Assembly (NCBI GenBank): GCA_019242475.1
Contig: JAFAVK010000127.1
Location: 124,001 to 188,000, forward strand
Reading direction: 5' to 3'
DNA length: 64,000 nucleotides
Source: Acidobacteriota bacterium
GTDB taxonomy: Bacteria > Acidobacteriota > Blastocatellia > Pyrinomonadales > Pyrinomonadaceae
In this document: one piece after another, positions 1 through 64,000 of the stretch
Layout of the letters: every line of letters begins with the position of its first letter
How positions within the stretch are numbered: position 1 is the stretch's first letter
The notes under the pieces: generated by a model
What the model was told of the DNA's origin: nothing
What the model saw: only the letters and a program-made list of their open reading frames with translations
The model's database searches: none
Position numbers and translations under genes: made by a program

Positions 1-722
1 CCGGTGTTGATGGCCGAAGCCTGCCGCTCCGCGTTCGTCATCTGCGCCCAGCTCTTCCCCGTCGTGTCGTCGAAGAGGAAGCGGTCGTAGGCGGTCGGGA
101 AGCCGCTGGGCTGTGAGCCGGTGCTCGGGTTGGTGAAGGAGATGAAGCCGAGGCCGTGGGCGAACTCGTGGATGAGCACCGAGACGAGGTCAACGTCGTC
201 GCCGTGCTTGTTGTCGAGCCCGAGGTAGAAGTGCGTGCCGTCGAGGCAGCCGGTGTTGCCGAGGTTCGAGTTGAACTGCGCGCTGATCTCGGGCTGGCTG
301 GGGTTGAGGTCTCGGCCCGCGATGGCGTTGGCGAGCGCCGCCGAGTACCACGTCCCGGCGACCGGCGCGCCGGTGAAGTCGCGGAACATGCTGACCGAGC
401 CGGCCGCGCCGAGCGTCGCGCCCGACGTGGTGCACGAGAGCCGCGCCCAGCTCGCGGAGATGGTGATGGGCACGTCGCTCTTGATGGTCGCGCCCCAGAC
501 GTTCGCGGCGAACTGGAAGGCGTTGAGCCGCTGCTGGCCGACGGTCGTGCCGTTGTTGCCGCCGACGGGGGCGGCGGGCGTCGGGTCGTTGAAGCCCGTG
601 TTGGCCGAGTCGTTGTTCTGGATGACGATGGTCGCGGCGGCGCGCGCCTCCGAGGCGGCCGAGACCGCCACGGCGAAGGCGAACGCGAAGACGATGAGCT
701 TCGAGATAAAATTCCTCTTCAT
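1..722 (-). CDS. Secreted zinc metalloprotease, partial (C-terminus beyond window)
   Basis: The reading frame is open from an ATG at 722 to the window edge (about 240 residues), so the stop codon is missing. The protein starts with a signal peptide (MKRNF, hydrophobic stretch, cleavage near ARA). It contains HEFAHGLGF near residues 187-195, a zinc-binding HExxHxxGF signature of the metzincin type. The start codon shares one base with the stop of the upstream gene (TGATG), which indicates translational coupling. The likely role is an exported protease made together with the small secreted partner at 724-1243. The family assignment beyond zinc metallopeptidase is open because the C-terminus cannot be seen. 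Confidence 0.8.
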   Translation of the reverse strand, partial: MKRNFISKLIVFAFAFAVAVSAASEARAAATIVIQNNDSANTGFNDPTPAAPVGGNNGTTVGQQRLNAFQFAANVWGATIKSDVPITISASWARLSCTTSGATLGAAGSVSMFRDFTGAPVAGTWYSAALANAIAGRDLNPSQPEISAQFNSNLGNTGCLDGTHFYLGLDNKHGDDVDLVSVLIHEFAHGLGFISFTNPSTGSQPSGFPTAYDRFLFDDTTGKSWAQMTNAERQASAINT

Positions 723-1243
723 CACTTGCTCGACGCCGCCTTTCTGTTAACGCCCGTGCCCGTGGTCGTCGCCGCCTTGTCCGCGCCGGTGAGGAAGGCC
801 GAGGCCGCCTCGGGCGTGTCCACGCAGGACGCAGAGACGGTGCCGTCGTCGTTCCGCCGGGCCATCGTCACGTTCTGGAAGCGGCCCTGGAGATCGACCG
901 AGACCGTGCCGTCCTCTTGCTTCTCCTGCACGAGCCCGTCGGTCGCCTTGTTGCCTTCGAGCTGTTCGGCGAGCTGCTGCGCCTCGGCCTGCGTCAGCGG
1001 CCCCTGCTGCAACGCCTGCGCGTTCACGCGCAGCCTCTTCCCGCCCACTTCGACCGTGACGAAGGGGTCGGCGGCCGCGGCGGCGCGGACGGCCGGCGGC
1101 TGTTGGGCGCTGCGCGACGCGTAGGTGGCGGCGGCCGTCGCGACCCCCGCGACGAGCAGCGCGCACGCGAAGAGCCCCACGCGGAAGGCGCGCGCTCTGC
1201 GCGCGGCCGGCAGGGGCTTCGAGACTCTCTTCGACTTCTTCAT
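722..1243 (-). CDS. Small exported protein, partner of the adjacent metalloprotease
   Basis: A 173-residue protein with a basic N-terminus and one hydrophobic segment (about residues 22-42), which may be a signal peptide or a membrane anchor. The rest is polar and rich in Ala/Thr. I do not recognise a catalytic motif. Its TGA overlaps the ATG of the metalloprotease, so the two are almost certainly co-translated. A chaperone, propeptide-like or regulatory partner for the protease is possible but is inference from position only. The gene begins at ATG 1243 after a purine-rich AGAAGGG stretch. Confidence 0.7.
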   Translation of the reverse strand: MKKSKRVSKPLPAARRARAFRVGLFACALLVAGVATAAATYASRSAQQPPAVRAAAAADPFVTVEVGGKRLRVNAQALQQGPLTQAEAQQLAEQLEGNKATDGLVQEKQEDGTVSVDLQGRFQNVTMARRNDDGTVSASCVDTPEAASAFLTGADKAATTTGTGVNRKAASSK

Positions 1244-1563
1244 GATGGCTACCCTTCTGTTTTAAGACACACGAACGGCTGGCAGACTCGGCCGCGGGGC
1301 CGAAAGCGCCGGGCACCTTTTCGTCAACGGCGCGCGCGGGCGTGCCGGGAAGAATGTTTCGACTGGCCTTACTAAGGATTGCGGACTGACTCGCGGGGTG
1401 CGGGAACCACGCGGGGAGGGCGGGCGTCGGCCCTAACTCCCGCATTTAGACGTTTCGCCCCGCCCGCCAGTTGCACACGCCCGGCGGCAAAAAAGGCCGC
1501 GCCCCGGGCTCTGAGAACACGGGGCGCGGCGTTGTGGCGTCGGGCGGCGGCGTCCGGCGGCTG
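1244..1563. other. Intergenic region, about 320 bp
   Basis: It separates the metalloprotease pair from the larger metalloprotease gene, all on the minus strand. It holds a clear rho-independent terminator at 1489-1530 for the upstream gene. I found no convincing gene in it and could not point to a confident promoter, although the space between 1260 and 1480 must supply one for the 1243 gene. Confidence 0.5.
1489..1530 (-). terminator. Rho-independent terminator after the 1564-4680 metalloprotease
   Basis: Perfect 11-bp GC stem, 1496-1506 pairing with 1520-1530, and a 13-nt loop. On the minus strand the stem is followed (after one C) by six T residues at 1494-1489. It lies 34 nt after the stop codon of the metalloprotease, the expected place. 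Confidence 0.9.
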
Positions 1564-4500
1564 TTAGTTGCCGAAGCGGGTGATGTACTCGTCCGAGGAG
1601 AGGAACGCCTTGACCATCTCCGCGGCGACGGCGTCGCCGTTAAATTGATTCAGCTTGTCGAGCCAGAACTTCCAGCCGGAGAAGTCCGTGTTCGGCCCCG
1701 TGTCGGGGTCGCGCCGCAGGTAGCCGTAGTACTGCATCAGCACGAACGCCCGGTTCTTCTCGTTATTCTGGAGCTGCTGATTCTCGGCCACCGCGCGGAG
1801 CACGGAGGCGCGTGCGCCCGCCACGTCGGCGGTCGCGTTGAACTGCGCGATGAGCGCGTCGCGCTCGCCCGCCGTCAGCGTGATGCCCGCGTTCTGGACG
1901 AGCTTGTCCACGAACTGCGCGGCCGTCAACGTGAGCGGGAAGGCATTCAGGAAGCGCTGGCGCAGGACGAACTCCAGCGCGTACGCCTGCTTGTTAGCCG
2001 CGATTTGCGCCTCCCACGCGCCCTGCCCGACGACGACGTTCTGCCCGATGCGCTGCGTGTCGGGCAGGAACTCGTTGAGCCGGATGACGGGCACCGTGCC
2101 CGCCACGTTCGGCGAGGTCGCGTCGCCGTACGCGGTCTTGTAGACGCGCTCGACGAAGTAGCCCGTGTTCTGGAACTCAATCGAGAGGAAGAAGGCGGCC
2201 GAGACGTTGATCCGCTTGACCTCCTTGCACCCCTCGTCCGCGCCGCAATCCGTGATGTTGCTCTGCCAGAACTGGAAGCCCGAGGCGTCGGGCTCGCGGT
2301 TCAGGAAGTCGAGGTACTGCTGGCGGACGAAGAAGGGCGTGCTGAAGCTCTGGGCGCGGACGGGGCTCGACCCCGTGACGGAGTCGTCCAGGTTGATGGT
2401 GAGCGTGGCCGTCGGGGTCGCGCCGAGCGTCGTCCCCACGGGGTTCGAGAGCGTGAGCCCGAGGGTCTCGACCGGCTCGCCGAAAACGTCATCGACGATG
2501 AAGACGGTGAACGTCTTGCTCGTCTCGTTCGGCCCGAAGACGAGCGTGCCGAGCGCCTGCTCGTAGTCCTTCAGCCGGCTGGCCGAGTTAACCGGGTTGC
2601 CCGCGCCGTCCGAGGTCGCGTAGTCCACGGTCGCCGTGCCCGACACGTCGCCCGTGCGCGTGACGGTGACGACGCGGAAGCCGTTGCCGTCGGTGCCGAG
2701 CCCGCCCCCCGTGCTCTCGTTCACGTTGTAGGCCGAAGAGGAGAACGAGACGCTGCTGGCCGCGGCGTTGTCGGAGAGCTTGATGGTGTAGCTGCCCGTC
2801 GTGGCGTTGTCGAAGGTGGTGGCGGCGATGGTGTAGACGCCCGTCTGCGGCAGCGACAGGAAGCCGTTGACGGGGATGCGCGAGTTGGTGTTGGTGCCGA
2901 GCACGATGTCGTCGTTCTCGGCGACGAGCGTGCCGTCGGGCGCGAAGAGGTAGAGGTAGGTGTCGATGCCGGGCGTCGCCGTGGTGGACATCTCGACGCG
3001 GACGCTCTGGCCGGCGCGCGCGGTGAAGGTGTAAAGGTCTTCGAAGGCGGTCAGGCGGTTGGGCTGCGCCGCGGTGCAGTCGGAGGTCGAGAGCGAGCCG
3101 TCGAGCGTCTGCCCGATGCTGATCTGCGTGGCGCCGGCCGCGCAGGCGGGCGAAGCCTGCTGCGAGATGGCGAACTGCTTGCCCCCGATGTCAACGAAGG
3201 CGCGGCGCGGGCCGTCCGTGCCGTTGTTGGCCGCCACCGTGTAGCCGGTCGAGCCGTTGCCCGAGCCCGCCTCGCTGCCGAACGTGACCCACGAAGCGCC
3301 CTCGGCCACGCCCCAGGCGCAGTTCGAAGTGACGTTGACCGTCCCCGTCCCGCCGGCCGCGGAGAAGAACTGCGAGGCGGGCGTGATGGCGTAGTTGCAG
3401 CCGGGCGAGGTCAGGCGCGCGAGGCATGAGCCGCCCGTCCCCGTCAGGTGGCTGGTGATCTGGTCGCGCGAGAACTGGCAGAAGGACGAAGTGCTCTGCA
3501 CGAAAGAGTTCATGATCGACGGGTTGCAACCGGACGGGACGGGGCTCTCCTGGTCGGTGTGGGTCGCGCCGAAGTTGTGGCCGATCTCGTGGGCGGTGAC
3601 GGCGACGCGGCGCGCGTCGGTGGGGGGCTGGTTGACGAACCTGCTCTGCGAGATGCCGTAGGAGGCGTCGGGGATGTCGCAGACGACGCCGCGGTAGGCG
3701 ATGCCGATGGTCGAGCCGGCGAAGTCCTTGCCCGTGAACATGTGGGTGATGTCGCGCGACGGCGGGCCGCCCACGCCGAAGGAGGCGTCGTAGCTGTTAG
3801 CGAACTCTTCGAGGAGAGTGCTGGCGTCGAGCGAGGTGGAGACGTAAGGGTCGGTGTTGGTCGTCCAGACGCGCTGGAAGACGACCCGCAGGCTGACGCC
3901 GAGATCGTGCTCGTAGATGCCGTCTACCTGCGTCATGATGCTGTTGATGTCGTTATTGACATCGGCCGCGGTGCCGCCGGTCGGCGCGAAGAAGTTATTG
4001 TAGAACTCGAAGTCGGCCTCGGTGGCGATCCTCGCCTCGGGCATCGGCGCGAACACGTCGTCGGCCGGGGGCGTGCCCGCCGCCGCGGAGGTCACGCCGG
4101 CGCGGGCCGCCTCGGCGGCGACCTTGCCGCCCAGCGTGACCTCCTCGCAGTGTGCGTCAGTCGGCTTCAGGCTCGACTCCTCGTAGACGACGAAATCCTT
4201 CGAGCCGGCGGCCGTCGAGAGGTCGCGCGCGGGCTCGACGAAGAAGGTCTGGGCGGGCGTGATGATGATGCCCTGCACCTTCGACCCGTCGAGGAAGAGG
4301 CGGACGACCGTCCCCTCCTGGCCGCGGACGTGGCCGCGGAAGGAGTTCGAGGGCGTGCGGGCCAGCTCGGTCACGACGCCGCCCTCGCCGACGGCCACGG
4401 CGCGGTAGTCGTCCGTGCGCACGTCGAACGGCTCGACCACGAGGTCGAAGTCGCCGCGCGCGGTCTGGAACGTGACCGAGCCCTCCTCGCGCACGGAGCG

Positions 4501-4680
4501 GAGGACTTCGGCCGGGTCGAGCGTCACGGTCTCGAAGCTGGTCAGAACCTGGCCGATCTCTTCGGCGGCGCGGCCCCCCTTCTGGCCCGAGGCGGCGGGC
4601 GAGACGAGCATCGCGGCGGCGGCGCACAGGCAAAGGGCGAGCGCCGGCAACACGGCGCGGGGGTACTTCCTACGATTCAT
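1564..4680 (-). CDS. Secreted reprolysin-like metalloprotease with BACON, PPC, Calx-beta and DUF4214 domains
   Basis: A 1038-residue exported protein. Order: signal peptide (1-32), propeptide-like region, M12B-like catalytic domain with HEIGHNFGATH at 364-374 followed by a Met turn (IMNSF, 389-393), BACON-type beta domain (about 428-508, with the NCAW and SWVTF pattern), pre-peptidase C-terminal domain (about 515-636), Calx-beta repeat (about 640-767), and two DUF4214-like segments (about 783-850 and 895-1038). Known members are exported endopeptidases; the accessory domains probably bind carbohydrate or surface polymers. It is monocistronic, with an extended -10 promoter upstream and a strong terminator downstream. 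The domain combination is typical of Blastocatellia and Acidobacteria. Confidence 0.9.
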   Translation of the reverse strand: MNRRKYPRAVLPALALCLCAAAAMLVSPAASGQKGGRAAEEIGQVLTSFETVTLDPAEVLRSVREEGSVTFQTARGDFDLVVEPFDVRTDDYRAVAVGEGGVVTELARTPSNSFRGHVRGQEGTVVRLFLDGSKVQGIIITPAQTFFVEPARDLSTAAGSKDFVVYEESSLKPTDAHCEEVTLGGKVAAEAARAGVTSAAAGTPPADDVFAPMPEARIATEADFEFYNNFFAPTGGTAADVNNDINSIMTQVDGIYEHDLGVSLRVVFQRVWTTNTDPYVSTSLDASTLLEEFANSYDASFGVGGPPSRDITHMFTGKDFAGSTIGIAYRGVVCDIPDASYGISQSRFVNQPPTDARRVAVTAHEIGHNFGATHTDQESPVPSGCNPSIMNSFVQSTSSFCQFSRDQITSHLTGTGGSCLARLTSPGCNYAITPASQFFSAAGGTGTVNVTSNCAWGVAEGASWVTFGSEAGSGNGSTGYTVAANNGTDGPRRAFVDIGGKQFAISQQASPACAAGATQISIGQTLDGSLSTSDCTAAQPNRLTAFEDLYTFTARAGQSVRVEMSTTATPGIDTYLYLFAPDGTLVAENDDIVLGTNTNSRIPVNGFLSLPQTGVYTIAATTFDNATTGSYTIKLSDNAAASSVSFSSSAYNVNESTGGGLGTDGNGFRVVTVTRTGDVSGTATVDYATSDGAGNPVNSASRLKDYEQALGTLVFGPNETSKTFTVFIVDDVFGEPVETLGLTLSNPVGTTLGATPTATLTINLDDSVTGSSPVRAQSFSTPFFVRQQYLDFLNREPDASGFQFWQSNITDCGADEGCKEVKRINVSAAFFLSIEFQNTGYFVERVYKTAYGDATSPNVAGTVPVIRLNEFLPDTQRIGQNVVVGQGAWEAQIAANKQAYALEFVLRQRFLNAFPLTLTAAQFVDKLVQNAGITLTAGERDALIAQFNATADVAGARASVLRAVAENQQLQNNEKNRAFVLMQYYGYLRRDPDTGPNTDFSGWKFWLDKLNQFNGDAVAAEMVKAFLSSDEYITRFGN

Positions 4681-4764
4681 TCCTATAAGACCTCTACGGG
4701 GAGTATCGGGCTATTAATTTTGGACTTCAGAGGCGGGTTAACGCTCTGGCGAAGCGGACGCGGG

Positions 4765-4773
4765 ATTTTAGCA
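4765..4773 (-). promoter_or_regulatory. Extended -10 promoter for the 1564-4680 gene
   Basis: The minus strand reads TGCTAAAAT at 4773-4765, an extended -10 (TGn plus TAAAAT). The predicted start of transcription is near 4757, giving a leader of about 77 nt. There is no good -35 hexamer, as expected for an extended -10 promoter. Confidence 0.45.
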
Positions 4774-4806
4774 TAGGGCAAAACGGAAGCGCGAGCGGGG
4801 AGGGCT

Positions 4807-7575
4807 CTACCTGAACTTCTGCCCGATCTGCTCGGTGCCGAAGGTGCCGATGCCGTTGAGGCGGAAGCTGAAGACGACGCGGTTCTCGTTCCGGAGGCCG
4901 ACGTTGAAGGTGAAGTACTGGGCGACGACGGCGCAGCAGTCCCAGGCGTGGCCGAAGGTGACGGTCGAGCTGATGAGCGAGGAGCTGCCCTTGCCCGGCC
5001 GGTTCTGGAAGTCGAAGAAGAAGGAGGCGCCGCCGAATGTCCCGCGGTTGCGGTCGCCGAGGAAGACCGAGGGGCTCCACTGCGACCCCTGCAAGGTGCC
5101 CGGCTCGTTGCCCGCCGCGTTGCTGAACTGCCTCAAGGAGGGCGCGAGCGTGATGGCGCGCGTGTAGTAGAAGGTCTGGAAAGCCTCTATCGCGTGCAGC
5201 ACGGCCACGCGGCGGCGCAGGCCGAAGGAGATGGCGAGGTCGCGCAGGCCGCCGCCCTCGCCGAGCGTGTCGATGTCTGTGCGCACGTCGGTGAACAGCT
5301 CCGAGTCGGCGCGCGTCGGCGTGCGCAGGCGCGCCTCGACGTTCATGGGCGAGAAGCGGCGCGGCACGCCCCCGTAGGTGAAGCCGGAGAAATTGTTGAG
5401 GGGGTAGAACTGGTTCCGGCGCCCCGGAATGAGCGCGCCGCCGAAGGTCGGGTCGAAGAAATATTTCTGCCTGACCGTGACCGAGAGGAACTCGAAGGGC
5501 TGGCGCGTCAGCGGCGACTGGCTCTCCTTGAGCGCCGTGAGCCGGCCGCTCACGCGCGTGTTCTTCGGCACGCGCGCGTCCGCCGTTTCCTCCTCCTTCT
5601 CCTTCCCTTCCTTCTCCTTCGCCTCGGCCTCGCGCTCGCGCCGCGCCTCGCGTTCGGAGCGCTCGCCGGCGGTGCGCGGCCCCGCGTCCTCGGGGCGGAC
5701 GCGCCCCGTCTCGCCCGCGCGCGCCGTGCGGCGGCCGACCGATTCGGCCGAGCGGCGGAGGAAGAAGCGGTTGGTGAGTCCGTACTCGAACTCGTTGGTG
5801 TCGGCGACCGCCTCGGTCTCGTCGAAGCGGATGAGCTCGTGGAACACGTCGGAGATGCCGCTGATCTTCCGGTAGGTCAGGTAGGGCTCGACGACGTGGC
5901 GGAACCAGAAGGAGCCGTCGCCGTGCTGGAAGTTTCGGGCGAGGGCCGGCGGGCGCAGGTCGAACTCGAACTCGCCGTAGCCGCGCGTCACGTCCTTCGG
6001 CAGCACGAGGCGCGTCAAAGGGTCGATGGAGTTCGAGTAGTAGGTCGCGCGCGCGCGCGCCGTCAGCGTCAGGCCCCACCCGTCCACGTCGAGCGGCAGC
6101 GTCACGCCCGGGCGGAAGTCGAGCCGCTGCACGATGGAGGGCGTGATGATCGGGTTCTGATTCCCCTCGGCCAGAAACGTCCCGAGGTCTTCGACCGTCT
6201 CCTTGCGGCTCATGCCCTCGACGCTGCTCTCGTAGGAGAAGTAGACGGGCAGCTTATCTTTCAGCCAGGAGACGAGCCCCGGCCGCTTCTCGAACGAGAT
6301 GCCCGGCAGGGAGCGCGTGCGCACGCGGATGGTCGGGATGCTTGTGACCTGCGTGCGCGCGATGAAGTTGAAGGAGTAGGCGCCGACGTTCTTGTTGACG
6401 AAGACCTGCGAGCGCTCCTCCGGCGAGATGGCGAGCTGGATCGAGTCGGAGAAGATTTGTCGGAAGGCGAGGTTCGAGGTGATGTTGATGTCGGCGGCGG
6501 CGAGGAACCCGTTCGGGAAGTAGTGGACGCCGTCAACGTAAAAACTCGAACCGCCCTGGTTGGGGTGGTCTGCGTCCTGCTTCGGCCCGAGCACGCGATC
6601 CTTGACGGTGTAGAAGCCGAGGTTGAGGAACGAGCGCGAGTTGGCGCGCGTGCGTAAGTCCGCGCCGAAGCCGAGGCCGCGCTTCGTGTAGATGTCGTTG
6701 CGGAAGGTGATGTCGGCCGAGCGCCCGAGGGTCTGGTAGTAGGCGTTCGAGAAGCGCATCCCCTTCTCGCCCGAGCCGGAGAAGGTCGGCGTGAGGAAGC
6801 CCGACGCGCGGTCGCGCTGCTTGATGGAGACGGACGCGTACGGGAGCCAGAAGACTGGCACGCCCTTGACGAGCAGGCGCGGCTTCGAGAGCTTCACCTT
6901 GTCGGCGAGCTTGATGGTGGCGCGCGCGGTCTTGAAGCTCCACTTGGGCGTCTCGTCGTCGCCGCAGGCCGTGACCTCGCCGTTGATGATGACGATGGTG
7001 TCGCACGAGAGCTTCTCGACGCGGTCGGCGGTGAAGTACATGATGGTGCCGTCCTGCGTCTGGTTGGTGAAGCCCGTCGAGTTCTCGAACGAGCCGGTCT
7101 TGGTGGCGTAGTTCCAATCGGCGCGCGACCCCGTGATGCGCTGGAACTCGCCCTGGTCGAAGACGACGTTGCCCTCGGCGACGACGCGGCTCTTCGCCTC
7201 GTAGTCGGTCACCTTGTCGGCCTGGAGGCGGTAGATGCCGACGCGCACGTCCACGTTCCCCTCGAAGACGGTGACGTGGCTGCCCTCGGCGCCGGTGACG
7301 CTCTGGCGGTCGGAGCGGATGTCGATCACGTCGGACGGCTGCGTCCCCTGCGAGCCTTCGGGCCGGGTGCGCGGGCGCGGGCGGACGACGGGCCTGTCCT
7401 GCGAGAGCGGGTTGACGTTGGGCGTGTCGGTGACGGGATTCTCGACCTTGCGGTCTACGGGGTTGGTCTGCTGCTGCGCGCGCGCGGGCGCGGCCAAAGA
7501 GACAACCGCGCAGACGAGCAGGAGCAGCAACGTCGGCGCAGGGCCTCGCCTGTGTTCAGGAACGTAAGCGCGCAA
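4807..7575 (-). CDS. lptD: LPS-assembly outer-membrane protein LptD
   Basis: A 922-residue protein that inserts lipopolysaccharide into the outer leaflet together with LptE. It has a signal peptide (about 1-33), an N-terminal OstA/LptA-like beta-jellyroll (about 82-200, with repeated EGNV motifs) and a beta-barrel from about 230, including the conserved VPVFWLPY segment at 239-246. Two Cys near 191 and 204 are visible. It carries an unusual insert of charged residues at about 608-675, almost all Arg/Glu/Lys. No ATG begins this frame: TTG at 7575 is the best available start, so the N-terminus is uncertain by a few codons. It shows that the organism has an LPS-type outer membrane. Confidence 0.9.
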   Translation of the reverse strand: MRAYVPEHRRGPAPTLLLLLVCAVVSLAAPARAQQQTNPVDRKVENPVTDTPNVNPLSQDRPVVRPRPRTRPEGSQGTQPSDVIDIRSDRQSVTGAEGSHVTVFEGNVDVRVGIYRLQADKVTDYEAKSRVVAEGNVVFDQGEFQRITGSRADWNYATKTGSFENSTGFTNQTQDGTIMYFTADRVEKLSCDTIVIINGEVTACGDDETPKWSFKTARATIKLADKVKLSKPRLLVKGVPVFWLPYASVSIKQRDRASGFLTPTFSGSGEKGMRFSNAYYQTLGRSADITFRNDIYTKRGLGFGADLRTRANSRSFLNLGFYTVKDRVLGPKQDADHPNQGGSSFYVDGVHYFPNGFLAAADINITSNLAFRQIFSDSIQLAISPEERSQVFVNKNVGAYSFNFIARTQVTSIPTIRVRTRSLPGISFEKRPGLVSWLKDKLPVYFSYESSVEGMSRKETVEDLGTFLAEGNQNPIITPSIVQRLDFRPGVTLPLDVDGWGLTLTARARATYYSNSIDPLTRLVLPKDVTRGYGEFEFDLRPPALARNFQHGDGSFWFRHVVEPYLTYRKISGISDVFHELIRFDETEAVADTNEFEYGLTNRFFLRRSAESVGRRTARAGETGRVRPEDAGPRTAGERSEREARREREAEAKEKEGKEKEEETADARVPKNTRVSGRLTALKESQSPLTRQPFEFLSVTVRQKYFFDPTFGGALIPGRRNQFYPLNNFSGFTYGGVPRRFSPMNVEARLRTPTRADSELFTDVRTDIDTLGEGGGLRDLAISFGLRRRVAVLHAIEAFQTFYYTRAITLAPSLRQFSNAAGNEPGTLQGSQWSPSVFLGDRNRGTFGGASFFFDFQNRPGKGSSSLISSTVTFGHAWDCCAVVAQYFTFNVGLRNENRVVFSFRLNGIGTFGTEQIGQKFR

Positions 7576-7656
7576 GAGTATGAGCCGAAAGCCTCCCAGT
7601 GGCGAAACGCGCCGATGCTAACACGCGCCCCCGAAGCCGACAAGCACGCCCCTTTT

Positions 7657-7687
7657 AATTTGAAATTTCAGATTTGAAATTTCAAAT
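7657..7687. repeat. AT-rich heptad palindrome (ATTTGAA/ATTTCAA)
   Basis: Alternating heptamers ATTTGAA and ATTTCAR in an otherwise GC-rich region between divergent lptD and the 7771 gene. The same motif recurs at 49577-49608 and 51421-51452. It could form a hairpin or cruciform on either strand. Confidence 0.8.
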
Positions 7688-7770
7688 CCCTCTGCGTCTC
7701 AAAGTTCCCGTGTTAACTTTCCTGAACCCGACCGCCCCCGCGACGTTAGCTTCACGAGGAGTTTCAGCCG

Positions 7771-9615
7771 ATGCGTTCCTTATCTCACCTGTGGGTCGTC
7801 ATACTCCCGGCGCTGTGCGTCGCGTTAACGTCCGGCGCGCGCGCGCCGGCGCAGACCGGCGTGCAGTGGTCGCCCGAGCCCTCTTCGCTCTGCGGGCGCG
7901 ACAACGCGCTGGCGCTGGTGCGGCAGCAGCTCGACGCCTCGAAGGCTCTTAACGACGACGCACGGCGCGTGGCCGTCATGCTCCGCGCGGCCGACCTGCT
8001 CTGGCCCTACCGGCAGGACGAGGCGCGCGAGGTCTTCTCCGCGGCCTTCGACGCGGCGAAGCGCGACTTCAAAGAGAAGGGCGACGCGCCGCGGCGTGAG
8101 GGGCTCGGGCTCCTGGTCGATGTCCCCGATCAGCGCTACGTCGTCATCCGCGCCGTGGCGAGGCGCGACCAGGCGTGGGCGAAGCGGCTGACCGAAGAGG
8201 TTCTGAAGGCGGACGCGCAGGAGGCGGAGACTTCGAAGGCGACTTCGGCCGCCGCGCGCGAGGAGGCGGACTTGCGGACGGCCGCGAAGCTGCTCGAAGC
8301 CGCCTACGCGCTCCTGCCCGCAGACCCGCAGGGGGCCGCCGCCTTCGCGGCGAACAGCCTGAAGTTCCCGGCCGGCATGCCCCTCACGATGTTCATGTAC
8401 CGACTCGCAGAGGTTGACCAGAAGACGGCCGACCGCTTCTACAGGCAGGCGCTCGCCGCCTACGGCGAAAGGCCCGCGCGCGAGTTCCTCTACCTCTCCG
8501 CCTACCCCTTCGGCCTGAACGAGACGGGCGACATGCCCTGGTCGGGGGGGTACCTAGTCCCTCCCGCGTTCGCGCCCGACCCCGCGCTGAAGAGGCTCTT
8601 CGTCCAGACGCTCCTGCGCCGCGCCAACCAGGCGCTACAGGTTCCCCCGGACGAAGGCGACAACTACAACGGCTTCCCCGGCACGGGGCACATCCTCCAA
8701 GTCCTGACCCGTCTTGAGCCGCTCGTGCGCAGAGACCTGCCCGACCTCGCGGGCGCGTCGGAGCAGGCGCGCAACAACCTTCTGAGTTCCCTCTCGCAGC
8801 CCGAACGGGACGCGTTCCAGAGGTCTCTGCCCGCGCAAACCCCTCCGGCGCCGCAGACGTTCGACGAGCGGGTCGAGGCGGCCGAGCGCGAAGCGAGCAA
8901 GCGCGACTACCTCCTGTCGGAGGCGATTCTCGACGCCGGCCCCGCGGAGAATGCGGAACGCGTGGCCGCCGCCGCGGACAAGATCGGCGACGCGCAGGCG
9001 CGCGCGCAGTTGCTCGACTGGTTCTACTTCGGCCGCGCGCAGGCGGCCGTCAAGAGCGGCCAGCTCGAAGAGGCCACGCGGCTCGCGTCGAAGGTGGAGG
9101 AGATGGATCAGCGCGCCTACCTCTACTCCGAGATTGCAAAAGCGTCCCTGCCCAAACTCGAAACGCAGAACCAGGCGCGCGTGCTGCTCGACGAGATCGT
9201 CGCGACGGCGGCGAAAAGGCCCGACAGCGTCGTCGCCGCCCGCGCGCTGTTCGCGGCCGCCTACATGTATTCGAAGTTCGACACGAACCGCGCGCTCGCC
9301 GTCATGGCCGAGGCCGTCAAGTCCGTCAACAGCGTCGAAGCCGCGGACTTCTCCCAACAGGACATCTTCAGGAAGATCGAGGGGAAGAACTTCGGGTACT
9401 ACGCCTCCTTCAGGACGCCGGGCTTCGACCCCGAGAACGCCTTCCGCGAGATGGCGAAGGTTGACTTCGACGGCGCGCTCTCGCTGGCGGGCACGCTCGC
9501 GGACAAGGCGCTGCGCGCGCGGACGACGCTGGCGCTGGCGGAGTTCTGCCTTCAACGCGCGGCCGAACAGGAGAAGCAGGAAAGGCAAAAGGCAAAGGGC
9601 AAAGGGCAAAAGTGA
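7771..9615 (+). CDS. Exported alpha-helical protein of unknown function
   Basis: A 614-residue protein with a signal peptide (about 1-28, ending near APAQ). The remainder is almost entirely helical, rich in Ala, Glu and Arg, with several short degenerate helix-turn-helix units reminiscent of TPR, but I cannot assign a family. The start ATG follows a GAGGAGTTTCAG sequence. The last dozen residues (QKAKGKGQK) are encoded by the heptamer array at 9581-9670, so the C-terminal tail is repeat-derived and basic. Function is not known; a periplasmic scaffold role would be inference. Confidence 0.75.
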   Translation: MRSLSHLWVVILPALCVALTSGARAPAQTGVQWSPEPSSLCGRDNALALVRQQLDASKALNDDARRVAVMLRAADLLWPYRQDEAREVFSAAFDAAKRDFKEKGDAPRREGLGLLVDVPDQRYVVIRAVARRDQAWAKRLTEEVLKADAQEAETSKATSAAAREEADLRTAAKLLEAAYALLPADPQGAAAFAANSLKFPAGMPLTMFMYRLAEVDQKTADRFYRQALAAYGERPAREFLYLSAYPFGLNETGDMPWSGGYLVPPAFAPDPALKRLFVQTLLRRANQALQVPPDEGDNYNGFPGTGHILQVLTRLEPLVRRDLPDLAGASEQARNNLLSSLSQPERDAFQRSLPAQTPPAPQTFDERVEAAEREASKRDYLLSEAILDAGPAENAERVAAAADKIGDAQARAQLLDWFYFGRAQAAVKSGQLEEATRLASKVEEMDQRAYLYSEIAKASLPKLETQNQARVLLDEIVATAAKRPDSVVAARALFAAAYMYSKFDTNRALAVMAEAVKSVNSVEAADFSQQDIFRKIEGKNFGYYASFRTPGFDPENAFREMAKVDFDGALSLAGTLADKALRARTTLALAEFCLQRAAEQEKQERQKAKGKGQK

Positions 9616-9670
9616 AGGAGGGCGCGCCCCATGTCTTCACTTTTGCCTTTTGCCTTTTTACTTTTGCCTT
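9581..9670. repeat. Inverted heptamer array (GCAAAAG family) between convergent genes
   Basis: Left arm 9581-9617 has tandem units like GGCAAAA; right arm 9634-9670 is their inverse (CTTTTGC units). The short core holds the palindrome GGGCGCGCCC. The left arm runs into the coding end of the 7771 gene, and the right arm supplies the TAA stop of the convergent gene at 9658. The structure should form a long hairpin in transcripts from both sides and could act as a bidirectional terminator. Confidence 0.9.
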
Positions 9671-10632
9671 CCGCCGAAGGCGAGCCGGTAGCGTGCGGTG
9701 AGCGAGAGGCCGAGGCTCAGGACGACGAGGGCGAAGACGACGAAGGGCCAGACGTAAGGGAGCGAGAGGACGGCCGCCCAGGAGGCCGCGCCGAGGAGGA
9801 GTGCGACCGACTCCGAGCGCCGGTCTTCGGGGAGCAGCACGCGCTGGAGCCAGCGCCCCGTGGCGGCGTTGATGACGACGCGGCCGAAGAGGTAGGAGAG
9901 CAGCACGAGCAAGAGCGCCGTCACGCCGACGAGTGCCGCCAGCGCCGGCGGCAGGAAGTGCAGCGCGGAGGTCACGCCCGGCCCCAACAAGAGCGCGCCG
10001 ACCAGCCCGATGAGCGCCACGCGCCCGAGCGTCAGTTGCAAGCGCGCCGCCGCCCGCCCGACCGCGCCCGGGCTCATGGCCGTCAGGGCGATGGAGACGA
10101 TGAACCAGAAGAGCACGGCCATCAGGCGCCAGCCGAGGAACGCGAGCGAAAACTCGGGCGTCAAAATCGAAGCGGGGTTGCGCGCGAGGTTCCGCAGCTC
10201 CTCCTCGTAGCCGGCGTACATCAGCGTCTTCCCCGCCGGCCCGCGCCCGCCCCCCTCGTTGCGGTACTCCCCGCCGAAGACGATCACGTCGCCGCCGACG
10301 TGCGAGCCGTTGAGCTGCACGACCGACCCGCCGACGGCCGCCGCGTCGCCCTCGACGCGCCCTTCCACAATCACGTCGCCGCCGAAGGCGATGACGCCGC
10401 GCACGTCGCCGCGCACGCGCACGCTCCGCCCCAACCCGAACACGTCGCCCGCCTGCCGCCCCTCGATCACCAACTCCTCGCCCTTCGCCGCGTCCTGCCC
10501 ATTGACGACCGCCGGGAAAGCAAAAGGCAAAAGGCAGAAGGCAAAAATCAAAAGGGTGAGGCATCGCGGGGCGCGAAAGACTGCGCCTTCACTTTTGCCT
10601 TTTGCCTTCTGCCTTCTGCCTTCTGCCTTCAT
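9658..10632 (-). CDS. Bactofilin-like/polymer-forming membrane protein
   Basis: About 324 residues. The N-terminus is a signal peptide encoded by the heptamer array at 10518-10631 (basic n-region, then a hydrophobic core containing FAFCLLPFAF). Residues about 50-110 form repeated G-D-V/G-G-D-V turns typical of the beta-helical polymer-forming (bactofilin-like) fold. The C-terminal half has four to five transmembrane helices (from about 155). It lies directly downstream of the ECF sigma/anti-sigma pair and is probably co-transcribed, suggesting an envelope-stress target. The start at 10632 is set by the upstream stop at 10707 and lacks a clear ribosome binding site. Confidence 0.75.
   Translation of the reverse strand: MKAEGRRQKAKGKSEGAVFRAPRCLTLLIFAFCLLPFAFPAVVNGQDAAKGEELVIEGRQAGDVFGLGRSVRVRGDVRGVIAFGGDVIVEGRVEGDAAAVGGSVVQLNGSHVGGDVIVFGGEYRNEGGGRGPAGKTLMYAGYEEELRNLARNPASILTPEFSLAFLGWRLMAVLFWFIVSIALTAMSPGAVGRAAARLQLTLGRVALIGLVGALLLGPGVTSALHFLPPALAALVGVTALLLVLLSYLFGRVVINAATGRWLQRVLLPEDRRSESVALLLGAASWAAVLSLPYVWPFVVFALVVLSLGLSLTARYRLAFGGRQK
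10518..10631. repeat. Inverted heptamer array that encodes a signal peptide
   Basis: Left arm about 10518-10555 (GCAAAAG/GCAGAAG units), right arm about 10588-10630 (CTTTTGC then three CTTCTGC units). Read on the minus strand, the right arm encodes basic residues (AEGRRQKAKGK) and the left arm hydrophobic ones (FAFCLLPFAF), so together they form the export signal of the 9658-10632 protein. Confidence 0.9.
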
Positions 10633-10706
10633 AACAACTGCGGCCAGCGCCCGTCCCTCCCGCGAGTGACGAGGGCTGGCCGCCGCTCTGTCTCTCAACA
10701 ATTCCT

Positions 10707-11312
10707 TCAGTCGCGCGCCGAAGCGCGGTGGTAGCCGCTCACCAGACGCAACAGCAGCAGCACGCCCGCGGCGAGCAGCAGCACCATAAGGACGGCCGCC
10801 GACTCCGAGACCGCCACAATCCGGCCCGCGACCGCGCGCAGCACGACGCCCGCCCCCGACCCCGCCTCGGCCGACGCGCGCCCGGCCACGCCGAGCACGC
10901 CCGAGGCCGTGCCCAGAGCGCGCAGCGCCGGCCGCACCACCACGTCGAGCGCCGCAAACCCCAGCAGCGCGAAGGCCGCCGCGCCCAGCGCCGCGCAAAT
11001 CTTCAGGGCGCGCCGCCGCTCTCGTGCGTCGCGCACGCCGCTCAGGTCGTTCTGCGCGCGCGCCTTCAACTGGCGCGTGAAGCCTTCGGGCAGCTCCAAC
11101 TTCTTTTCAAAGGTCTCGTCGAAGGCCGTGTCGAGGAGGCAGAGGAGGCGCCGCTGTTCGAGCAGCGCGGCCGAGCAATCCGCGCACCCGTGGGCGTGCG
11201 CGTCGAACTCGTCGGACGCGGCCGTCTCAAGCTCGCCGTCGAGGTAGGCGGCCGTGAGGCTCGTCCGCGGGCACCGCAGCCCTTCGCGCGCGGCTTCTGC
11301 CATGTCCGCCAT
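10707..11312 (-). CDS. Anti-sigma factor with zinc-finger motif
   Basis: A 201-residue protein. The N-terminal cytoplasmic domain carries the HxxxCxxC motif (HAHGCADC, about residues 38-45), the anti-sigma zinc-binding signature. It is followed by a linker and two hydrophobic segments (about 92-115 and 172-192). It sits 5 nt after the ECF sigma gene, the usual arrangement in which it holds the sigma factor at the membrane until a signal releases it. Confidence 0.85.
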   Translation of the reverse strand: MADMAEAAREGLRCPRTSLTAAYLDGELETAASDEFDAHAHGCADCSAALLEQRRLLCLLDTAFDETFEKKLELPEGFTRQLKARAQNDLSGVRDARERRRALKICAALGAAAFALLGFAALDVVVRPALRALGTASGVLGVAGRASAEAGSGAGVVLRAVAGRIVAVSESAAVLMVLLLAAGVLLLLRLVSGYHRASARD

Positions 11313-11317
11313 GCCCT

Positions 11318-11926
11318 CTACATCCCCGTGATGCCGCGCGCCACGAGCAGCTCTCGCATCGCCTCGCGCGCGCGGAAGATTCGGTTCTTGACCGTGCCCA
11401 GGGGGAGACTCGTCACCTCCGCGATCTCGTCGTAGCTGAGGTCGTGCGAGTGCCGGAGCACGATCAGCTCGCGGTAGGCGGGCGAGAGTTGCGCGACGAC
11501 CTCTTCGATCTCGGCGCGGCGCTCGCCGCGCTCGGTCTCCTGCTCGGGGCTCGGCGCCTTGCTCGCCAGGGGCTTTTCGAAGGTCGTGCCCTCGTGCCCC
11601 TCGACCTCCATCTCCTCGGTGCGCGCGGCGCCGAGGCGGCGCAGGTGGTCGATGGCCGCGTTGTGCGCGATGCGGTAAATCCAGGTCGAGAACTTGAACT
11701 CGGGGCGGTAGCGGCCGAGCGAGTTGTAGACCTTGATGAAGACCTCCTGCGCGAGGTCGAGCGCGGCGTCGTAGTCGCCGACCATGCGGTAGACGTAGGC
11801 GACGATGGGGCGCTGGTAGCGGCGCACCAGCTCCTCGAATCCGTCCTCGCGGCCCGCGAGGGCGCGTATGACCAGCTCCGTGTCGGCCGGGGCCGCTGCG
11901 TTAGGGGAAACAGCGTGTGCGATCAT
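11318..11926 (-). CDS. ECF-family RNA polymerase sigma factor
   Basis: A 202-residue protein with region 2 (FEELVRRYQRPIVAYVYRMV ... DLAQEVFIKVY, about 30-75; FKFSTWIYRIAHNAAIDHLR, 82-101) and region 4 (SPAYRELIVLRHSHDLSYDE and SLPLGTVKNRIFRAREAMRE, about 148-195). It resembles RpoE/SigW-type factors. It is translated just before its anti-sigma factor, so the pair forms a signal-responsive switch. Probable targets include its own promoter and the downstream bactofilin-like gene. Confidence 0.92.
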   Translation of the reverse strand: MIAHAVSPNAAAPADTELVIRALAGREDGFEELVRRYQRPIVAYVYRMVGDYDAALDLAQEVFIKVYNSLGRYRPEFKFSTWIYRIAHNAAIDHLRRLGAARTEEMEVEGHEGTTFEKPLASKAPSPEQETERGERRAEIEEVVAQLSPAYRELIVLRHSHDLSYDEIAEVTSLPLGTVKNRIFRAREAMRELLVARGITGM

Positions 11927-11935
11927 GACGCCAAA

Positions 11936-11965
11936 GTTTTACGCGCGCGAAGGCCGGGAAGTTTC
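11936..11965 (-). promoter_or_regulatory. Possible ECF-type autoregulatory promoter
   Basis: The minus strand carries GAAACTTCC (11965-11957), resembling the GGAACTT -35 of ECF promoters, then GTAAAAC (11942-11936) ahead of the sigma factor start at 11926. Spacing is about right, but the match is partial, so this is a tentative call. Confidence 0.3.
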
Positions 11966-11992
11966 AGGGGCGGAAAGCTCGGGGCGGGCGTC

Positions 11993-12637
11993 TCAGGGGC
12001 GGCCCGCCGCCGCCGCGCCGGGCTGCGCCGCCGGCTGCGCGGGCGAGAGTTCGAGCGCCTTGCGGACGCCGGCGCGGATCATCTCGGTGACGTGCTGATT
12101 GTAGCCGCGCACGCGCAGGACGACGTGGCCGTCCGCCGCCACGACGAACGTCTGCGGGATGGGGAAGGAGCCGGGGCGCGTCGGGTTCGTGTTCCAGGTC
12201 GCGAGCGCCAACACCGTCTCCTTGTCGATCCAGCCGACGCGGTAGCTCATCCCCAGCTCGCCCACGAACGCGCTCACCGTCTCCGAACTCTCGTCGGGGT
12301 CTTCGGCCGTCAGCCCGACGAACTCGACGCCGCGCGCGCGGTAGTCCTGGTAGATTTTGTTGAAGCCCGGAATCTCCAGCCGGCACGGCCCGCACCACGT
12401 CGCCCAGAGGTTGACGACGTAGACGCGCCCGCGGAAGTCTCTGAGGCGGAACGCGCGCCCCGACAGGTCGCGCAGCTCGCGCCCGGTCACCTCTTCGGGC
12501 AGGAACTTCGGCGCCTCGACCGTGGCGGCCGTCTGCGCCGTCGCGTGCGACGACAGACAGAGGATGAAAGGCAGAAGGCAAAGGGCAAAAGGCAAAAGGC
12601 AAAAGTGTGGACGCGCTGACGCGCGAAGAACTTTCAT
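11993..12637 (-). CDS. TlpA-like exported thioredoxin-fold protein
   Basis: A 214-residue protein with a signal peptide whose hydrophobic core (CLLPFALCLLPFILCL) is encoded by the heptamer array at 12564-12604. The mature part is a thioredoxin/AhpC-TSA (TlpA/ResA) domain with the active site WCGPC at about residues 82-86 and a cis-Pro region near 157-160 (SFPIPQTFV). It probably reduces disulfides or supports cytochrome maturation in the periplasm. A Pro/Ala-rich tail ends the protein. The start ATG at 12637 has no strong ribosome binding site. Confidence 0.85.
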   Translation of the reverse strand: MKVLRASARPHFCLLPFALCLLPFILCLSSHATAQTAATVEAPKFLPEEVTGRELRDLSGRAFRLRDFRGRVYVVNLWATWCGPCRLEIPGFNKIYQDYRARGVEFVGLTAEDPDESSETVSAFVGELGMSYRVGWIDKETVLALATWNTNPTRPGSFPIPQTFVVAADGHVVLRVRGYNQHVTEMIRAGVRKALELSPAQPAAQPGAAAAGRP

Positions 12638-12696
12638 TAGTTTTTGCGCCTTGTCTTCATTTTTGCCTTTTGCCTTTTGCCCTTTGCCTTCTTCAG
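12564..12696. repeat. Inverted heptamer array (GCAAAAG family)
   Basis: Left arm 12564-12606 (tandem GCAAAAG-type units), right arm about 12654-12693 (tandem CTTTTGC-type units). The left arm lies inside the TlpA-like coding sequence and encodes its signal peptide core. The right arm ends at the TGA stop of the PilM-like gene at 12693. Confidence 0.9.
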
Positions 12697-13673
12697 CCCC
12701 AGGCGAGGGCGGCGAGGCCGGCGGGCGCGGCGATCTGGCGGAAGTCGATGCCGGCCGCGGGGAACGTGAGCCGCAGGTCGGCGGGCAGGACGGCGCGCGG
12801 CGCGGTGCTCAAAGTCTCCTCGACGACGGCGCGCGCCTCCGACTCTTCGAGCCCCGTCCCCGCGACGAGCAGGCGCCCGAGCCCCGCGCCGTAGAGCGGG
12901 GCCGGCGCCGCCTCGCCCTCGGCCGCCTGCGGCGAGGTGCGGTCGCGGTAGAAGAGCAGGAAGCGGTAGAGTTCGTCGGCGCGGTCTTCGGTCTCGCAGA
13001 TGACGCCGCGCACGAAGAGCGGGGAGCCCGCGCGCAGGACGACCGCCGTGAACCCCTCGGCGTGCGAACTGACGAGCAGCGAGTCGGCGCCCGCCGCCTC
13101 ACGCCCGCCGTCGCGCATCAGCCACCACGCCTCGCCCATGTGACGCGGCAGGATGAGCCCCGCGTTCCAGCCCAAGGCCGCGAAGACAAGCTCGTACTCG
13201 GCGAGCACGGAGAGGCGGACGGCCGTGACCAGATAGCGCAGGCGCCCCTGCGCGTCCGACTTCAGGCGCTCGCGCGAGATGCGCAGCTCGTCGAGCTGCG
13301 CTCCCAAAGCGCGCTCGGTCTTCCAGCGCAGCATCTCCTCGGCCTCTGCGCGCGAGGCGGGAGCGGTCTCCATCGTCAGGATCGAGGTTCGCGTCGCGGC
13401 CTCGGGCAGCGCGACCGACCAGCGCCTGCGCCGCGCGAGCCCCGCGCTCGTCAGCAGCTCCGTGAGCGCGCCGGCCAGCTCCGCGCCGTCCGACACGTTC
13501 TGCTCGTCGAAGCTCGGCCGCACGAGCCCGGCGGGGAGCGGCAGAAGCCCCGCGCTCCTGACGGCGAGCCCGCCCCCGCGCCGCTCCAACTGCACGACGC
13601 TCGCGGCCTCGCCCGACAGCCCCACGGCCGCCTGCGGCAAGCGGGGCGAGATGAGTCTTTGGAAAGGGTTCAT
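12693..13673 (-). CDS. PilM-like actin-fold protein of a type IV pilus/type II secretion system
   Basis: A 326-residue protein starting with MNPFQRLISP and a short segment AAVGLSGEAASVVQLER that resembles the phosphate-binding first strand of PilM/GspL. Middle motifs (EAEEMLRWKTERAL, about 107-120) match the PilM pattern in which the cytoplasmic domain is followed by an alpha-rich subdomain. Location next to pseudopilins, secretin, GspE and GspF supports a role as the cytoplasmic assembly-platform component. I see no neighbouring PilN/PilO. The call rests on fold-like features plus context. Confidence 0.65.
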   Translation of the reverse strand: MNPFQRLISPRLPQAAVGLSGEAASVVQLERRGGGLAVRSAGLLPLPAGLVRPSFDEQNVSDGAELAGALTELLTSAGLARRRRWSVALPEAATRTSILTMETAPASRAEAEEMLRWKTERALGAQLDELRISRERLKSDAQGRLRYLVTAVRLSVLAEYELVFAALGWNAGLILPRHMGEAWWLMRDGGREAAGADSLLVSSHAEGFTAVVLRAGSPLFVRGVICETEDRADELYRFLLFYRDRTSPQAAEGEAAPAPLYGAGLGRLLVAGTGLEESEARAVVEETLSTAPRAVLPADLRLTFPAAGIDFRQIAAPAGLAALAWG

Positions 13674-13678
13674 AAGAA

Positions 13679-13785
13679 AGTAGGCAGATGGCAGTAGGCA
13701 GTTCGCCCCGCGTCTTCGACGTTGAAAGATTAGTCTTGAATCTTATACGGCAAGGCTCTTAACTGCCTACTGCCATCTGCCTACT
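13679..13785. repeat. Inverted heptamer array (GTAGGCA/GATGGCA) with perfect 25-bp arms
   Basis: Left arm 13679-13703 and right arm 13761-13785 are exact reverse complements built from the units GTAGGCA and GATGGCA. They fill nearly the whole space between the pseudopilin stop (13791) and the PilM-like start (13673). The same unit family appears at 47409-47634. Confidence 0.95.
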
Positions 13786-13790
13786 GCTCG

Positions 13791-14270
13791 TCACCATTCG
13801 CTGTAGCGACTTGAGCCGTCGGAGGAGGCATCACCGGAGGCGGAGTGGACGTTGGTGACGCCCTGCTCGCCGCCGGTCGAGCCGGGGTCTTCGCCGAACT
13901 CGACCTGCCAGTCGGCGGCGTCGGTCATCGGGTCGATGGGAATCTCGTGGATGTAGCCGGCCGTCTGCAAGTCCGAGAGCGACTGCGGGAGCTTCCCCTT
14001 GTCGGCGGCGTACTGGTCGATCATCTTCCGCATCGTGAAGAGGTCTTCGCGCAGCGTCGCCTCCCTGGCCGCCAGCACCGACTTGTTGTACTGCGCCATC
14101 GCGATCAGGGCCAGGATGACCAGGATCGAGATGACGATCATCAGCTCCAGCAGGGTGAAGCCTCTCTGTCGCGAAGGGGAGACGGGGAGACGGGGGGACA
14201 GGGAGAAAAAGCCGGCCCTCGCCCCGTCACCCCGTCTCCCCTTCTCCCCTTCGATTCCTCTACCACTCAT
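13791..14270 (-). CDS. GspG-like pseudopilin
   Basis: A 159-residue protein with the class III prepilin signal RG/FTLLELMIVISILVILALIA (cleavage before Phe, Glu at +5) beginning near residue 38. The mature part has the GspG pattern: LREDLFTMRKMIDQYAADKG, then LPQSLSDLQ, then IPIDPMTDAADW. The leader is unusually long, about 38 residues, because the GGGAGACG-type repeat array at 14172-14251 lies inside it. The start overlaps the end of the upstream pseudopilin by 11 nt. It is the likely major pseudopilin of this secretion system. Confidence 0.88.
   Translation of the reverse strand: MSGRGIEGEKGRRGDGARAGFFSLSPRLPVSPSRQRGFTLLELMIVISILVILALIAMAQYNKSVLAAREATLREDLFTMRKMIDQYAADKGKLPQSLSDLQTAGYIHEIPIDPMTDAADWQVEFGEDPGSTGGEQGVTNVHSASGDASSDGSSRYSEW
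14172..14251. repeat. Inverted GGGGAGAC-type array inside the pseudopilin leader
   Basis: Left arm 14172-14205 (tandem GGGGAGAC-type units), right arm 14224-14251 (its inverse). Both lie inside the coding sequence of the GspG-like gene and encode its extended leader (RLPVSPSRQRG and a Gly/Arg-rich start). Confidence 0.85.
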
Positions 14271-14955
14271 TGTATTTCTCTTTCCCGTTGAGCGAGGTCT
14301 CGTCGGACTTGGAGCGCACGTCGAAGACGTTGGTCGGGCTCCCGGAGCAGCCGCCGTCGGCGTCGTCGTAGTTCGAGAGGAGGCACCATTCCGCCTTGCC
14401 CGTCATCGGGTCTACGGGAATCTCCCGCAGGTAAATCTTCTTCTTCGGGACGGGCGGCGCGTTCGTCTCCGTCATGTTGCCCTGGAGGCTGCCGAGCTGC
14501 TGCGCGGCGCCGGCGGTGCGCGGCAGCACGTCCACGCCCTCGACGAGCATCTCCAGACTGGGCGGGTAGCGCTCGGGGTTGTCCACGCCGAAGATGGTGC
14601 AGTCGGCGATGCGCACGCGGCTGCGCGGGTCAACCCAGAGCCCCCCGTTGGCCCCCGGCTGGCCGGGGACGACCGGCGCGGCGGGGACGGCGGCGGGGGC
14701 GCCCGTGGGGCCGCACTGCATGTTGACGGTGTCGCGGTGGAACTCGTCGATGGCGCCGCGCATCTCGCGCAGGGCCTCGCGCAGGCGCGTCTCGCGCTGC
14801 CGCTTGATGGAGGTGCGGACGATGGGGATGACGGCCATCGTCAGGACGGCCATCACCGTCAGCGTGATGACCAGCTCGATGAGCGTCCACCCGCGGGCGG
14901 AAGACGAAGGCGAGACGAGGAGACGGGGGCACGGGGAGTGTGCTGAATGAGTCAT
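14260..14955 (-). CDS. Second type II secretion pseudopilin
   Basis: A 231-residue protein with a prepilin signal ARG/WTLIELVITLTVMAVLTMAV (cleavage after Gly, Glu at +5), then an amphipathic helix (RETRLREALREMRGAIDEFH), a Pro/Gly-rich loop and a GspG-like C-terminus (YLREIPVDPMTGKAEW). The start ATG at 14955 is preceded by GTTGAACGC and there is no clear ribosome binding site. Its leader (about 22 residues) also overlaps a GGAGACG-type array. The two pseudopilins are homologous and probably arose by duplication. Confidence 0.85.
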   Translation of the reverse strand: MTHSAHSPCPRLLVSPSSSARGWTLIELVITLTVMAVLTMAVIPIVRTSIKRQRETRLREALREMRGAIDEFHRDTVNMQCGPTGAPAAVPAAPVVPGQPGANGGLWVDPRSRVRIADCTIFGVDNPERYPPSLEMLVEGVDVLPRTAGAAQQLGSLQGNMTETNAPPVPKKKIYLREIPVDPMTGKAEWCLLSNYDDADGGCSGSPTNVFDVRSKSDETSLNGKEKYNEW

Positions 14956-15012
14956 GCGTTCAACTTCTCCTCTCGACTTCTTCCCGTCTCCCACTCCCCC
15001 ACTCTCCCCGTC
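14909..15012. repeat. Inverted GGAGACGG-type array
   Basis: Left arm about 14909-14940 and right arm about 14983-15012 (inverse units). The arms flank the start of the second pseudopilin and reach the stop of the secretin gene at 15017. Confidence 0.75.
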
Positions 15013-15016
15013 GGCT

Positions 15017-17569
15017 TTACTGCGTGACCTTGAAGCGGCCGGGGGTCGTCCGGGGCCGCACGGTGCGGCCGTCGGTGGCGACGAGGTGCACCTTGTCGGC
15101 GTCGAACTGGAGGCCGGTCTCGCCGGGCGCGAGCCCCTCGACCTCGATGACGAGCAGCAGCCCCTCGCCCGTGAGCGCCGGGGCACCGGCCGCGGGCGCG
15201 ACCGAGACGACGAGCACGCCCGAAGGGTCAACCGACTGCGTCACGACGGGCGCGCCCGACTTGTCGCCGCCCAGGCCGCCCTGCGTCACCGAGCGGACGG
15301 CCAGCGCCTTCGGGTCGAACCGCAGCGTCGCCGTCGCCAGGCCGAGCGGCGCGTCCGTCTTCATGAAGACCATCAGGCGCCCGCGCTCGCCGACCTTCAA
15401 CTCCTGCCTGTCGGTCATCAGCATCAGCTCGGCCGTGCTCTCGGCCGGCCCCGCGGGCGCGGCCGGGGACTCCGACGCCGGGACGACCGGGCCGGCGTTG
15501 TTCAAGACCGCGGGGACGGGCGCGGCGACCGCGGCCGGGTCGAGGCCGACGTTGACGGCCCGCACGCCCGCGTTGTTCGCCGCCGCCGTCGCGGGCGGTT
15601 CGGCCTGCGCCAGAGCCTTCGGCGCGGGCACGAAGGTCAGCGCCTCCTCGGAGGCCCCGAGGGTCGGGGTGACGGCCGTCGCGGGCGTCGGGAGCTGCGC
15701 CGTCACGTTGGTCGGCAGGCTGCGCATGCGCGCGAACTGCTCCTCGCGCTCGGCGTCGCGCAGCAGCGCTTCGAGCGAGGGCGACTGCGGCGTCTGCATC
15801 GTGCCGGTGTCCCTCGGCTCAAGGTCGGCCGGGGTGATCTCGGGCGCGCGCAGCACGCGCGGCGTCATCGTGATGACGATGTCGCTGTTCTGATTGTCCT
15901 TCGTCGGCGTGGTGAAGAGGCGGCCGAGGATGGGCACGAGCCCGACGAGCGGCAGCCCGGCGCGGCCGTTCGATTCGCGATCCTGCGCGATGGAGGCGAT
16001 CATCATCGTCTTCCCGTTCGGGATGCGCGCCACGCCCTCGATCTTGCGCTGCGTGAAGACCGGGGTCAGCGGGTCGGGGCCGGCCGCCTTGTCCTTCGAC
16101 TCGATGCTCATCGAGACCTGCACGTCCTGGTTCGGGTAGACCTTGGGCTTGAAGTCGAGGTTGAGGCCCACGTCCTCGTACTGGATGACGGGGTAGCCGC
16201 TGCCGCCGAAGACGTTGCCGACGCCGGCCTGGGTGCCGGTGCCGCTGCCGCTCGTCGGCGCGGTGATGCCGTTGTAGACCGAGGCGGTCTGCACGGGCAC
16301 CTTCGAGCCGACGCGCGTCGAGGACTTCTCGTCGTCGAAGGCGTGCACCTGCGTCAGGAAGAGCAGCCGCGTGTTCGTCCTGCTCTGGAAGAGCGAGAGC
16401 GTCGAGGGCGGGATGAGCAGCCCCAGGCCGGAGCCGAGGCCGACCGTGGACGTGCCGAGGCTGAGCGCCGGCGTGCCGCGGTAGAGGAGCGAGCCGGCGG
16501 CGATGCCGCCGAGGTTGTTGAGCGAGGTGGAGGTGCCGACCTGGTTGCCGACCTGGAGGAGGTCGGCCCGCGAGATCTCGTAGATGGCGACCTCCATCAC
16601 GACCTCGGCGCGATCCTTGTCAACGCTCTGCAAGACCTTCTCGATGATGCGCATGTTCTCGGGCGTGTCGCGGACGGTGATCGAGTTGGTCTGCTTGTTC
16701 GCGATGAACTGCGGCTGGCGGCCGGCGTTGGCCGGGAGCGCGGCCGTCAGGAGCTGGCGCGCGTCGTCCGGCGTGATGTTGTAGAGGAAGAAGGTGCGCA
16801 GCACGAGCTGCTGGTACATCGGCCGCTTCGACTGGTCGGCGACGAGGATGGTGCGGCGGTCGAGCTTCTGGAAGAAGAGGCCGTTGGCGAGGAAGACGTA
16901 GTCGAGCGCGCGCGCGGGCGTGATGTCCTTCCAGCGGATGTTGATCGTCCGCTTGACCTGCGAGAACGCCTGGTCGAAGACGACGTTGAGGTTCATCTCT
17001 TCGGCCAGCTTGCGGATGAAGCCTTCGAGGTCGCCGTTCCACTGGATGTTCTGGAGCTGCTCGGAGCGGCCCGGGGCGCCCGTGCCGTCGGCCTGCCCGT
17101 CGGGGGTGGCGGGGACGGGCACGGTGCCCGCCGGCCCGCGGTAGACGGCCGGCGCGGTGCGGTCGGGGTTGGCCGTGCCCTCCTTCTCGCGCTGGAGCCG
17201 GAGCACGCGATCCATCTCCTGCGCGGCGAGGTCGTTGACGGGGTCGAGCCCGTAGGCCTGGCGGTACGCGTTGTAGGCCCCGACGTAGTCGCCCTGGTCG
17301 GAGAGCGCGCGCCCCTTCGTCATGTAGATCTGCGAGGCGTTGAAGACGGCGCGGCGGTAGTGGAGCTGGTACTCGGTCTCGTTGGGCGCGGCGGCGACGG
17401 CGAGGGCGAACTCCTGCGCGGCCTTCTCCCACTGCTGCGCCTTCTCGTAGTCCAGGCCGCGGTTGTAGTTCTTCTCGCCCTTCTTCGCCAGCACGGAGAC
17501 GGGCGCGGCCAGCAGCACGCACGCCATGAGGAGCGCCGCGAAGGGTCGCGCCAGGGGCTTAGACTTCAT
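15017..17569 (-). CDS. GspD/PilQ-type secretin with TPR N-terminus and cohesin-like C-terminus
   Basis: An 850-residue outer-membrane channel protein. It has a signal peptide (about 1-28), a TPR-like helical region (about 30-130), secretin N-domains (about 160-330: NIQWNGDLEGFIRKLAEEMN, then ITVRDTPENMRIIEKVL), the secretin core (about 395-590, ending VGLVPILGRLF and NSDIVITMTPRVL), a Pro/Ala-rich linker and a C-terminal cohesin-like beta domain (about 700-850). Start at ATG 17569 is preferred over a GTG four codons upstream because GAGG lies 6 nt before it. A promoter at 17699-17727 serves it separately from gspE. Confidence 0.9.
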   Translation of the reverse strand: MKSKPLARPFAALLMACVLLAAPVSVLAKKGEKNYNRGLDYEKAQQWEKAAQEFALAVAAAPNETEYQLHYRRAVFNASQIYMTKGRALSDQGDYVGAYNAYRQAYGLDPVNDLAAQEMDRVLRLQREKEGTANPDRTAPAVYRGPAGTVPVPATPDGQADGTGAPGRSEQLQNIQWNGDLEGFIRKLAEEMNLNVVFDQAFSQVKRTINIRWKDITPARALDYVFLANGLFFQKLDRRTILVADQSKRPMYQQLVLRTFFLYNITPDDARQLLTAALPANAGRQPQFIANKQTNSITVRDTPENMRIIEKVLQSVDKDRAEVVMEVAIYEISRADLLQVGNQVGTSTSLNNLGGIAAGSLLYRGTPALSLGTSTVGLGSGLGLLIPPSTLSLFQSRTNTRLLFLTQVHAFDDEKSSTRVGSKVPVQTASVYNGITAPTSGSGTGTQAGVGNVFGGSGYPVIQYEDVGLNLDFKPKVYPNQDVQVSMSIESKDKAAGPDPLTPVFTQRKIEGVARIPNGKTMMIASIAQDRESNGRAGLPLVGLVPILGRLFTTPTKDNQNSDIVITMTPRVLRAPEITPADLEPRDTGTMQTPQSPSLEALLRDAEREEQFARMRSLPTNVTAQLPTPATAVTPTLGASEEALTFVPAPKALAQAEPPATAAANNAGVRAVNVGLDPAAVAAPVPAVLNNAGPVVPASESPAAPAGPAESTAELMLMTDRQELKVGERGRLMVFMKTDAPLGLATATLRFDPKALAVRSVTQGGLGGDKSGAPVVTQSVDPSGVLVVSVAPAAGAPALTGEGLLLVIEVEGLAPGETGLQFDADKVHLVATDGRTVRPRTTPGRFKVTQ

Positions 17570-17698
17570 CTCGAACCTCACTTGCTTGATTCCTTGTTGG
17601 GTTTAAGTCGGCTTGCCGCCAGCCGCGTGACTTCCACAGGACTAATCGGGGAGTGGCCGCCCCAGAACGACTTTCAGCACGTACACGCCGGGGCGTAG

Positions 17699-17727
17699 AT
17701 AATAGTTCCTTAAAAGCAGAGGGACAA
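17699..17727 (-). promoter_or_regulatory. Sigma-70-like promoter for the secretin gene
   Basis: The minus strand reads TTGTCC (17727-17722), a 17-nt spacer and TATTAT (17704-17699). Predicted transcription start is near 17692, giving a leader of about 120 nt before the secretin ATG at 17569. Confidence 0.55.
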
Positions 17728-17730
17728 GCG

Positions 17731-17824
17731 AGTAGACAGTAGAAAACCCGTTGCCGCTCGAACCCTGCGGCTGTCAACTTCAGCGTCGGCCAGCGGAGCC
17801 ACTGTCTACTGTCTACTGTCTACT
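17731..17824. repeat. Inverted heptamer array (GTCTACT/AGTAGAC)
   Basis: Left arm 17731-17746 (AGTAGACAGTAGAAAA), right arm 17801-17824 (three GTCTACT units). The right arm contains the TAG stop codon of gspE at 17820-17822. Confidence 0.85.
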
Positions 17825-19550
17825 TCCCGTTCACCGCGACGATCTCGTCGCCGTTCATCTTCACCTCTTCGACGAAGGTGACGCGGTTGATCTCGTGGAG
17901 CGTCGAGACGCCGGCGAAGACCTTTTCGAGCGCCGACTCGCGCAGGGAGCGCAGCCCCTCGGTCTCGGCCGCGCGGCGGACTTCGGAGCCGGGGCGGCGC
18001 TCGATGATCATCTCGCGGATGTTGTCCGACATGTTCAGAAGCTCGTGGATGGCCGTCCGGCCCCGGTAGCCCGTGTGGTTGCAGGCGTCGCAGCCGACGC
18101 TCATGTAGAAGACGCGGCCGCCGTGCTCCGCGGGGTGCAGGCCCGACTCCATCAACTCCTCGTCGGAAGGGTGGTACGGGCGCTTGCAGACGCCGCAGAG
18201 CATGCGCGTCAGGCGCTGCGCCAGCACGCAGTTCAAAGACGAGACGAAGTTGTACGGCTCGACCCCCATGTTGAGGAAGCGGCCGATGACGTCGATGACG
18301 TTGTTGGCGTGCACCGTGGTGAAGACGAGGTGGCCGGTCAAGGCCGACTGGATGGCGATCTGCGCCGTCTCGTTGTCGCGGATCTCGCCGACCATGATCT
18401 TGTCGGGGTCGTGGCGCAGGATGGAGCGCAGGCCGCGCGCGAAGGTCAGACCCTTCTTCTCGTTGACGGGAATCTGCGTCACGCCGTGGAGCTGGTACTC
18501 GACGGGGTCTTCGATGGTGATGATCTTGTCTTCCTCGTTCCGAATCTCGTTCAGGCCGGCGTAGAGCGTGGTCGTCTTGCCCGAGCCGGTCGGCCCCGTC
18601 ACGAGCACCATCCCGTAGGGCTCGGCGATGTAGCGGCGGAAGTCGCGCAGGTCGCGCGGGAGGAAGCCGACCACGTCGAGCGTCAGGTTGCGGAACTGCT
18701 CGTTGATCTGCTCCTTGTCGAGGATACGGATGACGGAGTCTTCGCCGTGGACGGTCGGCATGATCGAGACGCGGAAGTCCACGTTGCGCCCCTTGTAGCG
18801 GACGCGGAAGCGGCCGTCCTGCGGGATGCGGCGCTCGGCGATGTCCAGCTCCGACATGACCTTGATGCGCGAGATGAGCGTCTGGTGGTAGGAGATGTCG
18901 ATGGGCTCGACCTTCTCGTAGAGCGCGCCGTCGATGCGGTACTTGACGTGGACGGCCGTGTCCCTGGTCTCGATGTGGATGTCGGAGGCGCGCGACTCCA
19001 TCGCGTTGTAGATGATGGTATCGACCAGCTTGATGATGGGCGACATCTCGCTGTCGGTCGCCAGCCGGTCGAGGTCTAAGACCTCCTCGCCCTGCTCGGT
19101 CTCCTTGACGAGCGAGATGCGGAAGCCCGAGGCGGCCTCCTGCAACACGCGCTGCGTGGCGTCGCCCTTCCGCAGAACAACTTCAATCGCGCCCGCGGTC
19201 GCCACGTGCGGGACGACGCGCGAGTGGAGCGCCGAGGCGATCTCGTCCAACCTTTCGAGGTCGGTCGGGTCGGCCATCGCGATGTGGAGCCTTCGGCCCT
19301 CGCGCCTGAGCGGCACGAAGAGGTGGCGCAGCATCAGGTCAACGGGAATCTCGCCCAAAAGCGCGTAGTCAATCGGCGACTCGCCGACGGGCGGGAGCAG
19401 GTCAACGTACGGGAGCCGGTAGCGGCGGGCGAGCGAGAGCGCCGCGCGCACCTCGGGCGGGGTGTGCCCGTCGTCGTCGTTCAGGACGGCGGCGGGGGGC
19501 GCCGGGTTGACTATCGTGGGCGTGTCGGCCTGGTTCTCCGTTTGACTCAT
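17820..19550 (-). CDS. GspE/PilB-type secretion ATPase
   Basis: A 576-residue hexameric ATPase that powers pseudopilus assembly. It has an N-terminal GspE-N domain (about 35-150), then the ATPase core: Walker A GPTGSGKTTT at 319-328, Asp box (IITIEDPVEYQL), Walker B (RHDPDKIMVGEIRD) and His box (TGHLVFTTVHAN). A tetracysteine zinc motif (CGVC ... CDAC, about 455-500) is present as in GspE/PilB. It stands between gspF upstream (stop at 19593) and the secretin downstream. Confidence 0.95.
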   Translation of the reverse strand: MSQTENQADTPTIVNPAPPAAVLNDDDGHTPPEVRAALSLARRYRLPYVDLLPPVGESPIDYALLGEIPVDLMLRHLFVPLRREGRRLHIAMADPTDLERLDEIASALHSRVVPHVATAGAIEVVLRKGDATQRVLQEAASGFRISLVKETEQGEEVLDLDRLATDSEMSPIIKLVDTIIYNAMESRASDIHIETRDTAVHVKYRIDGALYEKVEPIDISYHQTLISRIKVMSELDIAERRIPQDGRFRVRYKGRNVDFRVSIMPTVHGEDSVIRILDKEQINEQFRNLTLDVVGFLPRDLRDFRRYIAEPYGMVLVTGPTGSGKTTTLYAGLNEIRNEEDKIITIEDPVEYQLHGVTQIPVNEKKGLTFARGLRSILRHDPDKIMVGEIRDNETAQIAIQSALTGHLVFTTVHANNVIDVIGRFLNMGVEPYNFVSSLNCVLAQRLTRMLCGVCKRPYHPSDEELMESGLHPAEHGGRVFYMSVGCDACNHTGYRGRTAIHELLNMSDNIREMIIERRPGSEVRRAAETEGLRSLRESALEKVFAGVSTLHEINRVTFVEEVKMNGDEIVAVNGK

Positions 19551-19592
19551 CGTTTTTCAGATGCCTCGGACTGGCGGGGGATTGCCTGTGGT

Positions 19593-20825
19593 TCAGCCGC
19601 GGAAACTCAAATTCGAGATGGACTGGATGATGGGCAGGTAGATGGAGAGCAGGATCGTCACGACGACCCCGCCCATCACCAGCAGGATGGCGGGCTCTAA
19701 AACGGTGGTCAACTGTTCGAGCCGGACTTCCGACTCGCGGTCGTGGAAGTCGGCGACCTCTTCGAGCATCTCGCGCAAGGAGCCCGAGCGCTCGCCCACC
19801 CCGATCATATCAAGCCCCAGGGGCGGAATCCACCCCGCCGACTCAAGGCTCTCGGTGAACGAGCGCCCCTCGCGGATCATCGGCAGCGTCGCGGAACTCC
19901 TGGCCCGCAGCTCCCTGTTCGTGATCGACTCGGCCGCGATCTCCCACGACTCGACGAGCGTGATGCCGCCCGCGAGCAGCGTCGCCAGGCTCCGCGTCAT
20001 CTGCGCGACGGCCAGCTGCTTGATGAGCTGGCTGACGATGGGGAGTTTCAGGAGGAAGCGGTCGAGGTTGAGCGCGCCCGAAGGCGTCCGCGTCCAGAGG
20101 TAGAGCCCGACGCCGCCGACGAAGATGGCCGGCACCAGCCACCAGAAGTTCCCCGAAGCGAAGTGCGAAATCGCGATGACCGTCTTCGTCACGGCCGGCA
20201 GCTCGCGGTTGAAGCCCTCGAAGAGCGAGGACATCTTCGGCACGACGTAGACGGTCAAAAACATCACCATCCCCATCGACGCCGCGAGCAGGAAGAGCGG
20301 GTAGGCCAGCGCCCCGCGAATCTTCCGGCGAATCTCGACGCCGCGCCGCATGTACTGGACGTAGCGCGCCAGCACGTCGTCGAGCGCGCCCGAGCGCTCG
20401 CCCGCCAGGATCGAGGCCGTGTAGATGCGCGGGAAGATCGGCCCCTGCGCGGCGAAGGCCGAAGAGAGCGCCATCCCCGACCGAATCTTGTCCTCCACGT
20501 CGGCGAGCACCGCGCGCAGGCGCGAGGAGGAGGCGCGGCGGCGGAGCATGTTGATGGCCTGGAGGATGGGGATGCCGGCGCGGATGATGGCCGAGAGCTG
20601 CTGGTTGAAGATGAGGAAGTCGCCCGGCTTGACCCGGGGCGCGGTGCCGCCCTTGCCGCCGCGCGTGATGGCGGCCACGCCCGCGGCCCGCGGCGCGTTG
20701 ACGGAGAAGACGCGGAAGCCCTCGGCCTCCAGACGCACGCGCGCCTCCTGCATGCCCACGGCCTCGACCGTGCGCGTCACGACCTCGCCCGCGGGCGTCC
20801 CCAAACGACAGATGAACTCGGCCAT
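19593..20825 (-). CDS. GspF/PilC-type inner-membrane platform protein
   Basis: A 410-residue protein with two GspF domains of about 120 residues each and three transmembrane segments (about 175-195, 225-245, 380-405). Conserved features include FNQQLSAIIRAGIPILQAI (92-110), the R-G-V-E-I-R-R-K-I region and GERSGSLREMLEEVADFHD in the second repeat. It anchors the GspE ATPase. It is the first gene of the secretion cluster on this strand. Confidence 0.93.
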   Translation of the reverse strand: MAEFICRLGTPAGEVVTRTVEAVGMQEARVRLEAEGFRVFSVNAPRAAGVAAITRGGKGGTAPRVKPGDFLIFNQQLSAIIRAGIPILQAINMLRRRASSSRLRAVLADVEDKIRSGMALSSAFAAQGPIFPRIYTASILAGERSGALDDVLARYVQYMRRGVEIRRKIRGALAYPLFLLAASMGMVMFLTVYVVPKMSSLFEGFNRELPAVTKTVIAISHFASGNFWWLVPAIFVGGVGLYLWTRTPSGALNLDRFLLKLPIVSQLIKQLAVAQMTRSLATLLAGGITLVESWEIAAESITNRELRARSSATLPMIREGRSFTESLESAGWIPPLGLDMIGVGERSGSLREMLEEVADFHDRESEVRLEQLTTVLEPAILLVMGGVVVTILLSIYLPIIQSISNLSFRG

Positions 20826-20903
20826 GTCTTTTCTTTACTTCTTCCCCGGAAGGTCGGCGCACGAGGTTCGGCGGGGGAACCGGCGCCACACTCAAGGCGG
20901 TTG

Positions 20904-20912
20904 ATTGTAGCA
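20904..20912 (-). promoter_or_regulatory. Extended -10 promoter for the secretion operon
   Basis: The minus strand reads TGCTACAAT at 20912-20904, an extended -10. It lies about 80 nt upstream of the gspF start and has no obvious -35. The region 20826-21234 between divergent gspF and the VWFA gene holds this and the plus-strand promoter at 21015-21043. Confidence 0.45.
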
Positions 20913-21014
20913 CGGGGGCGCGGCGCCCTCCCACCGCCCGCGTCGCTTACACGCGCGTCATTGTGCGAAGTTGCACGGAAATGGAATCGTGAGAAAGTCG
21001 AAACGAGATGTCTG

Positions 21015-21043
21015 TTGCGCGTGGGCGGGGCGTGTCCTACAAT
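21015..21043 (+). promoter_or_regulatory. Sigma-70-like promoter for the first VWFA gene
   Basis: TTGCGC (21015-21020), a 17-nt spacer and TACAAT (21038-21043). Transcription would start near 21050 and give a leader of about 185 nt; I see no gene inside that leader. Confidence 0.5.
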
Positions 21044-21234
21044 ACCCGCGCGAAGGTAAGAGGAAGTCTCCCCGTCTTCCCAGCACGCTACCGCGTACAA
21101 CCAAAGGGGCCCGCGCCGCCGTCCAAGCAGGCAAGCACGCAACCCCGAGCCTGGCCCGCGGGCGCCGAAGAAGGCCCCGGGTCGGCAGTTTTCCTTTTCC
21201 AGTTGGCGCAAGACACTTCCGCAGGAGGCTTACC

Positions 21235-22413
21235 ATGAGGGCCCGGCGCTCCGAGAGTTTTTCCAGAGTCGCGCTCGTCTCACTCCTCTTCGCCGCCGCC
21301 TTAGCGGCCGCGCCCGAGGCCGGCGCACAACCCGCGCAGCAGCCCGATCCGAAGCCGGCCGCGCAGAAGACCGCGCCGCCCGCCCCCGCCCCGGCCGGCG
21401 CCGCCAACACGCAGGCGGGCGACAAGCCGGCCGCCGCCGCGGCGACGCCCGAGCAGCCGGCGACGCCGAAGCCGCCGGTGCCGGCCGCCAACGGCCGCGC
21501 CAGCAGCGCCTCGCAGTCGCCGACCGCCATCCTCGACGGCCCCATCGTCCAGCCGTTCGTGGACGACGACAAGCCGCAGATCATCCACTCCGACCTCATC
21601 ACGCTCACCGTCACCGTCACCGACACCTACGGCCGCTTCGTGACGGGGCTCAACAAGAACGCCTTCAGCATCTACGACGACAAGACCGAGCAGGAGATCA
21701 GCTTCTTCTCGGACGAGGACGCGCCGGTCAGCCTCGGCATCGTCTTCGACGTGTCGGGCTCGATGGGCGGCGACAAGATCATGCGCGCGCGCGAGGCGCT
21801 CTCGAAGTTCATCGACACGAGCCACGCGCGCGACGAGTACTTCCTCATCGGCTTCAATAGCCGCGCGCAGCTCCTCCTCAACCACACGCGCGACAGCGAC
21901 GCGCTGATGCAGAAGCTGACCTTCGTCCAGACGCGGGGCCAGACGGCGCTCTACGACGCGACCTACCTCGGGGTCGAGCGCGTGACGCGCGGCGTGCACC
22001 CGAAGCGCGCCATCCTCCTCATCTCCGACGGGCAGGACAACAGCTCGCGCTACACCTTCAACGAGCTGAAGCGGATGCTCAAGGAATCGGACGTCATCAT
22101 CTACGCCATCGGCATCGTGAGCCCGAACGACGAGTCCTCGCTCGGCTACGGCGGGCGCGCCATCCTCGAAGAGCTGGCGGGCGTCTCGGGCGGCAAGGCG
22201 TTCTTCCCCTCCACGGGCGCCGAGATGAACGACACCTTCGAGCGCATCGCGCTCGAACTGCGCACGCAGTACTCAATCGGCTACCGCCCGACGGCCTTCG
22301 CCAACGACGGCCGCTGGCACAAGCTCAAGATCAGGGTGCAGCCGCCGCGCGGCTTCCCGCGCCTCTTCGTCCGCGGCCGCGAGGGCTACTTCGCCACCGC
22401 CACGCCGAAGTAA
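21235..22413 (+). CDS. Secreted VWFA-domain protein (acidobacterial type)
   Basis: A 392-residue protein. It has a signal peptide (about 1-32, ending GAQ), a Pro/Ala-rich linker, then a beta-rich lead-in (DLITLTVTVTDTYGRFVTGL) and a von Willebrand A domain with the MIDAS motif DVSGS and ILLISDGQD, matching the acidobacterial VWFA-related family (TIGR03436). The C-terminus (RTQYSIGYRPT ... HKLKIRVQPP) is also typical. AGGAGG lies 6 nt before the ATG. Likely a metal-dependent adhesion or scaffold module in the periplasm or at the surface; the partner is unknown. Confidence 0.9.
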   Translation: MRARRSESFSRVALVSLLFAAALAAAPEAGAQPAQQPDPKPAAQKTAPPAPAPAGAANTQAGDKPAAAAATPEQPATPKPPVPAANGRASSASQSPTAILDGPIVQPFVDDDKPQIIHSDLITLTVTVTDTYGRFVTGLNKNAFSIYDDKTEQEISFFSDEDAPVSLGIVFDVSGSMGGDKIMRAREALSKFIDTSHARDEYFLIGFNSRAQLLLNHTRDSDALMQKLTFVQTRGQTALYDATYLGVERVTRGVHPKRAILLISDGQDNSSRYTFNELKRMLKESDVIIYAIGIVSPNDESSLGYGGRAILEELAGVSGGKAFFPSTGAEMNDTFERIALELRTQYSIGYRPTAFANDGRWHKLKIRVQPPRGFPRLFVRGREGYFATATPK

Positions 22414-22420
22414 GCGCGAC

Positions 22421-22510
22421 GGGGAGAAGGGGAGACTGGGCGACGTGGCGACGTTTGATGAGGCATTTTCTTTCACCCCGTCTCGCCGTCGCCCAGTCTC
22501 CCCCTCCTCA
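22421..22510. repeat. Inverted array with arms of GGGGAGACTGGGCGACG type
   Basis: Left arm about 22424-22447, right arm about 22485-22506, largely reverse complementary. It begins within 10 nt of the VWFA gene stop. A further 200 nt up to 22706 hold inverted matches (CGTGGCCGGAGC / GCCACGCGG) but no gene. Confidence 0.75.
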
Positions 22511-22706
22511 TTTCCGGCAACCGTCGCCCCGGCCGGGGCATCTCTAAAGTCGTCGCGCGTGGCCGGAGCGCGACTTGCGCCGACCCAAGCAATTCTGCTC
22601 TTTGCCCCGGCCACGCGGAGCCTGAGCAACAGGCCCGGAAGGTTGGAAGCCCCGCGCCCCGCCTCACAAGGGCGGGACTCGCGGGGCTGATTTTTGAGGG
22701 AAGAAG

Positions 22707-24017
22707 ATGAGACGAAGTAAGTCCTCCAACTCATCGCGCGGGACTGCCGCGCTGCTCGTCCTGCTGGCGCTGGCCGGCTCGCCGCTCCCGGCCGCGCAGG
22801 CGCGGCAGGGCGTGGGGCGGCCGCGCCGCGTCGGCACGCAGACGCGCAACGCCGTCGCGCCCGCGCAGCAGTCCGCGCCGCGCCAGACGCCCACGCCGAC
22901 CCCGACCCCCAGGCCCGCGGCGCCCGTGGGGCCGTCGGTCGTCACGCAGGACACGCCGCCCCCGCCGCCCGCCCCGCCGAAGCTCCGCACGCAGCCCACG
23001 GCCGAGCCCGACGCCCCGCAGCAGGACGCGTCGGGGCAGGAGGTCAACCCCGACGAGGTCGTCACCATCGACACGAGCCTCGTCAACCTCCACGTCCGCG
23101 TCATCGACCGCAACAACAAGCCCATCAACGACGTGTCCAACACGGACTTCCGCGTCACGGAGAACGGCGTCCCGCAGCAGATTCAGTTCGTCACGCGCGA
23201 GGAGGTGCCCATCACCTACGGGCTGGTCGTGGACAACTCCGGCTCCCTGCGCAGCCAGATCGCGCAGGTCGTCGAGGCCGCCAAGACCATCGTCGAGAGC
23301 AACAAGCCCGGCGACGAGACCTTCGTCGTCCGCTTCATCTCCTCCGACGAGATCAAGATCATGCAGGACTTCACCGCCGACAAGCAGGCGCTCGGCGACG
23401 CCCTCGACGACATGTTCATCGAGGGCGGGCAGACGGCCGTAGTCGACGCCGTCTACCTCGCCGCCGAGCACGCCGCCGAGCGGCGCGTGAAGTCGAACGA
23501 CCCGGCCGAGGAGAAGCGCCGCCGCGCCCTCATCCTCGTCACCGACGGCGAAGACCGCAACAGCTTCTACAAGACCGAGCAGCTCTTCGAATCGCTCAAG
23601 GAAGAGGACGTGCAAATCTACGTCATCGGCTTCGTCAACGAGCTGGAGAAGGAGCGCGGCTTCATCTCGAAGTCGAAGCGCGACAAGGCCGTCTCCCTGC
23701 TCGACCGCATGGCGAAGGAGACGGGCGGGCGCACCTTCTACCCGACCTCGCTCTCGGAGCTGCCCGGCATCGCCGAGGAGATTACGAAAGACCTGCGCAC
23801 GCAGTACGTCGTCAGCTACCGGCCGGTGACGCAGGGGCGCCCCGGCGAGTTCCGCCCCGTCCGCGTCTCGGTCGCCGACGGCCGCGGCGGCGAGAAGCGC
23901 ATCGCCGTGACGCGCTCCGGCTACACGTCCAAGTCCGGCCAGGCCGCGCCGCCGACGCCCGCGCCCGCGACGCCGAACAAGTCCGTCAGCACGACGCCCG
24001 CCAACAGGAGACCCTGA
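22707..24017 (+). CDS. Second secreted VWFA-domain protein (acidobacterial type)
   Basis: A 436-residue paralogue of the 21235 protein with signal peptide (about 1-32), a long Pro/Thr linker (about 50-110, with repeated PTPTP), lead-in (TIDTSLVNLHVRVIDRNNKP), VWFA domain with MIDAS DNSGS (Asn replacing the usual Val/Ile) and ILVTDGEDRN, and the characteristic end (LRTQYVVSYRPV). The gene ends TGA then ATG of the next gene with no gap, so it is translationally coupled to the cNMP-binding protein. Confidence 0.9.
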   Translation: MRRSKSSNSSRGTAALLVLLALAGSPLPAAQARQGVGRPRRVGTQTRNAVAPAQQSAPRQTPTPTPTPRPAAPVGPSVVTQDTPPPPPAPPKLRTQPTAEPDAPQQDASGQEVNPDEVVTIDTSLVNLHVRVIDRNNKPINDVSNTDFRVTENGVPQQIQFVTREEVPITYGLVVDNSGSLRSQIAQVVEAAKTIVESNKPGDETFVVRFISSDEIKIMQDFTADKQALGDALDDMFIEGGQTAVVDAVYLAAEHAAERRVKSNDPAEEKRRRALILVTDGEDRNSFYKTEQLFESLKEEDVQIYVIGFVNELEKERGFISKSKRDKAVSLLDRMAKETGGRTFYPTSLSELPGIAEEITKDLRTQYVVSYRPVTQGRPGEFRPVRVSVADGRGGEKRIAVTRSGYTSKSGQAAPPTPAPATPNKSVSTTPANRRP

Positions 24018-24887
24018 ATGAGTGTTGACCCCGCCGCGCTCGACGGCATCGAGTTCTTCGAGCTGATGGGCGGCGAAGACCGCCTGGCGCTGGCCGAGGT
24101 CGTAGACCTCGTGAGGTTGGGTGGAGGCGAGACTCTCTTCCGGGCCGGAGACCCGGGGGAGAGTCTTTACCTTGTGCGCGCGGGCGAGGTCGAGCTCTCC
24201 ATCCAGGACAACGTCGGGCAGAAGATCACGCTCGACACGGCGACCCGCGGCGACTTCTTCGGCGAGATCGCGCTCCTCGACGAGCAGTCGCGCACGGCGA
24301 CGGCCGTCGCGCTCACCGAGACGGAATTGATCGAGCTCGACCGCGGCGACCTGCTCCTGCTCTTCGGCAAGAAGCCCGACGCAGCGCTGCACATGCTGGC
24401 GGCGATGGGGCGCATGACGCGCAAGGCCGACGCGCTGCTGCGCCAGCGCGTCTCGCGCAACGTCAACGAGGAGGTCGAGGATCGGACGACCGTCGTCCAG
24501 CGCGTCGCCGACTGGCTCGCCTGGTTCTCGGGGAGCATGCTCTTCCTCTTCATCCACGCCGTCTGGTTCGGCGCGTGGATCGCGCTCAACGTCGGGCTCG
24601 TCCACGTCCCCGGCCTCTCCGGCTTCGACCCCTTCCCCTTCGGCCTGCTGACGATGATCGTCAGCCTGGAGGCCATCTTCCTCTCGACCTTCGTCCTCAT
24701 CAGCCAGAACCGGCAGGTCGAGAAGGACAAGGTGCGCGCCGACATCGAGTACGAGGTCAACATCAAGGCCGAGATGGAGATCGCGCACCTCCACGAGAAG
24801 ACCGACCACATCCACGAGGAGATGCTCCGCCGCTTCGAACGCCTCGAGAAGGCGCTCGCCCGCCCGCGCGAGGAGGAGAGGGTCTAG
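24018..24887 (+). CDS. Cyclic-nucleotide-binding domain protein with DUF1003 membrane domain
   Basis: A 289-residue protein with an N-terminal cNMP-binding fold (about 10-130; GESLYLVRAGEVELS, GDFFGEIALLDEQSRTATAVA, the phosphate-binding cassette) and a C-terminal DUF1003 domain with two transmembrane helices (about 172-196 and 206-230) and a coiled tail. It is directly coupled to the VWFA gene (TGAATG) and has AGGAGA 7 nt upstream. It may sense a nucleotide and act at the membrane; no DNA-binding domain is visible. Confidence 0.88.
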   Translation: MSVDPAALDGIEFFELMGGEDRLALAEVVDLVRLGGGETLFRAGDPGESLYLVRAGEVELSIQDNVGQKITLDTATRGDFFGEIALLDEQSRTATAVALTETELIELDRGDLLLLFGKKPDAALHMLAAMGRMTRKADALLRQRVSRNVNEEVEDRTTVVQRVADWLAWFSGSMLFLFIHAVWFGAWIALNVGLVHVPGLSGFDPFPFGLLTMIVSLEAIFLSTFVLISQNRQVEKDKVRADIEYEVNIKAEMEIAHLHEKTDHIHEEMLRRFERLEKALARPREEERV

Positions 24888-24912
24888 CGCGTCGCCGTTG
24901 TAAAATGCACGC

Positions 24913-26310
24913 ATGCTGACAGCCCTGTACCTTCTGACCGTGCTCCTGCTGGTCTGCGCCAACGGCTTCTTCGTCGCGGCCGAGTTCGCTCTGGTCGGCG
25001 TCCGCCGCTCGCGCGTCGAGACGCTGGCCGAGGGCGGCGACGGACGCGCCGCGCGCCTGCTCGGGCTGCTCGACAACCTCAACGCCTACATCTCGGCCAC
25101 GCAGCTCGGCATCACGATGGCCTCGCTCGCGCTGGGCTGGGTCGGCGAGCCGGTCTTCGCGCATTTGCTCGAAGGGCCGCTCGCGGGGCGCGTCTCGGAG
25201 GCGGCGCTGCACACCATCTCGTTCGCGGTCGCCTTCACGATCATCACCTTCCTCCACATCGTCCTCGGCGAGCTGGCCCCGAAGACGCTCGCGCTGGAGC
25301 TGACGGAGAGGGTCGCGCTCGCCGTCTCCTGGCCTCTGCTCGTCTTCTACAAGCTCTTCAGTTGGCCCATCCGCCTGCTCGACTGGGCGGGCACGCGCAC
25401 CGTGCGCCTCTTCGGCCTCCGCCCTTCGGGCGAGCACGCGTCCGCCTACACGGAGGAGGAGCTGCGCCGGCTGGTGGACATCTCGCGCAAGAGCGGCCAC
25501 CTCGAAGAGGCCGAGCAGCAGCTCATCCACGGCGTCTTCGAGTTCGCCGAGGCGCAGGTGCAGGAGGCGATGGTGCCGCGCACCGGCGTGACGGCGCTGC
25601 CCGCCTCGGCCACGCTCGCGGAGGCGCGCGCCGTCTTCCGCGAGCACGGCTACTCGCGCCTGCCCGTCTACCGCGGCAGCCTGGACGACGTGGTCGGCGT
25701 CCTCTTCCGGCGCGACCTCGAAGAGTTCCTCGACGGCACGCGCCCCGCCGAGGAGTTCGACGCCGCGCGGCTCGCGCACCCGACGCTCTTCCTGTTCGCG
25801 ACGACGAGGCTCGGCGCGGCGCTCAGGCAGATGCGCGACGCCCGGACGCACCTCGCCTGCGTCGTGGACGAGTACGGCGGGCTCGAAGGCATCGTGACGC
25901 TGGAGGACTTGCTCGAAGAGATCGTCGGCGAGATTAACGACGAGTACGACGAGGAGGTGCGCGAGCAGATCGTCGCCGAGGCCGACGGCACCTTCCTGCT
26001 CGACGGGATGCTGGCCGTGCGCGACGCCAACCGCCGCTTCCGGCTCGGCCTGCCCGAGGACGGGCACTACACGACGGTCGCGGGCTTCCTGCTGGCGCGC
26101 GCGGGCCGGCTGCTCAAGCCCGGCGAGACGGTCGAGCACGAGGGCGCCACCTTTCGCGTCGAGCGCGTCGAGCGCCGCCGCCTGCGCACGGTGCGACTCA
26201 CCCCCGCCCCGCCCGAGACCGTCCACGGCAAAGCACAGGCCGCCCTCGAAGCGCTCCTGCCACTCATCAGCACGGTCGCCCTCACGGGCGCCGGGCTCGG
26301 CGTGTTTTGA
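24913..26310 (+). CDS. CNNM/CBS-domain transporter-like protein (HlyC/CorC family)
   Basis: A 465-residue membrane protein. It has an N-terminal CNNM (DUF21) domain (about 1-195) with four hydrophobic segments, paired CBS domains (about 210-330; VPRTGVTALPASATLAEAR and CVVDEYGGLEGIVTLEDLLEEIVGEI) and a C-terminal CorC/HlyC-associated domain (about 345-430). Proteins of this class act in magnesium or cobalt efflux. A corA importer lies 450 nt downstream on the opposite strand. A TAAAAT at 24901-24906 just before the ATG at 24913 suggests a leaderless message, which is tentative. Confidence 0.88.
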   Translation: MLTALYLLTVLLLVCANGFFVAAEFALVGVRRSRVETLAEGGDGRAARLLGLLDNLNAYISATQLGITMASLALGWVGEPVFAHLLEGPLAGRVSEAALHTISFAVAFTIITFLHIVLGELAPKTLALELTERVALAVSWPLLVFYKLFSWPIRLLDWAGTRTVRLFGLRPSGEHASAYTEEELRRLVDISRKSGHLEEAEQQLIHGVFEFAEAQVQEAMVPRTGVTALPASATLAEARAVFREHGYSRLPVYRGSLDDVVGVLFRRDLEEFLDGTRPAEEFDAARLAHPTLFLFATTRLGAALRQMRDARTHLACVVDEYGGLEGIVTLEDLLEEIVGEINDEYDEEVREQIVAEADGTFLLDGMLAVRDANRRFRLGLPEDGHYTTVAGFLLARAGRLLKPGETVEHEGATFRVERVERRRLRTVRLTPAPPETVHGKAQAALEALLPLISTVALTGAGLGVF

Positions 26311-26312
26311 AC

Positions 26313-26413
26313 GAGTAGACGGGAGCCAGTAGCCAGTAGAAAAGCAGACGCGGCGCGCTTCGGCTTTCAACCAGAGCGCGCCGCTTTGTCTTCCTACTGA
26401 CTACTGTCTACTC
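26313..26413. repeat. Inverted heptamer array (AGTAGAC/CAGTAGC) with an internal bidirectional terminator
   Basis: Left arm 26313-26343 and right arm 26391-26413 (ACTACTGTCTACTC). Between them is a 10-bp GC hairpin (26350-26359 with 26375-26384), followed by TTTGTCTT on plus and by GTCTGCTTTT on minus. It sits between convergent genes, starting 3 nt after one stop and containing the TAG stop of the other gene at 26408. Confidence 0.88.
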
Positions 26414-26773
26414 CATCTTCACGGGCATCAGCGTGATCTGCCAGGCGACGAAGGCGATGAAGGCGAGCATGACGACGAAGATGAAGAGGACGACGGGCTC
26501 CAGCCTGAAGATCGAGGCGCCCTCGCGCTCGTCGTCGTCGAAGAGTTTCTCGGGCATGGGCACGCTCTTGCTGTCCACGCGGATGGTGTCGTCGGCGGCG
26601 TCGGGGCGCGCGTCGCTCTGCGGCGAGTCCTTGAACCCGTCGGTCTCTTCGAGCGGCGTGAGGCGCGCCGCCTCCTCGCCCTTCTGCGAGTCGCGGCCGT
26701 GCCGGTGGCCGCTGCCGGGCCAGTGGAGCCGCCCCGTCTTCCAGCCCTTCCGCTTCCCTTTGCTCACAGCCAC
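26408..26773 (-). CDS. Small single-pass membrane protein
   Basis: A 121-residue protein with a basic, polar N-terminal half and one transmembrane helix (about 93-114, [18 protein letters not shown]). It overlaps the 3' end of corA by 10 nt and is co-transcribed after it, so it may be a CorA accessory protein. I do not recognise a family. Its stop codon lies in the heptamer array. Confidence 0.65.
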
Positions 26774-27735
26774 TTCACCTTACGCAGATAGAAGTAGAGC
26801 ACGAGCCCGATGACGAGCATCGCCCCCAGCGCGAAGACGTAGCCGAAGCGCCAGTGCAGCTCCGGCATGTACTCGAAGTTCATCCCGTAGATGCCCGCGA
26901 CGAGCGTCACCGACATGAGCACCGTGGCGACCGACGTGAGCCGCTTCATGATCATGTTCATGCGGTTGCCCTGGATCGAGAGGTACGCGTCCATCGTCGA
27001 GCCGAGCATGTCGCGCAGGGTGTCGATGGTGTCGGCGACGCGGATGATGTGGTCGAACACGTCCTGGAAGTAGACGTGCGTCTCGCGCGGGAAGATGGGC
27101 TGCTCGCGCCGGAGCATCGTGTTGAAAACGTCGCGCAGGGGGGCGACGGTGCGGCGCAGGAAGAGGAGCTGCTTCTTGATGCGGAAGATTTCCTGAATCG
27201 CCTCGGGCTGGAAGTCGCCGAAGATTTTGTCTTCGAGGTCGTCCATGCGGTCGGAGAGCACGTCGAGGAGCGGCATGTAGTCGTCCACGATGGCGTCGGT
27301 CAAAAGGTAGGCGAGGAGCCCCGCGCCCTGCTCCGACCTGTCCGTCCACTCGCCCCAGAGGCGGCGCGCCGTCTCGATGGCGCGGATGGGGCGGCTGTGG
27401 ACGGTGACGAGGAAGTTCTTGCCGAGGAAGATGTTCAGCTCGCGCAGCTCCAGGTCGTCGTCGGGGCCGACCAGCTCGGCCTCGTAGAGCACCATGAAGT
27501 AGTAGCCCGGGTACTCCTCGACTTTGGGGCGCTGGTGCGCGTTGCGGCAGTCCTCGATGGAGAGCGGGTGGAAGTTGAACTCCGCGGCCAGCTCGTCGAA
27601 GTCCTTGCTCGTCGGGTCGGACACGTCGGCCCACACGACGTTGCGCTCGACCTCGCAGTAGTCGCTCAACTCCTCGGCCGGAAAGTCCTGCGTGAACTCC
27701 TTCGACTTGCTGTCGAGGCACGTCGTCGTAATCAC
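26764..27735 (-). CDS. corA: CorA-family magnesium/cobalt transporter
   Basis: A 323-residue protein with a long cytoplasmic domain and two C-terminal transmembrane helices (about 265-285 and 297-318). The signature YGMN ([12 protein letters not shown]) lies at the end of the first helix and forms the pentamer pore loop. The start is GTG at 27735; length fits the family. The promoter region is shared with the iron permease-like gene on the other strand. Confidence 0.93.
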
Positions 27736-27771
27736 CCTGCTTCAGTTCCCTCCCCCAACGCGTTACTTCTT

Positions 27772-27783
27772 CGAGTATACTCG
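27772..27783. promoter_or_regulatory. Perfect 12-bp palindrome overlapping a -10 box
   Basis: CGAGTATACTCG, a complete palindrome, contains TATACT. It lies 90 nt upstream of the iron permease-like gene and 37 nt before corA on the other strand. It has the look of an operator for a dimeric regulator. Confidence 0.4.
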
Positions 27784-27872
27784 GCCGCAGCTTTTCATGT
27801 CAGGGGAAATTCGCGACCGACGCCCGCGGCCGCGAAGACCCTTAGCTTTCCAACCGCTTCGGAGGCAAACTC

Positions 27873-28388
27873 GTGAGACCGACTAAATCGACATCCCTCT
27901 TCACTCGCTTCGCCAAGTGGACGGCGCGGGCCACGGGCCGGCCCACGGCCTTCGTGGCGGCGGCCGCCATCGTCATCGTCTGGGCCGTCACCGGCCCCTT
28001 CTTCCACTACTCGGACACGTGGCAGCTCGTCATCAACACGGGCACCACCATTGTCACCTTCCTGATGGTCTTCCTCATCCAGAACACGCAGAACCGCGAC
28101 ACGGAGGCTGTGCAGGTCAAACTCGACGAGCTGATCCGCGTGACCGAGGGCGCGCACCTCGTCCTGCTCGACCTCGAAGAGCTGGACAATGATCAGCTCG
28201 ATAAGATTTATGAGGTCTACGAGAAGCTAGCCAGTGACGCGCGTGAGAAGGCCAGGCGCGGCGAGGACGACACAGGCACGCCCGAACTCGCCGACGAGGC
28301 GATGAACGAGGCGATAGGCCAGGGGGAGGACGAGGAGGACGAGGAGGACGAAGGCAAGGAGGGGAAAGGGGAAAACAGTGCCGTGTGA
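27873..28388 (+). CDS. Low-affinity iron permease-like membrane protein
   Basis: A 171-residue protein with two transmembrane segments (about 26-44 and 53-71) and the conserved VINTGTTIVTFLMVFLIQNTQNRD stretch, followed by QVKLDELIR, of the low-affinity iron permease (Fe_permease) family. The acidic C-terminal tail (about 150-171) extends into the repeat array at 28374-28443 and looks repeat-derived. It is divergent from corA. The exact substrate is unproven. Confidence 0.85.
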   Translation: MRPTKSTSLFTRFAKWTARATGRPTAFVAAAAIVIVWAVTGPFFHYSDTWQLVINTGTTIVTFLMVFLIQNTQNRDTEAVQVKLDELIRVTEGAHLVLLDLEELDNDQLDKIYEVYEKLASDAREKARRGEDDTGTPELADEAMNEAIGQGEDEEDEEDEGKEGKGENSAV

Positions 28389-28440
28389 CATGTGCCGAGT
28401 CAGAAGCCGTCTTTAATCGTCACTTGTCACACGGCACTCG

Positions 28441-28443
<3 letters not shown>
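28374..28443. repeat. Inverted array around CAGTGCCGTGTGAC
   Basis: Left arm about 28374-28393, right arm about 28416-28443 (GTCACACGGCACTCGTCAC). It lies between two convergent genes. The left arm contains the TGA of the iron permease-like gene; the right arm contains the TGA of the UbiB-like gene at 28441. Confidence 0.85.
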
Positions 28444-30210
<1,767 letters not shown>

Positions 30211-30228
30211 GGGACTTACCGTTCAAAT

Positions 30229-31182
30229 TTAGATGACCGAGAGCGAGCGCCGTACGCCCGCCTTCTCGAAATATTTTCGCGCCCGCGCGGCGTCGCGGTT
30301 GATCTGCTCCTTCAACTCCTCGACGCCGGCGAACCGCCGCTCGTCGCGCAGGCGGTGCAGGAAGCGCACCCGCACCACGTCGCCGTATAAATCGCCGCCC
30401 CAGTCCATTACGAACGTCTCGACGGAAGGTTCGGCCGTATCCTCGAAGGTGGGCCGGACGCCGACGTTCGTCACGCTGCGCCGCCAAGTGCCGTCGATGA
30501 GGGTGGCCGTGACGTAGACGCCGCCGCGCGGGATGACGCGGTTGGCGGGGCGCAGGTTCGCCGTCGGGAAGCCTATCGTCCGGCCGCGCTCGTGGCCGCG
30601 CACGACGCGCCCCTCGACGCCGTACGGGCGGCCGAGCATCCGCCGCGCGAGGTTGACGCGGCCGGCGGCCAGCAGCTCGCGGATGCGGCTTGAGCTGATG
30701 CGCTGCCCGCGCAGGCGCACCTCCGGCACCTCGAAGGCGGCGAAGCCCAGCTCGCCGCTCACCCTCCGCAGCAGGTTGATGTCGCCCTCGCGGCCGCGGC
30801 CGAACGCGAAGCCGCGGCCGAGGTAGACCTCGCGCGCCTGAAGGCGTTCGTGCACCACGTCCCGCAGGAAATCTTCGGCCCGCACCCTGGCGAACTCGGG
30901 CGTGAAGTTGACGACGATGGTCTGCTCGACGCCGAGCACGCCGAACGCCTCGACCTTCTGGTCGAAGGTCTGAAGCAGCGGGGGCGCGGACTGCGGGTGC
31001 AGCACGGCGCGCGGGTGCGGGTCGAAGGTGAGCACGGTCGGGACGGCGCCCAACACCCGCGCCCGCTCGACCACGCGGCTGATGATGAGCTGATGCCCCA
31101 GGTGCAGCCCGTCGAACACGCCCAGCGTCAGCACCGCCGGCCGCCCGATCTCCGCGTTCTCGTATCCGTGGAACAGTCGCAT
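30229..31182 (-). CDS. ribF: Bifunctional riboflavin kinase/FAD synthetase
   Basis: About 317 residues. The N-terminal FAD synthetase (nucleotidyltransferase) has GVFDGLHLGHQ (about 19-29) and SSSRIRELL (about 155-163, a KxSSSxIR-like motif); the C-terminal riboflavin kinase has GRTIGFPTANL and YVTATL. It converts riboflavin to FMN then FAD. The start at ATG 31182 is preferred to a start 25 codons upstream because that extension is encoded by the heptamer array and is not conserved in the family. Confidence 0.93.
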   Translation of the reverse strand: MRLFHGYENAEIGRPAVLTLGVFDGLHLGHQLIISRVVERARVLGAVPTVLTFDPHPRAVLHPQSAPPLLQTFDQKVEAFGVLGVEQTIVVNFTPEFARVRAEDFLRDVVHERLQAREVYLGRGFAFGRGREGDINLLRRVSGELGFAAFEVPEVRLRGQRISSSRIRELLAAGRVNLARRMLGRPYGVEGRVVRGHERGRTIGFPTANLRPANRVIPRGGVYVTATLIDGTWRRSVTNVGVRPTFEDTAEPSVETFVMDWGGDLYGDVVRVRFLHRLRDERRFAGVEELKEQINRDAARARKYFEKAGVRRSLSVI

Positions 31183-31186
31183 ATGT

Positions 31187-31275
31187 GAAGTATGAACGAT
31201 GAATGATGAGTGATGAATGATGAATATGATGACGAAGACATATTCACCATTCATCACTCATCATTCATCACTTAT
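31187..31275. repeat. Inverted heptamer array (ATGAATG/TGATGAA)
   Basis: Left arm about 31190-31232 (GATGAATGATGAGTGATGAATGATG), right arm about 31243-31272 (CATTCATCACTCATCATTCATCAC). The right arm encodes the last residues and TGA stop of the metallo-hydrolase gene at 31261. Related arrays occur at 50962-51035 and 53165-53194. Confidence 0.9.
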
Positions 31276-32031
31276 TTCGAGTCCGTCGTACGCCCACTCG
31301 ACGCCCGCGGGTAGGAGTTTGGAGTCGCGCGCGTGCTTGACGTCGTGGGCGATGTGGGTGAGGTAGGCGCGGCGCGGGCGCAGCTCTTCGATGTAGGCGA
31401 GCGCGGGCTCGAGCCAGAGGTGCGTCGGGTGCGGCGGCGTGACCCGCAGGCAGTCGAGCACGAGCACGTCGAGGCCGCGCAGCAGTTCGAGCGAGCGGGG
31501 CGGAATCTCGCTCAGGTCGGTCGCGTAGGCGAAGTCGTTGAAGCGGTAGGCCGTGACGGGCAGGCGGCCGTGGACGACTTCGACCGGCGTGACTTCGAAG
31601 TCCGGGCCGAGGCAGAAGGGCGCGCCGTGCTCGACCGTGTGCGCGACGACCTGCGGGAGGCCGCCGCCGAAGTACGACTGCTCGAAGATGTATTTGAAGA
31701 TGCGGCGGATGTCCACCCACGCGCGCTCGTTGGCGTAGACGCCCAGCGCGCCGTGGCGGAAGTTGAGGGGGCGGATGTCGTCGAGCCCGAAGATGTGGTC
31801 GGCGTGGCAGTGCGTGACGAGCACGGCGTCGAGGCGCTTGAGTCGCGCCCGCAGCGCCTGCTGCCGGAAGTCGGACGACGTGTCGATCAAGACCGACCGG
31901 CCGCCGTGCTCGACCAGCACCGAGACGCGCAGGCGCTTGTCGCGCGGGTCGTCCGACGTGCACGTCTCGCACTCGCAGCCGATGGAAGGCACGCCCGTCG
32001 AGGTGCCGGTGCCGAGGAGGGTGAACTTCAT
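31261..32031 (-). CDS. MBL-fold metallo-hydrolase (PhnP/RNase Z-like)
   Basis: About 256 residues with the metallo-beta-lactamase metal-binding motif THCHADHIFGLDD (about 77-89) and GTGTSTGVPSIGCECETC at the N-terminus, which adds Cys residues typical of the PhnP-like subgroup. The C-terminal YLTHIAHDVKH completes the metal site. The start at ATG 32031 gives the canonical MKFTLLGTG opening; the 22 codons upstream are encoded by the heptamer array. Substrate not determined (phosphodiester or nucleotide likely). Confidence 0.85.
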   Translation of the reverse strand: MKFTLLGTGTSTGVPSIGCECETCTSDDPRDKRLRVSVLVEHGGRSVLIDTSSDFRQQALRARLKRLDAVLVTHCHADHIFGLDDIRPLNFRHGALGVYANERAWVDIRRIFKYIFEQSYFGGGLPQVVAHTVEHGAPFCLGPDFEVTPVEVVHGRLPVTAYRFNDFAYATDLSEIPPRSLELLRGLDVLVLDCLRVTPPHPTHLWLEPALAYIEELRPRRAYLTHIAHDVKHARDSKLLPAGVEWAYDGLEISDE

Positions 32032-32033
32032 AA

Positions 32034-32118
32034 GGCCGTGAACCGTGAACCGTAAACCGTAAACCGTGACAAGAAAGAACACGCTCCTTCTTGTCACGGT
32101 TTACGGTTCACGGTTCGC
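32034..32118. repeat. Inverted heptamer array (GTAAACC/GTGAACC)
   Basis: Left arm 32034-32080 (CCGTGAACCGTGAACCGTAA units ending ACAAGAAAG), right arm about 32089-32118 (CTTCTTGTCACGGTTTACGG ...). It fills the whole space between the metallo-hydrolase start and the DUF1844 gene stop (32125). Confidence 0.9.
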
Positions 32119-32124
32119 GCCGCT

Positions 32125-32679
32125 TTATCTCCCCCCCGTGATGTCGCCGCCGGAGAAGCCGCGGGGGCCGCCGCCTTGGGGCGGGCGCGGCGCGTTGGTC
32201 AGGGAGACGTACTGCATGCGGAGCTGCGAGAGGATCATGTCGAGGAACTGCTGCTCCTCGCCGACGAGGTTGCCGCGCGTCTTGTGGTGGAGCGTGCCGA
32301 GCATGTCGATGCACTGCTTGGCGAGCTGGAGGTTGACGCCGCCGCCGCCCGGGTGGTTGACCATGCCGAGCGCGTCGGCCGCGAACGAGGCCAGGAACTC
32401 GACGAGCATCAGGAAGCCCTCGTCGCCCGGGGCCTCTCCCTCCGCCTCGGGCGCGGCTTCACGCTCCGGGGGGCGCGGGGTCGCCGCCTCGGCGGGCGTG
32501 GCCGTGCGCGGGGCTTCGGCGGCGGCCGGCTCGGTCGCGCGGGGGGCGGCCGGCTCCGGCTCGGGTTCGGTGGTCGCGGACGGCGCCGGCTCCTCCTCGT
32601 GCGGGAGGTCGCGGGGCGTGCCGTCGGGGTTGAAAAGTCTGCGGTCTGTGACTTTGAAAGTAGGCTTCTCTTCGCTCAT
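32125..32679 (-). CDS. DUF1844-domain protein
   Basis: A 184-residue protein with a low-complexity Pro/Glu/Ala linker (about 25-88) after a short conserved N-terminus (PTFKVTDRRLFNPDGTPR), then the helical DUF1844 domain (about 88-160; VEFLASFAADALGMVNHPG, AKQCIDMLGTLHHKTRGNL, EQQFLDMILSQLRMQYV). Function not known. It lies downstream of gluQ with its own space. The C-terminus is Gly/Pro rich. Confidence 0.85.
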   Translation of the reverse strand: MSEEKPTFKVTDRRLFNPDGTPRDLPHEEEPAPSATTEPEPEPAAPRATEPAAAEAPRTATPAEAATPRPPEREAAPEAEGEAPGDEGFLMLVEFLASFAADALGMVNHPGGGGVNLQLAKQCIDMLGTLHHKTRGNLVGEEQQFLDMILSQLRMQYVSLTNAPRPPQGGGPRGFSGGDITGGR

Positions 32680-32796
32680 CTCTCTCTCGCTTGCGCGCGC
32701 GACGCTGTCGCGAAGCGTGCGCGTAAGGTTTGAAGTTGTGCGTTTTGCTGAAAGCCGGATGGTAGCACCTGCGCCCGCGCCGTCGCAAGAAAGGCT

Positions 32797-33672
32797 TCAG
32801 AAGCGGGCGCGCACCTCTTCGGGCGTGACGCCCGCGGCGCGCAGGGCGCGGAGCGAGAGCGACTCGTGGCGCTTGGCGAGGCGCTCGCCGCGCTCGTCCG
32901 TGACGAGGTCGCAGTGGAAGTAGGCGGGCGTCGGGTAGCCGAGCGCGCGCTGGAGGAGCATCTGCCGCGCGGTTGACTTGAGCAGGTCGGCGCCGCGCAC
33001 AACCTCCGTGATGCGCATCAGCGCGTCGTCCACGACGACGGCCAACTGGTACGCGGGCACGTCGTCACGGCGCCAGACGACGAAGTCGCCGAAGTCGCGC
33101 CCGGCGACGAAGCCCTGCCGCCCCTGCTTCAAATCCTCGAAGACAATCTCCCCACCGTCGGGCACGCGGAAGCGCCAGTTGAGGCCGGCGGGCGCGGCGG
33201 GCGCTCGGGGCTCGGCCCCGGCGACGGGGCGACACGTGCCCGTGTAGTGCGGCTCGTCGTCCTGTAATTGCCGCGCGCCGGCCTGCCCCTCGTGCGGCGC
33301 CGAGGCCGCGCGCGCGATGTCCCTGCGCGAGCAGACGCAGGGATAGACGTGCCCGCTCCTGACGAGCCGCGCCCACGCTTCGAGGTAGAGCCCGCGCCGC
33401 TCGCTCTGCCGGTAAGGGCCGAACGCGCCGCCCACGTCCGGCCCCTCCTGCCACCCCACCCCGAGCCAGCGCAAGTCCTCCAACATCGCGGCGGCGAACT
33501 CGTCGCGCGAGCGCGCGGGGTCTAAATCCTCGTCGCGCAGCACGAGCACGCCGCCCGCCGCGCTCGCGCGCTCGTACGCCGCCCAGAACGTGCGCGCGTG
33601 CCCGAGGTGCAGGTGGCCCGTCGGCGAAGGCGCGAGCCGACCGCGGTAGGGGGGATTGAGGGATTGATTCAT
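32797..33672 (-). CDS. gluQ: Glutamyl-Q tRNA(Asp) synthetase
   Basis: A 291-residue class I synthetase-like enzyme that attaches Glu to queuosine 34 of tRNA-Asp. It has the HIGH-type motif SPTGHLHLGHA (about 16-26), EDLDPARS, zinc ligands CVC ... YTGTC, and KRHES near the end in place of KMSKS, typical of this truncated GluRS paralogue with no anticodon domain. The N-terminal MNQSLNPP lies in an irregular repeat of GATTGATTC units. An aspS gene is 9 kb away. Confidence 0.9.
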   Translation of the reverse strand: MNQSLNPPYRGRLAPSPTGHLHLGHARTFWAAYERASAAGGVLVLRDEDLDPARSRDEFAAAMLEDLRWLGVGWQEGPDVGGAFGPYRQSERRGLYLEAWARLVRSGHVYPCVCSRRDIARAASAPHEGQAGARQLQDDEPHYTGTCRPVAGAEPRAPAAPAGLNWRFRVPDGGEIVFEDLKQGRQGFVAGRDFGDFVVWRRDDVPAYQLAVVVDDALMRITEVVRGADLLKSTARQMLLQRALGYPTPAYFHCDLVTDERGERLAKRHESLSLRALRAAGVTPEEVRARF

Positions 33673-33740
33673 TGCCTCATCGGGTCACTGACTCAAAAGT
33701 TGAAATGGAAAAATCAATCGACGAATCAATGAACAAATCA
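33655..33740. repeat. Inverted array of GATTGATTC/GAATCAATC units
   Basis: Left arm about 33655-33680 (GGGATTGAGGGATTGATTC), right arm about 33708-33740 (AATCAATCGACGAATCAATG). It spans the start of gluQ and the space before mazG, on divergent genes. It is less regular than the other arrays. Confidence 0.6.
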
Positions 33741-33792
33741 CCTGACCTCTGCCATAATCCTTTCTCAACTTTCAAACTTCAAGGGACGACCT

Positions 33793-34638
33793 ATGCCTGC
33801 AAACTTCCAAGACCTCGTCGCGCTGATGGCGCGCCTGCGCTCGCCCGAGGGCTGCCCCTGGGATCGCGAGCAGACCTACGCCACGCTCGCGCCGATGCTG
33901 CTCGAAGAGGCTTACGAGGCGTTCGAGGCCGTCGAGGAGGCGCGCGCGGGAAGGCCCGCGAACCTCTGCGAGGAGCTGGGCGACCTGCTCTTCCAGATCG
34001 TCTTCTACGCGCAGGTCGCCGCGGAGCGCGGCGAGTTCACGATGGACGACGTGACCGGCCAGATTCACGCCAAGATGGTGCGCCGCCATCCGCACGTCTT
34101 CGGCGATGTCGTGGTGCGCGACAACGAGGAGCTGCTGCGGAACTGGGAGGTATTGAAGGCCGAGGAGAAGCGCGCCGCGGGCAAAGTCAGTGAAGAGGTT
34201 GACGCGTCGCTCCTCGACGGCGTCTCGTCGAAGGCGCCGGCGCTGATGGAGGCGCACCAACTGACGACGAAGGCCGCGCGCGTCGGCTTCGACTGGCGCG
34301 ACGTGGACGAAATCTTCGACAAGCTTCAAGAGGAGGTTGAGGAGCTGCGTGAAGCCATCGGCGCCGCGCGCGCGGCGGGCCAAGAATCTGAATCGGCATC
34401 GGAGTCCGCCCACCGGCGCGTCCGCGAGGAGGTCGGCGACCTCCTCTTCGCCGTCACCAACATCGCCCGCCACCTCGACGCGGAGCCCGAGGCCGCCCTC
34501 AAACTGACCAACCGCAAATTCCGCCGCCGCTTCCGCCACATCGAACGCGGCCTCAAAGAAAGAGGCCGCGAACTCGGCCGGGCCACGATTAACGAGATGG
34601 AAGAACTCTGGCAGGAGGCGAAAAGCGGCGGCGATTAG
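33793..34638 (+). CDS. mazG: Nucleoside triphosphate pyrophosphohydrolase MazG
   Basis: A 281-residue protein with two MazG modules: LLEEAYEAFEAVEEA with EELGDLLFQIVFYAQ (about 35-75), and DKLQEEVEELREAI with REEVGDLLFAVTNIARHLD (about 175-235). It hydrolyses NTPs, and in Escherichia coli it is encoded with mazEF. Here a mazF-like toxin gene overlaps its 3' end by 4 nt on the opposite strand. Confidence 0.93.
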   Translation: MPANFQDLVALMARLRSPEGCPWDREQTYATLAPMLLEEAYEAFEAVEEARAGRPANLCEELGDLLFQIVFYAQVAAERGEFTMDDVTGQIHAKMVRRHPHVFGDVVVRDNEELLRNWEVLKAEEKRAAGKVSEEVDASLLDGVSSKAPALMEAHQLTTKAARVGFDWRDVDEIFDKLQEEVEELREAIGAARAAGQESESASESAHRRVREEVGDLLFAVTNIARHLDAEPEAALKLTNRKFRRRFRHIERGLKERGRELGRATINEMEELWQEAKSGGD

Positions 34639-34964
34639 ACGGCGAGGGCGACGCGGAGGCGGGCCTGAACTTCATGCCAATCGCGGCCGGATAACTGGCC
34701 GATGACTGAACCGACGGCCGCGGCCGGCAGCGTGACGAGGAAAGCCCGGAAGGCGGAAGGCTTGTGCAATCCGGCCGCTTGCCAGTCCTGGAGGACGTAA
34801 TCTGAAGGGGCCGTGGCAGACACCGTCTGACTCGTGACGACGGCGAGCACCACGTCGGGTCGCGTGGCATGGTATGTCGGCGTTGAGACGACGAGAGCCG
34901 GGCGCCGCTTCACGCCCGTCGCACCGGGGAAGTCTACGGTCACCACCGCGCCGGGTTGAATCAT
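34635..34964 (-). CDS. PemK/MazF-family endoribonuclease toxin
   Basis: A 109-residue toxin with the MazF/PemK core: PGAVVTVDFPGATGVKRRPALVV (about 4-26), VVLAVVTSQTV (38-48) and VGSVIGQLSGRDWHEV. The antitoxin gene lies 8 nt upstream on the same strand, giving a standard type II pair. The toxin 3' end overlaps the mazG 3' end by 4 nt convergently. Confidence 0.88.
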   Translation of the reverse strand: MIQPGAVVTVDFPGATGVKRRPALVVSTPTYHATRPDVVLAVVTSQTVSATAPSDYVLQDWQAAGLHKPSAFRAFLVTLPAAAVGSVIGQLSGRDWHEVQARLRVALAV

Positions 34965-34972
34965 GAGGGTGC

Positions 34973-35185
34973 CTACTCGGAGAGAGACTGCTCCGCGTAT
35001 GCCGCAGCGGCCGCCGTTACGTCGCGCATGTCCTCCTCCGACCAGGCGTCGCTTTCGTCAACCGGCGATTGCTGTCCGTACCGCGCGCGAAGAAAGAGGA
35101 TGAAGTCCTGTGCCTCGGAAACCTTGTCCGCGGGTAGCGCGCTGAGCGCGCGCAAAATCTCTTCGGCCTGTTTCTTGTCCAGCAT
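34973..35185 (-). CDS. Antitoxin of the PemK/MazF-type pair
   Basis: A 70-residue acidic protein opening MLDKKQAEEILRALSALPAD followed by VSEAQDFILFLRARYG; the second half is acidic (DESDAWSEEDMRDV). Short length, acidic C-terminus and position directly before the toxin make it the antitoxin. The DNA-binding family is not certain. A weak promoter (TTGACT at about 35236-35241 on minus) may drive the pair. Confidence 0.8.
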   Translation of the reverse strand: MLDKKQAEEILRALSALPADKVSEAQDFILFLRARYGQQSPVDESDAWSEEDMRDVTAAAAAYAEQSLSE

Positions 35186-35373
35186 CTCCGACCCTCTCCA
35201 ACAGCATCCGACGGTAAATCCGCGGCTCCGGTAAAGTCAATAGCAAGGGCGGTGACAGGTGACAAGAGAATTACCAACTGCTATCTTTTCCTGCGCGTCC
35301 CGCCGGGGCGCCGCCCGCCCGGTTCTTTAACTCTCCACTTTTCATTCGTCAGCGCTTTCGGAGGTTTCGCACG

Positions 35374-36087
35374 ATGGGGATGATTCAGTTCGTCAATAAC
35401 TACGACGACCTTTCGACGGACAAGGGTTACCAGTTCAAGTTCTACTGCGACAAGTGCGGGAACGGTTACATGTCGCGGTACCAGGCGTCCCTGACGGGGA
35501 CGGGCGGGTCGCTGCTGCGCGCGGCGGGCGACCTCTTCGGCGGGTGGCTGAGTTCGGCCGGCGACTCGGCCTACGAGATTCAGCGCGCCGTCGGCGGGAA
35601 GGCGCACGACGAGGCTTTGCAGAAGGCGGTCGAGGAGGGCAAGACCCACTTCCACCAGTGCTCGCGGTGCGGCCGCTGGGTCTGCCCCGAGGTCTGCTGG
35701 AACGCCTCGGCCGGGCAGTGCGAGGAGTGCGCGCCCGACTACCAGGAGGAGCTGGCCTCGGCCCACGCGCACGCCAAGGCGGAGGCCACGCGCACACAGC
35801 TCTACGAGAAGGCGCAGCAGACCGACTACGTCTCGGGCATCGACATGAGCGCGGGCTCGACCGTGAAGGCGCCGGCGCCGGCGCAGCAGCAGAAGGCCGC
35901 GGAGGCGGCGAGCGCGGCGGCGAACTGTTCGGCCTGCGGCGTCGAGGTCGGCAAGGCCAAGTTCTGCCCCGAGTGCGGCACGCCGACCGCGCCGCCGAAA
36001 CTGACCTGCACCGGCTGCGGCCACCAGCCCGAAGGCAGCCCGAAGTTCTGCCCCGAGTGCGGCGCGAAGATGTCGGTCACGAGTTAA
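35374..36087 (+). CDS. Zinc-ribbon protein with several CxxC modules
   Basis: A 237-residue soluble protein. It has N-terminal CDKCG (about 28-32), central HQCSRCGRWVCPEVCWN and CEECAPD (about 93-121), and two C-terminal zinc ribbons: CSACG ... CPECG (about 187-209) and CTGCG ... CPECG (about 214-233), 13 Cys in CxxC pairs. An Ala/Gln-rich linker joins the halves. GGAGG lies about 9 nt before the ATG. It is likely a nucleic-acid- or protein-binding regulator; no specific function known. Confidence 0.8.
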   Translation: MGMIQFVNNYDDLSTDKGYQFKFYCDKCGNGYMSRYQASLTGTGGSLLRAAGDLFGGWLSSAGDSAYEIQRAVGGKAHDEALQKAVEEGKTHFHQCSRCGRWVCPEVCWNASAGQCEECAPDYQEELASAHAHAKAEATRTQLYEKAQQTDYVSGIDMSAGSTVKAPAPAQQQKAAEAASAAANCSACGVEVGKAKFCPECGTPTAPPKLTCTGCGHQPEGSPKFCPECGAKMSVTS

Positions 36088-36104
36088 GTCAAGCTCACCG
36101 AATT

Positions 36105-36170
36105 TAACCACAGAGGCACGGCTTGAAGTCATTAAGACTTCAAGCCGTGCCTCTGTGTCTCTGTGGTTAA
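36105..36170. repeat. Large inverted repeat between convergent genes
   Basis: A 19-bp perfect inner pair (36111-36129 with 36137-36155), with outer arms TTAACCACAGAG (36105-36116) and CTCTGTGGTTAA (36159-36170). The right arm has a duplicated TCTCTGTG unit. The 7-nt loop is CATTAAG. It lies 17 nt after the zinc-ribbon gene stop and 3 nt before the next stop. Confidence 0.9.
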
Positions 36171-36173
36171 TTC

Positions 36174-36428
36174 TTAGCCCAGTTCCGCGATGTCGCGCTC
36201 TAAGGCGAGGAGGGTGCGTTTGAGCATGGCGCGGTGGGCGGCGCCGGTGGCGTGCTCCAGTTGGTCGAGCGTGCGCGCGCGGGAGAGTTCGAGCGAGGCG
36301 CGGCGCACGCGGCGCTCGCGCTCCTCGGGCGAGAGTTGTTGAAAGTCGCGCTGCTCGGACTCCCTGAAACTCTCCTCCTGCTGCGACTCGACCGACTTGC
36401 TCTCCCAACCGCGCGCCAACTTCGTCAC
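36174..36428 (-). CDS. Small charged helical protein of unknown function
   Basis: An 84-residue protein rich in Arg, Glu and Gln (EESFRESEQRDFQQLSPEER), predicted helical, with no recognised family. The start is GTG at 36428. It lies downstream of the M48 protease gene on the same strand, so it may be co-transcribed with it, although a hairpin between them (36446-36479) may reduce that. Confidence 0.6.
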   Translation of the reverse strand: MTKLARGWESKSVESQQEESFRESEQRDFQQLSPEERERRVRRASLELSRARTLDQLEHATGAAHRAMLKRTLLALERDIAELG

Positions 36429-36445
36429 CTCTCTTCAAGGTCAAA

Positions 36446-36479
36446 GGGCGGCCCTGCCTCTTTCGAGTAAAGGCCGCCC
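36446..36479 (-). terminator. Hairpin downstream of the M48 protease gene
   Basis: 8-bp stem GGGCGGCC/GGCCGCCC (36446-36453 with 36472-36479). On the minus strand it is followed by TTTG only, so it is a weak terminator or attenuator. Confidence 0.4.
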
Positions 36480-36513
36480 GCCGTGTCTGAAGCCGTCTAA
36501 GAGCCGGGCGCCC

Positions 36514-37968
36514 TCAGTACCGGCTGTTGAGTTGCAGCGAGCGCAGGATGTCGTTGAACGCGCGCTGGTAGGTCGTGTACTCGGTCTGCGGCGAGACGGC
36601 GGCCATGTAGAAGACCTGGCCGTTGCCGAGCGTCGTCGTGACGACGGTCACGCGCTCGCTCTGCCCCGTGATGGGCGAGCGGCCCGTGAGCGTCGTGGCG
36701 AGCGCAGCGCGGCCGTCCACGGTCGTCCGCTGGAAGCCGCCCGTCTGGCGCAGGTAGTTGTTCGACTGCGTCAGCCCCTGCACCACCTCCTGCGACGCGC
36801 GCTGGAGGTCTGAGTAGTTCGACTGCGCCACGCTGAACATCACGCCGTGCGTGATGCCCTGTGCGCCGTAGGCGCCCTCGGGCGCGTAGGAGACCGAAGC
36901 CTGGTCGCCGCCGAGGCTGCGCCAGTTCGAGGGCACGGCCACGCTGAAGAGGCTCGTGCGCTGCGTCTGGTAGCGCGTCGAGGGGTAGGCCACGCGCTCG
37001 CCGCGCGCGTAGACGCCGCCCTGGTCGTTCGGGTAGTTACCGTCGTTCGGGTACTGCTGCCCGCCGCCCTGGTTCGGGTAGCGCTGGCCGGAGCGCGCGA
37101 TCTCCTCCATCGAGCGCGCGCGCGGGTAGCCGCGCAGGCGCGACTGTATCTGCCGGAACTGCGCCGAGTCGTTGCCCGAGCCCGGCTCGACGCGCAGCAT
37201 CGCGGCCTCCTGCATGATGTACTGGTAGCGGTTGCCGGGGTTCGGGTGGCTGGAGAGCCACTCGGGGCCGCCGGAGCCGCCCTGCGCCTCGATCTTCTGG
37301 AACATGCGCGCGAGGTCGCGCGGGTCGTAGCCGGCGCGCGCCATAATCTGCGCGCCGAGGATATCGGCCTGCTTCTCGTACTCGCGGCTGTAGCGCAGGA
37401 AGTAGCCCTGCGCGACGACCTGCCCCGCCTGCGCGCCGGCCTGCCCGCCGAGGATGGCGCCGCCGAGGATGGCGCCGAGCCCGACGATGGTGCTCTTCGC
37501 GCTCGTGGCCTTCGTCTGCTGAGCGGTGGCGTGGCGTAGCGCGACGTGGCTCATCTCGTGCGCCATCACGCCGGCCATCTCGCCCTCGGTGTCGGCCGCC
37601 TCGATCATGCCGCGGTTGACGAACATCGGCCCGCCGGGGAGCGCGAAGGCGTTGATGTCGCGCGCGTCAACCACGTCGAACGAGAAGCGGAACTCCGGGT
37701 GCTGGAACTCTTCGGGGATGGCCGCGGCCAGTCTCTGCCCGACCCCGTTCACGTAGTCCTTGGCCGCGCTGTCGCGCAGGATGGGCATCTGCTGGTAGAC
37801 CTGCTGCGCGGCCTGCTGCCCGAGCTTCACGTCGTCGCTGACGCTGTACTTGTTGTTCGGCATCGTGATGCGCGTCTGGCCGAGCGCGGCCAGAGGCATC
37901 AGGAACATGGCGCAGGCCAGCAGCAGCGCCGACAGGCCCTTCGAACTGTTTCTCCCGATAGTCTTCAT
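36514..37968 (-). CDS. M48-family exported metalloprotease
   Basis: A 484-residue protein with a signal peptide (about 1-31, ending ALGQ), an M48 peptidase domain with the zinc motif HEMSH (MAHEMSHVALRH, near 139-150), and a C-terminal domain with a PDZ- or fibrillin-like beta region after a Pro/Gln/Tyr-rich linker. Related proteins (BepA-like) act in outer-membrane protein quality control. The start at ATG 37968 has GGGGAGAT 6 nt upstream; 18 upstream codons in frame lack signal-peptide features. The catalytic third ligand is in AGYDPRDLARMF. Confidence 0.88.
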   Translation of the reverse strand: MKTIGRNSSKGLSALLLACAMFLMPLAALGQTRITMPNNKYSVSDDVKLGQQAAQQVYQQMPILRDSAAKDYVNGVGQRLAAAIPEEFQHPEFRFSFDVVDARDINAFALPGGPMFVNRGMIEAADTEGEMAGVMAHEMSHVALRHATAQQTKATSAKSTIVGLGAILGGAILGGQAGAQAGQVVAQGYFLRYSREYEKQADILGAQIMARAGYDPRDLARMFQKIEAQGGSGGPEWLSSHPNPGNRYQYIMQEAAMLRVEPGSGNDSAQFRQIQSRLRGYPRARSMEEIARSGQRYPNQGGGQQYPNDGNYPNDQGGVYARGERVAYPSTRYQTQRTSLFSVAVPSNWRSLGGDQASVSYAPEGAYGAQGITHGVMFSVAQSNYSDLQRASQEVVQGLTQSNNYLRQTGGFQRTTVDGRAALATTLTGRSPITGQSERVTVVTTTLGNGQVFYMAAVSPQTEYTTYQRAFNDILRSLQLNSRY

Positions 37969-38030
37969 CTTAATCTCCCCCGCGGCCATCGCTCCGTTTA
38001 TGAAGTCGCGGCCGAAAGTCATGACGCAAA

Positions 38031-38080
38031 AGCGACGAGCGGCACGTCCCCTATTTTACTTCAGGGGGCGTGCCGCTCGT
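38031..38080. terminator. Inverted repeat between M48 and DUF885 genes, possible terminator
   Basis: ACGAGCGGCACGTCCCC and GGGGGCGTGCCGCTCGT (about 17-bp arms, one G-T mismatch) enclose an AT-rich loop. On plus a T5 run follows; on minus CGCTTTTGCG follows. It may terminate the DUF885 message on minus. Confidence 0.45.
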
Positions 38081-38226
38081 ACGGTGTTTTTCCGTCCCCC
38101 TGAACACTCGCTGTCAAAGCCTTACACGACGCGAGGAGAGCGAAGGAGAGAGTTTTTAACTTTTTCATCCGCGCCGGGCCGGACTCCGTTTAGATGAACC
38201 GCGCGGGCGGGTCGTGGCCTCGCGTT

Positions 38227-40509
38227 TTAACCCCTTCCCCTGCGCCGCCGCGCGCCGCGCGCGCGAGGTCTGACGTTTCTGTTGCGTTCCTGTTGCGGCC
38301 CGGCGCCCGCGCCGCCCTCGTCCGCGAAACGCACGGTCGCGCCGCTGGGCGGCCGCGGTATCGAGACGGCGACGAAGGGCGAAGTCAGAGCCTGCGTTGT
38401 AAAGCTTCCGGACGCCGGCCGCCGCTCGCTCACGGTGACTGCAAGCACAGTGCCAATCCGGTTGATGCCGGTGATCTCGATGCTGTAACCGCCGGTCGGC
38501 TTCTGCCCCTGGTACGCGACGACCACGGCGCGCGTATCGAAGCTGACCTCGGGCAGCGGGCGCCCCGCGCCGACGACCTCCCAGGCGCGGCGCCAGGCGG
38601 CCTCGTCCGTGATTAACTCGACCGCGCGCCCGCCCTCGCGCGCGCTCATCGTCCCCGTGGCGAGCAGAGAGAACTCGACGGGCTTCGCCTCTTCGGTCGA
38701 GCCCTGGGGGCCCGTCTCGGACGCCCGCGCGGCGTCGCCGCCGAGCATCGCCATGCGCAGAATCTTGACCGGCGGCATGCCGTAGCTGAGCAGCCGGTCG
38801 TGAAAGTCTCCGAGGCGGAACGAGTCGCCGAGCTGCTTCTTCCACTCCTCGCGCAGGCGCAGAATCTCCATCTTGCCGAGCGTGTAGACGAGATAGGTCG
38901 GGTCGAGAGTCCCGCGCCGCGCCTCGCGCTCGGCGTTGGTGCGCGCCTGGTAGCCCTCGCGCATGAAGAAGTTGACGGCCTCCTCGTAGCTCATCCCCGC
39001 CGTGTGCAGACGCAGTCCCACGACGTACCGGCACAGACGGAGGAGCGCCGCGTCCAGCTGCGCGAGCCGCAGCTTCGGGTTGTTGCCGCCGAAGCCTTCG
39101 TCCAACATCATCTGCTCGCAGTAGTGCGCCCAGCCCTCGACGAAGCTGGCCGAGCCGAGCGCCGCGCGCACGCGCGAAGGCGACTGCCGCGCCTTGAGCA
39201 TCTGGTAGTAGTGGCCGGGGTACGCCTCGTGGATGGAGGTGATGGTCAGGCCGTAGCGGTTGTAGTGGCCGAGGTGCTCCTCCTGCTGCTGCGGCGTCCA
39301 GGAGGGGTCGGCGGGCGTGACGTAGTAGTAGCTCTCGTCGGCCGCGCGCTCGAAGGCGCCGGGCGCGTCGAGCGAGGCGAAGGAGAGCGAGCGCGCGTAC
39401 TCGGGCGTCTCGGCCACGCGCAGGTTCTCGCGCGCCGGCGGCGTCAGAATCCCTTCGGTGCGGACGAAGGCGCGGATGCGGTCTAAGTCGGCGCGCGCCT
39501 CGCCGACGAGCCCGTCCGAAGTCGGGTGCTCGCGCGCGAGCAGTTGGAGCGCGGCCAGCACGCCGCGGCCCGGCGCGATCTCCTCGGCCACGGCGCGCAT
39601 CTGGTCTTGAGTTTCACGCAGCTGCCGCTCGCCCTCGCGCAGGAGCGCGGGCAGCGGCGTTTCGATCATCTCCTCGTAGAGAAGTTTCTTCCGGAAGTTC
39701 TCGGCGCCGAGCGCGAAGTCGCCGTTCGAGCGCGGGAGCAGGTCGCCCACGAGCCACTCGCGGAAAGCACGGAGGGCGGCCGCGGCCTGCGCGTTCGCCT
39801 CGTGGAACTCTGCGCGGCGTGCGGCGTCGAGCTGGCTGCCGCCGGCGCGCTCGAACATCTGCGGCACGACGCGCTCGAAGAAATCGACGCTGCCGGCGAC
39901 CTGCGCGACGGCCGTCTCGGTGTAGATGCGCGGCGGGTTGTCGAGATTGGCGCGCGCCTCGGCGAGCAGGCGCGGAATCTGCCGCTCGCGCGCGAGCACC
40001 GCGGGCAGGCGCTGCTCGACGGGCGCGTAGGCGCGCTTGAGGATGTTGTCCACCCCCGAGGCGACGAGGCGGTTGTAGAGGTTCGGGTCGCGCCGCCACA
40101 TCCGCACGTCTTCGAGTTCGAGCAGCTGCGCGCGCGCGTGCGACTGGATGACGAGGTAGTCGTAGCGCGCCTCGGGCGACAGGCGCCACTCGGGCACGCG
40201 CGCCAGCTCCGCGAGCACGCCGCGCAGCCGCCGCGCCTCGGCCGCGACCGCCGCGGAGTCGCGCTCCTCAAGCTTCGAGTCGAACTCGTGCAAGCCCGCG
40301 GCCGTCGCCTCCGAAGGGTTGAAGGCGTAGTAGCCGCGCAGGTACGCCTCGCCGATCTGCGCGACGCGCGCGTCGGACATGCGGTTCGCCGCGGACGCGC
40401 CCGCGACCGAAGGGCGCCGGCGCCGCTGCGCCGCCGCCGCACCGCCGCACGGCCACACCGACGCGCAGACGACGAGCGCGCAGAGAAACGCGGGAAGCTT
40501 CCTTCTCAT
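38227..40509 (-). CDS. DUF885-family exported protein fused to a PrcB_C-like domain
   Basis: About 760 residues. It has a signal peptide (about 1-29), a DUF885 domain (about 50-570; conserved ITSIHEAYPGHYYQ with an HExxH-like HEAYPGH motif, and SFVEGWAHYCEQMML) and a C-terminal beta domain (about 620-735; VVVAYQGQKPTGGYSIEITG ... TSPFVAVSIPR) that matches the PrcB C-terminal fold. Relatives of DUF885 are exported zinc peptidases. The tail is strongly Arg-rich. The ATG at 40509 opens the signal peptide; 37 upstream codons in frame are not convincing. Confidence 0.85.
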   Translation of the reverse strand: MRRKLPAFLCALVVCASVWPCGGAAAAQRRRRPSVAGASAANRMSDARVAQIGEAYLRGYYAFNPSEATAAGLHEFDSKLEERDSAAVAAEARRLRGVLAELARVPEWRLSPEARYDYLVIQSHARAQLLELEDVRMWRRDPNLYNRLVASGVDNILKRAYAPVEQRLPAVLARERQIPRLLAEARANLDNPPRIYTETAVAQVAGSVDFFERVVPQMFERAGGSQLDAARRAEFHEANAQAAAALRAFREWLVGDLLPRSNGDFALGAENFRKKLLYEEMIETPLPALLREGERQLRETQDQMRAVAEEIAPGRGVLAALQLLAREHPTSDGLVGEARADLDRIRAFVRTEGILTPPARENLRVAETPEYARSLSFASLDAPGAFERAADESYYYVTPADPSWTPQQQEEHLGHYNRYGLTITSIHEAYPGHYYQMLKARQSPSRVRAALGSASFVEGWAHYCEQMMLDEGFGGNNPKLRLAQLDAALLRLCRYVVGLRLHTAGMSYEEAVNFFMREGYQARTNAEREARRGTLDPTYLVYTLGKMEILRLREEWKKQLGDSFRLGDFHDRLLSYGMPPVKILRMAMLGGDAARASETGPQGSTEEAKPVEFSLLATGTMSAREGGRAVELITDEAAWRRAWEVVGAGRPLPEVSFDTRAVVVAYQGQKPTGGYSIEITGINRIGTVLAVTVSERRPASGSFTTQALTSPFVAVSIPRPPSGATVRFADEGGAGAGPQQERNRNVRPRARGARRRRGRG

Positions 40510-40642
40510 GAAGCGGAACACCCTCGGAAGAGCCGGGCGCGCAGGCCAAACGCCCGTTGAAGGGAGACGAAGAGCGGGAGCAAGATTAGCATAAAAGAAA
40601 AGCACGCGTGCAATCGTCAATTACACGTACGCAACTGCTGAT

Positions 40643-40894
40643 GTGACGCATGACAACGCTATTGTGACGCGCCACAACGCCACTGTGACGCGTCGCAATG
40701 GCGTTGTGGCGCATGACAACGCCATTGCGACGCATGACAACGCTAATGTGATGCATGACAACGCCACTGTAACGCGTCCCAATGGCGTTGCGATGCGTCA
40801 CAATGGCGTTGTCACACTTCACACTGGCGTTGTCATGCGTCGCAATGGCGTTGTTGCGCGCCGCATCGCCAATGTCGCGCGTCACATTAATTGA
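40643..40894. repeat. Palindromic 21-bp tandem array, 12 units, open on both strands
   Basis: Twelve degenerate units of 21 bp (three heptamers each), consensus GTGACGC/ATGACAA/CGCCATT or its reverse complement, arranged in mixed orientation. A 252-bp ORF on plus starts GTG and encodes repeats like VTHDNAI, VTRRNGV, VMRRNGV. Minus also stays open over about 300 bp and encodes similar NAIATHD and NGVVMRH repeats. It lies between the start of the DUF885 gene and the end of the next gene. It is not known if either ORF is translated. Confidence 0.9.
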
Positions 40895-40931
40895 AGGGTG
40901 TGCGTAAATCGGCCGCGTCAGCGGCGATTGC

Positions 40932-41654
40932 CTACTCCGTCGGGGCTATTTTTTCCCGGAGCCAGCGGGCGGGCTCGTCGAGGGGGGCGATGTGGTGCGG
41001 CTTACCCTGCCAGACGCGGATCATCGAGACGACGAGGAAGATGGTCGCGGCCAGGCCGAAGAGCACGCTGCCGAAGCCGCTGCCCGAGGCGAGGGCGACG
41101 AACCTGAAGAGCACCGAGATGGCGATGATGGCTAGGTGCAGCGCGAGCCCCTGCGCGGCGTGGAAGCGCACGCGCGCCTCCTGGCTCGGCACCATCGCCA
41201 GCTCGATGAGCGACGCGATCAGCCCGATGTAGAAGGGGGCGTAAGGGAGCATCACCGCGAAGTTCTCCGGAATCCCCAGCCGCGCGACCGGGCGCGAGGT
41301 GGGGGCGGCGCCGTGCGGCGCGTGCGGCGGGCCGGGGTATGGCGAAGAGGGGCCGGGCGGCGGCGCCGAAGTGGCCGCGGGCGGCTGGTGGGGGCCGGCG
41401 CCGAAGGTGGTGAAGGGCTGCGGCTGCGACGGTCTCGGCGGCTGGTACGCGGGCGGGACGAAGACCGAAGGGTACGAGTCGGCCGGCTGCTCGTCGAAGC
41501 GGCGCGTCGGCTCCTCCGTGACTGAGTCGCGGCGGGACTGATCGGCCTCTTCCGGGCGCGGCGCGCGCGCGGCGCCCCACAAATTCTCCTCCGTGCGGCG
41601 CACGAAGTCCGGGTCGAGCGGGTCGGTGTCGTACTTGCTCCTCTTCTCCGTCAT
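40932..41654 (-). CDS. DUF4870-like membrane protein with Pro-rich N-terminus
   Basis: A 240-residue protein. The first 120 residues are polar, rich in Pro/Ser/Ala (repeated PP and PYPGPP), then three hydrophobic segments (about 129-155, 168-190, 194-213; LPYAPFYIGLIASLIELAMV, RFHAAQGLALHLAIIAISVL), typical of the DUF4870/Tic20-like family with the conserved RFHAAQ motif. Function unknown. Confidence 0.75.
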   Translation of the reverse strand: MTEKRSKYDTDPLDPDFVRRTEENLWGAARAPRPEEADQSRRDSVTEEPTRRFDEQPADSYPSVFVPPAYQPPRPSQPQPFTTFGAGPHQPPAATSAPPPGPSSPYPGPPHAPHGAAPTSRPVARLGIPENFAVMLPYAPFYIGLIASLIELAMVPSQEARVRFHAAQGLALHLAIIAISVLFRFVALASGSGFGSVLFGLAATIFLVVSMIRVWQGKPHHIAPLDEPARWLREKIAPTE

Positions 41655-41694
41655 GTCTGCTTCTACGTCCCGCGCGCGGCGCGGGTTCTCCCCT

Positions 41695-42126
41695 TCAGCC
41701 TTCCGTCGAGAACGGCGCGGGCTCCCAGCGCCCCTCCCGCTCCGAGATGCGGAAGGCGCGCAGGACGCATCCGCCCCCGTCTTCGAAGCCGATTATGAAG
41801 TAGAAAGCCTCCGGGTAAAAGGCGAGCCGCACGTCCGTCCGCGAGGGCTCGGGGTCGTTCGAGCGCGGGTGCGAGTGGTAGACGCCGACGAGTCGTTCGC
41901 CGCGCGCGCGCATGCCCCGCTGCGCCTCGAACAACTCCCCGGGCGCGGCCTCGTAGGCGACCTCCGGCTGCGGCGCGACGTTGCGCAGGCGGTAGACGGT
42001 CGCGGCCCGATTCCCCCCTCCGCCGAGCAGCCCGCAGCACTCTTCGGGCGCACACCCGCGCGCGTGCGCGAACATCTCTTCGACGAGTGTCTGCGGAATC
42101 TTGAAATCAGACCGCGTCACTTTCAA
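41695..42126 (-). CDS. JAMM/MPN-domain metalloprotease (M67-like)
   Basis: A 143-residue protein with the JAMM signature GVYHSHPRSNDPEPSRTD (H-x-H ... S-x-x-D, about 79-96) and the upstream Glu in PEECCGLLGG. Bacterial relatives cleave ubiquitin-like or ThiS/MoaD-type proteins. The start is TTG at 42126 or GTG two codons later. It follows the DinB-like gene by 6 nt. Confidence 0.85.
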   Translation of the reverse strand: MKVTRSDFKIPQTLVEEMFAHARGCAPEECCGLLGGGGNRAATVYRLRNVAPQPEVAYEAAPGELFEAQRGMRARGERLVGVYHSHPRSNDPEPSRTDVRLAFYPEAFYFIIGFEDGGGCVLRAFRISEREGRWEPAPFSTEG

Positions 42127-42132
42127 ATTCGT

Positions 42133-42621
42133 TCAGGCGTCGCGCGCGGCTTCGAGGGCGCGGCGGAGGGTGACGAGCGCGCCGAGGTGGTAGGCGTTGT
42201 GGTCTGCGACGAGCAGCGCCTCGCGGAGCAAGGTCTGCCCCGTCCCGTGCGGAATCGCGGCGTAGAGGTCGTTCGCTTCGTCCTCGACCAGGGCCTCCAA
42301 CGCGCGCAGGTCTTCGCGGATACGCTCGACCGTTTGCCGCCAGTCGTCCTCGCCCGCCTCCTTGCCCTTGTCGGGCCAGTAGCCCTCGGGCCAGTCGGGC
42401 GAGACGTGCGCGGCCGAGCGGCTGAACTCAACGATGTCCCGCTGCGCGATGCGCATGTGTTCGAGCAGGTGCCAGGGCGTGTAGGGCACGCCCTCGGCCC
42501 GCGCGTTGATTAGTTCGACGGGGAAGTCCTTCAACGCCTCTTCGAACTTGATGTGTGCGCCCCCGCCCCGCAAAAGGTAGAGCAGGTGCTCGCGCAAGGA
42601 GCGGTCTCTGTCGTCGCTCAT
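42133..42621 (-). CDS. DinB-like protein
   Basis: A 162-residue all-helical protein with DinB/YfiT-type features: HxxxHM near WHLLEHMRIAQRD (about 51-63) and DHNAYHLGAL (about 140-149), giving a three-His metal site. Relatives act on thiols or drug conjugates. An alternative GTG start at 42633 overlaps the aspS stop. It lies directly downstream of aspS. Confidence 0.85.
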   Translation of the reverse strand: MSDDRDRSLREHLLYLLRGGGAHIKFEEALKDFPVELINARAEGVPYTPWHLLEHMRIAQRDIVEFSRSAAHVSPDWPEGYWPDKGKEAGEDDWRQTVERIREDLRALEALVEDEANDLYAAIPHGTGQTLLREALLVADHNAYHLGALVTLRRALEAARDA

Positions 42622-42629
42622 CGTCAGCT

Positions 42630-44444
<1,815 letters not shown>

Positions 44445-44466
44445 GATTCCTTTACGTCACCTTCAA

Positions 44467-45888
44467 CTACTTCGCGGCACCGTTCAAAGCTTCACTTAAC
44501 TCTGCGCCGGCCTGTTCACGTTTCAACGTCCGCTGCTCGCCGGTCTTCATATCTTTCAACGCGACCTCGCCGCGCGCGCGCTCGTCGTCGCCGATGACGA
44601 CGACGAAGGGCACGCCGAGCGCGGAGGCGTACTTGAGCTGCTTGCCGAGCTTGTCCGCCTCGGGGTAAACGCCCACGCGCAGAGCCGGCGCGCTCTTTCT
44701 CAACTCGGCGGCGAAGGCGAGCGAGTCTTTAACCGACTCCTCATTCCAGACCGTCACCAGCACGTCGGCCGACGCGCGGCCCACCTTCTCGGGGAACATC
44801 CCGCGCTCGGTCATCACAAGGACGATGCGGTCAAGCCCGAGCGAGAATCCGCACGCCGTGATCTCTTTACCGGAGAACATCCCGACGAGGTTGTCATACC
44901 GCCCGCCGCCGCCCAAAGACCCGGCCAGGTCGGGCACGCTAATCTCCATAATCGCGCCCGTGTAATAAGAGAGCCCGCGCGCGATGCTCGGGTCAATTTT
45001 AATTTTGTCGGCGACGCCGTAGGCATCAGCGTATTCGACGATGGCGCGCAGGTTCTCAATGCCGAGCGCGCCGGCGTCGTGGCCGCTGACGAACTCGACG
45101 AGGCGGCCGAGCGCGGCGTGGTTGTAGGCTTCGGCACGCGTTCCGCCTTTGATGTCTAGAGTTTCATCAGCGATTAATTCTGCTGCGTGTTCCAATTCGG
45201 GCAGTGTCTCGAAGAAGTCGAGCAACCGCCCGCCGGCATCGGCGTCGAGGCCGCGCGCGTCGAACTCGCGCGCGACGCCTTCGCGGCCGATCTTGTCGAG
45301 CTTGTCGATGGCAACGAGCGCATCCCCCTGTTTGTCCGCCGCTACGCCTGCCGCTTCGAGCACGCCCGCCAGCACCTGCCGGTGGTTCAGGCGAATCGTG
45401 AAGTTGTCGAAGCCGAGCGTGCGGAGCACGTCGCTCGCCGCGGCGCAGATTTCCGCCTCGACGACGGGCGAGCGCGTGCCGATGCAGTCCACGTCGCACT
45501 GGTAGAACTCGCGGTAGCGGCCGCGCGCGGGGCGGTCGGCGCGCCAGACGGGTTGAATCTGGTAGCGCTTGAAAAACTTGGGCAGCCGTTCGCCGTACTC
45601 CGCGACGACGCGCGCGAGCGGCACCGTCAAATCATAACGGAGCGCGAGGTCGGCCTCGCCCGTCTTCTCGTGCTCGCCCCGCTTGAGGATTTTGAAGATG
45701 AGCTGGTTGCCCTCCTCGCCGTACTTCCCCATTAAGGTCTCGATGTTCTCGACCGCGGGCGTCTCCAAAGGCTCGAAGCCGTAGCGCTCGTACACGTCCT
45801 TGATGACGCGAATGACGTACTCGCGCCGCCGCAGGTCGGCCGGGAGGAAGTCGCGCATGCCGCGCGCGGGCTGTGTCTTTGCAGGCAT
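44467..45888 (-). CDS. hisS: Histidyl-tRNA synthetase
   Basis: A 473-residue class II enzyme with N-terminal GMRDFLPADLRRREYVIRVI, motif 2 FFKRYQIQPVWRADRPARGR and FYQCDVDCIG, HisA-like motif ARGLSYYTGAIMEI, and GGGGRYDNLVGMF. The C-terminal anticodon-binding domain (DVLVTVWNEES) is complete. It is slightly longer than typical (about 420-430) because of an extended middle region. It is the first gene of the hisS-aspS-dinB-like-JAMM run. Confidence 0.97.
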   Translation of the reverse strand: MPAKTQPARGMRDFLPADLRRREYVIRVIKDVYERYGFEPLETPAVENIETLMGKYGEEGNQLIFKILKRGEHEKTGEADLALRYDLTVPLARVVAEYGERLPKFFKRYQIQPVWRADRPARGRYREFYQCDVDCIGTRSPVVEAEICAAASDVLRTLGFDNFTIRLNHRQVLAGVLEAAGVAADKQGDALVAIDKLDKIGREGVAREFDARGLDADAGGRLLDFFETLPELEHAAELIADETLDIKGGTRAEAYNHAALGRLVEFVSGHDAGALGIENLRAIVEYADAYGVADKIKIDPSIARGLSYYTGAIMEISVPDLAGSLGGGGRYDNLVGMFSGKEITACGFSLGLDRIVLVMTERGMFPEKVGRASADVLVTVWNEESVKDSLAFAAELRKSAPALRVGVYPEADKLGKQLKYASALGVPFVVVIGDDERARGEVALKDMKTGEQRTLKREQAGAELSEALNGAAK

Positions 45889-45918
45889 AAAAAAACTGAC
45901 AACTAACTACTGACCGAT

Positions 45919-46584
45919 TCAACGAAAGATGGAGAACCCGGCGTAGAACAGGTTCGAGTCGAAGCCCGGGTTCACGTCGGCGCGGTAGCCGTTCGAGACG
46001 TGGTGATACCTGTAACCGACCGTCCACGCGCGGCGGGCGCCGGTCTTCCACTGGACGCCGCCGCCGAAGTCGCCCGTGAAGTTGAACTGCGCGCCGCGCT
46101 CGTCGGGCACGCGCTCGCCGAAGTAGAGGAAGCCGCCCGAAGCCTGCGCGAAGGGCTGCACGCGCTCGCGCCGCCGGAAGTTGAGTTGAAACCCGACGGG
46201 CGAGAGCCCCGCGCCCGTGATCGTCTTCCGCACCCCGCGGGAGCCGCCCGCCGTCGCCTCGGACGACGGGAACGACATCGACGCGACCGGCACCGCGTCG
46301 AGCGTGTACTTCAAGACCAGATTCTCGCCGCGCGCGAAGACCCTCGCGTAACGAAATGCGACGAGGCCGAGCCGCACGCGCTCGGTCGAGCCGATGAGCG
46401 TCGGGCTGCCGAAAGAGCCCCCGCCCCACACGCCGTACTCGTTGGCCGCGCGCTCCATCCCGTAGACGCCGCGCTGTTGCGCCCCCTCGGGCTCGGACAG
46501 ACCCGCCACCTCCTGCGCCCTCGCCGCCGAGCACACGCAGAGCAGGAGAGCGACGGCGGCGGCGGGACTCCTCTTCAGGCGCAT
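45919..46584 (-). CDS. PagL-like lipid A 3-O-deacylase (acyloxyacyl hydrolase)
   Basis: A 221-residue exported protein with a signal peptide (about 1-23, ending ARAQ) and a small beta-barrel. The end carries YRYHHVSNGYRADVNPGFDS, including the catalytic HxSN pattern, and FYAGFSIF at the C-terminus, as in PagL. It likely removes an acyl chain from lipid A in the outer membrane, consistent with LPS (see LptD). Confidence 0.85.
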   Translation of the reverse strand: MRLKRSPAAAVALLLCVCSAARAQEVAGLSEPEGAQQRGVYGMERAANEYGVWGGGSFGSPTLIGSTERVRLGLVAFRYARVFARGENLVLKYTLDAVPVASMSFPSSEATAGGSRGVRKTITGAGLSPVGFQLNFRRRERVQPFAQASGGFLYFGERVPDERGAQFNFTGDFGGGVQWKTGARRAWTVGYRYHHVSNGYRADVNPGFDSNLFYAGFSIFR

Positions 46585-46588
46585 GGCT

Positions 46589-47113
46589 TCAGCCCTCGAT
46601 ACCGTACTCCTCGCGGTAGGCGCGCGTGTACCCGACGTAGTTCTGCCAGAAGACGTCGAGGTCGGCCACCTCCGCGTCGCTCAACTGCCGCTTGACGCGC
46701 GCCGGCACGCCCATCACGAGCGAGCGCGGCGGGACGATTGTTCCCGGGCTCAGGAGCGCGCCGGCCGCGACCAGGGAGTGTTCGCCCACGCGGCAGGCGT
46801 CCATCACGATTGAGCCGATGCCGACGAGGCACCCGCGCTCGACGTGACAACCGTGCAGCGTGACGTTGTGCCCGACCGTCACCTCGTCTTCAAGGATCGT
46901 GGCGTGCGTGCCGTTCGAGACATGGATGACCGTGCCGTCCTGCACGTTGGTGCGCTCGCCGATGCGGATGTGAAAGACGTCGCCGCGGACGACCGCGCCG
47001 AACCAGACCGACGAGTGCGCGCCGATGTGCACGTCGCCGATGACTTGCGCGCTCTCTTCGACGAACGCGGTCGGGTGAATCTGCGGGTGGATGCCGCGGA
47101 ACGGTCGAATCAT
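46589..47113 (-). CDS. Gamma-class carbonic anhydrase-like protein
   Basis: A 174-residue left-handed beta-helix protein made of hexapeptide repeats (VIGDVHIGAHSSVWFGAVVR, 24-43) with zinc-ligand His residues in VIHVSNGTH and VGHNVTLHGC. Length and motifs match gamma carbonic anhydrases (YrdA/PaaY-like). The start is ATG 47113. It ends 4 nt before the PagL-like gene. Confidence 0.9.
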   Translation of the reverse strand: MIRPFRGIHPQIHPTAFVEESAQVIGDVHIGAHSSVWFGAVVRGDVFHIRIGERTNVQDGTVIHVSNGTHATILEDEVTVGHNVTLHGCHVERGCLVGIGSIVMDACRVGEHSLVAAGALLSPGTIVPPRSLVMGVPARVKRQLSDAEVADLDVFWQNYVGYTRAYREEYGIEG

Positions 47114-47197
47114 ACGGACGAAAACGGCGGGGCCGCCCCCTTCTTCGAAAGCGAAAACGGTAGCACGCGCCCCGCGGGCCGGGCAAGCAAGCGCCTG

Positions 47198-47206
47198 TGG
47201 TACAAT
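47198..47206 (+). promoter_or_regulatory. Extended -10 promoter (TGGTACAAT)
   Basis: TGG plus TACAAT at 47198-47206 upstream of the small membrane protein gene. An AGGAGA ribosome binding site follows at 47221. Confidence 0.45.
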
Positions 47207-47237
47207 CGCCCGCGCCGAAGAGGAGACCGACCCGGAC

Positions 47238-47408
47238 GTGCCGACCGAGACCCCGCCGCCCTACTTCCCGCAGAACCCGCTCTCCCCGGGCGACGAGAAG
47301 ACCGCGAAAAAGCTCCGGCTCACCTTCTACGGCTGCGGCCTGCTCGCCGCGCTCGCCGTCCTGGCGGCAATCGTCGGCGTCGTCTACCTCTTGAAGTCGC
47401 TGTTTTAA
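47238..47408 (+). CDS. Small single-pass membrane protein
   Basis: A 56-residue protein from GTG 47238: Pro-rich N-terminus (VPTETPPPYFPQNP), then basic residues and one transmembrane helix (about 31-54). AGGAGA at 47221-47226 is 11 nt upstream. A longer reading from 47091 overlaps the carbonic anhydrase gene on the other strand and is unlikely. Family unknown. Confidence 0.5.
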   Translation: MPTETPPPYFPQNPLSPGDEKTAKKLRLTFYGCGLLAALAVLAAIVGVVYLLKSLF

Positions 47409-47634
47409 AGAAGTAGGCAGAAGGCAGATGGCAGTTGAGCCCCGGAGGGGCGGCATGTCTATAGCTCAAGCCTGATTATTTGTTTTCTAAGCTCCGTTAG
47501 GAGCGGCATGTGGATGTCGCCCCTGACGGGGCTCGGGGTTGAATTAGAACGTCGGGCTATAAAGATGCCGCCCCTCCGGGGCTCAATCCTCTGAACTGCC
47601 TACTGCCATCTGCCATCTGCCTACTGCTCTCCGA
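47409..47634. repeat. Nested inverted repeat: outer heptamer array, inner GCCCCGGAGGGGCGGCAT arms
   Basis: Outer arms: GTAGGCAGAAGGCAGATGGC units (about 47411-47436) and their inverse (about 47596-47632). Inner arms: TGAGCCCCGGAGGGGCGGCA (about 47436-47457) and its inverse (about 47562-47584), with a second pair inside (GCTCCGTTAGGAGCGGCATG, GCCCCTGACGGGGC). It separates the small protein gene and the 47638 gene. It resembles REP/MITE-like elements more than an unstructured spacer. Confidence 0.85.
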
Positions 47635-47637
47635 GAC

Positions 47638-49572
47638 ATGAAAAGGCTTTTCCCCCGGCTGCTCTTCCTTTTGGCGTTCGCGGCGCCGCTCGTCCTTTTG
47701 AATCGGCCGGCGGGCGCCGTGCGTCTTCGGCAAGCGGGGTGGGTGAGCGTGCGCACGGGGAACTTCCTCGTCGAGGGCGGCGCCGACGAGGCGGAGCTGC
47801 GGCGCGTGGCCTCACAACTCGAAGCGTACCGCGCGGCCTTCTCGCGTCTGCTCTCCGGCGAGTATTTCGACGCGGGCGTGCCGACGGCGGTCGTCGTCTT
47901 CCCCGACGACGCGGCCTACGCGCCGTTCAAGCCGCGCATCGGCGGTCACGTCGCGCGCAGCGTCGCCGGCTACTTCCAGCCGGGCACCGACGTTAACTAC
48001 ATCACGCTCGCGCGCGACGGCGACCTCGCGCGCGACCCCTCGACGCTCTTGCACGAGTACACGCACCTGCTCGTCAACAACCACTTCAGCGCCGCGCCGC
48101 TCTGGCTCAAAGAAGGGCTGGCCGAGTTCTACAGCACCGCGCGCCTCTCTGCGGACGGCCGCCGCCTGACGCTCGGCGAGGCGTCCGCGCGCCGGCCGCG
48201 CGAGCTGCGCACGCGCGAGCTGCTGCCGCTCAAGACGCTCCTCACGCTCGACCAGACTTCGCCCGTCTACCAAGACCCGGAGCAGCGCGGCCTCTTCTAC
48301 GCGCAGTCGTGGGCGCTCGTGCATTACCTCTCCGAGGCACGCGGCGGGCGCGGCGGCGCGCTCGCGCGCTTCACGGACATCCTCGCCGAAGGGGCCGGGG
48401 TCGAAGACGCGCTGCGCCAGGCTTTCAACCTGAGCGTCGCGGAGTTGGAGGCAGGGCTCGCCGCCTACGTGCGCTTCGGGCGCTACAGGGCGGGCGTCGA
48501 AGAGTTCGGGCGGCCGCTCGACTTCGACGCGCAGACGAGCGCGCGCACGCTCTCCGAGGCGGAGGTCGCGGCTCGGCTCGGCGACCTCCTGCTGCACACC
48601 GACCGCGACGAAGACGCCGAAGCCTACCTCGTCCGCGCCGTCGCCTTAGACCCGAAGCTCGCGCTGGCGCGCGTCGCGCTCGGCGCCTTGCGCCTGCGGC
48701 AGAACCGCGAGGCGGAGGCGCGCGAGCACCTGCGCGTGGCCGTCGAGTCCGACCCGCGCGACCACCTCGCGCACCACCTCCTCGCCGACGCGCTCAACCG
48801 CGAGGGCGCCGCGGACGCCGGGCAGCTCACGCCCAAGGAGTTCGAGGAGCGCACCGAGGCCATCCGTGCGGAGCTGCGCCGCGCGATAGAGCTGGCGCCG
48901 CGCTTCGTCGAGAGCTACAAGCTGCTCGCGTCGGTCGAGTCGGAGCGCGGCGACCGCTACGAGGAGGCGGCCGCGCTGCTCGCCCGCGCGCAGACGCTCG
49001 CGCCGCACCGCGCAGACCTCGCGCTCCTGCGCGCGCAGGCGCTCATGCTCGGCGGGCGCCTCGAAGAGGCGCAGCGCCTGGCCGAGCCTTACGCGGCCGC
49101 CGGGCAGGACGAGCGCCTGCGCGCGCAGGCCGCCGCGCTCGTCAAGCGCATCCAGGCGCGGCGCGAGCAGGCCGCGGCCGCCACGCGCGAGGCCAACGAG
49201 CTGCCGCCCGGCTCGGACGCCCCCGCGCAGCCCTGCGACATGCCCGCGCGCGGCGGGCCGCAGTACAAGCGCCTCCGGTTCGAGGGCGCGCAGGTCTGCG
49301 GCCACCTCGCCGAGATCGAGTGCGCCGACCCGGGCGTCGTCTTCCGCGTCGAGACGGCCTCGGGCGCGACGCTCCGCCTGCGCGCCGAGGACATGCGCCG
49401 CGTGCGCTTCGTCACCTACACCGCCGCGGTCAAGACCGGCACCGTCTCCTGCGGCCCGCGCGAGCACGCCGACCACGTGCTCATCACCTACCGCTCGCCC
49501 CGCGACGACAAGCAGCCCTTCGACGGCGAGGCCGTCGCCGTCGAGTTCATCCCCGAAGACTGGAACCCTTGA
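47638..49572 (+). CDS. Exported gluzincin-type peptidase domain with TPR repeats
   Basis: A 644-residue protein with a signal peptide (about 1-28), an N-terminal domain (about 35-260) containing the zinc motif LLHEYTHLLV (about 138-147) and WLKEGLAEFYS (about 156-166), the HExxH plus downstream Glu arrangement of gluzincins, and several TPR units (about 300-520; DAEAYLVRAVALDPKLALAR). The C-terminal beta domain (about 540-640) is not assigned. It may be a peptidase or a peptidase-fold scaffold. The catalytic site looks intact. Confidence 0.8.
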   Translation: MKRLFPRLLFLLAFAAPLVLLNRPAGAVRLRQAGWVSVRTGNFLVEGGADEAELRRVASQLEAYRAAFSRLLSGEYFDAGVPTAVVVFPDDAAYAPFKPRIGGHVARSVAGYFQPGTDVNYITLARDGDLARDPSTLLHEYTHLLVNNHFSAAPLWLKEGLAEFYSTARLSADGRRLTLGEASARRPRELRTRELLPLKTLLTLDQTSPVYQDPEQRGLFYAQSWALVHYLSEARGGRGGALARFTDILAEGAGVEDALRQAFNLSVAELEAGLAAYVRFGRYRAGVEEFGRPLDFDAQTSARTLSEAEVAARLGDLLLHTDRDEDAEAYLVRAVALDPKLALARVALGALRLRQNREAEAREHLRVAVESDPRDHLAHHLLADALNREGAADAGQLTPKEFEERTEAIRAELRRAIELAPRFVESYKLLASVESERGDRYEEAAALLARAQTLAPHRADLALLRAQALMLGGRLEEAQRLAEPYAAAGQDERLRAQAAALVKRIQARREQAAAATREANELPPGSDAPAQPCDMPARGGPQYKRLRFEGAQVCGHLAEIECADPGVVFRVETASGATLRLRAEDMRRVRFVTYTAAVKTGTVSCGPREHADHVLITYRSPRDDKQPFDGEAVAVEFIPEDWNP

Positions 49573-49576
49573 AGAA

Positions 49577-49608
49577 GATTTGAAATTTCAAATTTGAAAT
49601 TTCAAATT
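49577..49608. repeat. AT-rich heptad palindrome
   Basis: ATTTGAAATTTCAAATTTGA continued by AATTTCAAAT: alternating heptads ATTTGAA/ATTTCAA, as at 7657-7687. It lies between two tandem plus-strand genes. Confidence 0.85.
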
Positions 49609-49628
49609 CTGGTGTATAACCGCGCGCG

Positions 49629-50963
49629 ATGACTCGTCATGAAAGTGATGCGGTAGGAAGTCGCGGGCTCGCGCGGCGGCTGGGTCTGTTCGACGCGACG
49701 ATGATCGTGATGGGCGGCATCGTCGGCTCGGGCATCTTCATCAACCCCTACGTCGTCGCGCGGCAGGTGCACACGCCCTTCCTCATCCTCGGCGCGTGGC
49801 TCGCGGGGGGCGCGGTCGCGCTCGCGGGCGCGTTCGTCTACGCCGAGCTGGCCGCGCGGCGCCCCGAAGTCGGCGGGCAGTACGCGTACCTGCGCGAGGC
49901 ATTCCACCCGGGCGTCGCGTTCCTCTACGGCTGGGCGCTGCTGCTCGTCGTGCAGACGGGCGGCATGGCGGCGGTCGCCGTCACCTTCGCGCGCTACTTC
50001 TCCGAGCTGACCGGCGCGAACTTGCCCGACTGGGTGACGGCCGCGCTCACGCTCCTGCTGCTCACCCTCGTCAACTGCCTCGGCGTGCGCGCGGGCAGCA
50101 ACGTGCAGAGCCTCTTGATGGTCTTGAAGATTCTGGCGGTGGCGGCGCTCGTCGCGTGCGGGCTCTTCGCGGTCGCGGAGCCGCACGCGCTGACGGGAGG
50201 GCCGCTGCTCGACCGTCCCGCCTCTCCGGGACTGCTCGCGGCCGCGGGCGCGGCGCTGACGCCGGTGATGTTCGCGTACGGCGGCTGGCAGACGGCGAGC
50301 TTCGTCTCGGGCGAGATGCGCGACCCGCGGCGCGACCTGCCGCGCGGGCTGCTCCTCGGCGTGTGCGGGGTGATCCTGCTCTACGTGCTGGTCAACGTCG
50401 CCTGCCTGCGCGCGCTCGGCACGGAAGGACTGGCGGGGACGAAGACGCCCGCGACCGCCCTGATGCGCCTCGTGCTCGGCGAGCGCGGCGCTTTGCTCAT
50501 CGCGGCCGGCATCGCCGTCTCGACGCTCGGCTTTTTGAGTCAGAGCATGCTGACGGCGCCGCGCGTCTACTTCGCGATGGCCGAGGACGGACTCTTCTTC
50601 CGCGGCGTCGCGCGCGTGAACTCGAAGACGCGGGCGCCCGTCGCGGCCATCGCGTTGCAAGGGTTCTTCGCCGCCGTCATCGCCGCCTCGGGCCGCTACG
50701 AGCAGATCCTCAACTACGTCGTCTCCGTTGACTTCATCTGGTTCGGACTGACGGCCCTCTCGCTCTTCGTCTTCCGCCGCCGGGACAACGGCGACGCAGG
50801 CTTCCGAGTCCCCGGCCACCCCTTCACGACCGCGCTCTTCGCCGCCGCCTGCGCCCTCATCGTCGCGGCCACCTTCTACCACGACGCCTTCAACAGCGCC
50901 CTCGGCCTCGCCATCCTCGCCACCGGCGTCCCGGTCTATTTCCTGTGGAGCAAAAGGAAGTGA
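49629..50963 (+). CDS. APC-family amino acid permease
   Basis: A 444-residue membrane protein with 12 predicted transmembrane helices and the APC signature GGIVGSGIFINPY near the first helix (about 29-41). A second conserved segment is ARRPEVGGQYAYLREAF (about 76-92). Likely an amino acid transporter or exchanger; substrate cannot be said. It begins 56 nt after the peptidase gene with the AT palindrome between. Confidence 0.9.
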   Translation: MTRHESDAVGSRGLARRLGLFDATMIVMGGIVGSGIFINPYVVARQVHTPFLILGAWLAGGAVALAGAFVYAELAARRPEVGGQYAYLREAFHPGVAFLYGWALLLVVQTGGMAAVAVTFARYFSELTGANLPDWVTAALTLLLLTLVNCLGVRAGSNVQSLLMVLKILAVAALVACGLFAVAEPHALTGGPLLDRPASPGLLAAAGAALTPVMFAYGGWQTASFVSGEMRDPRRDLPRGLLLGVCGVILLYVLVNVACLRALGTEGLAGTKTPATALMRLVLGERGALLIAAGIAVSTLGFLSQSMLTAPRVYFAMAEDGLFFRGVARVNSKTRAPVAAIALQGFFAAVIAASGRYEQILNYVVSVDFIWFGLTALSLFVFRRRDNGDAGFRVPGHPFTTALFAAACALIVAATFYHDAFNSALGLAILATGVPVYFLWSKRK

Positions 50964-51036
50964 TGAATGATGAATGATGAATGATGAATTAAGACCGTAG
51001 CAATATTCATCATTCATCATTCATCATTCATCACTT
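50962..51036. repeat. Inverted heptamer array (GATGAAT)
   Basis: Four tandem GATGAAT units (50963-50991) and the inverse four ATTCATC units (51005-51034) around a 13-nt core. It lies between convergent genes and begins at the stop of the permease gene. Confidence 0.92.
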
Positions 51037-51041
51037 GTCTT

Positions 51042-51410
51042 TCAGCTTTTCCAGCACGCGGCGGCGAGGCACAGCCATCCTGCCAAGAAGGCCAGGCCGC
51101 CGATGGGCGTGACGGCGCCGAGCCAGCGCAGGCCCGTCAGGCTTAAGACGTAGAGGCTGCCCGAGAAGATGACCGTGCCCGCGACGAAGAGCCAGCCCGA
51201 GGCGCTCGTCAGGCCGCCCGGCCAGCGCGAGGCCGCCCACGCCGCGGCGAAGAGCGCGAAGGCGTGGTACATCTGGTAGCGCACGCCCGTCTCGAAGACG
51301 GCGAGCATCTCCGCGCTCAGGCGCTCCTTCAGCCCGTGCGCCCCGAACGCCCCCGCCGCCACGCCGACGAAGGCCGACACCGCGCCGATTAAGTAAAAGA
51401 CTCTGTCCAT
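51042..51410 (-). CDS. DUF423 membrane protein
   Basis: A 122-residue protein with four transmembrane helices (FYLIGAVSAFVGVAAGAFGA, MYHAFALFAAAWA, GWLFVAGTVIFSGSLYVLSL, LAFLAGWLCLAAA) and the DUF423 signature GAFGAHGLK. Similar to Escherichia coli YgdD; function unknown. It precedes recN's stop by an AT repeat at 51421-51452. Confidence 0.9.
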   Translation of the reverse strand: MDRVFYLIGAVSAFVGVAAGAFGAHGLKERLSAEMLAVFETGVRYQMYHAFALFAAAWAASRWPGGLTSASGWLFVAGTVIFSGSLYVLSLTGLRWLGAVTPIGGLAFLAGWLCLAAACWKS

Positions 51411-51420
51411 CCTTCTCCTT

Positions 51421-51452
51421 ATTTCAAATTTGAAATCTCGAATTTCAAATCG
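51421..51452. repeat. AT-rich heptad palindrome, variant copy
   Basis: ATTTCAAATTTGAAATCTCG then AATTTCAAATC: heptads of the ATTTGAA/ATTTCAA family with one diverged unit. It fills the gap between the DUF423 start and the recN stop. Confidence 0.8.
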
Positions 51453-53153
51453 TCAAGCCGTCTTCAGCATCTCGCGCGCGTGGCGGCGCGCGGCCTCGGT
51501 GATCTCTGCGCCGGTGAGCATGCGCGCGATCTCTTCGACCTGGCGGCGGCGGTCGAGGGGTTGGACGCCGACCTCCGTGCGGCCGGCGCGCTCGTGCTTG
51601 TCCACGAGGATGTGCGTGTCGGCGAAGCGCGCGATCTGCGCCTGGTGCGTCACGCAGAGCACCTGGTTCGTGCGCGAGAGCGCCTTGAGCTTCAGGCCCA
51701 CCGCCTCCGAGACGCGCCCGCCGATGCCCGCGTCCACCTCGTCAAAGACGATGGTGCGTGGGAAGCGCGCGGGGCTCGCGCTCGTCTTCAGGACGAGCAT
51801 CATGCGCGAAGCCTCGCCGCCCGACGCCACCTTCGCCAAAGGCCGCAGGGGCTCGCCCGCGTTCGCCGAGAAGTAGAACTCGACGCGGTCGAAGCCCGCG
51901 GCCGTGAACTGCCGCGCCGCATCGTCCGACTCCAAATCCTCCGGCGCCGCGACGCGCGCCTCGAAACGTGCGTGCTCCATCGCGACCTCTTTCAAAGAGG
52001 ACTCGACGGCGCACCGGAACTCGCCGGCCGACTTCACGCGCGCCTTGTGCACGCGCCGGGCGACCTCGACGTAAGCGGCGCGCGCCGCGGCCAGCTCGCG
52101 CGTGACCTCCTCGGCGCGCTCGTCCGTGCGCTCAAGCTGGCGCAGACGTTCGCGCGAGCGCCCGAAGTGTTCGAGCGCGCTCTCGATCGTCCCGCCGTAC
52201 TTGCGCTTGAGTCTTGTTATCTCGGCCAGACGGCTTTCGATCTCCGCCAGGCGTTCCGGCGAGAAGGTCAGCCCGTCGAGGAAGTCGCGCAGGGAGGTGC
52301 TCAAATCTTCGAGCACGACGCGCGCCGTCCCGATGCCTTCCGTGTAGTTCTTGTAGGAAGCCTCGTACTGCGACAGCTCGTCCACCTGCCGCTCCAAGCG
52401 TTTCAGGCGCGCCACCGTCGAGTCGCTCTCCTCGTACGTCGTGTTGTACGCGTCCGAGCACAGCTCGGTCAGCTTCTCAAGGTTGGCGAGCCGACGCCGC
52501 TCGGCTTCCAACTGCTCGTCCTCGCCCGCGGAGAGTCGCGCCGCCTCAAGCTCGCTCACCTGGAACCGGAGCGCGTCCGTCAGGTGAAACTTCTCCGCCT
52601 CGTCGCGCCTGAGCGCCTCAAGCTCGCGGTTGAGCGCAGACCAGCGGCGGAAGGCGGCGGCGACCTCCTCGCGGCGCGCGCCCGTGTCGGCGAAGGCGTC
52701 GAGCAGTTCGAGGTGCGTCTCCGGGTCGAAGAGCGTCTGCTGCGTCCCCTGCCCGTGGATGTCCACGAGCATCGGCCGCAAACTTTTGAGCAGCGAGAGC
52801 GTCGCCAGGCGGTTGTTGACGAAGACGCGGCCGCGCCCCTCGGCCGAAAGCTCGCGCCGCACGACCAGCTCCACGTCGCCGGGGGCCGTGCGGCTCCCCA
52901 CCCCCGCCTCTTCGAGCAGCGCCTCGACCTGCGGGTGCGCGCCGAGCGTGAAGAGCCCCTCGACGAAGGCGTGGCTCGCGCCCGCGCGCACCAGCTCCGA
53001 AGGGAAGCGGTCGCCGATGAGCACGCCCAAAGCGTCCACGATGATCGACTTGCCCGAGCCGGTCTCGCCCGTCAAAAGGTTCAGTCCGCGGCCGAACTCG
53101 ACCCGCAGCTCGCTGATGAGCGCGAAGTTCGAGATGTTGAGGAGCGCGAGCAT
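51453..53153 (-). CDS. recN: DNA repair ATPase RecN
   Basis: A 566-residue SMC-like protein. Walker A GETGSGKS (about 29-36), a long coiled-coil middle (about 150-370), and a C-terminal ATPase part with VASGGEASRMMLVLK (signature motif), TIVFDEVDAGIGG (Walker B) and VTHQAQIARFA. It works in double-strand break repair by joining DNA ends or sister chromatids. It is divergent from dnaE, and the promoter region between them holds two DnaA-box-like sites. Confidence 0.95.
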   Translation of the reverse strand: MLALLNISNFALISELRVEFGRGLNLLTGETGSGKSIIVDALGVLIGDRFPSELVRAGASHAFVEGLFTLGAHPQVEALLEEAGVGSRTAPGDVELVVRRELSAEGRGRVFVNNRLATLSLLKSLRPMLVDIHGQGTQQTLFDPETHLELLDAFADTGARREEVAAAFRRWSALNRELEALRRDEAEKFHLTDALRFQVSELEAARLSAGEDEQLEAERRRLANLEKLTELCSDAYNTTYEESDSTVARLKRLERQVDELSQYEASYKNYTEGIGTARVVLEDLSTSLRDFLDGLTFSPERLAEIESRLAEITRLKRKYGGTIESALEHFGRSRERLRQLERTDERAEEVTRELAAARAAYVEVARRVHKARVKSAGEFRCAVESSLKEVAMEHARFEARVAAPEDLESDDAARQFTAAGFDRVEFYFSANAGEPLRPLAKVASGGEASRMMLVLKTSASPARFPRTIVFDEVDAGIGGRVSEAVGLKLKALSRTNQVLCVTHQAQIARFADTHILVDKHERAGRTEVGVQPLDRRRQVEEIARMLTGAEITEAARRHAREMLKTA

Positions 53154-53164
53154 CCGACCTCCAA

Positions 53165-53194
53165 ACGATGAATGATGAACGATGAATGATGAAC
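53165..53194. repeat. Tandem heptamer array (GATGAAT) without full inverse partner
   Basis: GATGAATGATGAACGATGAA and further GATGAAT units upstream of recN. A different set of GTTC-type units follows (53214-53241) instead of an inverted arm. Confidence 0.75.
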
Positions 53195-53288
53195 TAAAAA
53201 CCTTCTGCCTTTCAGTTCAGCGTTCCTCGTTCCTGGTTCCAAACCCCGCCACCGCGGGTGGTTCTGACCCATTTTACCTTACCGCAAA

Positions 53289-53319
53289 GTTTTCCACAGA
53301 AACGCCGCCTGTGGAAAAA
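53289..53319. promoter_or_regulatory. Two inverted DnaA-box-like sites upstream of dnaE
   Basis: TTTTCCACAG and CTGTGGAAAA, separated by 9 bp. Each contains TTTTCCACA, which fits the DnaA box consensus TTWTNCACA. They sit about 40 nt upstream of the extended -10 for dnaE. The 307-bp space between recN and dnaE is otherwise without genes. Confidence 0.5.
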
Positions 53320-53357
53320 ATAAATTTGGCCGCGCGACTTTTCCCCCGCCTGCTTTG

Positions 53358-53366
53358 TGCTATCCT
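53358..53366 (+). promoter_or_regulatory. Extended -10 promoter of dnaE
   Basis: TGCTATCCT at 53358-53366: TGn followed by TATCCT. Start of transcription near 53373 gives a leader of about 88 nt before the dnaE ATG. Confidence 0.45.
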
Positions 53367-53460
53367 CTCGCACCGTAAACCACGTGAGCGCGCCGGAGCG
53401 CCCCCCGCGCCGGCGAGTCAAGGGGTCGAGTTTCCATCCCGTCAGAATTCATCATCAGAC

Positions 53461-56091
53461 ATGTCGAACATAGACTACGCACATCTGCATCTTCATACGG
53501 ACTATTCACTTCTCGACGGCGCCATCCAGATCAAGCCGCTCGCCGAGCGCGTCAAGGAACTCGGGATGAAGGCGTGCGCGATGACCGACCACGGGAACAT
53601 GTACGGGGCGGTCTCCTTCTACAAGGAGATGAAGGCGCACGACGTGAAGCCTTTGATCGGCTGCGAGATTTATCTGGCCCCGGGCAGCCGCTTCGACAAG
53701 AATGAGGTGCGCAAAGGGGGCAAGCCCTACAACCACATGATCCTCCTCGCGAAAGACCGCGAGGGCTACCACAACCTCGTCCGCCTCACGTCCAAGGCGT
53801 TCCGCGAGGGCTTCTACCGCAAGCCGCGCATCGACCGCGAGCTGCTCGCACAGTTCTCGGGCGGGCTCATCGGGCTGTCGGCGTGCCTGTCGGGCGTGCC
53901 GCAGGAGCATTTGAAGGAGGGCCGGCTCGAAGAGGCGGCGAAGGCGGCCGGCGAGTTCGAGGACATCCTCGGCAGGGGAAATTACTTTTTAGAGATTCAA
54001 GACCACCAGCTCGAAGACCAGATCAAAATAAACCAGAGCCTCGTCGAGCTTTCGAAGAAGACCGGCATCCCGCTCGTGGCGACGAACGACGCGCACTACC
54101 TCTACCGAGAAGACTATGAGGCGCACGACGTGATGCTCTGCATCGGCACGGGCAAGACCGTCAACGACCCGAACCGGATGCGCTTCGGCGGCCCCGAGTG
54201 GTACGTGCGCTCGCCCGAGGAGATGGCCGAGCGTTTCAAGCACATCCCCGACGCCGTCACGCGCACCGTCGAGGTCGCCGAGATGTGCGACCTCAAGCTG
54301 CCCTTGGGCGAGAACCAGCTCCCCGTCTACCCCGTCCCGCGCGAGTTCGGCGACATGGGCGTTGACGAGTACTTCGAGAAGGTCGTGCGCGACGGGTACG
54401 AGAAGCGGCGCGAGACACTCTGGGACAGGATGCTCTCGGAGGGCACGCTCAAGCACTCGCTCGCCGAGTACCAGCAGCGCATCTCGACCGAGGTCGCGAC
54501 CATCAAGCAGATGGGCTTCCCCAGCTACTTCCTCATCGTCTGGGACTTCATCAAGTTCGCCAAAGACCGGCACATCCCCGTCGGCCCCGGCCGCGGCTCG
54601 GCCGCCGGGAGTTTGATCGCCTACTGCCTGGAGATCACGGACGTTGACCCCTTGCAGTACGACCTCCTCTTCGAGCGCTTCCTCAACCCCGAGCGCGTCT
54701 CGATGCCCGACATCGACATCGACTTCTGCGTCAACGGCCGCGCCGAGGTCATCAACCACGTCACGCAGCTCTACGGCCGCGACTCGGTCTGCCAGATCAT
54801 CACCTTCGGGACGATGGCCTCAAAGGCGGCCATCAAGGACGTGGGGCGCGCGCTCGACATGCCCTACGCCGACGTCGAGAAGATCGCCAAGCTCATCCCG
54901 CCCCCCGTCCGCGGCCGCAACGTCTCCATCGACCAGGCGCTCGAAACGGTGGCCGAGCTGAAGCAGGCGGTGGAGTCAGACCCGCAGGTCAGGAAGGTCA
55001 TCGACATCGCCAAGCGGCTCGAAGGCTGCGCGCGCCACTCGTCCGTGCACGCGGCGGGCGTCGTCATCAGCCCGAAGCCTCTGGAAGAGTTGATTCCCGT
55101 CGCGGTCAACAACAAGCAGGAGTTCACGACGCAGTTCGAGATGTCCGACCTTGAGAAGACGGGCATGCTCAAGATGGACTTCCTCGGGCTGACGACGCTG
55201 ACCATCATCGACCAGTGCTGCAAGACGATTAAGGAGCTGCACGGCCGCGACATCCGCTGGTCGGAGATTCCGCAGGACGACCCGAAGACCTATGAGTTGT
55301 TCGCGACGGGCCACACGGACGCGATCTTCCAGTTCGAATCTTCGGGGATGGCCGAAATCTGCCGCAAGCTCGGGCCGAAGTCCATCGAAGACCTCTCGGC
55401 CCTGAACGCCCTCTACCGGCCGGGGCCGCTCGACGGCGGCATGGTGGACGACTTCATCGACCGCTACCACGGCAAGAAGCCGGTCGAGTACCTCGTGCCG
55501 GAGATGCAGGACATCCTCAACAACACCTACGGCATTCTGGTTTATCAAGAACAGATCATGCAGCTCGCCCAGAAGCTCGGCGGCTACAGCTTAGGCGAGG
55601 CCGACCTCATGCGCCGCGCGATGGGCAAGAAGAAGCGCGAGGAGATGGCCGTCCACGAGGACAAGTTCATCTCGGGCTGCTCGAAGAACAAAATCCCCAA
55701 GAAGACCGCCCGCGAAATCTTCCGCCTCATGGCCCAGTTCGCGGACTACGGCTTCAACCGCTGCCTGACCGGCGACGCCGAGGTGGTTAACGCCGACACG
55801 GGCGAGATGGTCGCCATCCGTGACATCGCCGAAGGACGCTCCGACATCTCCCGCACGTACGGCTTCGACGGCGAGCGGGTCTTCGTTAACGAAATAGTCG
55901 AGGCTTTCGAGACGGGCGAGAAGGAGGTCGTCGAGATCGAGACGGAGGACGGCACGACCATCCGCTGCACGCTCGACCACAAGTTCCACACGGACGAGGG
56001 GTACTTGCCGCTGAGGGAGATTATCGAGCGCGGGCTCGAACTCAGCTTCTCGCCGGAGGTCGCGGAGTATGCCGCATCCCGCGTGGACTAA
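53461..56091 (+). CDS. dnaE: DNA polymerase III alpha subunit, N-terminal part fused to split intein IntN
   Basis: An 876-residue protein. Residues 1-767 are the N-extein: PHP domain (HLHTDYSLLDGAI at the start), polymerase catalytic core with PDIDIDF at 416-422 and a third Asp at 573 (LKMDFLGL), and the thumb/fingers region up to FADYGFNR. Residues 768-876 are an intein N-fragment of 109 residues starting Cys-Leu-Thr-Gly, with block B TLDH (in IRCTLDHKFHT, about 85-95 of the intein) and ending at TAA. The order LPLREIIERGLELS resembles the cyanobacterial DnaE IntN. The real start is ATG 53461 (MSNIDYAH), the normal DnaE beginning, not an upstream extension. Confidence 0.96.
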   Translation: MSNIDYAHLHLHTDYSLLDGAIQIKPLAERVKELGMKACAMTDHGNMYGAVSFYKEMKAHDVKPLIGCEIYLAPGSRFDKNEVRKGGKPYNHMILLAKDREGYHNLVRLTSKAFREGFYRKPRIDRELLAQFSGGLIGLSACLSGVPQEHLKEGRLEEAAKAAGEFEDILGRGNYFLEIQDHQLEDQIKINQSLVELSKKTGIPLVATNDAHYLYREDYEAHDVMLCIGTGKTVNDPNRMRFGGPEWYVRSPEEMAERFKHIPDAVTRTVEVAEMCDLKLPLGENQLPVYPVPREFGDMGVDEYFEKVVRDGYEKRRETLWDRMLSEGTLKHSLAEYQQRISTEVATIKQMGFPSYFLIVWDFIKFAKDRHIPVGPGRGSAAGSLIAYCLEITDVDPLQYDLLFERFLNPERVSMPDIDIDFCVNGRAEVINHVTQLYGRDSVCQIITFGTMASKAAIKDVGRALDMPYADVEKIAKLIPPPVRGRNVSIDQALETVAELKQAVESDPQVRKVIDIAKRLEGCARHSSVHAAGVVISPKPLEELIPVAVNNKQEFTTQFEMSDLEKTGMLKMDFLGLTTLTIIDQCCKTIKELHGRDIRWSEIPQDDPKTYELFATGHTDAIFQFESSGMAEICRKLGPKSIEDLSALNALYRPGPLDGGMVDDFIDRYHGKKPVEYLVPEMQDILNNTYGILVYQEQIMQLAQKLGGYSLGEADLMRRAMGKKKREEMAVHEDKFISGCSKNKIPKKTAREIFRLMAQFADYGFNRCLTGDAEVVNADTGEMVAIRDIAEGRSDISRTYGFDGERVFVNEIVEAFETGEKEVVEIETEDGTTIRCTLDHKFHTDEGYLPLREIIERGLELSFSPEVAEYAASRVD
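55762..56091 (+). other. Split intein N-fragment (IntN) coding segment
   Basis: Codons 768-876 of the dnaE-N gene. It has the block A opening CLTGDAEVV, block B (T-x-x-H), and terminates where natural split inteins are divided. The Cys at position 1 is the N-S acyl shift nucleophile. Confidence 0.93.
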
Positions 56092-56875
56092 AAGGCTGAC
56101 GCCGGAAGTCGAGGGCTTCATCGTCGAGCAGTACCGCGGCGGCCGGAGCGCGGGCGAGATTCTGAGGGGCATCCCCTTCAAGACGAAGAAGACCGTCTAC
56201 GACGTGCTCGAACGTCACGGCGTGCGGCGGCGCGGCGGCGTCGCCGACTACAAGAAGGGCTTCGACGAGGCGGCCTTCGCCGTCATCGACACGGCCGAGA
56301 AGGCGTACTGGCTTGGCGTACTCATCACGGATGGTTACGTGGTTGCGTCGAAACAGACTGGCTCGCCGGTCGTCGGATTGCAGATGATCGACCGCGAGGC
56401 GGCCGAAGGGTTCCGTGGCTTTCTCGGGCTACAACACCCGGTGCTGTGCATCGGGCCGAAGGGGGAGCGCCATCAGCCGATGTACCGCGCGGTCTGTCAC
56501 TCCCGCCGCCTGGCGCGCGACCTCGCGCGGTTCGGCGTCATCCCGCGCAAGAGTCACAGCACCTTCCTGCCGATCCTCGCGGAAGGGTTGATGCCGCACC
56601 TCCTCCGCGGACTGTTCGACGGCGACGGGACGGCGAGCCGCCGCGCGGACGGCCAGCTGCTCGTCGGCTTCTGCGGAAGCGAGCGGCTGGTCGCGGAGGT
56701 GCGGATGTGGCTCATCTGCCGCCTCGGCGTCTCGGACAACCGCGTCCACGAAAACGGCACGATACGTTACGTCCAGTGGTCGCACCGCTCGGACGTGCGG
56801 CGCATCGCGCGCTACCTTTACGGCGGCGGGCCGCGCCTGTCGAGGAAATACGAACTGCTCAGGGAATGTCTATGA
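56069..56875 (+). CDS. Free-standing LAGLIDADG homing endonuclease inside the split dnaE
   Basis: A 268-residue protein in the +1 frame relative to dnaE. The N-terminal part (about 8-60) is basic and helical with a helix-turn-helix look (SAGEILRGIPFKTKKTVYDV). Two LAGLIDADG motifs follow: YWLGVLITDGYV (about 80-91) and LLRGLFDGDGTA (about 178-189), each with the acidic residue needed for catalysis. The ATG overlaps the last 23 nt of IntN and is preceded by GGAGGT 8 nt upstream, so it is translated as a separate protein. The stop overlaps the IntC start (ATGA). It probably cuts intein-less dnaE alleles to spread the element. Confidence 0.93.
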   Translation: MPHPAWTKRLTPEVEGFIVEQYRGGRSAGEILRGIPFKTKKTVYDVLERHGVRRRGGVADYKKGFDEAAFAVIDTAEKAYWLGVLITDGYVVASKQTGSPVVGLQMIDREAAEGFRGFLGLQHPVLCIGPKGERHQPMYRAVCHSRRLARDLARFGVIPRKSHSTFLPILAEGLMPHLLRGLFDGDGTASRRADGQLLVGFCGSERLVAEVRMWLICRLGVSDNRVHENGTIRYVQWSHRSDVRRIARYLYGGGPRLSRKYELLRECL

Positions 56876-58245
56876 ACGTGAAGAAGACGAAGATCGTGCG
56901 CGTGACGCCCGTCGGGGTCGAGAAGACCTACAACATGGAGATGCGGGCGCCGCACCACAACTATTTTGTCAACGGGCTGCTGTCGGCCAACAGCCACTCG
57001 GTGGCCTACGCGCACGTGGCGTATCAGACGGCGTATCTGAAGGCGCATTACCCGGAGCACTTCTACGCGGCGGTCATGACGAACGTGACCGACGACACGG
57101 CGAAGATTTTCAAGTACGCGTCGGAGCTGCGGTCGCAGGGCATCAAGATGCTGCCGCCCGACGTGAACCAGTCGGGGCCGGGCTTCACCCCCGTCGAGCG
57201 CGCGGTGCGCTACGGGCTCTGCGCGATCAAAGGCATCGGCCAGACGGCCGTGGACGCCGTCATCGCGGCGCGGCAGGAGAAGCCCTTCCGCTCCATCTTC
57301 GACTTCGCCGAGCGCGTCGGCGAGAAGGGGTCGGGCAAGCGCGTCCTCGAAAGCCTGGTCTGCGCCGGCGCCTTCGACTCGCTCCGGCCCGAGGGCGAGG
57401 ACATCCACTCGTGGCGTGCGCGCCTCTTCGCGTGCGTGGACAGGGCGCTGGCGCGCGGCGCGACCGCGCGGCGCGACCGCGACAGCAAGCAGGTGGACAT
57501 GTTCGGCTTCGCCAACGCCGGCGCGCAGGAGGCGGAGGAGCCGCCGCTCCCCGTCACGGGCGTCGAGCCGTGGACGCACAAGGAGCTTCTGACGCGCGAG
57601 AAGGCGGCCGTCGGCTTCTACGTCTCGGGCCACCCGCTCGAAGACTTCACCGAGAAGATCGAGCAGCTCAACTGCGTCCCCATCTCGGAACTCTCGTCGG
57701 TCGAGCCGAACTCGCGCGTGAAGGTCGTCGGCATCTCCTCGGACTTCGTCGTGCGCAACACGAAGAAGGGCGACCGCTACGCGATGTTCCGCCTCGAAGA
57801 CCTCTCGGGCGCGGGCGTGAAGTGCGTGCTCTGGCCCGAGGCGTTCAAGACGAAGGGGTCGGACGCGGCCGACGACGCGATGCTCGTCGCCGTCGGGCGC
57901 TGCGAGGGCGAGGGCAGCCTGACCGTCGTCTGCGACGAGGTGACGGCGTTAGACCGCGCGCGCGTGCCGATGACGAACGGCAAACCGACCTACGCGGGGC
58001 GCCTGCGCGCCAACGCGCTCGTCATCGAGTTCCCGACCTGCGACGACGTGCTGCGCGCCGGTGAAACGGTCGCGGACGCCCTGTTGGCGCATCCCGGCGA
58101 CTGCGAGGTCTTCATCGACCTCCACCTGAACGAAGAGAACCTCACCGTGCGCGCGCGCACCGCGCAGTTCGCCCGCGTCGCGCCCAACAAGCAGTTACAG
58201 GAGACGCTCCTCGCCGCCGGAGTCCGCGTCCGTTGGGTGGAGTAG
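56872..58245 (+). CDS. dnaE: Split intein IntC fused to DNA polymerase III alpha, C-terminal part
   Basis: A 457-residue protein. Residues 1-40 are the intein C-fragment (MNVKKTKIVRVTPVGVEKTY ... ending LLSAN), with block F (NMEMRAPHHNYFVNG) and the terminal Asn preceded by Ala, as in cyanobacterial DnaE inteins. Residues 41-457 are the C-extein beginning SHSVAYAHVAYQTAYLKAHY, then the HhH tail (GLCAIKGIGQTAVDAV), the OB fold (VKVVGISSDFVVRNTKKGDR) and C-terminal domain. The start ATG 56872 is chosen over ATG 56866 because AGGGA at 56861-56865 gives 6-nt spacing only for the second. With the N-part, total extein length is 1184, normal for DnaE. Confidence 0.95.
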   Translation: MNVKKTKIVRVTPVGVEKTYNMEMRAPHHNYFVNGLLSANSHSVAYAHVAYQTAYLKAHYPEHFYAAVMTNVTDDTAKIFKYASELRSQGIKMLPPDVNQSGPGFTPVERAVRYGLCAIKGIGQTAVDAVIAARQEKPFRSIFDFAERVGEKGSGKRVLESLVCAGAFDSLRPEGEDIHSWRARLFACVDRALARGATARRDRDSKQVDMFGFANAGAQEAEEPPLPVTGVEPWTHKELLTREKAAVGFYVSGHPLEDFTEKIEQLNCVPISELSSVEPNSRVKVVGISSDFVVRNTKKGDRYAMFRLEDLSGAGVKCVLWPEAFKTKGSDAADDAMLVAVGRCEGEGSLTVVCDEVTALDRARVPMTNGKPTYAGRLRANALVIEFPTCDDVLRAGETVADALLAHPGDCEVFIDLHLNEENLTVRARTAQFARVAPNKQLQETLLAAGVRVRWVE

Positions 58246-58255
58246 TCTTGGGGAC

Positions 58256-58591
58256 GTGTCAGGCGAGATGAGGTTGAAGACGGTCTATCTCGTGCTCTGC
58301 TTCCTCGGCGCGCTGCTGCCCTACTGGCAGATCGGCCCCTGGCTGGCCGAGAACGGTCTGAACCTGCCGCTCTTCTTCCGGCAGCTCTTTGCGAACCGCG
58401 TGGGCGCCTTCTTCGGGATGGACGTGTTCGTCTCGGCCGCGGCGCTGCTGGTCTTCGCGTGGGCCGAGGGGCGACGCGGGAGCTTTCGTGCATTTTGGCC
58501 GGTGTTGCTGGCCGTCCTGGCCGTGGGCGTCTCGCTCGGGCTGCCGCTCTTCCTCTACCTGCGCGAGCGGCGTCTGGAGCGGAGCGGGTAG
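58256..58591 (+). CDS. DUF2834 small membrane protein
   Basis: A 111-residue protein with three transmembrane helices (about 9-27, 47-67, 80-103) and an N-terminal LCFLGALLPYWQIGPWLAEN that matches the DUF2834 family. The start is GTG 58256 or ATG four codons later at 58268. Function unknown. It is 10 nt after dnaE and could be co-transcribed. Confidence 0.75.
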   Translation: MSGEMRLKTVYLVLCFLGALLPYWQIGPWLAENGLNLPLFFRQLFANRVGAFFGMDVFVSAAALLVFAWAEGRRGSFRAFWPVLLAVLAVGVSLGLPLFLYLRERRLERSG

Positions 58592-58719
58592 GCGCGCGAA
58601 AGACGCCGCGGAGCAATAAGCCTTCCTCGTCGCCCACTTCAGCCGCGGCGTCGCGCGCGTGCTCAAGGCCGTCGAGTTGTTGGGGGAACTGACGCCGTGC
58701 GTCTCGCCCCGGCCGGCGC

Positions 58720-60506
58720 CTACTGTCCCGGCACGAGGAACACGTCCCAGGCCCAGCGATTCACCTTCGCGCCCTTCGCGTCGTCCACCTTCGCCCGGTA
58801 GCGGAAGCGGTTGCCGTGCTCGTCCGTACGCTTCGACTCCTTGTAGTCGAGGTGTATCCGCGCCACGTCCAACTCCGGCAGCGTGTGCAGCTCCCAGGGC
58901 TGCGAGACCCCGTCGTGGTTCGTGTCCTGCCACAGCCGGAGGTAGGCGAAGACCGCGTCGCGCGCGTCAATCACGCCGTCGGCGTTGCCGCCGCGCGCCG
59001 GCGCGTCGAAGACCGAGAGCGCTTGGAGCCCGTTGGGCGGGTCGGCGAGCGGCTGCGGCGTGTAGTTGCCGAACAGCTCGCGCCCGCTGTCGATGACCCC
59101 GTTGTGGTTGCGGTCGAACGCCAGCCAGGCGTCGTCGGAGCCTGCGGCCGTCCAGGAGACGCGCTCGCGCGCCCCGTCGTTGTCGAGGTCGAAGCTCACG
59201 CCGTCGGCCGCGCTCGTCAGTTGGAAGCCGTCGCCGTTAACGTCCACGGCGAGCGGCGAGGGGCCGCAGTAGAGTGGGTCGCCGTAGTAAGGGTTCTCGC
59301 AGCCGCCGACGAAGGGAACGTCGCAGCCGAAGCCCAGGGAGCCGGAGCAGTCGCCGGCGAGGCCGCCGAGGAGGTCGCGGCAGACCTGCTCGCCGGAGTC
59401 CCAGAAGAAGCCGAGCGCCTCGCAGCTCGCAGGGTCGCCAGCCGAGCAGCACATCCCGGTGCCGTCCGGCATCGTCCCCGGCGGGCAACTCCCGTTAATG
59501 GCGTAAGTGGTGCAAGCGCCGCCGCTCGTCGGCGTGGGAGTCGGCGTCGGGCAGGTAGTGAGGTCATTGACGACCAGCTTCGACGAGCACGCGCCGCCAA
59601 CGCTGGTGGGCTTACAACGCACCTCGACCCGCTCGGTGGCAATTCTGCCGGTGGTGTAGCCGCCCACCGTAATGTTACTGGCATAGCAGTATCCGAGACA
59701 GTCCCGCCTTTCGATGCGTTGAATTTCATCCCCGCACGTCCCCGCCTCATCCGCCACACCCAGCCTGATGCCGGCGCGGTAGCTTGCGTTCGGGGTGTTG
59801 AGGTTGAAGCTTGTTGGGATGAACCTGGAGAATAACGCCGTGCCGGTGCTGCGGCCACTTTTTTTTCCAGGGGAGTCAGTCTCCCCGGATGTTCTTTATC
59901 GGGCACGTACCTTTTACCGGCTATCCACACCGTCCCGTCGTCGAACCCTATCATCTGGACGGAGAACCTGATCTTTTTAATGTTCGGCGGGTATTTTGAT
60001 GCTTTCAGTTGCTCCCTCACGGCGTAGAAGTCCTCGTCGGACAATCCGATCTCGACACTCTCCCCGGGCATGACGGGGTGCGCCGTGTTGGTAGGAACTA
60101 TGCCGTCCGCGTCGGGTATAGGGCTTTCGCCGTAGTCGAGCGGCTCGACAAAATCCAACTCACCTTCTTGTCCTTTAGGGCGTGGGAAACGGAGTCTGAT
60201 GGACAAGTGCGTGATGGGCCGGTCTGAGTCGTTGCGAACACTGACCGTCAGCCCTTTAAACCAGTCCTCTCCGGCAGAAAACCTTTTGCCAGGTTTAATG
60301 ACGCCGATGTGGGATTTCGTCAGGGTAATCTCTACGGGCGGGCTGAAGTCGTCTGCTTTTTCGAGAACCGTGTCCCCCTCCTGGTAAGTCACCTCAGTGT
60401 GGCCGCGTAAGGATGCAATCGACCAAGGGGAAAGTGTCGAGACAGCCGCTAGCATTAGGAAAGCGAAAAAGCTTAGCCGGGCCGTGGAAGGTGTGCCGTA
60501 TTTCAT
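58720..60506 (-). pseudogene. Secreted EF-hand-like protein interrupted by a frameshift at an A8 tract
   Basis: Residues 1-216 (signal peptide, then beta-rich domain with DNDSDRPITHLSIRLRF-like turns) read in one frame from ATG 60506. At the run of eight A (minus strand, 59866-59859) the frame changes; with nine A it would continue as [17 protein letters not shown] into a second frame to the stop at 58720. The joined protein is about 594 residues and has a Thr/Pro linker ([12 protein letters not shown]), Cys-rich region and EF-hand-like repeats ([34 protein letters not shown]). It could be a real disruption, a slippage site or a sequencing error. Confidence 0.75.
59859..59866 (-). other. A8 homopolymer at the frameshift point
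   Basis: Eight T on plus (eight A on minus) in CTGGAAAAAAAAGTGG. One added A restores a single reading frame across 58720-60506. Transcriptional or ribosomal slippage is possible at such tracts. Confidence 0.8.
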
Positions 60507-61062
60507 GAGGCTTCTCCTATCGCTAGCTAGGACGGTTCCGTGCGAGGCGAACGGTTGCGAGGAAGGACGATTGCTTGATGAGCAGCAGCAGTTTTCGTCG
60601 TGGCGCAGAACTTTTACTCCCGTTCAAAATCATTGTCAACGAAATTCTCACCCGCCCTCACGCCGAAACGTCAGGGTTACGCCTCTCGCTTCAATTAGGG
60701 TGGCGCGCCGGCAAAACGTGCCCGGAAATCTTCGACCGACCCTCGGCGTCAGCCGGCGCCGACACACTAAAAAAACACCCGGGGCGCGGCCGGATGGCGC
60801 TTGGGTGTTGCAACTTCGTACTGCAATAGTGCATCATAGTGCGGTCATTCCTTCTCTCGCGCATCGACGGTGATGCGCCCCGCGCCTCGTGAATGGCGGC
60901 GGCGTTCTGGATGGGTTCGAGAGTGAGGCAGTTGTTAACAGACCGGAAGCCGCTCAAACGTTGAGCACCCCAGACGCGAGCCTTCGTTGCCACCGTCCCG
61001 CCGAAGTAAACTTCAATGGGAAGCTTCTCTTGATACTCCTTTCGAGGGAGAGGTACATCTGA
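60507..61062. other. Intergenic region, about 556 bp
   Basis: Between the divergent frameshifted gene and the RRM gene. Short frames in it have no recognisable domains. A hairpin CTCCTTTCGAGGGAG and an AGGGAGAGG purine stretch precede the RRM gene and may regulate its translation. I see no tRNA or transposon features. Confidence 0.4.
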
Positions 61063-61458
61063 ATGTCCATTAAACTTTACGTCGGCAACCTTTCGTTCCA
61101 GACTTCGAGCGAAGACCTCCGCGACCTGTTCTCGCAGGCCGGCACGGTCGAGTCGGCCTCGGTCGTCGAGGATCGCGACACGGGCCGCTCGCGCGGCTTC
61201 GGCTTCGTCGAGATGGGTTCGCGCGAAGAGGGCGAGGCCGCCATCCAGCAGTTCAACGGCAAGGAGTTCGGCGGCCGCAACCTCACCGTCAACGAGGCCC
61301 GGCCCCGCGAGGATCGCGGCGGCGGGCGCGGCGGCTTCGGCGGCGGCGGTAACCGCGGCGGCGGCGGCAGCGGTCGTGGCGGCTACGGCGGCGGCGGCGG
61401 CAATCGCGGCGGCGGTGGCGGCTACGGCGGCGGCGGCAACCGCGAGCCCCGCTGGTAA
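61063..61458 (+). CDS. Glycine-rich RNA-binding protein with one RRM
   Basis: A 131-residue protein with an RRM (about 3-80): RNP2 KLYVGNLSF and RNP1 RGFGFVEM. The C-terminal third is Gly/Arg rich ([12 protein letters not shown]), typical of cold-induced RNA-binding proteins. A perfect terminator follows at 61489. The downstream DEAD-box helicase may share its role in RNA remodelling. Confidence 0.93.
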
Positions 61459-61488
61459 GCCGGAGCCAACAGCCGGCGACTGACACGC

Positions 61489-61532
61489 GAAAGCGCCCCC
61501 GGCACAAGCAACCGCCGGGGGCGCTTTCTCAA
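61489..61532 (+). terminator. Rho-independent terminator after the RRM gene
   Basis: Perfect 15-bp stem (61489-61503 with 61514-61528), 10-nt loop, followed by TCAATTTT. GC-rich stem and a modest T run. Confidence 0.88.
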
Positions 61533-61578
61533 TTTTCAAGAGACCGCCCCGCAAGAGGGCGGCGTTAGAAGGAACTGA

Positions 61579-62817
61579 ATGAACTTTTCTGAACTCGGAC
61601 TCCGGCCCGCCTACGCGCGCCGCTGCGAGTCCCTCGGCTATGAGAAGCCGACCACGATTCAAGAGCGCGCGATTCCCGTCGTGCTGACCGGCGCCGACCT
61701 CATCGGCTGCGCCGAGACCGGCACGGGCAAGACCGCCGCCTTCCTCCTCCCGACGATGCAGAGGATGAGCGAGGCGCCCCGGCCGGGCGTCCGCGTGCTC
61801 GTGCTCGCGCCGACGCGCGAGCTTGTGACGCAGATTCACGAGAGCTACAAGCAGCTCGCCCCGAAGGGCAGCGCGAAGTGCGCGGCCGTCATCGGCGGCG
61901 CCTCGATGTCGAACCAGACGGACGCGTTGCGCCGCGGCGCGGGCGTGGTCGTCGCCACCCCGGGCCGCCTGCTCGACCACGTCGAGCGGCGCACGGTTGA
62001 CCTGTCGTTCGTCGAGGTGCTCGTGCTCGACGAGGCCGACCGGATGCTCGACATGGGCTTCCTGCCGGCCATCCGCCGCATCCTCGCGGAGCTTCCCGAG
62101 AAGCGCCAGACGCTCCTCTTCTCCGCGACGATGTCGCCCGAGATCGAGAGCCTCGCGCGCTCGACGATGAAGCAGCCGAAGATGGTCGAGGTCAGCCCGC
62201 GCGGCCGCGCGGCCGTGACCGTCGAGCAGACGGCCTACCCCGTGGCGCTGGAGTCGAAGACGGCTCTGCTGCTCGACCTGTTGGAGCGCGAGCGCGACAA
62301 CTTCGAGCGCGTGCTCGTCTTCACCAGGACGCGGCGCGGGGCCGAGCGCCTCTCGCACATCCTGCTCGCGCGCGACCACAAGGTGAACCGCATCCACGCC
62401 GACCGCACGCAGCCCCAGCGCGAGGCCGCCCTGCGCGGCTTCAAGGACGGGCAGACGCGCGTGCTCGTGGCGACCGACATCGCCGCGCGCGGCATCGACG
62501 TGGAGTCGATCTCGCACGTCATCAACTACGACGTGCCGACCGCGCCCGAGGACTACGTCCACCGTATCGGGCGGACGGGTCGCGCCGGCAAGACCGGGCG
62601 CGCCATCACGCTCGTCACGCCCGTGGACGAACTCTCGATGCGCGCCATCGAGCGCCTGACGGGCCAGGCGGTCGAGCGCGTGGTGCTCCCCTCCTTCGGC
62701 GGCGCGCCCGCCGTCGCGCAGCGTGCGGCGGTCGGCGCGGCGAAGCCCTTCCGCGCGATGCGCGGCGCCGGCAGCAGCTCGCGCCGCAGTTTCCGCCCGC
62801 GGCGCGCGGGCAGGTAA
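61579..62817 (+). CDS. DEAD-box RNA helicase (RhlE-like)
   Basis: A 412-residue helicase with Q motif (GYEKPTTIQERAIP), motif I AETGTGKTA, motif Ia PTRELV, motif II DEAD (VLVLDEADRMLDMGF), motif III SAT, and C-terminal motifs (TDIAARGIDVESISHVINYD, HRIGRTGRAG). A short Arg/Ser-rich tail may bind RNA. It lies between the RRM gene and infA. Confidence 0.95.
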   Translation: MNFSELGLRPAYARRCESLGYEKPTTIQERAIPVVLTGADLIGCAETGTGKTAAFLLPTMQRMSEAPRPGVRVLVLAPTRELVTQIHESYKQLAPKGSAKCAAVIGGASMSNQTDALRRGAGVVVATPGRLLDHVERRTVDLSFVEVLVLDEADRMLDMGFLPAIRRILAELPEKRQTLLFSATMSPEIESLARSTMKQPKMVEVSPRGRAAVTVEQTAYPVALESKTALLLDLLERERDNFERVLVFTRTRRGAERLSHILLARDHKVNRIHADRTQPQREAALRGFKDGQTRVLVATDIAARGIDVESISHVINYDVPTAPEDYVHRIGRTGRAGKTGRAITLVTPVDELSMRAIERLTGQAVERVVLPSFGGAPAVAQRAAVGAAKPFRAMRGAGSSSRRSFRPRRAGR

Positions 62818-62834
62818 GCTCGACTTCAAACGAA

Positions 62835-62868
62835 CGGCCGCGCGGCTCTCTCGAAGGACGCGCGGCCG
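62835..62868 (+). promoter_or_regulatory. GC hairpin in the infA leader
   Basis: Perfect 10-bp stem CGGCCGCGCG/CGCGCGGCCG (62835-62844 with 62859-62868) with a 14-nt loop and no T run. It lies 35 nt before the infA start, suggesting a translation or attenuation element. Confidence 0.35.
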
Positions 62869-62902
62869 AAACCCCAACCCAGAGATTCAAGGAGACTAAC
62901 GA

Positions 62903-63124
62903 TTGGCTAAAGAAGACCTCGTCCCGGCATCCGGCGTAGTAGTGGACAAGCAGCCCAACGCCTTCTTCATGGTTCAGATCGACAACAGCGAACACGTCGT
63001 GCTCGCGCAGATTTCGGGGAAGATGCGCAAGAACCGCATCCGCATCCTCGTCGGCGACCGCGTCAGCGTCGAGCTGTCGCCCTACGACCTCACGCGCGGC
63101 CGCATCACCTACAGGTACAAGTAA
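62903..63124 (+). CDS. infA: Translation initiation factor IF-1
   Basis: A 73-residue OB-fold protein with conserved [20 protein letters not shown] and [20 protein letters not shown]. It starts with TTG at 62903, preceded by AAGGAG with 8-nt spacing, an uncommon start for this gene. It helps IF-2 and IF-3 place the initiator tRNA. Confidence 0.97.
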
Positions 63125-63391
63125 GCCCCGCGCCCCGACCCCGCGCGCCCATGAAATGCGTGTGGCGGCGCCTCGACGCGCCGCCACCATCCGCAACCCA
63201 CCCGATTCGCCCGCGCCCGCGCGGCGAAGCACGCACGCCTCCGGAGTCCACTTCACCTCCGCGTAAACTGACACGGCCGTCGGCGACGGAATACTTCTGC
63301 CACGGAGACGCGGCGGGCGGTGTTCTATTCGTAGGGCGAAGCTTCGGCTTCTCTGTGCCCTCAAAATCCAACACGGCCGAGGTCAACATGC

Positions 63392-64000
63392 ATGCGTAGA
63401 TTTTCCACCCCCTCGCTCACGGTCTTGCTCTGCCTGCTCCTCTGCGCCGCGCCTTCGTTCGCGCAGGGCGTCGGGCCGGGGAGCGCCGCCGTCAGTCAGG
63501 CGGAGGCCGAGAAGTGGCGCGAGGACTTGCGGTACATGGCGCGCGAGATGGAGCTGCGCCACAAGAACCTCTTTCACACGATGACGCGCGAGCAGTTCGA
63601 GACGGCCGTCCGCAGGCTGGACGAACGCATCCCCTCGCTCGCGCGCCACCAGATCGTCGTCGAGCTGATGCGCATCGTGGCGTTGGTCGGCGACGGCCAC
63701 ACCAACCTCTCGCCGACGCGCGACCCGAAGGTCGGCTTCCGCACGCTGCCCGTCAAGCTCTACCTCTTCAAGGACGGCATGTTCGTCCGCGCCGCCGAGC
63801 GCGGCCACGCCGACCTGCTCGGCGCGCGCGTCGTGCAGATCGGCGACCTCGAAGTGGAAGAGGCGGTCGCCCGCGCGCGCGAGGTCGTCGGGCGCGACAA
63901 CGAGATGGACGTGCGCTTCTACGCGCCCCTCCTGCTCGCCATGCCCGAGGTGCTCCACGCGCTCGGCCTCTCCGAGAGCCCCGAGGCCGCGCGCTTCACC
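63392..64000 (+). CDS. S41-like exported peptidase, partial (continues past window)
   Basis: The frame is open from ATG 63392 to the window end (203 codons). It has a signal peptide (about 1-25, ending SFAQ), then a helical N-domain with VALVGDGHTNL (about 93-103), the pattern seen in the N-terminal part of tail-specific (S41) proteases. The catalytic Ser/Lys lie beyond the window. An ATG four bases upstream is out of use because it runs into TAG after two codons. Confidence 0.7.
   Translation, partial: MRRFSTPSLTVLLCLLLCAAPSFAQGVGPGSAAVSQAEAEKWREDLRYMAREMELRHKNLFHTMTREQFETAVRRLDERIPSLARHQIVVELMRIVALVGDGHTNLSPTRDPKVGFRTLPVKLYLFKDGMFVRAAERGHADLLGARVVQIGDLEVEEAVARAREVVGRDNEMDVRFYAPLLLAMPEVLHALGLSESPEAARFT

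Follow-up and report, generated by a model that had tools for sequence, protein, structure and literature searches.

The array and its surroundings

The window, the whole stretch of 64,000 nucleotides that was analyzed, lies in contig C105 of genome G000, a draft genome of 145 contigs that is about 91% complete. It contains an array of 21-bp near-palindromic units between two genes on the minus strand (Table 1). The first-pass annotation had described about twelve such units in mixed orientation, and they are real; worn units reach back to about position 40605. The identity at a lag of 21 nt is 0.71, while dinucleotide shuffles give 0.25 +/- 0.035. The best period of the array is 21 bp; lag 7 stays under the threshold, and a tandem arrangement of 7-bp units was not found. 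When the unit consensus ATTGTGACGCGTCACAACGCC is compared with its cyclic reverse complement, 18 of the 21 positions agree, while random 21-mers have a mean of 11 and a 95th percentile of 14. The orientation of a unit is given by its 7-bp/5-bp center, which is either ACGCCAT or ATGGCGT, and the orientation string of the array is rRRRFRRRFFFFR, with cores at 40613, 40634 ... 40865.

Table 1. Features in and around the array (positions within the window).
Feature	Positions	Strand	Remarks
Flanking gene, DUF885 + PrcB_C protein	38227..40509	-	start lies beyond the array
Minus reading frame, 99 aa	40586..40885	-	by-product of the repeat, not a gene
Weak terminator-like stem, then CGTGCTTTTC	40607..40627	-	located at the array's far edge
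Array: twelve near-palindromic units of 21 bp	40642..40893	.	7+7+7: TGTGACG CGTCACA ACGCCAT/ATGGCGT
Left part, mostly C-centered (R, AACGCCATT-type) units	40642..40780	.	from the orientation string
Plus reading frame, 83 aa	40643..40894	+	GTG start; not a gene, but a consequence of the repeat
Long inverted repeat	40684..40886	.	two arms of 99 nt (40684-40782 and 40788-40886) with 82% complementarity
Right part, G-centered (F, AATGGCGTT-type) units	40781..40852	.	
Second dispersed repeat element (TGTGCGTAAATCGGCCGCGTCAGCGGCGATTG; GTGCGTAAATCGGCCGCGTCAGCGGCGATTG)	40887..40930	.	abuts the array
Flanking gene, DUF4870-like (below Pfam cut-off)	40932..41654	-	ends 39 nt from the array

As RNA, the minus strand of the array together with its flanks is predicted to form a single long and very stable stem (about -208 kcal/mol, z -13.9); a structured RNA had been one of the options offered in the first-pass annotation. 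A significant U-tract terminator was not found at the array (one stem, compared to 1.1 expected in shuffles), and a search of the array against Rfam returned only microRNA hairpin models far below the gathering score. A CRISPR locus was ruled out, because the repeats differ among themselves and the linkers are alike and have 12 nt, rather than being unique spacers.

The second dispersed element, which abuts the array (query 487-531), has short matches in the genomes G003, G017, G026, and G039. The window contains four other arrays, at 10516-10630, 12567-12690, 31192-31272, and 50961-51033, which consist of heptamers followed by their reverse complement. Their motifs are GCAAAAG/CTTCTGC, AAAGGCA/TTTTGCC, ATGAATG, and TGATGAA/ATTCATC; the purine-rich arm always comes first, and they are situated near stop codons.

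Coding potential

It had been proposed that the array might be a gene for a protein of heptapeptide repeats. The one open frame per strand on which this proposal was based is present as claimed. However, the two frames are not independent pieces of evidence, because it is one register (core AAY-GNC-RTT) that is read on both strands of a near-palindrome. Openness is also expected from the composition: both frames are still open in 88% of the column shuffles of the window units, and the register contains 3 and 3 stop codons in 204 units from 14 arrays, compared to 3.4 and 4.5 expected from column-shuffled units. The variation between units likewise argues against a gene. In the plus frame its entropy is 0.50 bits at the first codon position, 1.13 at the second, and 0.69 at the third, and thus highest at position 2, and the ratios of synonymous to non-synonymous codon changes are 10:37 and 3:46. 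No Shine-Dalgarno sequence was seen before either start, and Pfam had no match for the frames of the array. In the close relatives G001-G004 the frames are absent, the array sequence being missing from the orthologous gap; a frame that is lost in close relatives had been named in the first-pass annotation as grounds for refutation. One sister array does code for heptapeptide repeats, within a glycosyltransferase gene, and its coding register differs from the frame that had been proposed for the window. A protein gene at the window locus is thus highly improbable, and the coding reading is rejected. More generally, the array would be a warning that, when the period of a repeat is a multiple of three, openness of both strands says little in favor of a gene.

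A family of arrays in one genome

The window array is one member of a family, of which at least 14 loci were found in G000. BLAST found the repeat of the window at ten other places, and a search with a two-unit pattern (AAYGNCRTT-N(11-13)-AAYGNCRTT) added loci on contigs C70, C79, C89, and C94. This pattern has 97 matches in G000, while the control with a reversed core has none. Across the phylum (396 genomes) the family is nearly absent, a few members excepted; the other genomes have 0 or 1 matches, like the control. True arrays of the family are also present in G001 and G014, and G003 contains a worn form. The consensus of 202 units from 14 arrays is CGTCGCAAYGSCRTTGCGACG, and a unit consists of the AAYGNCRTT core, with a 5-bp center that flips, plus the arms. 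Exact segments of 30-39 bp are common to different array loci, which suggests copying between arrays.

The geometry of the 21-bp arrays is more widely shared than their sequence. In the approximately 440 kb of G000 that were scanned, several more 21-bp arrays were found, the units of which are unrelated in sequence, but near-palindromic in most cases, e.g., TATTCCGTCTCGGAGGCGGAA, AAACATTCCGGTTCCGAACCG, and GGCATTCCCACGCGTGGGAAT, and locus L027 carries a near-palindromic 21-bp array (CACAAGTCACTTGTGAGCCCT) that is unrelated in sequence to the AAYGNCRTT family. This diversity, exemplified by CACAAGTCACTTGTGAGCCCT, TATTCCGTCTCGGAGGCGGAA, and AAACATTCCGGTTCCGAACCG, argues against the view that the arrays are phased binding sites for a dimeric DNA-binding protein, and so do the heptamers that relatives have in place of the window array. 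The strict spacing of 21 bp, equivalent to two helical turns, and the palindromic core in almost all arrays of the family would be in agreement with binding sites, but on balance we regard this explanation as improbable.

Covariation, center flipping, and polarity

Covariation was analyzed with the 202 units from 14 arrays, using permutation within arrays. In hairpins centered on the core the arms covary at positions 5, 6, and 7 from the center (z 6.7, 4.1, and 2.2), and in hairpins centered on the linker the facing arms covary, too (z 8.0 and 4.5). The central 5-mers occur in near-equal inverse pairs, namely, TGGCG (39) and CGCCA (36), TGCCA (28) and TGGCA (22), and TAGCG (10) and CGCTA (9). 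C-centered units are located before G-centered units in 13 of the 14 arrays (R before F, z 4.7). This order is the same when read on either strand, and every array can therefore be described as an inverted repeat whose polarity is fixed. Blocks of the same orientation beyond this polarity were not significant (75 switches versus 83.6 +/- 5.8).

The covariation around both centers fits better to fold-back copying than to one conserved RNA. Template switching predicts covariation at every palindromic center as well as flipping centers, and both were observed, whereas a single selected RNA would favor one center. It has been described that template switching homogenizes the arms of inverted repeats and inverts their spacers (PMC8604942), and that it can create and maintain hairpins (PMC8794818). 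Slippage of the polymerase with a quantum of 7 nt has been proposed to explain the abundance of heptamers, and 21 is three times 7. If fold-back copying is indeed the source, compensatory base changes, which are usually taken to prove that an RNA structure is selected, may come from mutation alone, because here they were found around two different hairpin centers of one repeat.

Orthologous sites in related species

Five loci were compared between species, and at each of them the array is absent or replaced in relatives. The gap of the window contains different purine-rich or TTTTCAG-type heptamer arrays in G001, G002, G003, and G004, in each of which the first half is followed by its reverse complement. 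At locus L053 a CCACAGAGACACGGAGGCACGG hairpin is present in G003 and a GGATGAA hairpin in G001, and at L017 a different hairpin was found in each of G003, G002, G001, and G004. The array of 307 bp at L023 is situated exactly within a run of AATCCGC heptamers; G003 and G004 keep the run without the array, and there is no hairpin at this site. The fifth array, L024:1962-2230 (G000:C110:75861-76129), is in frame within P0001, a gene for a PMT_2-type glycosyltransferase. It lengthens the protein by about 90 residues, which form heptapeptide repeats in a loop with conserved flanks (81-87% with G003). The loop has no array in G003, and in G001 it contains a GGGAGAC-like heptamer array.

The first-pass annotation had considered the array to be possibly a domesticated form of heptamer arrays. 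A relationship in kind is borne out by the heptamer hairpins at the same gap in four relatives and by the family array within the AATCCGC run, while "domesticated" was not upheld. Matched species pairs with unrelated hairpins in one gene gap would make it testable whether intergenic hairpins of bacteria are selected terminators or merely tolerated. At two convergent gaps of G003 (L187 and L193) the 21-bp array is replaced by hairpins of a CCACAGAGACACGGAGGCAC-type repeat. A dispersed element with the ends ATACCGACTTGC...GCAAGTCGGTAT was seen at L029 (G003:C97 about 44300-44600), L196, and L055:1526-1570; in G003 and G004 it is nested within hairpins of the heptamer type, and in G000 it abuts a 21-bp array.

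The clean absence in relatives, together with the dispersed, species-specific occurrence and the exact segments shared between loci, would also be expected if the arrays were a mobile palindromic element of the REP or MITE type that is copied by a transposase, and ACACAAGT motifs lie close by on both sides of some same-core arrays in Nostoc. Nevertheless, this origin appears unlikely. The REP-associated tyrosine (Y1) transposase (PF01797), which defines only the GTAG type, had no match in G000 at its completeness of about 91%, while 9 of the 12 genomes searched, relatives included, had matches, and mobilization by a RAYT was rejected because no transposase was found in G000. The flanks of the arrays share matches of only 14-27 bp and no common terminal repeat was found in them, and no target duplication was seen at the clean L023 junction. 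A MITE was rejected on the basis of the missing shared terminal inverted repeats in the flanks and the missing target-site duplication at that junction.

Genomic location and a possible role at 3' ends

G000 and G003 contributed five contig stretches to the survey of genomic location, for which genes were called by a crude codon-usage script. Stems of at least 18 bp were found in 50 of 60 convergent, but only 31 of 69 divergent gaps (p 9e-6); the fractions are 82-85% for convergent and about 37-58% for divergent gaps, although the latter are longer. Arrays with a period of 7 or 21 are depleted between divergent genes, with 2 of 69 gaps compared to 57 of 328 non-divergent gaps (p 0.001). In co-directional gaps the arrays were not nearer to the upstream stop (42%, p 0.32).

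This distribution, the different hairpins that the species have at the same gap (window, L017, and L053 loci), and folding energies with z values of -7 to -25 are in agreement with a function as bidirectional transcription terminators or mRNA 3' stabilizers, in which case selection would hold a long intergenic hairpin while its sequence turns over freely. Hairpin clusters without U-tracts have been proposed to be terminators (PMC8355165). However, the window array is devoid of a significant U-tract terminator, and avoidance of promoters alone would yield the same bias in location. An obligatory terminator is also spoken against by the array inside a translated gene and by the L023 sites of G003 and G004, which have no hairpin. 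The main rival explanation is a selected role at 3' ends; we consider it possible, though tentative, and it may be compatible with a mechanism of slippage and template switching.

The explanation that we favor, and regard as probable, is that the window array represents one copy of a palindromic satellite that is non-coding and specific to the lineage, is made by slippage and fold-back template switching, and is sited where a hairpin is tolerated or useful. Near-palindromic 21-bp (3 x 7) units would expand in tandem by slippage. Template switching at inverted repeats during replication would continually rewrite the units, making the arms complementary again and inverting the short center. The arrays would seed and persist mostly in gaps at the 3' ends of genes, where a hairpin may be tolerated, or might even be of use as an insulating or bidirectional 3'-end structure, and in congeneric species such gaps would be filled with other hairpin arrays. 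Several observations stand against this explanation: the R-before-F polarity is not predicted by simple template switching, one array is located within a translated gene, arrays in co-directional gaps show no preference for the upstream stop, and arrays with the same core in other phyla are left unaccounted for.

A more far-reaching version, which we view as rather doubtful, would be that genes of this lineage have the hairpin at their 3' end as an interchangeable part. Selection would maintain only its length, its strand symmetry, and its fixed polarity, its sequence would be replaced repeatedly by whichever 7- or 21-bp family amplifies in the respective species, and the 21-bp arrays would be bidirectional 3'-end structures that renew themselves by slippage and template switching.

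Comparison with known repeats and other phyla

Several known repeat systems resemble the arrays in some respects. The small dispersed repeats (SDR) of Nostoc, reportedly described by Elhai et al. in 2008, are said to have 21-27 nt, to show compensatory changes, and to occur within heptamer arrays and minitransposons. The size, the compensatory changes, and the occurrence in heptamer arrays are shared, but SDR are reported as single dispersed units, and from a different lineage, in contrast to the long tandem arrays described here. Rickettsia palindromic elements are single palindromic repeats that occur between genes and in frame within protein genes. The array at L024, in frame within P0001 and missing in relatives, is similar in behavior and is set beside them by description; again, tandem 21-bp arrays differ from single elements.

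Known heptanucleotide tandem repeats include the STRR of cyanobacteria, GGGAATC/GGGGATT in Xanthomonas and Nostoc (PMC4692102), and TAACTGA in Beggiatoaceae (PMC4679880). Like them, the arrays are intergenic, dispersed, species-specific, and tandem with a 7-bp quantum, and in relatives the same gaps contain heptamer arrays. However, the former are direct repeats of one heptamer, while the 21-bp units are near-palindromic, only 63-78% alike, and have flipping centers. REP and BIME (PMC3733652) are also short extragenic palindromes with many copies that form hairpins and are sometimes clustered. In contrast to these, the arrays are continuous with 21-bp units, have no unpaired GTAG or CGTC tag, and are not accompanied by a Y1 transposase in G000. 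The CGTC-like positions of the units are arm positions facing GACG, and they are variable (C 0.81, G 0.64, T 0.52, and C 0.64). Homogenized arms and inverted short spacers are also features of the quasipalindrome products of template switching (PMC8604942, PMC8794818), but these are single inverted repeats, and not dispersed tandem satellite arrays of fixed polarity.

A three-unit pattern with the same core has 108 matching stretches in Nostoc, Bacteroidales, Verrucomicrobia, and others. A homologous family across phyla was considered, but not upheld. In a same-core search of 295 Bacteroidales only two genomes matched, one of which was the chosen center, and the three-unit search with the reversed control core TTRCNGYAA had 46 matches in the Bacteroidales genome G604, which represent another 21-bp array family. 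The results thus do not demonstrate that the core is special. Convergence is as likely, and common descent is not established, because unrelated cores also build such arrays. In Nostoc, 21-bp arrays (CAATGSCATTG + 10 nt; L072, L108, and other loci) are located between ACACAAGT and ACTTGTGT motifs, an arrangement that is minitransposon-like.

What the first reader, a model, noticed from the sequence alone, without database searches (positions are those of the whole stretch)
53461..58245. dnaE broken by a split intein with a homing endonuclease gene at the break
Seen: the DNA polymerase III alpha gene is in two parts. The first ends with an intein N-fragment (109 residues, Cys1, T-x-x-H block B, then a stop); the second begins with a 40-residue intein C-fragment ending Ala-Asn and continues as the remainder of DnaE. 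Exteins sum to 1184 residues, a normal DnaE. Known: cyanobacterial DnaE is assembled by protein trans-splicing with an intein of similar sequence and split point, and 'fractured genes' with split inteins around free-standing endonucleases have been described from metagenomes. Inference: an essential polymerase in this non-cyanobacterial (probably acidobacterial) genome is made by trans-splicing.
Basis: partly seen in the sequence, partly recalled or inferred. Interest (0 to 1): 0.93.

Follow-up and report, generated by a model that had tools for sequence, protein, structure and literature searches.

The report
Replicase gene split by mobile intein
In this Acidobacteriota genome the only gene found for the main DNA-copying enzyme is broken in two by a split intein with an endonuclease gene in the gap, and relatives show the element absent, present, with the endonuclease lost, and finally (in Chloracidobacterium) with the two half-genes 0.7-1.2 million bases apart, so they appear to record how a permanently split gene can arise.

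Summary
The sole dnaE is broken into three overlapping genes: N-extein + IntN (109 aa, stop), a LAGLIDADG endonuclease in the +1 frame, and IntC (40 aa) + C-extein. Joined exteins give 1184 aa, aligning without a gap to the intact DnaE of a congener. It is not an assembly error: four other genomes carry the same layout, with matching overlaps and a selected endonuclease frame (dN/dS 0.10-0.21). It is a 'fractured gene' (a known arrangement, mainly of phages), here in a cellular, probably essential replicase.

Relatives in the class (Blastocatellia) extend it: 124 genomes with an empty site, 15 with the intein. Of these, five have the endonuclease, one a 22-codon remnant, one a Uma2 nuclease, one a contiguous mini-intein, and all seven Chloracidobacterium-group genomes have the halves as separate genes, 0.7-1.2 Mb apart in the three near-complete chromosomes. 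The IntC start is the same codon in all 14 split forms. Phage contigs hold dnaE genes fractured at the same site, two with relatives of this endonuclease.

Best reading: a homing split-intein cassette that breaks dnaE, rescued by protein trans-splicing; endonuclease loss and rearrangement then made the split permanent. Splicing itself is inferred.

The parts
53461..55761 (+). dnaE N-extein (DnaE residues 1-767: PHP, NTPase and finger domains), ends ...FADYGFNR
55762..56091 (+). IntN, 109 aa (Cys1, block B CTLDH) plus stop TAA 56089-56091
   Evidence: TIGR01445 3e-12; DnaE intein structures 2e-11
56055..56059 (+). Shine-Dalgarno-like GGAGG, 9 nt before the HEN start codon, inside IntN
   Evidence: read from the sequence; inference as to function
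56069..56875 (+). Free-standing LAGLIDADG homing endonuclease, 268 aa, +1 frame; start overlaps the IntN gene end by 23 nt, stop TGA overlaps the IntC ATG (ATGA)
   Evidence: dN/dS 0.10-0.21
56309..56338 (+). First LAGLIDADG-type motif (WLGVLITDGY)
56600..56629 (+). Second LAGLIDADG-type motif (LLRGLFDGDG)
56861..56865 (+). Shine-Dalgarno-like AGGGA, 6 nt before ATG 56872
   Evidence: read from the sequence; inference as to function
56872..56991 (+). IntC, 40 aa, blocks F (HNYFVNG) and G (LLSAN)
56992..58245 (+). dnaE C-extein (417 aa, Ser+1), HHH_6 domain and C-terminal remainder of DnaE

Best explanation
It is a mobile split-intein cassette (IntN - LAGLIDADG endonuclease - IntC) at a conserved site of the only dnaE found in a Blastocatellia genome. 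The three genes are read from one strand in order, each start overlapping the end of the gene before. The two DnaE halves carry IntN and IntC, which associate and trans-splice (Cys1 thioester, Ser+1 as acceptor, Asn cyclisation) into a 1184-aa polymerase. The endonuclease cuts intein-free dnaE so that the whole cassette is copied in, turning one gene into two in a single step that trans-splicing makes survivable. Once the endonuclease is lost, the halves are free to separate, as in Chloracidobacterium. Shown: anatomy, conservation, selection, distribution. Inferred: splicing, homing and the order of steps.
For: Same IntN-stop / +1-frame HEN / ATGA / IntC layout in G000, G003, G014, G091 and G083. 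HEN dN/dS 0.21 (G000-G003) and 0.10-0.12 (vs G014); IntN and IntC 0.06-0.14. Cys1, TxxH, C-terminal AN and Ser+1 invariant in all 15 members. The window genome and three Chloracidobacterium-group genomes each have one PF07733 polymerase, the split one. In seven Chloracidobacterium-group genomes the halves are separate genes, each with its intein half, 719-1241 kb apart in three near-complete chromosomes; no frameshift could join them. IntC is exactly 40 aa from Met in all 14 split forms. Patchy distribution: 15 carriers, 124 empty sites, and both carrier genera of family f1 have empty-site congeners. Intein tree groups family f1 with G091 (95/93); exteins reject that grouping (p-AU 0.0005). 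HEN belongs to free-standing / intron-type LAGLIDADG enzymes (phrog_4645), and its model matches I-DmoI-type folds. Phage dnaE is fractured at the same site, two cases with HEN relatives (E 3e-31 and 2e-26).
Against: No splicing, protein or homing experiment exists. Intein-tree resolution is limited (147 columns; monophyly of the family-f2 inteins is not rejected, p-AU 0.058), and the family-f1 exteins evolve fast, which inflates the distance contrast. Synonymous divergence supports transfer within f1 only weakly (p 0.015 and 0.054). Pfam's own intein model scores IntN below its cut-off (26.4 vs 35.8 bits), as expected of a half-intein.
Confidence: 0.88

Rival explanations
1. The DnaE halves work as a two-subunit enzyme by non-covalent association, without splicing, as reported for the genes-in-pieces NrdA of phage Aeh1 (PMC3653736); the intein fragments are relics.
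For: Precedent for a gene broken by a free-standing endonuclease that keeps function without splicing.
Against: All splice residues are invariant in 15 genomes, including those with distant halves, and both intein halves are under purifying selection; unspliced halves would carry 109-155 aa and 40 aa extensions inside a conserved motif of the polymerase.
Confidence: 0.06
2. Programmed frameshifting (twice) yields one polypeptide IntN-HEN-IntC that cis-splices like an ordinary LAGLIDADG intein.
For: IntN and IntC share a frame and the HEN lies in between, as in ordinary bifunctional inteins.
Against: HEN has its own conserved start with a GGAGG before it and an N-terminal helical region; stops are conserved; the G072 remnant leaves the split intact; Chloracidobacterium-group halves are in different places.
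Confidence: 0.03
3. Assembly or sequencing errors broke one continuous intein gene.
For: The genome is a draft (145 contigs).
Against: The same breaks at homologous positions in four other genomes, with relatives down to about 60% identity and coding constraint in the shifted frame.
Confidence: 0.01
4. The HEN is inert and the intein spreads only vertically; absence in relatives is loss.
For: G000 and G003 share it with element divergence equal to extein divergence.
Against: HEN reading frame under purifying selection; carriers and non-carriers in the same genus, twice; intein and extein trees conflict.
Confidence: 0.1

Closest known systems
Fractured genes (Dassa et al. 2009, NAR 37:2560; known here only from memory and citing papers; cf. 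AceL NrdHF with a GIY-YIG HEN, PMC7891396; phage MIJ3 PolB with an HNH HEN, PMC6892783)
   Same: Conserved DNA-synthesis gene broken at the HEN insertion point of an intein, free-standing endonuclease gene between IntN and IntC.
   Different: Here in bacterial chromosomes, in the only DnaE found, with a LAGLIDADG endonuclease, and with relatives showing empty, HEN-less, nuclease-swapped, contiguous and dispersed states.
Cyanobacterial split DnaE inteins (Ssp/Npu)
   Same: Same host protein, homologous intein (E 2e-11), same split point within the intein, Ala-Asn end; in the Chloracidobacterium group also unlinked half-genes.
   Different: Insertion 4 codons downstream, Ser+1 instead of Cys+1, endonuclease gene still present in the window genome; a separate lineage in the intein tree.
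Free-standing / intron-type LAGLIDADG endonucleases of phages (phrog_4645)
   Same: Two LAGLIDADG motifs behind an N-terminal helical region; phage relatives up to 34% identity.
   Different: Embedded in, and overlapping with, a split intein of a cellular replicase gene.

Membership tests
Fractured gene | Enzyme gene interrupted at a split intein with IntN at the end of one ORF and IntC at the start of the next | tested here: met
Fractured gene | Free-standing endonuclease gene between the halves | tested here: met
Fractured gene | Halves ligate by trans-splicing | not testable with these tools
   Splice residues intact and invariant; no experiment
Class 1 intein | Cys/Ser at position 1, block B TxxH, C-terminal Asn, Cys/Ser/Thr +1 | tested here: met
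   C1, TLDH, AN, S+1
Cyanobacterial split DnaE intein | Same insertion site in DnaE (Y|CFNKSHS) | tested here: not met
   Junction here YGFNR|SHS, 4 codons downstream; the cyanobacterial junction is from memory
Cyanobacterial split DnaE intein | Unlinked half-genes without an endonuclease | tested here: not met
   Halves adjacent with a HEN in the window; met only in the Chloracidobacterium-group relatives
LAGLIDADG homing endonuclease | Two LAGLIDADG motifs and fold | tested here: met
   Pfam 3.5e-11; motifs; Foldseek hits to I-DmoI, I-WcaI, I-SceI at E about 1e-5 to 1e-4, model pLDDT 70
LAGLIDADG homing endonuclease | Cleaves the intein-free allele | not testable with these tools
   Patchy distribution fits; no assay

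The most novel reading that the evidence does not exclude
Blastocatellia preserve the path by which a permanently split gene arises: a phage-type fractured-intein cassette homes into the replicase gene of cellular lineages, the endonuclease is lost or swapped (G072, G077), and rearrangement disperses the halves (Chloracidobacterium group), giving a trans-spliced replicase that evolved apart from the cyanobacterial one.
Probability: 0.6. Interest if true: 0.87.

Novelty: new variant of a known kind. Interest (0 to 1): 0.78.

Why it matters
Naturally split inteins are main tools of protein engineering, and how split genes such as cyanobacterial dnaE arose is open; fractured phage genes were proposed as the missing link (from memory of Dassa 2009). 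Here nearly every state - empty site, cassette with endonuclease, endonuclease lost, nuclease replaced, contiguous, halves dispersed - occurs in one bacterial class, at one insertion site, in the only replicative polymerase detected. It also gives a new, sequence-distinct family of natural split inteins, one branch of it in what looks like the thermophilic genus Chloracidobacterium, and an exact target site on which homing can be tested.

Tried and rejected
Assembly error, chance ORF and double frameshift (rejected, see rivals). Co-conversion tract in flanking exteins: sliding synonymous divergence shows none. HEN relatives in IMG/VR by direct pattern scan: none confirmed; they were found instead through the IntN scan. 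PDB sequence search with the HEN: no hit. Search for published accounts: no paper in the held library describes split DnaE in Acidobacteriota or Chloracidobacterium, but the library is partial and Dassa 2009 itself is not held. Two Rhodococcus/Gordonia phage dnaE regions annotated in GenBank were looked at; neither is annotated with a split at this site. A paralogue as donor of the odd FCAAHA junction of G001: the DnaE-like paralogues checked read FPESHA, so not the source.

Full report
Observation. dnaE at 53461-58245 is three overlapping genes. The N gene (876 aa) ends in a 109-aa IntN; the middle gene (268 aa, +1 frame) is a LAGLIDADG endonuclease; the C gene starts with a 40-aa IntC and continues as the rest of DnaE. 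Pfam and NCBIfam confirm each part. The joined exteins (1184 aa) align gaplessly with the intact 1184-aa DnaE of congener G002 (90% identity; identical over the junction). IntN + IntC match DnaE inteins in the PDB first (E 2e-11). PF07733 finds one DnaE in the whole genome.

Not an artefact. The IntN was sought in relatives and the loci compared. G003 (same genus), G014 (same family), G091 and G083 (another family) have the same stop region, the same +1-frame endonuclease whose ATG lies inside the end of IntN (TATGCCGC...), and the same ATGA overlap with IntC. HEN codons are under purifying selection (dN/dS 0.21 and 0.10-0.12), as are IntN and IntC (0.06-0.14). GGAGG precedes the HEN start by 9 nt, and AGGGA precedes ATG 56872 by 6 nt; coupled translation is inferred.

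Series of states in the class. Of 162 class genomes, 15 carry this IntN, 124 have an uninterrupted junction-spanning match, and an even sample of the phylum (396 genomes) adds none outside the class. States: five cassettes with HEN; G072, where the HEN is reduced to a 22-codon ORF (MPRTAWNKRLTPEIEERITRYL) and the split remains; G077, where an ORF of the Uma2 nuclease family (PF05685) takes the HEN's place; G073, a contiguous mini-intein; and seven genomes of genus g39 where N gene and C gene are unlinked. In the three near-complete g39 chromosomes the halves are 719-1241 kb apart by the shorter arc (taking the large contig as a circle) and each genome has a single PF07733 polymerase. IntC begins with Met exactly 40 residues before Ser+1 in all 14 split forms, which suggests one break point inherited or spread as a unit. 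A Chloroflexi bin (L116) has a contiguous mini-intein at the same site.

Mobility. Carriers are scattered: in family f1 only G000, G003 and G014 carry it, while congeners G001, G002 (genus g1) and G038 (genus g12) do not. In the intein tree f1 joins G091 (95/93), a grouping the exteins reject (p-AU 0.0005); intein-to-extein distance ratios are 0.93-1.92 within families f2 and f3 but 0.25-0.41 between f1 and f2. The f1 exteins are fast and f2 monophyly is not rejected by inteins (p-AU 0.058), so transfer into f1 is probable, not proven. Synonymous divergence gives weak support within f1. The HEN is of the free-standing/intron type (phrog_4645) with phage relatives; its model (pLDDT 70) matches I-DmoI and other LAGLIDADG enzymes. 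Full-length HEN occurs in the class only in these dnaE cassettes.

Phage reservoir. An IntN scan of IMG/VR gave 60 loci. About 30 of them (not dereplicated; contigs are predicted viral) show a dnaE broken at the same site with IntN, stop, an intervening ORF and IntC. L125 and L145 hold relatives of the window HEN (27-34% identity, E 2e-26 and 3e-31); in L145 the insertion lies 2 codons further on. L133, L146 and L157 carry more distant ones. Others have zinc-finger/nuclease-like ORFs without clear Pfam assignment. These phage inteins mostly form a separate branch from the bacterial ones, so a phage is a plausible but unidentified source.

Mechanism. Shown: anatomy, frames, overlaps, intact splice residues, selection, distribution. 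Inferred: the halves associate and trans-splice; the HEN cuts intein-free dnaE at the FNR|SHS junction and the cassette is copied in, breaking the gene in one step; later HEN loss removes the link between the halves, and rearrangement separates them. That unlinked halves persist as the only detected DnaE of the g39 genomes is the strongest indirect evidence that trans-splicing works in this intein family.

Known versus new. The layout is that of fractured genes (phage/metagenomic; PMC7891396 and PMC6892783 describe cases with GIY-YIG and HNH endonucleases; the original 2009 paper was not readable here). It is not a member of the cyanobacterial split DnaE insertion (site differs by 4 codons, Ser+1) although the intein is homologous. 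New here, as far as the held literature shows: a cellular, probably essential, sole replicase in this state, the LAGLIDADG case, and the series leading to dispersed halves.

Noticed in passing
L185 / L092 (G001 dnaE, same genus as window): The intein-free congener G001 reads FCAAHA at the insertion site where all 29 other intein-free class members examined read FNRSHS, with unchanged flanks; possibly a homing-resistant allele or a conversion scar. Near a contig end, n=1.
   Followed up: partly
L076 (G077), between IntN (ends about 5466) and IntC (from 4718), - strand: A Uma2-family (PD-(D/E)XK) ORF sits in the place of the homing endonuclease between the two intein halves.
   Followed up: partly
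L072, L075, L076 at DnaE residue about 694-700: A second intein, in an open frame with the N-extein, lies upstream in the same dnaE of G091, G073 and G077.
   Followed up: no
L117-L119, L121-L123, L125-L129, L132-L140, L145-L147, L153, L156-L163 (IMG/VR): Many predicted phage contigs have dnaE fractured at this same site with several endonuclease types; L142, L147 and L160 are split with almost nothing between the halves.
   Followed up: partly
L120, L130 (IMG/VR): Contiguous mini-inteins in phage dnaE; L130 has an internal Met at the IntC start position (ENMKKCK), perhaps a relic of re-fusion.
   Followed up: no

What the first reader, a model, noticed from the sequence alone, without database searches (positions are those of the whole stretch)
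56069..56875. Endonuclease gene overlaps both intein halves with dedicated translation signals
Seen: the LAGLIDADG ORF starts 23 nt inside IntN with GGAGGT 8 nt before its ATG, and its TGA overlaps the IntC ATG (ATGA), which has its own AGGGA. It is in the +1 frame while IntN and IntC share a frame. This argues for three real, translationally coupled genes and not a broken ORF. Inference: the endonuclease occupies the natural split point and spreads the split intein by homing.
Basis: partly seen in the sequence, partly recalled or inferred. Interest (0 to 1): 0.72.

Follow-up and report, generated by a model that had tools for sequence, protein, structure and literature searches.

The report
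Split polymerase gene carrying homing endonuclease
In an Acidobacteriota genome the only gene for the replicative DNA polymerase is cut in two by a split intein with a DNA-cutting (homing) endonuclease gene between the halves, and relatives show the same element with the endonuclease intact, deleted to a stub, replaced or gone, ending in a polymerase whose two halves lie far apart on the chromosome.

Summary
It is not an artefact. Four further genomes (57-90% identical endonuclease) keep the same start, frame and ATGA overlap, and the endonuclease is under purifying selection with both catalytic acidic positions invariant. Eleven genomes checked hold only one DnaE, so trans-splicing must work (inference).

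The arrangement is a 'fractured gene', a known kind (Dassa 2009). A phage contig has it at the same dnaE site with a homologous endonuclease. Patchy occurrence, empty sites in the same genus and intein distances far smaller than extein distances support horizontal spread, by homing (inferred).

What is new is the series at one site in one class (15 of 162 genomes): endonuclease present (5); collapsed to a 22-codon stub that still links the halves (1); replaced by a Uma2 nuclease gene (1); contiguous mini-intein (1); and, in all seven genomes found of a Chloracidobacterium-like genus, halves dispersed, 0.7-1.4 Mb apart in three two-contig genomes. This is an independent parallel of the cyanobacterial split dnaE, with intermediates. 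Cleavage and splicing are untested.

The parts
53461..55761 (+). DnaE N-terminal part (N-extein), ending ...FADYGFNR; likely start ATG 53461 (ORF opens at 53182)
   Evidence: PHP, DNA_pol3_alpha and finger Pfam domains; start codon located; only PF07733 match in the genome
55762..56091 (+). IntN, 109 aa, Cys1, TLDHKF block B, stop TAA 56089-56091
   Evidence: TIGR01445 intein_Nterm E=3.8e-12; profile of IntN relatives matches cyanobacterial DnaE inteins in the PDB
56055..56060 (+). GGAGGT ribosome-binding site of the endonuclease, 8-nt spacer
   Evidence: GGAGG, GGGAG or AGGAG in all five endonuclease-bearing genomes
56069..56875 (+). LAGLIDADG homing endonuclease, 268 aa, +1 frame relative to dnaE
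   Evidence: Pfam LAGLIDADG_3, PHROG 4645 endonuclease E=9.3e-35, model matches I-DmoI Z 12.7, purifying selection
56102..56224 (+). N-terminal helix-turn-helix part of the endonuclease (residues 12-52), probably DNA-binding
   Evidence: helices in model; GcrA DNA-binding domain match residues 3-52, Z 7.3
56306..56341 (+). First LAGLIDADG motif, YWLGVLITDGYV (residues 80-91), acidic position D88 invariant in five homologues
56600..56629 (+). Second LAGLIDADG motif, LLRGLFDGDG (residues 178-187), acidic positions D184 and D186 invariant
56861..56865 (+). AGGGA, possible ribosome-binding site of IntC (not well conserved)
56872..56875 (+). ATGA: IntC start codon overlapping the endonuclease stop; present in all five endonuclease-bearing genomes and the stub
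56872..56991 (+). IntC, 40 aa, ending ...LLSAN; alternative start ATG 56866
56992..58245 (+). DnaE C-terminal part (C-extein), Ser+1 (SHSVAYA...)
   Evidence: HHH_6 Pfam domain; DnaE NCBIfam models start at residue 42-43 of this ORF

Best explanation
The locus is a fractured dnaE gene. One mRNA (inferred; no internal promoter or terminator was found) gives three proteins: DnaE-N fused to IntN, a free-standing LAGLIDADG homing endonuclease with an N-terminal helix-turn-helix, and IntC fused to DnaE-C. The endonuclease is started by its own ribosome-binding site inside IntN, and IntC by stop-start coupling at ATGA. The intein halves assemble and splice in trans through Cys1 and Ser+1, restoring the cell's only replicative polymerase. 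The endonuclease is expected to cut the uninterrupted dnaE sequence that codes GFNR|SHS, so that repair copies the whole IntN-endonuclease-IntC block into it. Shown: gene layout, conservation, purifying selection, one DnaE per genome, same-genus empty site, horizontal pattern. Inferred: translation coupling, trans-splicing, cleavage, homing. The same intein has lost or replaced the endonuclease in other Blastocatellia and in one genus is a dispersed, presumably trans-spliced dnaE.
For: Layout exact and the same in G107, G104, G510, G436. Endonuclease: LAGLIDADG_3, PHROG 4645, fold of I-DmoI, both catalytic acidic positions invariant, dN/dS 0.05-0.21. IntN profile matches DnaE inteins. One PF07733 polymerase domain per genome in 11 genomes. 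Empty site in the same genus, G108, and an altered site in G106. Extein tree puts the empty G108 next to the window pair and G104 among empty genomes. Mean intein/extein distance ratio 0.39 between families f1 and f2, 0.40 for window-G104, against 1.24 within f2 and 2.3-2.7 among endonuclease-free forms of f3. Ser+1 codon AGC in the f1 intein alleles, TCG in their nearest empty alleles. Homologous endonuclease at the same dnaE site in a phage contig with split-intein halves.
Against: No cleavage, splicing or ribosome data. Distance ratios could be biased if endonuclease-bearing inteins evolve more slowly. No long co-conversion tract was seen next to the site. The window and the endonuclease-bearing relatives are draft assemblies. 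The possible IntC ribosome-binding site is weak and variable, so the coupling claim rests on ATGA conservation.
Confidence: 0.88

Rival explanations
1. A contiguous intein with an in-frame endonuclease domain that looks split through sequencing or assembly frameshifts, or a decaying pseudogene.
For: Draft metagenome; the shared IntN/IntC frame has only one stop across the endonuclease in the window.
Against: Same frames, starts and overlaps in four other genomes, three of which were counted and have 4-12 stops in the shared frame; purifying selection on the endonuclease; only DnaE in the genome.
Confidence: 0.03
2. Real split genes, but the endonuclease is no longer a homing enzyme: it has been kept mainly as a translational bridge or for another cellular role.
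For: In G127 the endonuclease body is gone but a 22-codon stub ORF still bridges IntN and IntC; window and G107 inteins diverge about as much as their exteins (ratio 0.88).
Against: A bridge needs no 268-residue protein; catalytic positions and the whole fold are conserved with dN/dS 0.05-0.21; horizontal signal for endonuclease-bearing forms.
Confidence: 0.12
3. Ancient vertical inheritance of the intein with repeated precise losses, instead of homing.
For: Intein and extein trees agree in broad outline (f3 genus together, G436 with G127).
Against: Intein distances f1-f2 are 0.31-0.46 of extein distances, opposite to within-family and endonuclease-free comparisons; empty alleles show no intein remnant.
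Confidence: 0.12

Closest known systems
Fractured genes: split inteins with an intervening free-standing endonuclease gene (Dassa et al. 2009, doi 10.1093/nar/gkp095; AceL NrdHF, PMC7891396)
   Same: Host gene broken by a split intein at the usual endonuclease insertion point, with a separate endonuclease gene between the halves.
   Different: Described cases are mainly phage-like metagenomic contigs with Vsr-like or GIY-YIG endonucleases (Dassa from memory, paper not held; AceL NrdHF read). Here a bacterial chromosome's only replicase, a LAGLIDADG enzyme, genes overlapping at both ends, and endonuclease-free and dispersed relatives at the same site.
Cyanobacterial dispersed split DnaE inteins (Ssp, Npu DnaE)
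   Same: Same host protein, related splicing domain, trans-splicing, no endonuclease in the final state; dispersed halves in the Chloracidobacterium-like genus.
   Different: Insertion point differs by four residues: cyanobacteria Y|CFN (from memory), here FNR/K|SHS; no intermediates with an endonuclease are known to me in cyanobacteria.
Phage split dnaE on IMGVR_UViG_3300023184_000495 (L123)
   Same: Same insertion site, IntN / LAGLIDADG endonuclease / IntC order, endonuclease 30% identical.
   Different: Genes do not overlap (gaps of 4 and 31 nt); endonuclease has a longer N-terminal part; phage polymerase.
Phage LAGLIDADG endonuclease family PHROG 4645
   Same: Match over residues 39-265, E=9.3e-35; similar phage endonucleases sit between pieces of dnaE-type polymerase genes in Alicyclobacillus phage MMB025 and Dulem virus 36.
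   Different: Those two phage genes show no intein halves; an intron is likely but Rfam found none.

Membership tests
Fractured gene (split intein plus free-standing endonuclease) | Host gene broken into two ORFs, each fused to one intein half | tested here: met
Fractured gene (split intein plus free-standing endonuclease) | Separate endonuclease gene between the halves | tested here: met
Fractured gene (split intein plus free-standing endonuclease) | Halves splice in trans | not testable with these tools
   Cys1, block B His, C-terminal Asn and Ser+1 are present; sole DnaE in the genome
LAGLIDADG homing endonuclease | Two LAGLIDADG motifs with acidic residues and the fold | tested here: met
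LAGLIDADG homing endonuclease | Cuts the uninterrupted allele and promotes its own transfer | not testable with these tools
   Only indirect: empty same-genus site and distance ratios
Cyanobacterial-type dispersed split dnaE | Same insertion point (Y|CFN) | tested here: not met
   Insertion is FNR/K|SHS in all 15 genomes; cyanobacterial point from memory
Cyanobacterial-type dispersed split dnaE | Halves at distant loci with no endonuclease | tested here: not met
   Not met in the window (adjacent halves); met in G210, G235, G274 and G487-G490

The most novel reading that the evidence does not exclude
One dnaE insertion site in Blastocatellia preserves the path from a mobile, phage-type endonuclease-bearing split intein to an immobile trans-spliced replicase with dispersed halves, including endonuclease loss with a retained coupling stub, replacement by another nuclease gene and a contiguous form; it is an independent replay of the cyanobacterial split dnaE and suggests that dispersed split genes arise by loss of the endonuclease from fractured genes.
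Probability: 0.6. Interest if true: 0.87.

Novelty: new variant of a known kind. Interest (0 to 1): 0.78.

Why it matters
How split inteins arise, and why an essential polymerase should depend on joining two separately made halves, has rested mainly on the end state in cyanobacteria and on phage fragments. Here the mobile form, its decay forms and a dispersed end state occur in one bacterial class at one site, so the order of events and the role of the endonuclease can be tested directly in sequenced organisms, some of them cultivated if the dispersed genus is Chloracidobacterium. It also offers several natural DnaE split inteins, some probably thermophilic, for protein engineering.

Tried and rejected
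Sequencing-error or pseudogene reading: rejected by conservation. A solved relative of the endonuclease by sequence: none. Close relatives of the endonuclease in IMG/VR: none by its own sequence or profile; the intein-half profile found the phage locus instead. Group I intron around the phage homologues: not found by Rfam. Long co-conversion tracts next to the site: not seen; only the Ser+1 codon and a few bases shared by G107 and G104. The first extein tree was spoiled by second inteins upstream in G510, G167, G179 and G038; rebuilt without them. Whether the contiguous form in G167 is ancestral or a re-fusion was left open; one re-fusion is more parsimonious than three separate splits. Dassa et al. 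2009 is not in the paper library. Internal promoter or terminator: none by consensus scan.

Full report
Observation. The window lies at G000:C105:124001-188000; named homologous records are Acidobacteriota, and the class is taken to be Blastocatellia from the group 4 and Chloracidobacterium names of those records (inference). All stated features are present at the stated coordinates. The upstream ORF is DnaE (PHP, polymerase and finger domains) ending in GFNR followed by an intein N-half; the downstream ORF is an intein C-half followed by SHSVAYA and the rest of DnaE. The middle ORF is a LAGLIDADG protein.

Is it real? The same three-gene block was found in G107 (same genus, endonuclease 90% identical), G104 (another genus, 76%), G510 = UBA7656 (60%) and G436 (57%). 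In all five the endonuclease starts inside IntN in the +1 frame (overlap 23, 23, 23, 44 and 38 nt), has a ribosome-binding site, and stops on the IntC start codon as ATGA. Pairwise dN/dS where it could be computed is 0.05-0.21 (synonymous sites are saturated for distant pairs). Simulated neutral divergence of 10, 24 and 38% leaves the frame open in 8%, 0.3% and 0.05% of trials. The stop codons that separate IntN from IntC in the shared frame are 1 in the window and 4-12 in three relatives, so the split is fixed and is not one recent nonsense change.

What the endonuclease is. It matches a phage endonuclease family over most of its length (PHROG 4645). The predicted structure (mean pLDDT 69) has N-terminal helices that match a helix-turn-helix DNA-binding domain and a double LAGLIDADG domain closest to I-DmoI, Z 12.7, rmsd 3.7 over 157 residues. 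The acidic positions of both motifs are invariant in five homologues.

Why splicing must work. Eleven genomes with the element, the window's included, have a single DNA_pol3_alpha domain each; the window's genome is 91% complete. A non-splicing intein would leave these cells without a replicative polymerase. This is inference, not a splicing assay.

Evidence for mobility. In the window's genus G108 has an uninterrupted FADYGFNR-SHS site, and G106 an uninterrupted but altered site, FADYGF-CAAHA. In the extein tree the window and G107 are sisters of the empty G108, and G104 lies among empty genomes, while in the intein tree the three are one tight group. Mean intein-to-extein distance ratios are 0.39 between families f1 and f2 and 0.40 for window-G104, against 1.24 within f2, 2.3 between G167/G179 and the dispersed genus, and 2.6 within that genus. 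So endonuclease-bearing forms look transferred and endonuclease-free forms look vertically inherited. The Ser+1 codon is AGC in the f1 intein alleles and TCG in their nearest empty alleles. Homing is the natural mechanism, but it is inferred.

The series. A profile of IntN found the same intein, at the same FNR/K|SHS site, in 15 of 162 genomes of the class. (a) Five carry the endonuclease. (b) G127 has lost it by an internal in-frame deletion that leaves the ORF MPRTAWNKRLTPEIEERITRYL, which still starts inside IntN with a purine-rich site before it and ends in ATGA on IntC. (c) G179 has in its place a Uma2-family putative nuclease gene (Pfam E=9.1e-15) whose stop overlaps the IntC start; close paralogues (55-69% identical) occur once elsewhere in G179 and seven times in G167. 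(d) G167 has a contiguous mini-intein. (e) Seven genomes of one genus have IntN and IntC at unlinked places: 0.7-1.4 Mb apart on the same replicon in three two-contig genomes and on different contigs in four drafts. The library held no paper with the three terms Chloracidobacterium, dnaE and intein.

Source. An IMG/VR contig, L123, has a dnaE-type polymerase split at the same site, with a LAGLIDADG endonuclease 30% identical to the window's between the halves. Related phage endonucleases lie between polymerase pieces in two annotated phages without recognisable intein halves. A phage origin of the element is likely but not shown.

Known or new. The arrangement itself is the published fractured-gene organisation (Dassa 2009, cited in PMC7891396 and PMC6801210). 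In PMC7891396 the fractured NrdHF gene of a phage-like contig has a GIY-YIG endonuclease. Setting in a bacterium's only replicase, the LAGLIDADG type, the overlap at both ends, the stub, the nuclease swap and the dispersed end state were not found described in the held literature, which lacks the key 2009 paper. The cyanobacterial split DnaE differs in insertion point by four residues (from memory for cyanobacteria), so the dispersed form here is a parallel and not the same insertion.

Limits. Draft genomes for the endonuclease-bearing members, possible rate differences between intein classes, an unrooted series, and no biochemistry.

Noticed in passing
L124:5296-6189 (IMGVR_UViG_3300031952_004490): A phage dnaE-type gene has an intein at the same site whose reading frame stays open across a 297-aa ORF in another frame; 0 stops observed against 25 expected (0 of 5000 synonymous shuffles). 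The inner ORF has an EIDGPHHF motif and could be a nuclease, but no Pfam or PHROG family matched at a convincing score: apparent dual coding.
   Followed up: partly
L084 (G106), dnaE site: A same-genus genome without the intein has FADYGF-CAAHA-VAYA instead of FADYGF-NRSHS-VAYA exactly at the insertion site: a possible resistance change or loss scar.
   Followed up: no
L014, L041, L042 (G510, G167, G179), about 70 codons upstream of the split site: A second, contiguous dnaE intein with LAGLIDADG-like motifs; in G167 its endonuclease region is shorter.
   Followed up: partly
L088 (G038): The split site is empty, but dnaE carries another contiguous intein further upstream whose insert looks like a different nuclease type.
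   Followed up: no
L042 (G179) and G167 genome: The Uma2 gene occupying the endonuclease's place belongs to a family with several close copies in these genomes; Uma2 genes may be mobile themselves.
   Followed up: partly
L123:3280-3623: The phage contig with the split dnaE carries a tmRNA gene directly upstream of the polymerase.
   Followed up: no
L128:1540-5902 and L129:1433-5329: In Alicyclobacillus phage MMB025 and Dulem virus 36 the related endonuclease lies between two pieces of a polymerase gene, near the same conserved motif, without intein halves; no group I intron was detected.
   Followed up: partly
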